A stretch of 14,137 bases of DNA from Methanobacteriota archaeon. Lineage in GTDB: Archaea > Thermoplasmatota > Thermoplasmata > RBG-16-68-12. Under the pieces are notes generated by a model. That model did no database searches, was not told the origin of the DNA, and saw only the letters and a program-made list of their open reading frames with translations. Position 1 is the stretch's first letter. Every line of letters begins with the position of its first letter. The stretch covers positions 1 to 14,137 of the forward strand of contig VBMC01000030.1 in the NCBI GenBank assembly GCA_005879015.1, in the 5' to 3' direction. Below, in pieces: positions 1 to 14,137 of this stretch. Made by a program: the position numbers and the translations under genes.

Positions 1-27
1 ATCATCCGCGATTCTCATTTTCTCCAT
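1..27 (-). CDS. Possible 5' end of a divergent minus-strand gene, cut by the window edge
   Basis: Read on the minus strand from 27, the bases give an open frame starting MEKMRIADD that runs off the window. A second in-frame ATG lies at 18. A TATA-like stretch on the same strand (CATAAATAG, 64 to 56) is centred about 33 nt upstream of the first ATG, a spacing that fits an archaeal promoter with a very short leader. Nine codons are too few to name a product. The stretch could also be plain intergenic sequence or the tail of something else, so confidence is low. Confidence 0.25.
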
Positions 28-55
28 AAGGCGACTCTCGCGCACGTGGACAAAG

Positions 56-64
56 CTATTTATG
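56..64. promoter_or_regulatory. TATA-like element between herA and a possible divergent gene
   Basis: The sequence is CTATTTATG on the plus strand and CATAAATAG on the minus strand. On the minus strand it looks like a normal archaeal TATA box and sits about 33 nt from the ATG at 27. On the plus strand a start site about 25 nt downstream would fall near 86, leaving a leader of about 17 nt before the ATG at 103. It would then lie inside the reading frame if the GTG at 46 were the herA start, which is one reason to prefer 103. Confidence 0.3.
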
Positions 65-102
65 CGGTCGCCCAGTTATCGCGCCGCGCATGGGATGCAC
101 GC

Positions 103-1593
103 ATGGAATCTGCGGCCCACCATAGGCCTTCCGCTCACCATGGCGACGGTTTTGTCGGCGTGATCTACGGCGACATCGGCACGACCGCGTTCCGCTGTTC
201 CGTCGCGGAGGCCGTGGAACGGAACGAGTTCGTGCAGGTTCAGCACGAGACGTGCGGCATGGTCCTTGGCCGGGTCGACGAGATCGAACGGAAGACGGAC
301 CTCTCTTTAGACCGTGCGCAACTCCTGGGAGACGGCAATCCCATCGACGTGGAGGAGCGGGTGTCCGCCCAGATCAGCGTGATTGGATATCGTGACGATC
401 GGGGTCTTCTCCAGGTTCCGCGGACCCCTTTTCGCGCCGGAGAGCCTGTCCACCGCGCCGAGACCGCGACGATCGAAGAGGTGATCGGCCTGACGGAGGA
501 CAAGAAACACGGCGCCTACGTCGGCCTCTTGGCGGGTCATGAGGTGCCCGTCTATCTGGACATCAACGCGATGGTCCAGAAGCACGTATCGATCCTGGCC
601 AAAACGGGAGGCGGGAAATCGTACATCGCGGGCGTCCTCATCGAGGAGCTGATGAAACACCACGTGACGTGCGTGATCCTTGATCCGCACGGTGAATACG
701 CGTCCCTCCGGGAGAAGGGGAAGTCGCCTCACGGTGCCACGCGATTTCATGTCGAGCCCCGTGCCTACGCGGACGCGATACAGGTGTTCTCGCCGGACAC
801 GAAGGTGAATCCGGGGAGTCGGCCGCTCAAGTTCACGCTGAGCAACCTCGACGCTCGAGACATCTTGTCGCTCACCGGCTCTGCGAGGGTTCGGACCCAC
901 CTCACAGCCTTGCGCAAGGCCCTCGACCTGCTGCGGCAGGCGACGAAGGACTACACGATTCGGGACATTGTGCGAGTACTCGAGCGCGAGGAGGATCCTC
1001 AGAACGCCTCCCTGATCGACGAACTCGAGTACCTGAGCGAAGTCGAAATCTTTGCCAAGGAAGGCACCCGGATCGACGAACTCGTGATCAAAGGGAAGAC
1101 GACGATTATCAACTTGAAAGGGGTCCCACCGGATATCCAGGAACTCGTCGTGAATCGCCTGGCGACCGCGATGTTCGAATTACGAAAGCTCGGTCGGATC
1201 CCGCCCATGATGCTGGTCGTGGAGGAGGCCCACAACTTTTGTCCGCAGGTCGGGCAGGTCGCGTCGTCGAAGGTGTTCCGGTCCCTGGCCTCCGAAGGCC
1301 GCAAGTTCGGATTGGGCCTTGTGATCATCACCCAGCGGGCGGCGAAGGTCGACAAGAACGTGCTGAGCCAGTGCAACACCCAAGTCATCCTGAAAGTCAC
1401 GAACCCGAACGATCTGAAGGCGATCATCGCCAGTGTGGAAGGGCTCACGACGTCGATGGCAGAGGAAATCTCTCGCCTCCCGATCGGAGTCGCCATCATG
1501 ACGGGCGGCGGACTTGAGATGCCTTTGATGGTGGAAGTGCGTCCGCGGGAGACGCGACACGGCGGAGAAAGCGTGAAGGTCATCGAGGACTGA
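103..1593 (+). CDS. herA: HerA-type DNA helicase/translocase ATPase
   Basis: This is a HerA-FtsK superfamily hexameric DNA-pumping ATPase. In archaea it works with the NurA nuclease and Mre11-Rad50 in end resection for homologous recombination; none of those partners is in the window. Numbered from ATG 103 (496 aa), a beta-rich HAS-barrel-like N-terminus spans about residues 17-125. The Walker A motif AKTGGGKS is at 166-173, followed by ILDPHGEY at about 192-199. The Walker B motif MMLVVEEAH is at 369-377, and a sensor/arginine-finger stretch with GLVIITQR is at about 404-412. The length is normal for archaeal HerA. The frame stays open to a GTG at 46, which would give 515 aa, but those extra 19 residues cover a TATA-like sequence and precede the usual domain start. 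Family identity is firm; the start is the uncertain part. Confidence 0.93.
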   Translation: MESAAHHRPSAHHGDGFVGVIYGDIGTTAFRCSVAEAVERNEFVQVQHETCGMVLGRVDEIERKTDLSLDRAQLLGDGNPIDVEERVSAQISVIGYRDDRGLLQVPRTPFRAGEPVHRAETATIEEVIGLTEDKKHGAYVGLLAGHEVPVYLDINAMVQKHVSILAKTGGGKSYIAGVLIEELMKHHVTCVILDPHGEYASLREKGKSPHGATRFHVEPRAYADAIQVFSPDTKVNPGSRPLKFTLSNLDARDILSLTGSARVRTHLTALRKALDLLRQATKDYTIRDIVRVLEREEDPQNASLIDELEYLSEVEIFAKEGTRIDELVIKGKTTIINLKGVPPDIQELVVNRLATAMFELRKLGRIPPMMLVVEEAHNFCPQVGQVASSKVFRSLASEGRKFGLGLVIITQRAAKVDKNVLSQCNTQVILKVTNPNDLKAIIASVEGLTTSMAEEISRLPIGVAIMTGGGLEMPLMVEVRPRETRHGGESVKVIED

Positions 1594-1895
1594 CCGTTTC
1601 CTCCGTGTGGTCCCCTAACAATTGGATTCTCGATGAACCGGAGCCGGGCGGCCCAATCGGGGGCGCCGAGTGAATACAAAGGTGCCCATTGCTACTCACA
1701 AGAATACGTGTTTCTCAATAGCAGTCGCGTCGTCCGAGGCGTAGTTGGCGCAGAGACCCATGTCGGTTTTGCACGCAAGGAGACAACAACGGCCAAAGAA
1801 GTGCGAACACAACCCGAGGTCCTTTGGAAAGCCTTCCGGCGATCTTGATCCGGCGCGCACTCCGATCCGAATAGGATTGCGCCGGAGCGAATAGT
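1594..1895. other. 302-base spacer between herA and the glycosyltransferase operon
   Basis: No convincing gene is present. A 71-codon open frame on the plus strand (1633-1848) has no recognisable motif, no coupling to a neighbour and an unremarkable composition, so it is not called. The spacer contains a weak inverted repeat, TGCTA at 1690-1694 with TAGCA at 1719-1723, and a stronger hairpin at 1850-1885 listed separately. It presumably holds the end of the herA transcript and the promoter of the downstream operon. No tRNA or other standard RNA was recognised in it. Confidence 0.5.
1850..1885 (+). promoter_or_regulatory. Hairpin and weak TATA-like box ahead of the glycosyltransferase operon
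   Basis: Perfect 7-base arms CCGGCGC (1850-1856) and GCGCCGG (1879-1885) enclose a second short stem, GATCC (1864-1868) with GGATT (1874-1878, one G-T pair), around the loop GAATA. The structure ends 10 bases before the ATG at 1896. Its loop overlaps the only TATA-like sequence at promoter distance, GAATAGG at 1869-1875, about 24 nt upstream of the ATG. If that box is real, the mRNA is nearly leaderless and the inverted repeat would act as DNA, for example as an operator, rather than as an RNA hairpin. Function is inference. Confidence 0.35.
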
Positions 1896-3197
1896 ATGGT
1901 CGCAATCGCTCAGGACCCCATTCGGGACAGATCTTGGAAGCCCGCGCCCGATCATCCTGTGGCTCCCGCGGCTTCCGTCAGTCCCCCCCGGGTACCGCGC
2001 ATCGCCCTGTACTCGCAGGGTATGGTCGGCTTCGGCCACATTCGGCGTAACGCTTCGATCGCACAAGCCCTGCGCCATTCCACGCTCCAGCCAGACATCA
2101 TGTTGATTGCCGAAGCCTGGCAAGCCGGGGCGCTCCTCATGCCTCCCGGCGTGGACTGCGTAACGCTGCCAGCCCTCCGTCGGGACGCCGACGGTGGCTA
2201 CAACCCCCGTTTCCTCCTCGATGTCTCCGACGGGGAACTGATCGCCTTGCGAACTCGGGTGATTCGCAGTGCGATGGAGGTATTCGACCCGGACCTGCTG
2301 GTCGTGGACTACTTGCCGCTCGGTGTCGCCGGTGAACTCGCTCCAACCCTGGAATTCTTGAAACGGCGGGGCAAGACCCGCCTGGTGCTTGGCCTTCGCG
2401 ATGTCCTCTACGACCCTGAGACCGTGAAGCGTTCGTGGGCGAACCAGGACAACCTCGACGCGATCCAGAATTACTACGATTCCGTCTGGATTTACGGCGA
2501 TCCCACCGTCTTTGACCCACTTCGCGAATACGAACTCATGGAGTCTGTGGCGACCAAGGCGCGACACACGGGATATCTGGACCAACGCCCTCGGCTTGAG
2601 TATGCGAAGGCGGAGGCCGCGCCCCTTGTAGCGAATCTTCCGTCGGGCAAGATCGCGCTATGTCTCGTCGGAGGCGGACACGACGGCGGTGCCCTCGCGG
2701 AGGCCTTCCTTCAGAGCGATTTGCCTCTCGATACGACGGGCGTCCTCGTGACCGGTCCGTTGATGCCCTGGGAAGATCGCCAGCATGTCCGCCTCGAGGC
2801 CGAGCGACGCCCCCAGTTCCGCGTCCTAGACTTCGTGCACGACCCGACCCCGCTGATCGACCGCGCTGATCGGATCATCGCCATGGGGGGGTACAACACG
2901 GTGTGCGAGGCCCTCTCGTTTGAGAAACACGCCTTGATCGTGCCGCGCGTGAAACCGGAGCCGGAGCAGTGGATCCGCGCCCAACGCTTCCGCGATCTCG
3001 GGCTGGTCGACGTGTTGCACCCCGGCGCGCTGAGCCCGGGGGCTTTGACGGAATGGCTCGCGAGCGACTTGGGTCCGCCTCCGGCGAGTCGAAGTCGGAT
3101 CGATTTCGACGGATTGATCCGCATACCGGCGATGGTTGCGGAGCTGCTGAACGCCCCCTTTACTCCCACGTCGGGCCACATGCCTTTACCCTTATGA
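1896..3197 (+). CDS. MurG/GT28-like glycosyltransferase, first of a tandem pair
   Basis: The protein (433 aa) has the two-domain GT-B layout of the GT28/MurG superfamily, in the predicted glycosyltransferase group COG4671. A Pro-rich leader of about 35 residues precedes the first Rossmann strand. The glycine-rich acceptor loop GFGHIRR is at 45-51, a nucleotide-sugar-domain loop VGGGHDGG at 258-265, the donor-binding motif GGYNTVCEAL at 331-340 and EQWIRA at 357-362. No membrane segment or signal peptide is visible, so it should act in the cytoplasm or at the inner membrane face. Donor and acceptor cannot be read from the sequence. It opens a co-directional operon, and its stop overlaps the next gene's start as ATGA, suggesting translational coupling to its paralogue. 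No Shine-Dalgarno site precedes the ATG. The archaeal setting argues against a peptidoglycan role. Confidence 0.88.
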   Translation: MVAIAQDPIRDRSWKPAPDHPVAPAASVSPPRVPRIALYSQGMVGFGHIRRNASIAQALRHSTLQPDIMLIAEAWQAGALLMPPGVDCVTLPALRRDADGGYNPRFLLDVSDGELIALRTRVIRSAMEVFDPDLLVVDYLPLGVAGELAPTLEFLKRRGKTRLVLGLRDVLYDPETVKRSWANQDNLDAIQNYYDSVWIYGDPTVFDPLREYELMESVATKARHTGYLDQRPRLEYAKAEAAPLVANLPSGKIALCLVGGGHDGGALAEAFLQSDLPLDTTGVLVTGPLMPWEDRQHVRLEAERRPQFRVLDFVHDPTPLIDRADRIIAMGGYNTVCEALSFEKHALIVPRVKPEPEQWIRAQRFRDLGLVDVLHPGALSPGALTEWLASDLGPPPASRSRIDFDGLIRIPAMVAELLNAPFTPTSGHMPLPL

Positions 3198-4414
3198 ACG
3201 CATCCGTGAGCAACCGGACTCGCACGTTCCTGATGTACGCCCAGGATGGCAAAGGGATGGGGCACATCACCCGGACCACGACGATCGCTAAGCACCTCCT
3301 CGCGGCGAATCCGAATTGGGTCGCCTATATCACGACGGAGTCCCCGGTCATCGGGGAGTTCACTCTGCCGGATCGGTGCGACTATCTGAAGTTGCCCCGG
3401 CGAATGAGCCCGACTACGTTGGTCGAGACGGAGTCCGAGCATGAGGCAGCTATCGATTACTTCCGGATTCACGTCCGATCCCGTATCCTCCGAGAGGCCG
3501 CGCTTGCGTTGGCTCCCGACCTCGTGTTGGTCGACCATGAGCCCCTCGGTCGGAAAGGGGAGTTTCGCGAGGGTCTGTTTGCCTTGAAGGAGAAGTCCCC
3601 CACGACGAAGTTCGTCTTCGGTCTGCGCGACATCATGGACGATGCGACTCGGATTCGGGCCCAATGGCGAGACCTGGGTGTCTACGACGCCCTTGAGAAC
3701 CTGTACGACGGCATCGCCGTGTACGGCTCGTCAGACCTGTACGACGTGGCGGAGGCCTATGCGATCCCCCCGTCCGTGCGTCCCAAGTTGCACTATTGCG
3801 GGTATGTGGTCCGGGATGTCGAGTGCACAGATTCGGCCGAGATTCGCGCGCGGTACCGCGTCCCTCCAAAGGGACCCCTGGTCGTGGCGACCGTCGGCGG
3901 AGGAAGCGACGGGTATCCGATGTTGGAGGCCGCTCAGGCAGCCGTCCAACAGGTGCAGTCGGCGCATCCGGATCTCAACGCCATCTTCGTGACCGGACCG
4001 CTCATGCCCATGGAACAGCAGGAGAAGCTGCGGGCGCGGGCCACGTCGACGTGCCGCGTTCTGTCCCGCGCCGACAACTTTCAACTCATGGCGGCGGCCG
4101 ACGCCATCCTCAGCATGGGCGGCTACAACAGCGTGTGCGAAGCGCTCTACGTCGGGCGACCCTTCGTGATCGTGCCTCGGTCCACACACAAGATCGAGCA
4201 GCAGATCCGCGCCGAGACGCTCGCGGCGCACGGCCTCGCTCGATGGATCCATCCCAAGGACCTGAACGGCGGCGAAAGCCTGGCACAGGCTCTGGAATGG
4301 GCGTTGACCCAGGATCCACGGGACCACGCCCAACTCGTTCAAAAGATCATCCCCTCCTTCGACGGAGCTTCAAGCTTGACTGCCTACGTTTCTGGCTGGC
4401 TGAGTGACACCTGA
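3194..4414 (+). CDS. MurG/GT28-like glycosyltransferase, second of a tandem pair
   Basis: This 406-aa GT-B glycosyltransferase is paralogous to the preceding gene. Matching landmarks appear in the same order: GMGHITR at 21-27, a DLVLVDHEPLG stretch at about 109-119, FGLRD at 142-146, VGGGSDG at 234-240, VTGPLMP at 266-272, GGYNSVCEAL at 309-318 and EQQIRA at 335-340. The frame is open further upstream (to 2969) inside the first gene. The ATG at 3194 is preferred because it forms an ATGA overlap with the upstream stop and removes residues that have no counterpart in the paralogue. Divergence from its partner suggests the two act on different acceptors or add successive sugars; that is inference. 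No signal peptide or membrane segment is seen. Confidence 0.88.
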   Translation: MNASVSNRTRTFLMYAQDGKGMGHITRTTTIAKHLLAANPNWVAYITTESPVIGEFTLPDRCDYLKLPRRMSPTTLVETESEHEAAIDYFRIHVRSRILREAALALAPDLVLVDHEPLGRKGEFREGLFALKEKSPTTKFVFGLRDIMDDATRIRAQWRDLGVYDALENLYDGIAVYGSSDLYDVAEAYAIPPSVRPKLHYCGYVVRDVECTDSAEIRARYRVPPKGPLVVATVGGGSDGYPMLEAAQAAVQQVQSAHPDLNAIFVTGPLMPMEQQEKLRARATSTCRVLSRADNFQLMAAADAILSMGGYNSVCEALYVGRPFVIVPRSTHKIEQQIRAETLAAHGLARWIHPKDLNGGESLAQALEWALTQDPRDHAQLVQKIIPSFDGASSLTAYVSGWLSDT

Positions 4415-4452
4415 ATGTGCCGCCGAACCGACGCCCGGAAGCGAATGTCAAC

Positions 4453-4458
4453 GGGGGA
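4453..4458 (+). promoter_or_regulatory. Purine-rich ribosome-binding-like site favouring the start at 4465
   Basis: GGGGGA lies 7 bases before the ATG at 4465 and directly abuts the in-frame ATG at 4459. An in-frame GTG at 4417, two bases after the upstream stop, is the competing start. The site is not a perfect match to the expected GGAGGT, so it tips the choice of start but does not settle it. Confidence 0.35.
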
Positions 4459-4464
4459 ATGGGC

Positions 4465-5445
4465 ATGAATCCGGCGGAGTCCCTCCAGCCGGACGAGACC
4501 CACGCCGTGTTGAGCGGAGCGCTGCGCGAATTGGAGGGAGTTGACGCTCGGCTCGAGGGTTGGGCCGCGGACGATACCTTCACGCCGTTCGGGAAGCGAC
4601 GCGTGGTGCGGTATGAGCTAGAGGCCCGGTTGGCCGGGACCCCTCACGTCCGTCGATACCGATGGCTGGGAAAATTCTACGATCGGGATGAAGACGCCCG
4701 TAGAGTCGCCACGGTCCTCCGTGAGCTGGGGGCATCCAACGGCTCCGCTGGATTCGGTCTCGCGGTTCCGAGCGTCCTCGCCTATCACGCGCCTCGGCGC
4801 CTCTTGTTGTTGACGTACGAGTCCGGCGAGTCGATGACGACGGCGATGGCGCAGGACACGGAGACGATTCTAGCCGCGATCGGGCGCGCCCTAGCGACCT
4901 TGCACTCCCTCCCCATCGCCCCGACTCGGACGCTCTTTCCCAACGCGGCCCTCGAGGATATCCGGCCAAGGGTCCGGGATCTTTGCGTGCGGTTTCCCGG
5001 CGAGGCCGGTTCCCTCGAGAGCGCCCTCGAGGCCTTGGAGCGCGATGCGCCGTCCTTTCCCTCGGAGCCGTCCTTCGTCCATGGCGACTTCGGCCCCGCC
5101 AATCTCCTCTGGCGAGCGGGTCATGTCGTCGTCTTGGATTTCGACAAATGCGCGCTCGGCGACCCGGCCTGTGACCTGGGCAACCTGTTCGCCCAGTTGT
5201 TCCGAACCACGATTAAGAGGCCGGAAGTCCTACGGGACTTCCCCTACGCACGCGCGACGGTCCTCAAGTCCTACGTCCGATGGTCTCCGACCGATTCGGA
5301 TCTGGACTCGCGGGTCGCATGGTATGAGCGGGCTACACTTCTGCGGAAAATTCATGGATTGCTCTTCAGCAAGAGTCGGGACCAACATCCGGAGGCGGTT
5401 CGACAGCGTCAAGCCGAAGCGGTCCAGTTGTTGAAGATGGAATAG
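4465..5445 (+). CDS. APH-family small-molecule kinase (aminoglycoside/choline kinase-like)
   Basis: The protein (326 aa from ATG 4465) is a phosphotransferase with the eukaryotic-kinase-like fold of aminoglycoside, choline and homoserine kinases. The N-lobe strands include RRVVRYELEA at about 45-54 and LGKFYD at 68-73, with K70 as the likely ATP-binding lysine. The catalytic loop HGDFGPANLL is at 206-215, with D208 as the catalytic base and N213 as a metal ligand. The metal-binding segment VLDFDKCALGDP is at 223-234. A GTG at 4417 would add 16 residues. The substrate is unknown; position between glycosyltransferases and an exporter suggests a sugar or glycosylated product. Real drug-resistance enzymes are only one branch of this family, so a resistance role should not be assumed. 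It is probably cytoplasmic. Confidence 0.85.
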   Translation: MNPAESLQPDETHAVLSGALRELEGVDARLEGWAADDTFTPFGKRRVVRYELEARLAGTPHVRRYRWLGKFYDRDEDARRVATVLRELGASNGSAGFGLAVPSVLAYHAPRRLLLLTYESGESMTTAMAQDTETILAAIGRALATLHSLPIAPTRTLFPNAALEDIRPRVRDLCVRFPGEAGSLESALEALERDAPSFPSEPSFVHGDFGPANLLWRAGHVVVLDFDKCALGDPACDLGNLFAQLFRTTIKRPEVLRDFPYARATVLKSYVRWSPTDSDLDSRVAWYERATLLRKIHGLLFSKSRDQHPEAVRQRQAEAVQLLKME

Positions 5446-5499
5446 CCATGCGCGATCAACCGAGACAACGGAATCAGCCGCCCGTTTCGGGTCAGCCCC

Positions 5500-6927
5500 T
5501 TGACTGGGAGAGTGGGTCCAATCCTGAGTGACGAACGGTTCGCCGCCGGCCGGACGGAGGGCTTCCCTTTCGATCCCGACTTTCCGCAACTGCCAATCGC
5601 AACGAATCCCGACCTGATGCTCGACATCTTTCGAGCAAAGCTGAAGCCGGTCGCGGACAGAACGTACGAAATCCAAGACTGCAAGCCGTTTCGCTTCCGG
5701 TGCCGGCAGTCGAAGTCACGGCATGTGTTGCAATACAACCTACGCATCGCGGATCCGTCTACGGGCCGCCGATGGAATCAGCCGGTGACCGGCGTACTGT
5801 ATGCCGACGAAAGCAAAGCCGAGCGGCGGTGGCGGGAGATGCAGGCCAAGGATCCCCGCCGGGGAATTCCTTCCGAGTGGCTCACGTTTGAACCCGTCAG
5901 CATCCTTCCTGGCCTCCGAATGCTGGTCCAGATCTTCCCCTTTGATCGGAGACTCCGGACCCTCGGGCCGGTGATGGGAGACGCGACGCGATGTGTCGAT
6001 CCTTTACTCCTGGACCGTCTCGGTCCCGGCGAATGGGAAGTAGAGGAGCGGACAATCGAAACGGCGAGGTACCGGACCGAGCGTGGGGCCGTTCTCCGCT
6101 ACATGATCCGAGCACGCGATGTCCGATCGGCTCGGCGCGAGACCTTGGCCTGCTACTTGAAAGTCTATCGAAACGAGCATGGCGCAGAAACGTGGCAATT
6201 CCTGCAATCGATGTCTGGCAGGGCCGGAGGCGGACCACCGCCCTACGACGTGATTCGGCCGATTGCCTATTTGCGCGAGCACCGCACCCTCGTGATCGAA
6301 GAGGCTCCCGGCTCTTCGCTGAGCCGACTGCTGCTTCGAGCGGCAGATCCGTCCGAGGCGGTACGACCCGCAGCACGGGCCTTGGCGGCTTTCCACCAAG
6401 ATGATGTCCCGACCACGCGACACGAAACGCTCGCGGACGGATTGAAAGCCATTCGGAAAGCGGCAACTCTCGTCGAGTGGACGTGTCCCGGATCGAGGGA
6501 TGCCATCCAAGCGATTATGGCCGAGGTTACGGCTGGCTTGGAAGAGGCGTCCCCTACGCCGATCCATGGAGACCTGAAGCCGGATCATGTCTTCGTGTCC
6601 GGCCAGCAGGTCGTCTTCATCGATCTCGACTCGGTCGCGCTCGGCGACCCCGTTCGGGACGTGGCATCCTTTTTCGCCCATCTGGCGAGCAGGGCCGGGA
6701 TGCGTTCGATGCCGGCGGACCGGGCTTGTGCAACGGCGAGCGCCTTCGTCGAAGAATACTTCCGCCATGCACCGAGTTCATGGCGTGAACGCCTCCCACT
6801 GCACTGCGCGGGCGCTTTCCTTGAGGTGGCGGCAGGCATCTTCAGGGCTCAAGAGCCGGGTTGGCGGGAGACGATCCCTTGGATCATCCAAGCGGCGCAA
6901 CGCAGCTGCCAGGAGGTTCCTGAATGA
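5500..6927 (+). CDS. Large APH-family kinase with a duplicated N-lobe-like segment
   Basis: This 475-aa phosphotransferase is about 150 residues longer than its neighbour. The C-terminal half is a complete kinase: K221 in LKVYRN is the likely ATP lysine, HGDLKPDHV at 356-364 is the catalytic loop (D358 the base), and IDLDSVALGDP at 374-384 is the metal site. The loop has His at 363 where Asn is usual. The N-terminal half holds a second N-lobe-like segment (about 64-115) whose lysine position is Val99. The start is unsettled: TTG 5500 and GTG 5512 are the in-frame options, neither with a good ribosome-binding site, and an ATG at 5448 just after the upstream stop opens a different frame. Its last bases hold the Shine-Dalgarno site of the exporter gene and overlap its start (ATGA). 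The substrate is unknown. Confidence 0.82.
   Translation: MTGRVGPILSDERFAAGRTEGFPFDPDFPQLPIATNPDLMLDIFRAKLKPVADRTYEIQDCKPFRFRCRQSKSRHVLQYNLRIADPSTGRRWNQPVTGVLYADESKAERRWREMQAKDPRRGIPSEWLTFEPVSILPGLRMLVQIFPFDRRLRTLGPVMGDATRCVDPLLLDRLGPGEWEVEERTIETARYRTERGAVLRYMIRARDVRSARRETLACYLKVYRNEHGAETWQFLQSMSGRAGGGPPPYDVIRPIAYLREHRTLVIEEAPGSSLSRLLLRAADPSEAVRPAARALAAFHQDDVPTTRHETLADGLKAIRKAATLVEWTCPGSRDAIQAIMAEVTAGLEEASPTPIHGDLKPDHVFVSGQQVVFIDLDSVALGDPVRDVASFFAHLASRAGMRSMPADRACATASAFVEEYFRHAPSSWRERLPLHCAGAFLEVAAGIFRAQEPGWRETIPWIIQAAQRSCQEVPE
6911..6917 (+). promoter_or_regulatory. Strong Shine-Dalgarno site for the ABC exporter gene
   Basis: AGGAGGT lies 6 bases before the ATG at 6924, inside the last codons of the upstream kinase gene. 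It is the clearest ribosome-binding site in the window and fixes the exporter start. It also shows that this lineage uses Shine-Dalgarno initiation for internal operon genes, while its promoter-proximal genes look leaderless or nearly so. Confidence 0.75.
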
Positions 6928-9317
6928 CCGGATCAGACGAGGGACCGGAAGACCAAGAGAAGCGGTCGCCGCGGAGGGGCATGAATCGAGAAGAGGAAAA
7001 TGAGCCCGCGGCCGAGCGATCGTACTCGGAGCTCCTCGACCGGATTCGCGCGACGGACGAACGGTATGCGGAGCTCCTGGACGAGCTGAGGTCCCTCAGC
7101 GAGCCGAGACCGTTTGCCGGCGGGCGCGGGACCCGCTCGACGACCGAAACAACCTTGTCGAATTCCGAATCGGGGCGCGTTCGTCTCAGGGACATCCCCA
7201 TGACCCGGCGCCGCCGGATCGCCAAGTCGGTCGCGGTGATCCTCACTGGCCTCTCTGTCTTTGCGTGGCTGCTCGGCTATCTGGCGTCCGTCTACAACGT
7301 ACAAGTGGCGTTGTTCGCCCTCCCGTGGGAATTCGGCCGCTCGTTCCTCTCCGATTTCCAGCTCTTGCTCTTGCAGACTATCGCACCGATTTTCGCCTGG
7401 GGTGTCTGGGGCGTCCTCGCCGCTCGCGAATGGCGGCGATGGAAGCGAGCTCACGATGTCGAATCCTCGGACCGACCTAGTTCCGATATCTCTCCGCCGC
7501 GGGTCCCTGGGACGAGCCCGTCCGCGGTCCAGGGCAATCTCGAAGCGGGTCGAAAGACCCTCCGCCGACTCTTGTCCTACGTGAGACCCCACTGGCCGTA
7601 TGCGGCTGGGGTCATGGGTGGACTCGTCATCGCGGCCGTGATGGACCTGACGCAAGTGTGGATCCTAGCGTTCCTCTTCATCGGGCAAGTCGTTCGGCTG
7701 GGACACGTGGAACTTCTTCCAAATGTGCTGCTCCTGCTTGGCACAACCTTTGCCGTCAAAGAGATCTCCTCGTTTCTCAAGGACTATCTGTCGGAGATTT
7801 TGGCCCAGAAAACCGTTCACAAACTCCGCTCCGACTTGTACGAGAACATCGAGCGAATGCCCATGAGCTTCCTCGATACATCGCGGTCCGGTGAACTCAT
7901 CTCACGCGTGGTCAGCGACACGAACGAGGTGGAGAGGGTCCTCACGGACAACGTCGCGGATTTCCTCTCGAATGCGGTCATGGTCGCGGGCGCCCTCGGC
8001 CTATTGTTCTTCGTGAACACGAGACTCGCTTTACTCGTCACGCCCCCCGCTCTCGTCATGGTCATCGTCGTGAACCGATTCAAGAAGTCCATCAAACAGA
8101 CCTCGAGGAAAATCCGCGAAGCGGTCGCCGAACTCACCGCGAAGGCCTTCGAGGTCATCTCCGGGCTCCGTATCGTGAAGAGTTTCCGGATGGAGCACCA
8201 CGAGGCGAACGCGTTTCGCGATCGGTCCTGGGCGATCGCCCGGGCCAAGGTCCGCCTCGCTCGGCTTTCCGGAGCCTATTCCTCGACCGTTGATTTCCTG
8301 ACCTTGTGTTCGCTCGCGGTGTTCGTCTGGTTCTCGGCGCCGGCCGTGACCAGCGGCGACCTGACGGTCGCAGTAGCGGTCGCCTTCCTAGGGTACATGG
8401 ACAAGGTGTTCAAGCCTCTCGTCGTCCTCAGCAAGGTCAATTTCACGGTCCAGAAGGCCGTGGCGGCCGCGGACCGCATCTTCGAATTCATGGATGCGAA
8501 GGTGGAAATCCTGGATGCGCCCGACAGTCTCGTGCCGCAAACGATCGAAGGACGCATCCAATTCGACGGGGTCACGTTCGGATATCGGCCGAATCGATAC
8601 GTACTCGAGGATTTCTCGTTGACGATCGAGCCGGGGGAGACGGTCGCGGTCGTCGGATCGAGCGGTGTGGGCAAATCCACGATCGTCAACCTGCTCCTCC
8701 GGTTCTACGAGCCGATCGCGGGCCGGATTTTGATTGACGGATACCCCCTCGATCGGTTGAACTTGGGCTGCCTACGGAAGAAAATCGGCCTCGTCCTTCA
8801 GGAGCCGGTCCTCTTCTCGGGAACGATTCGAGAGAATATCCTGTACGGCGACGTAGACGCTTCCGAGGAGAACGTGGTGCAAGCGGCGCAATCCGCAAAT
8901 GCCCACGATTTCATCCGAGGCCTGCCGAAGGGGTATGACACACAGATTGGCGAGCGTGGAGTGACCCTCTCTGTAGGCCAGAGGCAACGGATTGCGATTG
9001 CACGTGTCCTCTTGAAGAACCCGAGCATCCTCATTCTCGATGAGGCGACATCGAACATTGACTCTGAGTCCGAATCGCTCATCCAAGACGCCTTGCACAA
9101 GCTTGCACAACGCAGGACGATGATCGTCATCGGGCACCGGCTCTCCTCAATCATTGACGCGGACCGGATCGTGGTGCTCGAGGATGGAGGAATCGCTGAG
9201 GTCGGGACCCACCAAGATCTGCTAGGGAAAGGAGGGGTTTACGCGCGGCTGTACGAGGCCCAGATCGATCGGGGAGCTCCCGAGGAGGCGCCACACAACC
9301 AACTCGACGCCGTGTAA
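6924..9317 (+). CDS. ABC exporter (fused permease-ATPase, MsbA-like) with extra N-terminal domain
   Basis: This 797-aa half-transporter should work as a dimer in the membrane, pumping a compound outward with ATP. From about residue 211 it follows the type IV exporter plan: six membrane segments between about 224 and 495, then the nucleotide-binding domain. That domain has A-loop Y554, Walker A GSSGVGKST at 578-586, Q-loop Q626, signature LSVGQ at 682-686, Walker B ILILDE at 702-707 with catalytic E707, D-loop SNIDSE at 710-715 and H-loop H738. All catalytic residues are present. Ahead of this lie about 210 unusual residues: an acidic, probably coiled segment (33-59) and two further membrane segments (about 102-122 and 144-167). 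The gene overlaps the upstream kinase by ATGA and has a strong ribosome-binding site. The likely cargo is the product of the glycosyltransferases and kinases; that is inference from context. Confidence 0.92.
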   Translation: MTGSDEGPEDQEKRSPRRGMNREEENEPAAERSYSELLDRIRATDERYAELLDELRSLSEPRPFAGGRGTRSTTETTLSNSESGRVRLRDIPMTRRRRIAKSVAVILTGLSVFAWLLGYLASVYNVQVALFALPWEFGRSFLSDFQLLLLQTIAPIFAWGVWGVLAAREWRRWKRAHDVESSDRPSSDISPPRVPGTSPSAVQGNLEAGRKTLRRLLSYVRPHWPYAAGVMGGLVIAAVMDLTQVWILAFLFIGQVVRLGHVELLPNVLLLLGTTFAVKEISSFLKDYLSEILAQKTVHKLRSDLYENIERMPMSFLDTSRSGELISRVVSDTNEVERVLTDNVADFLSNAVMVAGALGLLFFVNTRLALLVTPPALVMVIVVNRFKKSIKQTSRKIREAVAELTAKAFEVISGLRIVKSFRMEHHEANAFRDRSWAIARAKVRLARLSGAYSSTVDFLTLCSLAVFVWFSAPAVTSGDLTVAVAVAFLGYMDKVFKPLVVLSKVNFTVQKAVAAADRIFEFMDAKVEILDAPDSLVPQTIEGRIQFDGVTFGYRPNRYVLEDFSLTIEPGETVAVVGSSGVGKSTIVNLLLRFYEPIAGRILIDGYPLDRLNLGCLRKKIGLVLQEPVLFSGTIRENILYGDVDASEENVVQAAQSANAHDFIRGLPKGYDTQIGERGVTLSVGQRQRIAIARVLLKNPSILILDEATSNIDSESESLIQDALHKLAQRRTMIVIGHRLSSIIDADRIVVLEDGGIAEVGTHQDLLGKGGVYARLYEAQIDRGAPEEAPHNQLDAV

Positions 9318-9593
9318 CTCCCAGCGACCTTGTCACGCCACTCCGGAGGCTCCGGTCCCGGAGACAGGGCGAACGCGGATGGGGAGAGAGATATCGCCCG
9401 CCTGTCACCTTTCAGATTTACGTCATGCCCGCCTAAGGAACTGAGTTGTCGCCGACCGAATTCGACAAGTGTCAAAACACCTCTGTGGTACAACTGGCCC
9501 AACATGTGGCTGACCTGATTACAATCGGGGCCAGATAGGCCGCAGTTGGCGACGAAACCTTGATAGGACCCATCTCGTACGAGCCCGGAGCGC
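9318..9593. other. 276-base spacer with several short inverted repeats
   Basis: No gene is supported here. Four perfect or near-perfect inverted repeats are visible: CTCCGG 9341-9346 with CCGGAG 9358-9363, 24 bases after the exporter stop; TTGTCG 9446-9451 with CGACAA 9463-9468; CTGGCCC 9494-9500 with GGGCCAG 9528-9534; and, inside the last, the quasi-palindrome CTGATTACAATCGG at about 9515-9528. The first could mark the operon end and the others could bind a regulator or fold as leader RNA. In GC-rich DNA some such repeats arise by chance. Confidence 0.4.
9554..9567 (+). promoter_or_regulatory. BRE/TATA-like promoter of the metallophosphatase gene
   Basis: GAAACCTTGATAGG resembles an archaeal BRE plus TATA box, and its first half matches the AACCTT of the folC promoter farther right. 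The TATA-like part (TTGATA, 9560-9565) is about 31 nt upstream of the ATG at 9594, implying a leader of only a few bases. It suggests that the phosphatase can be transcribed separately from the exporter operon. Confidence 0.4.
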
Positions 9594-11207
9594 ATGAAGG
9601 GGATGACCGCGACGGACTTGGGACCCCGCACGGGCCGTATCGATATTCGCGAAAGGGGAAGGGCTTTCTTCCGAACGAGCCGGAAGTTTCGAGCGCTCGG
9701 CACCCCCCCTGGCCGTGAGAGGAAGTCCCACCTGCGGCAGGGGGACGGCGTCGAGCCGCGCGCGAGGGCCGTCCGCGTCAAGCCCGATCCCGACAACGAG
9801 CTGTTAGAGGAACTTAGGAAGTCGTTGACATGGATGAAAGCCCTCGAAGGCCTAAAGGCGGATCGAACTCCGAAACAGGCATCGATCGCGGGCAGCGACA
9901 TCAAGGAACCGCGACGAATCCCAAGAAAGCGGCCCGAGACCGTCATTCTCCGCCGGAGAGCGGTCGCCATCCTCGCTCTCTCTCTCCTCATCGCTGCGGC
10001 GGCGGGATGGGTCCTGTTCCAGAAAGGAGCGGTCCAAAAGAGTCCGTTCGATAGCGCCCAGCCGCGCTGGAAGGACGAGTCCACGACGCACTTCACGTTT
10101 GCCGCCGCGGGAGACTTTGCGGGACCAGGCAATAACGATTCCCTAGGCCTCGTGGGACGTGCTCGAACGGCTGGAATGTCGTTCTTCCTCGCCCTCGGAG
10201 ATCTGGGATACACGACGGACGCACCCGGGTGGTGCACGCAAATGAAACGGCTTCTGCCGGAGATCGTCATCGTCGCCGGCGGCGACGGGAGCAACGCGGA
10301 CGGAAGCATGTCGCAGTACGTCGCGAGCTGCCCATACCCGCTCTCCTCCCCGATGGTCGCGGGCAACGGGACCCCCGGCTACGGCTACGAGTATTACTTC
10401 GACTACCCTCGGGACAAGCCCCTTGCGCGATTCATCCTGCTCTCGGCCGGGCTCTCGGGCGTCGATTACAACTACAGCCGGCAATCACCGCACACGGAGT
10501 GGGTCGAGGACACGGTCGCCAGCGCCCGAGATGCGGGAATTCCATGGGTCATTGCGGGGGTCCACAAGGAGTGCATCACGGTGGGCAACGATGGACACTG
10601 TCCCATGGGCCAGGACCTCTTCGACGAGCTCGTGGAAGCCAATGTGGACTTGATTTTGGTAGGTCACGACCATGTGTACGAGCGGAGCAAGCAGCTGAGG
10701 GTCTCGTCGAGCTGCGAATCCGTCAACTCGACGAACCAGTTCGAGCCGTCTTGCGTCGCGGCGAATGGAACCCAAGGCGTCTACACGAAAGGCGAAGGCA
10801 CCATCGTTGTTGTGCAAGGTGTTGGAGGGCGAAGCTTCGACAACGTGGCGATTGACGGAAGCGATCGGGAGATGGGCTACTTCGACGCGGTGATGGGCGC
10901 CAATGCCAACACCCAAGGGCGGCTCTCTGGCTTCGGATCCGTGTTCTACGAGGTCACGGCCAATTCGATCGGGGCGAAAACCGATTTCTGTCCGCCCGAC
11001 TCGACCGGCACCGACGGTCGTTGCACGTCAAATCCTGGCGCGGTGTTCGCAGACCAGTTTGCGATCTCGACAGGCACCGGTTTGGAGCCTATGGTATCGA
11101 GTGCCTTGTCCCTCCCTCAGGACCCCAATCAGAATGGATTCGATCAACCAGGGATTCTGCCATTGAGGGATGAGGAACCGCCTCTTCGCGTCTGGACCGC
11201 ACGTTAG
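9594..11207 (+). CDS. Membrane-anchored metallophosphatase (purple-acid-phosphatase-like)
   Basis: The 537-aa protein has a basic cytoplasmic region of about 118 residues, one membrane segment at about 121-142, and a large C-terminal metallophosphoesterase domain. An N-in topology would place the enzyme outside the cell. Motifs in order are GDF at 173-175, GDLGY at 202-206, H324 in AGVHKE and GHDH at 357-360. Where GNH(D/E) is expected, the sequence reads GGDG (229-232), so a metal-binding Asn and the catalytic His appear missing. Eight cysteines lie in the outer domain and none before the membrane segment, which fits disulfides and an external location. An ATG at 9603 is an alternative start. 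Position after the exporter suggests it may dephosphorylate an exported product, but the promoter seems separate and the altered motif leaves activity in doubt. Confidence 0.83.
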   Translation: MKGMTATDLGPRTGRIDIRERGRAFFRTSRKFRALGTPPGRERKSHLRQGDGVEPRARAVRVKPDPDNELLEELRKSLTWMKALEGLKADRTPKQASIAGSDIKEPRRIPRKRPETVILRRRAVAILALSLLIAAAAGWVLFQKGAVQKSPFDSAQPRWKDESTTHFTFAAAGDFAGPGNNDSLGLVGRARTAGMSFFLALGDLGYTTDAPGWCTQMKRLLPEIVIVAGGDGSNADGSMSQYVASCPYPLSSPMVAGNGTPGYGYEYYFDYPRDKPLARFILLSAGLSGVDYNYSRQSPHTEWVEDTVASARDAGIPWVIAGVHKECITVGNDGHCPMGQDLFDELVEANVDLILVGHDHVYERSKQLRVSSSCESVNSTNQFEPSCVAANGTQGVYTKGEGTIVVVQGVGGRSFDNVAIDGSDREMGYFDAVMGANANTQGRLSGFGSVFYEVTANSIGAKTDFCPPDSTGTDGRCTSNPGAVFADQFAISTGTGLEPMVSSALSLPQDPNQNGFDQPGILPLRDEEPPLRVWTAR

Positions 11208-11296
11208 CTGGCCTCGGTTGGACGGGCGCTAGCTCTCGCGGCCCAGAGGGTCGCCGTGGAAAGGGTTTTCGTCTTCCGCCTCGATATCCCGAAACG

Positions 11297-11581
11297 ATGG
11301 ACCTGCATGCTCTCGTCGACCGGGACATTGCGCTCACAGAACGCGCTCTCGGAAAAGCTAAGATTGCGGTGCCGGAACGATCTCACCTCCGGAAGGTGGC
11401 GGAAGACTTCGTGACGATGGCCCGTTCGTACTACGCGGACGCGAAGCACTTCCGGGACGCGGGGGAGTTGGACAAGGCCCTCGCAAACGTCAACTACGCC
11501 CATGGTTGGCTCGACGCCGGCGCGCGACTAGGCCTCTTCGATGTCGGCGGCGACGACCAGCTCTTCACGCTGAGCGAGTGA
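11297..11581 (+). CDS. DUF357 family protein
   Basis: This 94-aa helical protein belongs to the small archaeal DUF357 family, whose function is not established. The family's conserved end is clear: SYYADAKHF at 44-52 and NYAHGWLDAGARLGLF at 66-81. The start ATG at 11297 gives the usual length; no Shine-Dalgarno site or strong TATA box stands out upstream (GGAAAGGGTTTTC at about 11258-11270 is the only weak candidate). No signal peptide or membrane segment is present. The gene's stop directly abuts the stop of the pantoate kinase gene on the other strand. Confidence 0.88.
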   Translation: MDLHALVDRDIALTERALGKAKIAVPERSHLRKVAEDFVTMARSYYADAKHFRDAGELDKALANVNYAHGWLDAGARLGLFDVGGDDQLFTLSE

Positions 11582-12454
11582 TTAAAGGACGCGTGCGCCT
11601 TCGTTGTCGACCTCGCATCGCTGCAAGGTCCCGAACTTGCGGTAGAGGCTCGCTAGCTGCTCCGACTTCCCGGTGGCGAACAAGGAGTTGCCGAGCATGG
11701 CCATCGTCGCCCTCCCGAACATCCGGCTTGCTCGGATCACCTCGAGCATGGTCCGACTTGCAAGTCCCGTCTCTTCCGCAAACCGGTTCCCGAGGTCGAA
11801 CAATCGTTCGAAGCTGGGGGACCGCGAAAATTCATCGACCAATGCCCCGCCGACCCGGTTGATCGCCGCGACCTTCGGCGCATCGCGAAGGATGTTCTTC
11901 GTCGGGATCTCCTGTCCGAGGACCGCGAGCAGAAGGTCCGCTTGCACAGGGAAGGTTCGAACTTCGCTGTAGCCGGGCGCGCCCGGTTTCCAGCGGAGGT
12001 CCATGCCTCCGAGTGAGGCGGGGACGACATCGCCAAGTCCCGTGGCGCATTCGACCTCCGTCTCATGGGCGATGGCCACGAGCTCGTCGCGGGGTAGTCC
12101 TCCTCCGAGCGCCTCATCCAGCGCAAGCGCTGTACTGAGGGCCGCGGCCGCACTCACTCCGAAACCCTGCGAAACGGGCAAAGGCGTTTCGCTCAGGATT
12201 TTGATCTCGAGCGACCGCGAACCGGTGAGCTTCTCGACGACGCGCTGCGTGACCGCGGCCTTCTGGCGGCGCTCATTCACCATGATGTCGAGGGAGGAGC
12301 GTCTCGCTTCCCGGACCTTGGCGACCGTCCGGACACCGAGGCTCAGGGACAGCCCGGCACCGCGAGATCCCTTCGCTCGGAGATCCGGGTCCTCATGGAC
12401 CTCGAAGAAGGCCGTTGCGTGTCCGGGGCAAAACGCCTCACCCTCGGACACCAT
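11582..12454 (-). CDS. Pantoate kinase (PoK), GHMP superfamily
   Basis: This 290-aa GHMP kinase phosphorylates pantoate to 4-phosphopantoate in the archaeal route to CoA, where phosphopantothenate is then made by a separate synthetase instead of by bacterial-type PanC and PanK. Visible motifs are CPGH at 9-12 in the substrate-binding N-terminus, the ATP loop PLPVSQGFGVSAAAALS at 91-107, TGLGDVVPASLGG at 138-150 and EIPTKNIL at 182-189. Length is normal. Its ATG lies inside the end of coaBC with a 17-base overlap in another frame, so the two are almost certainly co-transcribed and probably coupled. This pairing with coaBC supports pantoate as substrate over other GHMP substrates. The enzyme should be cytoplasmic. 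Confidence 0.9.
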   Translation of the reverse strand: MVSEGEAFCPGHATAFFEVHEDPDLRAKGSRGAGLSLSLGVRTVAKVREARRSSLDIMVNERRQKAAVTQRVVEKLTGSRSLEIKILSETPLPVSQGFGVSAAAALSTALALDEALGGGLPRDELVAIAHETEVECATGLGDVVPASLGGMDLRWKPGAPGYSEVRTFPVQADLLLAVLGQEIPTKNILRDAPKVAAINRVGGALVDEFSRSPSFERLFDLGNRFAEETGLASRTMLEVIRASRMFGRATMAMLGNSLFATGKSEQLASLYRKFGTLQRCEVDNEGARVL

Positions 12455-13643
12455 GCAAGACAGCCCGCCACACCCGCTCCGCCGCGAGCGACTTCGATCC
12501 CTCGAACGTTTCCGAGTGACCTTTGCGGTCGAAGATCGTGATGGAGGTCGTGTCTCCTTTGACCTTCGATACGTCGTTGGCCACGACGAAGTCCAAATCC
12601 GCTTCCTTCGCCAGCGTCATGGCCCGGGACTTGAGTTCCGTTTCGCTGACCCCGGCTTCCGCCTTGAACCCGACGAGGGCCTTCCGTGTGCCCTTGCGGA
12701 ATCGCCCAAGCAGTTTGGGGGTGGGCTCTAGGTCCAGGGTGAGCGTCCCTTTGCGGCTCGGGATTTTTCCCGTCTGCTTCTTCACCGGACTGAAGTCGGC
12801 GACGGCAGCTGGCACGATACAGATGTCCGCATCCGTCTTCTCGGCCATGCTGGCCAGGTCTTCCGTCGTCTCGAACGACTTGTAGGGAAGCCAAGGTGGG
12901 ACCGGCACCTCGTGACGTCCGAGCCACAATTCCACATCGGCCCCATGCTCGAACGCGGTTCTCGCGAGTTCGATTCCGGTCCCGCCGGTCGACCGGTTCG
13001 TGACCACGCGGACATCGTCGATGGGTTCCACGGTGGCCCCGGCGACCACGAGGACCCGAACCTCCTGAAGGTCTCGGGGCCCGAGGCGACGAACGACCCG
13101 GGCGACAATCGTGTCCACGTCGGCCATCTTCGCCTTGTCCTCGTCCCGCCGCGGGTCGACAAACTCAAGCCCGAGTTCCCGCAAGCGGCGGACGTTCGCG
13201 GCGACGGCCGGGTTGTCGATCATGGACTCGTGGGCTGAAGGTGCAAGGAGGATCGGGATGCCCGAGCCGAGTGCATTCGTCGCGTACGTCGTCACAGTAG
13301 TGTCATCGATTCCCTGCGCGATCTTGCCCATCGTATTTGCAGTGCAGGGAGCGATCAAGAGGAGGTCGGCCTTCCCGTCGCGCCCGCACATCTCGAGGTA
13401 CTCCATGGAGCCGGTGATGGCTGTGACCACGGCGTGCCCGGTCGCGTATTCCAGGGCGTTCGGATGGACGATCTCGAGTGCCGATCGGGTCAGGACCGCA
13501 TGGACGTCGGCCCCGTGGCGGATCAGCTCATGGGCCAGCTTCACCGTTTCCACGGCCGCGATGCTGCCCGTGACCCCGAGGACGATCGTCTTGCCGTGGA
13601 GCTTCGCGCTCTTCCGTCCGCGCAGTCGTTCCGCCGGATGCAT
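12438..13643 (-). CDS. coaBC: CoaBC: phosphopantothenoylcysteine decarboxylase / phosphopantothenate-cysteine ligase
   Basis: This bifunctional CoA enzyme joins cysteine to 4'-phosphopantothenate (CoaB half) and decarboxylates the product with FMN (CoaC half). Numbered from the ATG at 13643 (401 aa), the CoaC half shows GSIAA at 26-30 and APCTANTMGKIAQGIDD at 98-114. The CoaB half shows GATVEPIDDVRVVTN at 202-216, AAVADF at 279-284, GFKAE at 325-329 and AND at 355-357. Position 82 is Tyr where the catalytic His of CoaC is expected. An ATG at 13661 would add six residues, but a TATA box centred at 13670 puts the transcript start at about 13643, and the domain opens with MHPAERLRG, much as recalled for archaeal homologues. 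The gene overlaps pantoate kinase by 17 bases. Confidence 0.93.
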   Translation of the reverse strand: MHPAERLRGRKSAKLHGKTIVLGVTGSIAAVETVKLAHELIRHGADVHAVLTRSALEIVHPNALEYATGHAVVTAITGSMEYLEMCGRDGKADLLLIAPCTANTMGKIAQGIDDTTVTTYATNALGSGIPILLAPSAHESMIDNPAVAANVRRLRELGLEFVDPRRDEDKAKMADVDTIVARVVRRLGPRDLQEVRVLVVAGATVEPIDDVRVVTNRSTGGTGIELARTAFEHGADVELWLGRHEVPVPPWLPYKSFETTEDLASMAEKTDADICIVPAAVADFSPVKKQTGKIPSRKGTLTLDLEPTPKLLGRFRKGTRKALVGFKAEAGVSETELKSRAMTLAKEADLDFVVANDVSKVKGDTTSITIFDRKGHSETFEGSKSLAAERVWRAVLHGVRG

Positions 13644-13666
13644 CGTGTGAACGATTGCCATGCGCG

Positions 13667-13673
13667 ATATATA
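13667..13673 (-). promoter_or_regulatory. TATA box of the coaBC-pantoate kinase operon
   Basis: TATATAT on the minus strand, flanked by CC upstream and CGCGC downstream, is the best TATA box in the window. Its centre is 27 nt from the A of the ATG at 13643 but only about 9 nt from the ATG at 13661. Since archaeal transcription starts about 25-27 nt past the TATA centre, the upper ATG would not be in the mRNA, and the message would be leaderless from 13643. Confidence 0.6.
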
Positions 13674-13713
13674 GGTATGGGCCTCGTTCGATTCCTCGGT
13701 CCGCGATCGGGCA

Positions 13714-13722
13714 ACCTTTAAC
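13714..13722 (+). promoter_or_regulatory. BRE/TATA-like promoter of folC
   Basis: The sequence ACCTTTAAC contains TTTAA (13717-13721) preceded by an AACC element like an archaeal BRE. The TATA centre lies about 34 nt before the ATG at 13753, so a transcript would carry a leader of about 8 bases. It sits back to back with the coaBC promoter. Confidence 0.5.
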
Positions 13723-13752
13723 CCGCGAGGTCCGTTAGCCCCGGCCGGACCG

Positions 13753-14137
13753 ATGGACTACGACACGACACTCGAGCACCTCTATCGTCTCGAGCGGTTC
13801 GGGATCAAGCTTGGCCTGGACAACATCCGACGGCTTCTTTCCCTGCTTGGGGATCCCCACCACGGCCTGAAGGTCCTCCACGTCACCGGCACCAACGGCA
13901 AGGGTTCCGTGTGCGCACACGCGGCCTCCGTCCTTGAGGAAGCCGGCTATCGCGTCGGCTTGTACACGTCCCCGCACCTCGTCCGCTTCAACGAGCGCAT
14001 CCAGGTGAACCGCACTCCGATTACGGATGACGATGTCTTGCGCCTTTGGTCGGGGATGCAGCCGGCGATTCGAGCGATGACCGCCGCCCGGGCGATCGAC
14101 CATCCTACGTTCTTCGAGGTGACGACCGCGATGGCCT
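13753..14137 (+). CDS. folC: FolC: folylpolyglutamate/dihydrofolate synthase, 5' part only
   Basis: The window ends after 128 codons of an open frame. The protein belongs to the Mur ligase superfamily and adds glutamate to folate-type cofactors, or to dihydropteroate, using ATP. The N-terminal region has the family opening YRLERFGIKLGLDNIRRLL (11-29), the P-loop GTNGKGSV at 46-53 and the FolC signature SPHLVRFNERI at 73-83. FolC proteins usually exceed 400 residues, so about two thirds lies beyond the window. The ATG at 13753 agrees with a TATA-like box 34 nt upstream, and no ribosome-binding site is seen. The exact pterin or acceptor in this organism cannot be told from this fragment. Confidence 0.93.
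   Translation, partial: MDYDTTLEHLYRLERFGIKLGLDNIRRLLSLLGDPHHGLKVLHVTGTNGKGSVCAHAASVLEEAGYRVGLYTSPHLVRFNERIQVNRTPITDDDVLRLWSGMQPAIRAMTAARAIDHPTFFEVTTAMA

What the first reader, a model, noticed from the sequence alone, without database searches (positions are those of the whole stretch)
1896..11207. Accessory cassette with a glycosylate-phosphorylate-export-dephosphorylate logic in an archaeon
Two GT28-like glycosyltransferases, two APH-fold kinases and a fused ABC exporter form one tightly packed operon, followed by a membrane-anchored phosphatase whose catalytic domain probably faces outward. The genes lie between core archaeal genes. Established knowledge: in streptomycin producers a kinase protects the product, ABC proteins export the phosphate form and an extracellular phosphatase releases the active compound. 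The same four roles occur here in the same order. That suggests a masked, exported glycoside, perhaps an antimicrobial, though a surface glycolipid or osmolyte pathway is equally open. No scaffold-making, aminotransferase or sugar-nucleotide genes are in the window, so the starting material must come from elsewhere.
Basis: partly seen in the sequence, partly recalled or inferred. Interest (0 to 1): 0.75.

Follow-up and report, generated by a model that had tools for sequence, protein, structure and literature searches.

The report
Mobile phosphoglycan-export cassette in soil archaea
A soil archaeon carries a swappable set of genes that seems to build, phosphorylate and export a sugar-based molecule, with relatives in many soil bacteria; the neighbouring 'phosphatase' looks catalytically dead here, so an antibiotic-style unmasking step is not supported in this genome.

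Summary
In detail: two GT28-type glycosyltransferases, two APH-fold kinases, an ABC exporter and a membrane-anchored metallophosphoesterase lie between core archaeal genes. It is a real, recurrent system. Eight of 22 family genomes have it: six whole between herA and DUF357, two across contig breaks. In six others these genes are 46-64 bp apart. GTb-KinA-KinB-ABC was swapped between species as a block. Relatives occur in soil bacteria under nine phylum-type labels.

Function: sister cassettes add GalU-like and UDP-glucose-dehydrogenase-like genes. The bacterial exporter's closest named kin (56-61%) sits on Manganitrophus plasmids beside a heparinase-like lyase and an alginate-export protein. 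No NRPS or PKS genes were seen. I favour an exported phosphorylated glycan or glycolipid over a masked antibiotic.

The phosphatase step is doubtful here: the window's enzyme lacks the GNHD motif, as do 5 of 7 cassette-adjacent copies (itself included), and it was not part of the G017-G013 block exchange. Yet unrelated predicted secreted phosphatases sit at some bacterial cassettes, so trimming outside the cell may be an optional part of the system. Nine searches of an open-access library showed no description of it.

The parts
46..1593 (+). HerA-type ATPase, left flank of the insertion site (not part of the cassette)
   Evidence: PF01935; syntenic in relatives with and without the cassette
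1896..3197 (+). GTa, glycosyltransferase with GT28 C-terminal domain; GFGHIRR and GGYNTVCE motifs
   Evidence: PF04101, motifs; 37% identical over 380 aa to a Manganitrophus plasmid GT
3194..4414 (+). GTb, GT-B glycosyltransferase (GMGHITR, GGYNSVCE)
   Evidence: PF04101/PF13528; model pLDDT 88.5; nearest PDB folds GT1 enzymes; 61-66% identical to the nine bacterial copies aligned
4417..5445 (+). KinA, APH-fold kinase; HGDFGPAN and LDFD present
   Evidence: PF01636 1.8e-26; motifs read from the translation, LDFD
5500..6927 (+). KinB, APH-fold kinase with tandem N-lobes (residues 57-145 and 179-267); true start may lie upstream
   Evidence: PF01636; AlphaFold model pLDDT 87.4; H-x-D-[LMF]-K-x-D-H and FID[LM]D in 20 of 20 aligned sequences
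6924..9317 (+). ABC exporter (TMD and NBD fused) with about 200-aa N-terminal extension holding extra hydrophobic segments
   Evidence: PF00664/PF00005; Walker A, LSVGQ, Walker B present; hydropathy; nearest NCBIfam MsbA, below its cut-off
9594..11207 (+). MPE, membrane-anchored purple-acid-phosphatase-like metallophosphoesterase; motif III (GNHD) missing
   Evidence: PF00149; PAP matches in PDB, best E 0.0012; motif comparison; TM about 124-142
11297..11581 (+). DUF357 protein, right flank of the insertion site (not part of the cassette)
   Evidence: PF04010; matches 46-64 bp from HerA in six relatives

Best explanation
This is a horizontally mobile glycan/glycolipid cassette. GTa and GTb add sugars, probably glucose or glucuronate from UDP donors, to a common cellular acceptor. 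KinA and KinB phosphorylate the glycoside. The MsbA-like exporter moves the phospho-glycoside out, to become a surface glycolipid or exported glycan. MPE is an outward-facing accessory that in this genome has probably lost phosphatase activity. Shown by sequence: gene content, insertion at a fixed site, block exchange, distribution, intact catalytic motifs in the kinases, GTs and exporter, loss of motif III in MPE. Inferred: substrates, lipid or polymer nature of the product, direction of transport, MPE inactivity.
For: Conserved unit: of 27 bacterial KinB loci, 23 have an ABC gene upstream and 20 a GTa/GTb homologue; the 4 without ABC start within about 1 kb of KinB at a contig end. GTb, KinB and KinA quick trees each put archaea on one side with the same order (window,(G017,G013)),G014. 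Mosaic: window-G017 96-97% DNA identity in four flank genes but 86-88% in GTb-ABC; window-G013 75-90% in the flanks but 85-87% in GTb-ABC, where G017-G013 is 89-93.5%. Sugar-nucleotide supply: GalU-like genes in three archaeal cassettes (below the GalU cut-off) and a nucleotide-sugar dehydrogenase nearest to UDP-glucose dehydrogenases in one. Envelope context: the bacterial cassette ABC is 56-61% identical to the ABC of Manganitrophus plasmid loci with GTs, two KinB-family kinases, heparinase-like lyase and alginate export protein. Flanks of other loci include MMPL, HlyD, MacB, a bacterial sugar transferase (PF02397) and a CDP-alcohol transferase.
Against: The heparinase-like lyase and alginate-export genes have no homologue in the window or 37 other loci. 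The archaeal exporter is not close to the bacterial one (mostly 35-39%). GTb's nearest folds are natural-product GT1 enzymes and KinB's include antibiotic kinases, which does not exclude a small-molecule product. No acceptor is identified.
Confidence: 0.5

Rival explanations
1. Phosphate-masked bioactive glycoside: kinases inactivate a glycoside, the ABC protein exports it, and a phosphatase outside the cell releases the active form, as in streptomycin (recalled) or amicoumacin.
For: Predicted secreted phosphatases of unrelated families beside the cassette: PAP-like MPE in 7 of 8 archaeal cassettes, beta-propeller phytase in three bacterial lineages, PF04185 lipoprotein-like protein right after KinB in two related Gemmatimonadetes. 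Phytase position is unlikely to be chance: 3 of 5 genes after collapsing an identical pair, in 0.38% of the DNA (binomial 5e-7); 2 of 3 if a fragment and a weak match are dropped too (4e-5) (noticed first, tested after). KinB's fold neighbours include corramycin and amicoumacin kinases.
Against: The window's MPE lacks motif III; 5 of 7 cassette-adjacent MPEs do. MPE was not in the G017-G013 block exchange. No NRPS, PKS or cyclitol genes among the flanking ORFs scanned. In most bacterial loci no phosphatase was found among the scanned flanks.
Confidence: 0.12
2. Multiply phosphorylated glycan whose phosphates are trimmed outside the cell: two to four kinases load phosphates and phytase, PAP-like or PF04185 enzymes recover phosphate or tune charge.
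For: Extra APH kinases in many loci; phytases act on polyphosphorylated cyclitols (established knowledge); phytase recurrence; a histidine phosphatase family gene in three of the four Manganitrophus loci (not in CP114560).
Against: The histidine phosphatase looks cytosolic by family. One phytase is a fragment (L059) and one lineage is seen through two MAG contigs with identical phytase genes. MPE has decayed in the window.
Confidence: 0.18
3. Osmolyte, storage or detoxification pathway: soluble glycosides phosphorylated and exported for tolerance or xenobiotic removal.
For: APH, GT1-like and MsbA-like proteins are typical of detoxification (established knowledge); patchy distribution.
Against: A dedicated two-GT, two-kinase operon with sugar-nucleotide supply in sisters and envelope-type neighbours in bacteria fit biosynthesis better.
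Confidence: 0.1
4. Anti-phage or conflict island at a fixed chromosomal site.
For: Site-specific presence/absence, block exchange, CHAT domain protein near one distant locus.
Against: No relevant PADLOC match; only ABC-type matches. The one scan of viral contigs found no GTb relative.
Confidence: 0.05

Closest known systems
Candidatus Manganitrophus plasmid loci (CP114557, CP114560, CP114554, CP114562), annotated MAG records; I saw no functional test
   Same: GTa-like glycosyltransferase, further GTs, two KinB-family kinases (135 and 133 bits with the KinB profile), ABC exporter 56-61% identical to that of the bacterial cassettes
   Different: They also have a heparinase-like 'alginate lyase', an 'alginate export' protein and, in three of four, radical SAM and histidine phosphatase genes; the archaeal cassettes show none of these, and the archaeal exporter is a different lineage
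MsbA-type lipid A export (phosphoglycolipid flippase) with its upstream glycosyltransferases and lipid kinase
   Same: MsbA is the best NCBIfam match of both the archaeal and a bacterial exporter (478.7 and 478.8 bits); logic of glycosylate, phosphorylate, flip (recalled)
   Different: Below the MsbA equivalog cut-off (602); no lipid A genes seen; kinases are APH-fold
Amicoumacin AmiN kinase / AmiO phosphatase self-resistance (PMC8835302, passages read); streptomycin phosphorylation (recalled; passages of PMC6804068 seen)
   Same: APH-fold kinase, exporter and phosphatase near each other
   Different: No scaffold genes seen; the window's phosphatase lacks a catalytic motif; two glycosyltransferases are central here
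Class V lanthipeptide kinase LxmK
   Same: Fold neighbour and best NCBIfam hit of KinA and KinB
   Different: 43 and 37 bits against a cut-off of 315; no precursor peptide recognised, LxmY not searched for

Membership tests
Manganitrophus-type exported-glycan (EPS-like) locus | Orthologous ABC exporter | tested here: not met
   Bacterial cassettes 56-61% identical, but the archaeal ABC is mostly 35-39% identical to the bacterial cassette ABCs and falls with other homologues of its own kind
Manganitrophus-type exported-glycan (EPS-like) locus | KinB-family kinases and a GTa/GTb-type glycosyltransferase | tested here: met
   KinB profile 134.9 and 132.7 bits; GTb profile 248.7 bits; GTa of window 37% over 380 aa
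Manganitrophus-type exported-glycan (EPS-like) locus | Uronate-polymer lyase and alginate-export protein in the locus | tested here: not met
   0 tblastn hits in the window and 37 other loci, E 1e-5
MsbA lipid A exporter | NCBIfam equivalog cut-off | tested here: not met
   478.7 bits against 602
Phosphate-masked antibiotic pathway | Scaffold biosynthesis genes beside the kinase | tested here: not met
   None in the window; none recognised among the flanking ORFs scanned in relatives, which are a part of all flanks
Phosphate-masked antibiotic pathway | Catalytically competent external phosphatase | tested here: not met
   Window MPE lacks GNHD; by sequence only; two other archaeal cassettes keep the motif
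Phosphate-masked antibiotic pathway | Bioactive product | not testable with these tools
   Needs chemistry
APH-fold small-molecule kinase | Kinase C-lobe fold and HxD / DxD catalytic residues | tested here: met
Class V lanthionine synthetase LxmK | NCBIfam equivalog cut-off | tested here: not met
   43.1 and 37.4 bits against 315
Metallophosphoesterase (PAP-like) | Motif III Asn-His (GNH[DE]) | tested here: not met
   Absent in window MPE; present in 2 of 7 cassette-adjacent MPEs, in 5 of the 33 nearest listed homologues and 70 of the 87 next listed
Known anti-phage defence systems | PADLOC model match | tested here: not met
   Only the ABC protein matched (mad3, mad8)

The most novel reading that the evidence does not exclude
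The cassette is an undescribed, cross-domain mobile system for an exported, probably multiply phosphorylated glycan or glycolipid. KinB would found a family of tandem-N-lobe sugar kinases. Host-specific predicted secreted phosphatases (phytase, PF04185, PAP-like) remodel the product outside the cell. In the window's lineage the phosphatase has become a catalytically dead, surface-exposed protein, perhaps a binder of the product.
Probability: 0.3. Interest if true: 0.75.

Novelty: new variant of a known kind. Interest (0 to 1): 0.52.

Why it matters
If right, a surface-chemistry module moves between archaea and bacteria in soil as a swappable cassette at a fixed archaeal locus. It would give a handle on envelope chemistry of uncultured soil archaea and a family of kinases with an unusual doubled N-lobe. 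The recurrence of unrelated phosphatases next to the kinases makes a clear, testable question: why phosphorylate a glycan inside and keep a phosphatase outside?

Tried and rejected
Streptomycin-like unmasking as the main reading was rejected for this genome because of MPE motif III and because MPE was not in the G017-G013 exchange. An anti-phage role was set aside: one search matched only the ABC protein and one search found no viral relative. RiPP or lanthipeptide: LxmK far below cut-off; small ORFs in the gaps 1593-1896 and 9317-9594 gave no convincing peptide gene (conservation not tested). A sigma-70 scan was uninformative and not suited to archaea. Profile search for KinB in PDB sequences: none. 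A residue-by-residue pairwise count of MPE motif III was unreliable because of a gap there and was replaced by a regular-expression count. Cassette remnants in the larger gaps (G002, G005, G019): none found by tblastn. The rows barely covered KinB's first N-lobe, so that part is untested against known folds.

Counts and limits. The 33 loci come from one scan with two peptide patterns, so absence elsewhere is weak. Bacterial labels are those of MAG records; L054 (Betaproteobacteria) and L055 (Gemmatimonadetes) hold near-identical cassettes, by transfer or misbinning. L054 and L058 carry identical phytase genes and count as one lineage. The phytase test was made after seeing the hits, and the phosphatase families were not chosen beforehand. 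Only part of the flanking ORFs was scanned with Pfam, and many contigs end near the cassette. Trees are quick ones (SH-aLRT, no bootstrap); no outgroup ABC was in the ABC tree, so replacement of the exporter is an inference from identity. A result against a simple block story: between window and G017, GTa (87%) and MPE (92%) also differ more than the flanks (96-97%), so they have a history of their own.

Papers: nine searches. Searches returned none; others returned listings of 10 of 20, 1 of 1, 10 of 843 and 5 of 1,040 papers, and none of the listed titles or abstract openings describes this cassette. Passages were read in PMC6804068 and PMC8835302; no other paper was opened.
Full report
What is there. 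The window is the whole of contig C229 of a 1.58 Mb, 66% complete genome. Between herA (46-1593) and DUF357 (11297-11581) lie GTa, GTb, KinA, KinB, ABC and MPE, all on the + strand. GTa/GTb and KinB/ABC overlap by ATGA; GTb and KinA are 2 bp apart. The catalytic signatures of both GTs, both kinases and the ABC protein are intact (and the translations). KinB has His where APH enzymes usually have Asn, in 20 of 20 sequences aligned. Its relatives on named records are labelled Euryarchaeota; Thermoplasmata is my inference from the name of one homologue (P0010).

A fixed insertion site. In the 22 genomes of the family, strong GTb hits (E below 1e-150) occur in 8: G000, G001, G006, G012, G013, G014, G017, G020. 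In six of these the herA and DUF357 matches are on one contig with 9.6-12.8 kb between them; in G006 and G014 contigs break inside the cassette, with herA next to a GT on one contig and DUF357 next to MPE on another. In G007, G008, G009, G011, G015 and G021 the two matches are 46-64 bp apart; in G002, G005 and G019 the gap is about 0.2, 0.6 and 1.5 kb without cassette remnants. For the remaining five of 22 (G003, G004, G010, G016, G018) the pair was not seen on one contig. A KinB search of 292 genomes drawn from the phylum found only the window's own genome at more than a generic level (3 of 292 at E 0.001, the other two at 6.5e-5 and 7.7e-4).

It moves as a block. GTb, KinB and KinA quick trees agree: archaeal rows are one side of a branch (SH-aLRT 88, 95, 84) and within them (window,(G017,G013)),G014. 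The flanks disagree. DNA identity of herA, DUF357, PanK and CoaBC is 96-97% for window-G017 and 75-90% for window-G013. From GTb to ABC it is 86-88% and 85-87%, and 89-93.5% for G017-G013. GTa and MPE follow the flank pattern with respect to G013 (75% and 82%), although between window and G017 they too are below the flanks (87% and 92%). So GTb-KinA-KinB-ABC was exchanged between species, without GTa and MPE in that event. G007, whose HerA is 98% identical to the window's in protein (88% in DNA), has an empty site.

Relatives in bacteria. One scan of 84,980 species genomes with a KinB alignment gave 33 loci, 6 archaeal and 27 bacterial. The bacterial MAG labels are Gemmatimonadetes, Rokubacteria, Betaproteobacteria, Verrucomicrobia, Eisenbacteria, Acidobacteria, Chloroflexi, Actinobacteria and Nitrospirae. 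Usual bacterial order is GTa-GTb-(extra kinase)-KinA-ABC-KinB. ABC lies upstream in 23 of 27, a GTa/GTb homologue in 20 of 27; the four without ABC begin at a contig end near KinB. Frequency is low: KinB in 8 of 288, 3 of 21 and 3 of 60 genomes in three bacterial orders. The archaeal ABC protein differs from the bacterial one: mostly 35-39% identity, against 50-75% for GTs and KinB in the main bacterial group and 34-52% in the distant loci, with a long branch between them. Among its 120 best listed homologues the ones that carry organism names are archaeal, one of them Bathyarchaeota at 63%. The export slot thus seems to have been filled twice, which suggests export is needed (inference). Two extra copies in G324 and G325 have GTb-KinA-KinB without ABC in the 20 kb viewed.

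What the sister cassettes add. L041, L044 and L045 carry GalU-like nucleotidyltransferases (178, 161 and 131 bits, below the cut-off of 326.8). L045, from the sister genus, also has a nucleotide-sugar dehydrogenase (434.7 bits over a cut-off of 189.8), nearest to UDP-glucose dehydrogenases but below those equivalog cut-offs. All lie inside the insertion or next to its ABC gene. This suggests UDP-glucose and UDP-glucuronate as donors. The window's genome has a related dehydrogenase elsewhere (C129, 46% identity, one stop inside). The closest named loci are on Manganitrophus plasmids: GTs, two KinB-family kinases, ABC 56-61% identical to the bacterial cassette ABC, a heparinase-like 'alginate lyase' and an 'alginate export' protein. 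They look like exported-glycan loci; I saw no functional test of them. Their lyase and export genes have no homologue in our loci, so the cassette is not filed as a member.

The phosphatase question. MPE is a PAP-like metallophosphoesterase with one membrane anchor and basic N side. Its motif III is AGGDGS where relatives with a full motif have AGNHDD. Of seven MPEs next to DUF357, only those of G012 and G006:C89 keep GNHD; the window has none, G017 and G013 read GDDG, G014 GSHD, G020 GDLE. I put 21 loci into that comparison, out of 47 matches; of the 17 matched segments that are not next to DUF357, 12 keep GNH. In the wider database 5 of the 33 nearest listed homologues and 70 of the 87 next listed have GNH[DE]; the first set holds near-copies and fragments. 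MPE occurs in 7 of 8 archaeal cassettes, not in that of G001. Loss of Asn and His should cripple this enzyme class (established knowledge); no assay was possible.

Yet phosphatases recur. A beta-propeller phytase follows the cassette in Betaproteobacteria L054 and L058 (identical genes, with a PF00149 enzyme directly after), in Eisenbacteria L060 (opposite strand), and as a fragment in Verrucomicrobia L059. In the 22 genomes searched, 5 have a phytase match, in all 6 genes or fragments, 4 of them at the cassette. With the identical pair collapsed this is 3 of 5, in loci that make up 0.38% of the DNA (binomial 5e-7); dropping the fragment and the weak match gives 2 of 3 (4e-5; post hoc). PF04185 proteins with lipoprotein-like leaders follow KinB in L064 by 12 bp and in L063 closely. 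In most other loci I found none in what was scanned, and many are cut short. I read this as an optional trimming step, lost in the window's lineage.

Verdict. The cassette is real, mobile and not described in the literature I could search (nine searches, listed under Tried and rejected). The best reading is an exported phosphorylated glycan or glycolipid; antimicrobial masking remains possible but unsupported.

Noticed in passing
window 5448-5500: Relatives' KinB proteins start at an ATG (5448 here) that is in another frame than the 5500-6927 ORF, so the window's KinB N-terminus is uncertain.
   Followed up: partly
L041:221-3773 (G006:C89): A further GTa-GTb-KinA set lies on the far side of CoaBC, outside the herA-DUF357 site.
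   Followed up: no
L058:14099-17061, L054:14103-16342: Phytase and a PF00149 metallophosphoesterase overlap by 4 bp downstream of the cassette, behind an M56/HEAT gene on the other strand.
   Followed up: partly
L054 and L055: Near-identical cassettes in MAGs labelled Betaproteobacteria and Gemmatimonadetes: recent transfer or misbinning.
   Followed up: no
L176:5875-10959 (-): 1695-aa ORF directly after KinB in an ABC-less copy of the cassette, without a Pfam match at E 0.001.
   Followed up: no
L040 (G014:C31): Second KinA-KinB pair plus an extra APH gene in tandem inside the archaeal insertion.
   Followed up: no
L070:2-3098: CHAT-domain and subtilase genes upstream of an actinobacterial variant that also has a sulfotransferase.
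   Followed up: no
plasmids collection: GTb-like proteins at about 31% identity on many rhizobial plasmids (142 Rhizobium and 80 Sinorhizobium of 274 records), context unlike this cassette in the one annotated rhizobial case viewed, an Agrobacterium.
   Followed up: partly
P0322 and P0119: An archaeal-type ABC homologue and a KinB homologue share a longest contig of 16160 bases from the same source, hinting at cassettes in further lineages.
   Followed up: no
family genomes: PAP-like metallophosphoesterases are numerous in these archaea, with up to eight matches per genome to the MPE query, some of them only N-terminal.
   Followed up: no
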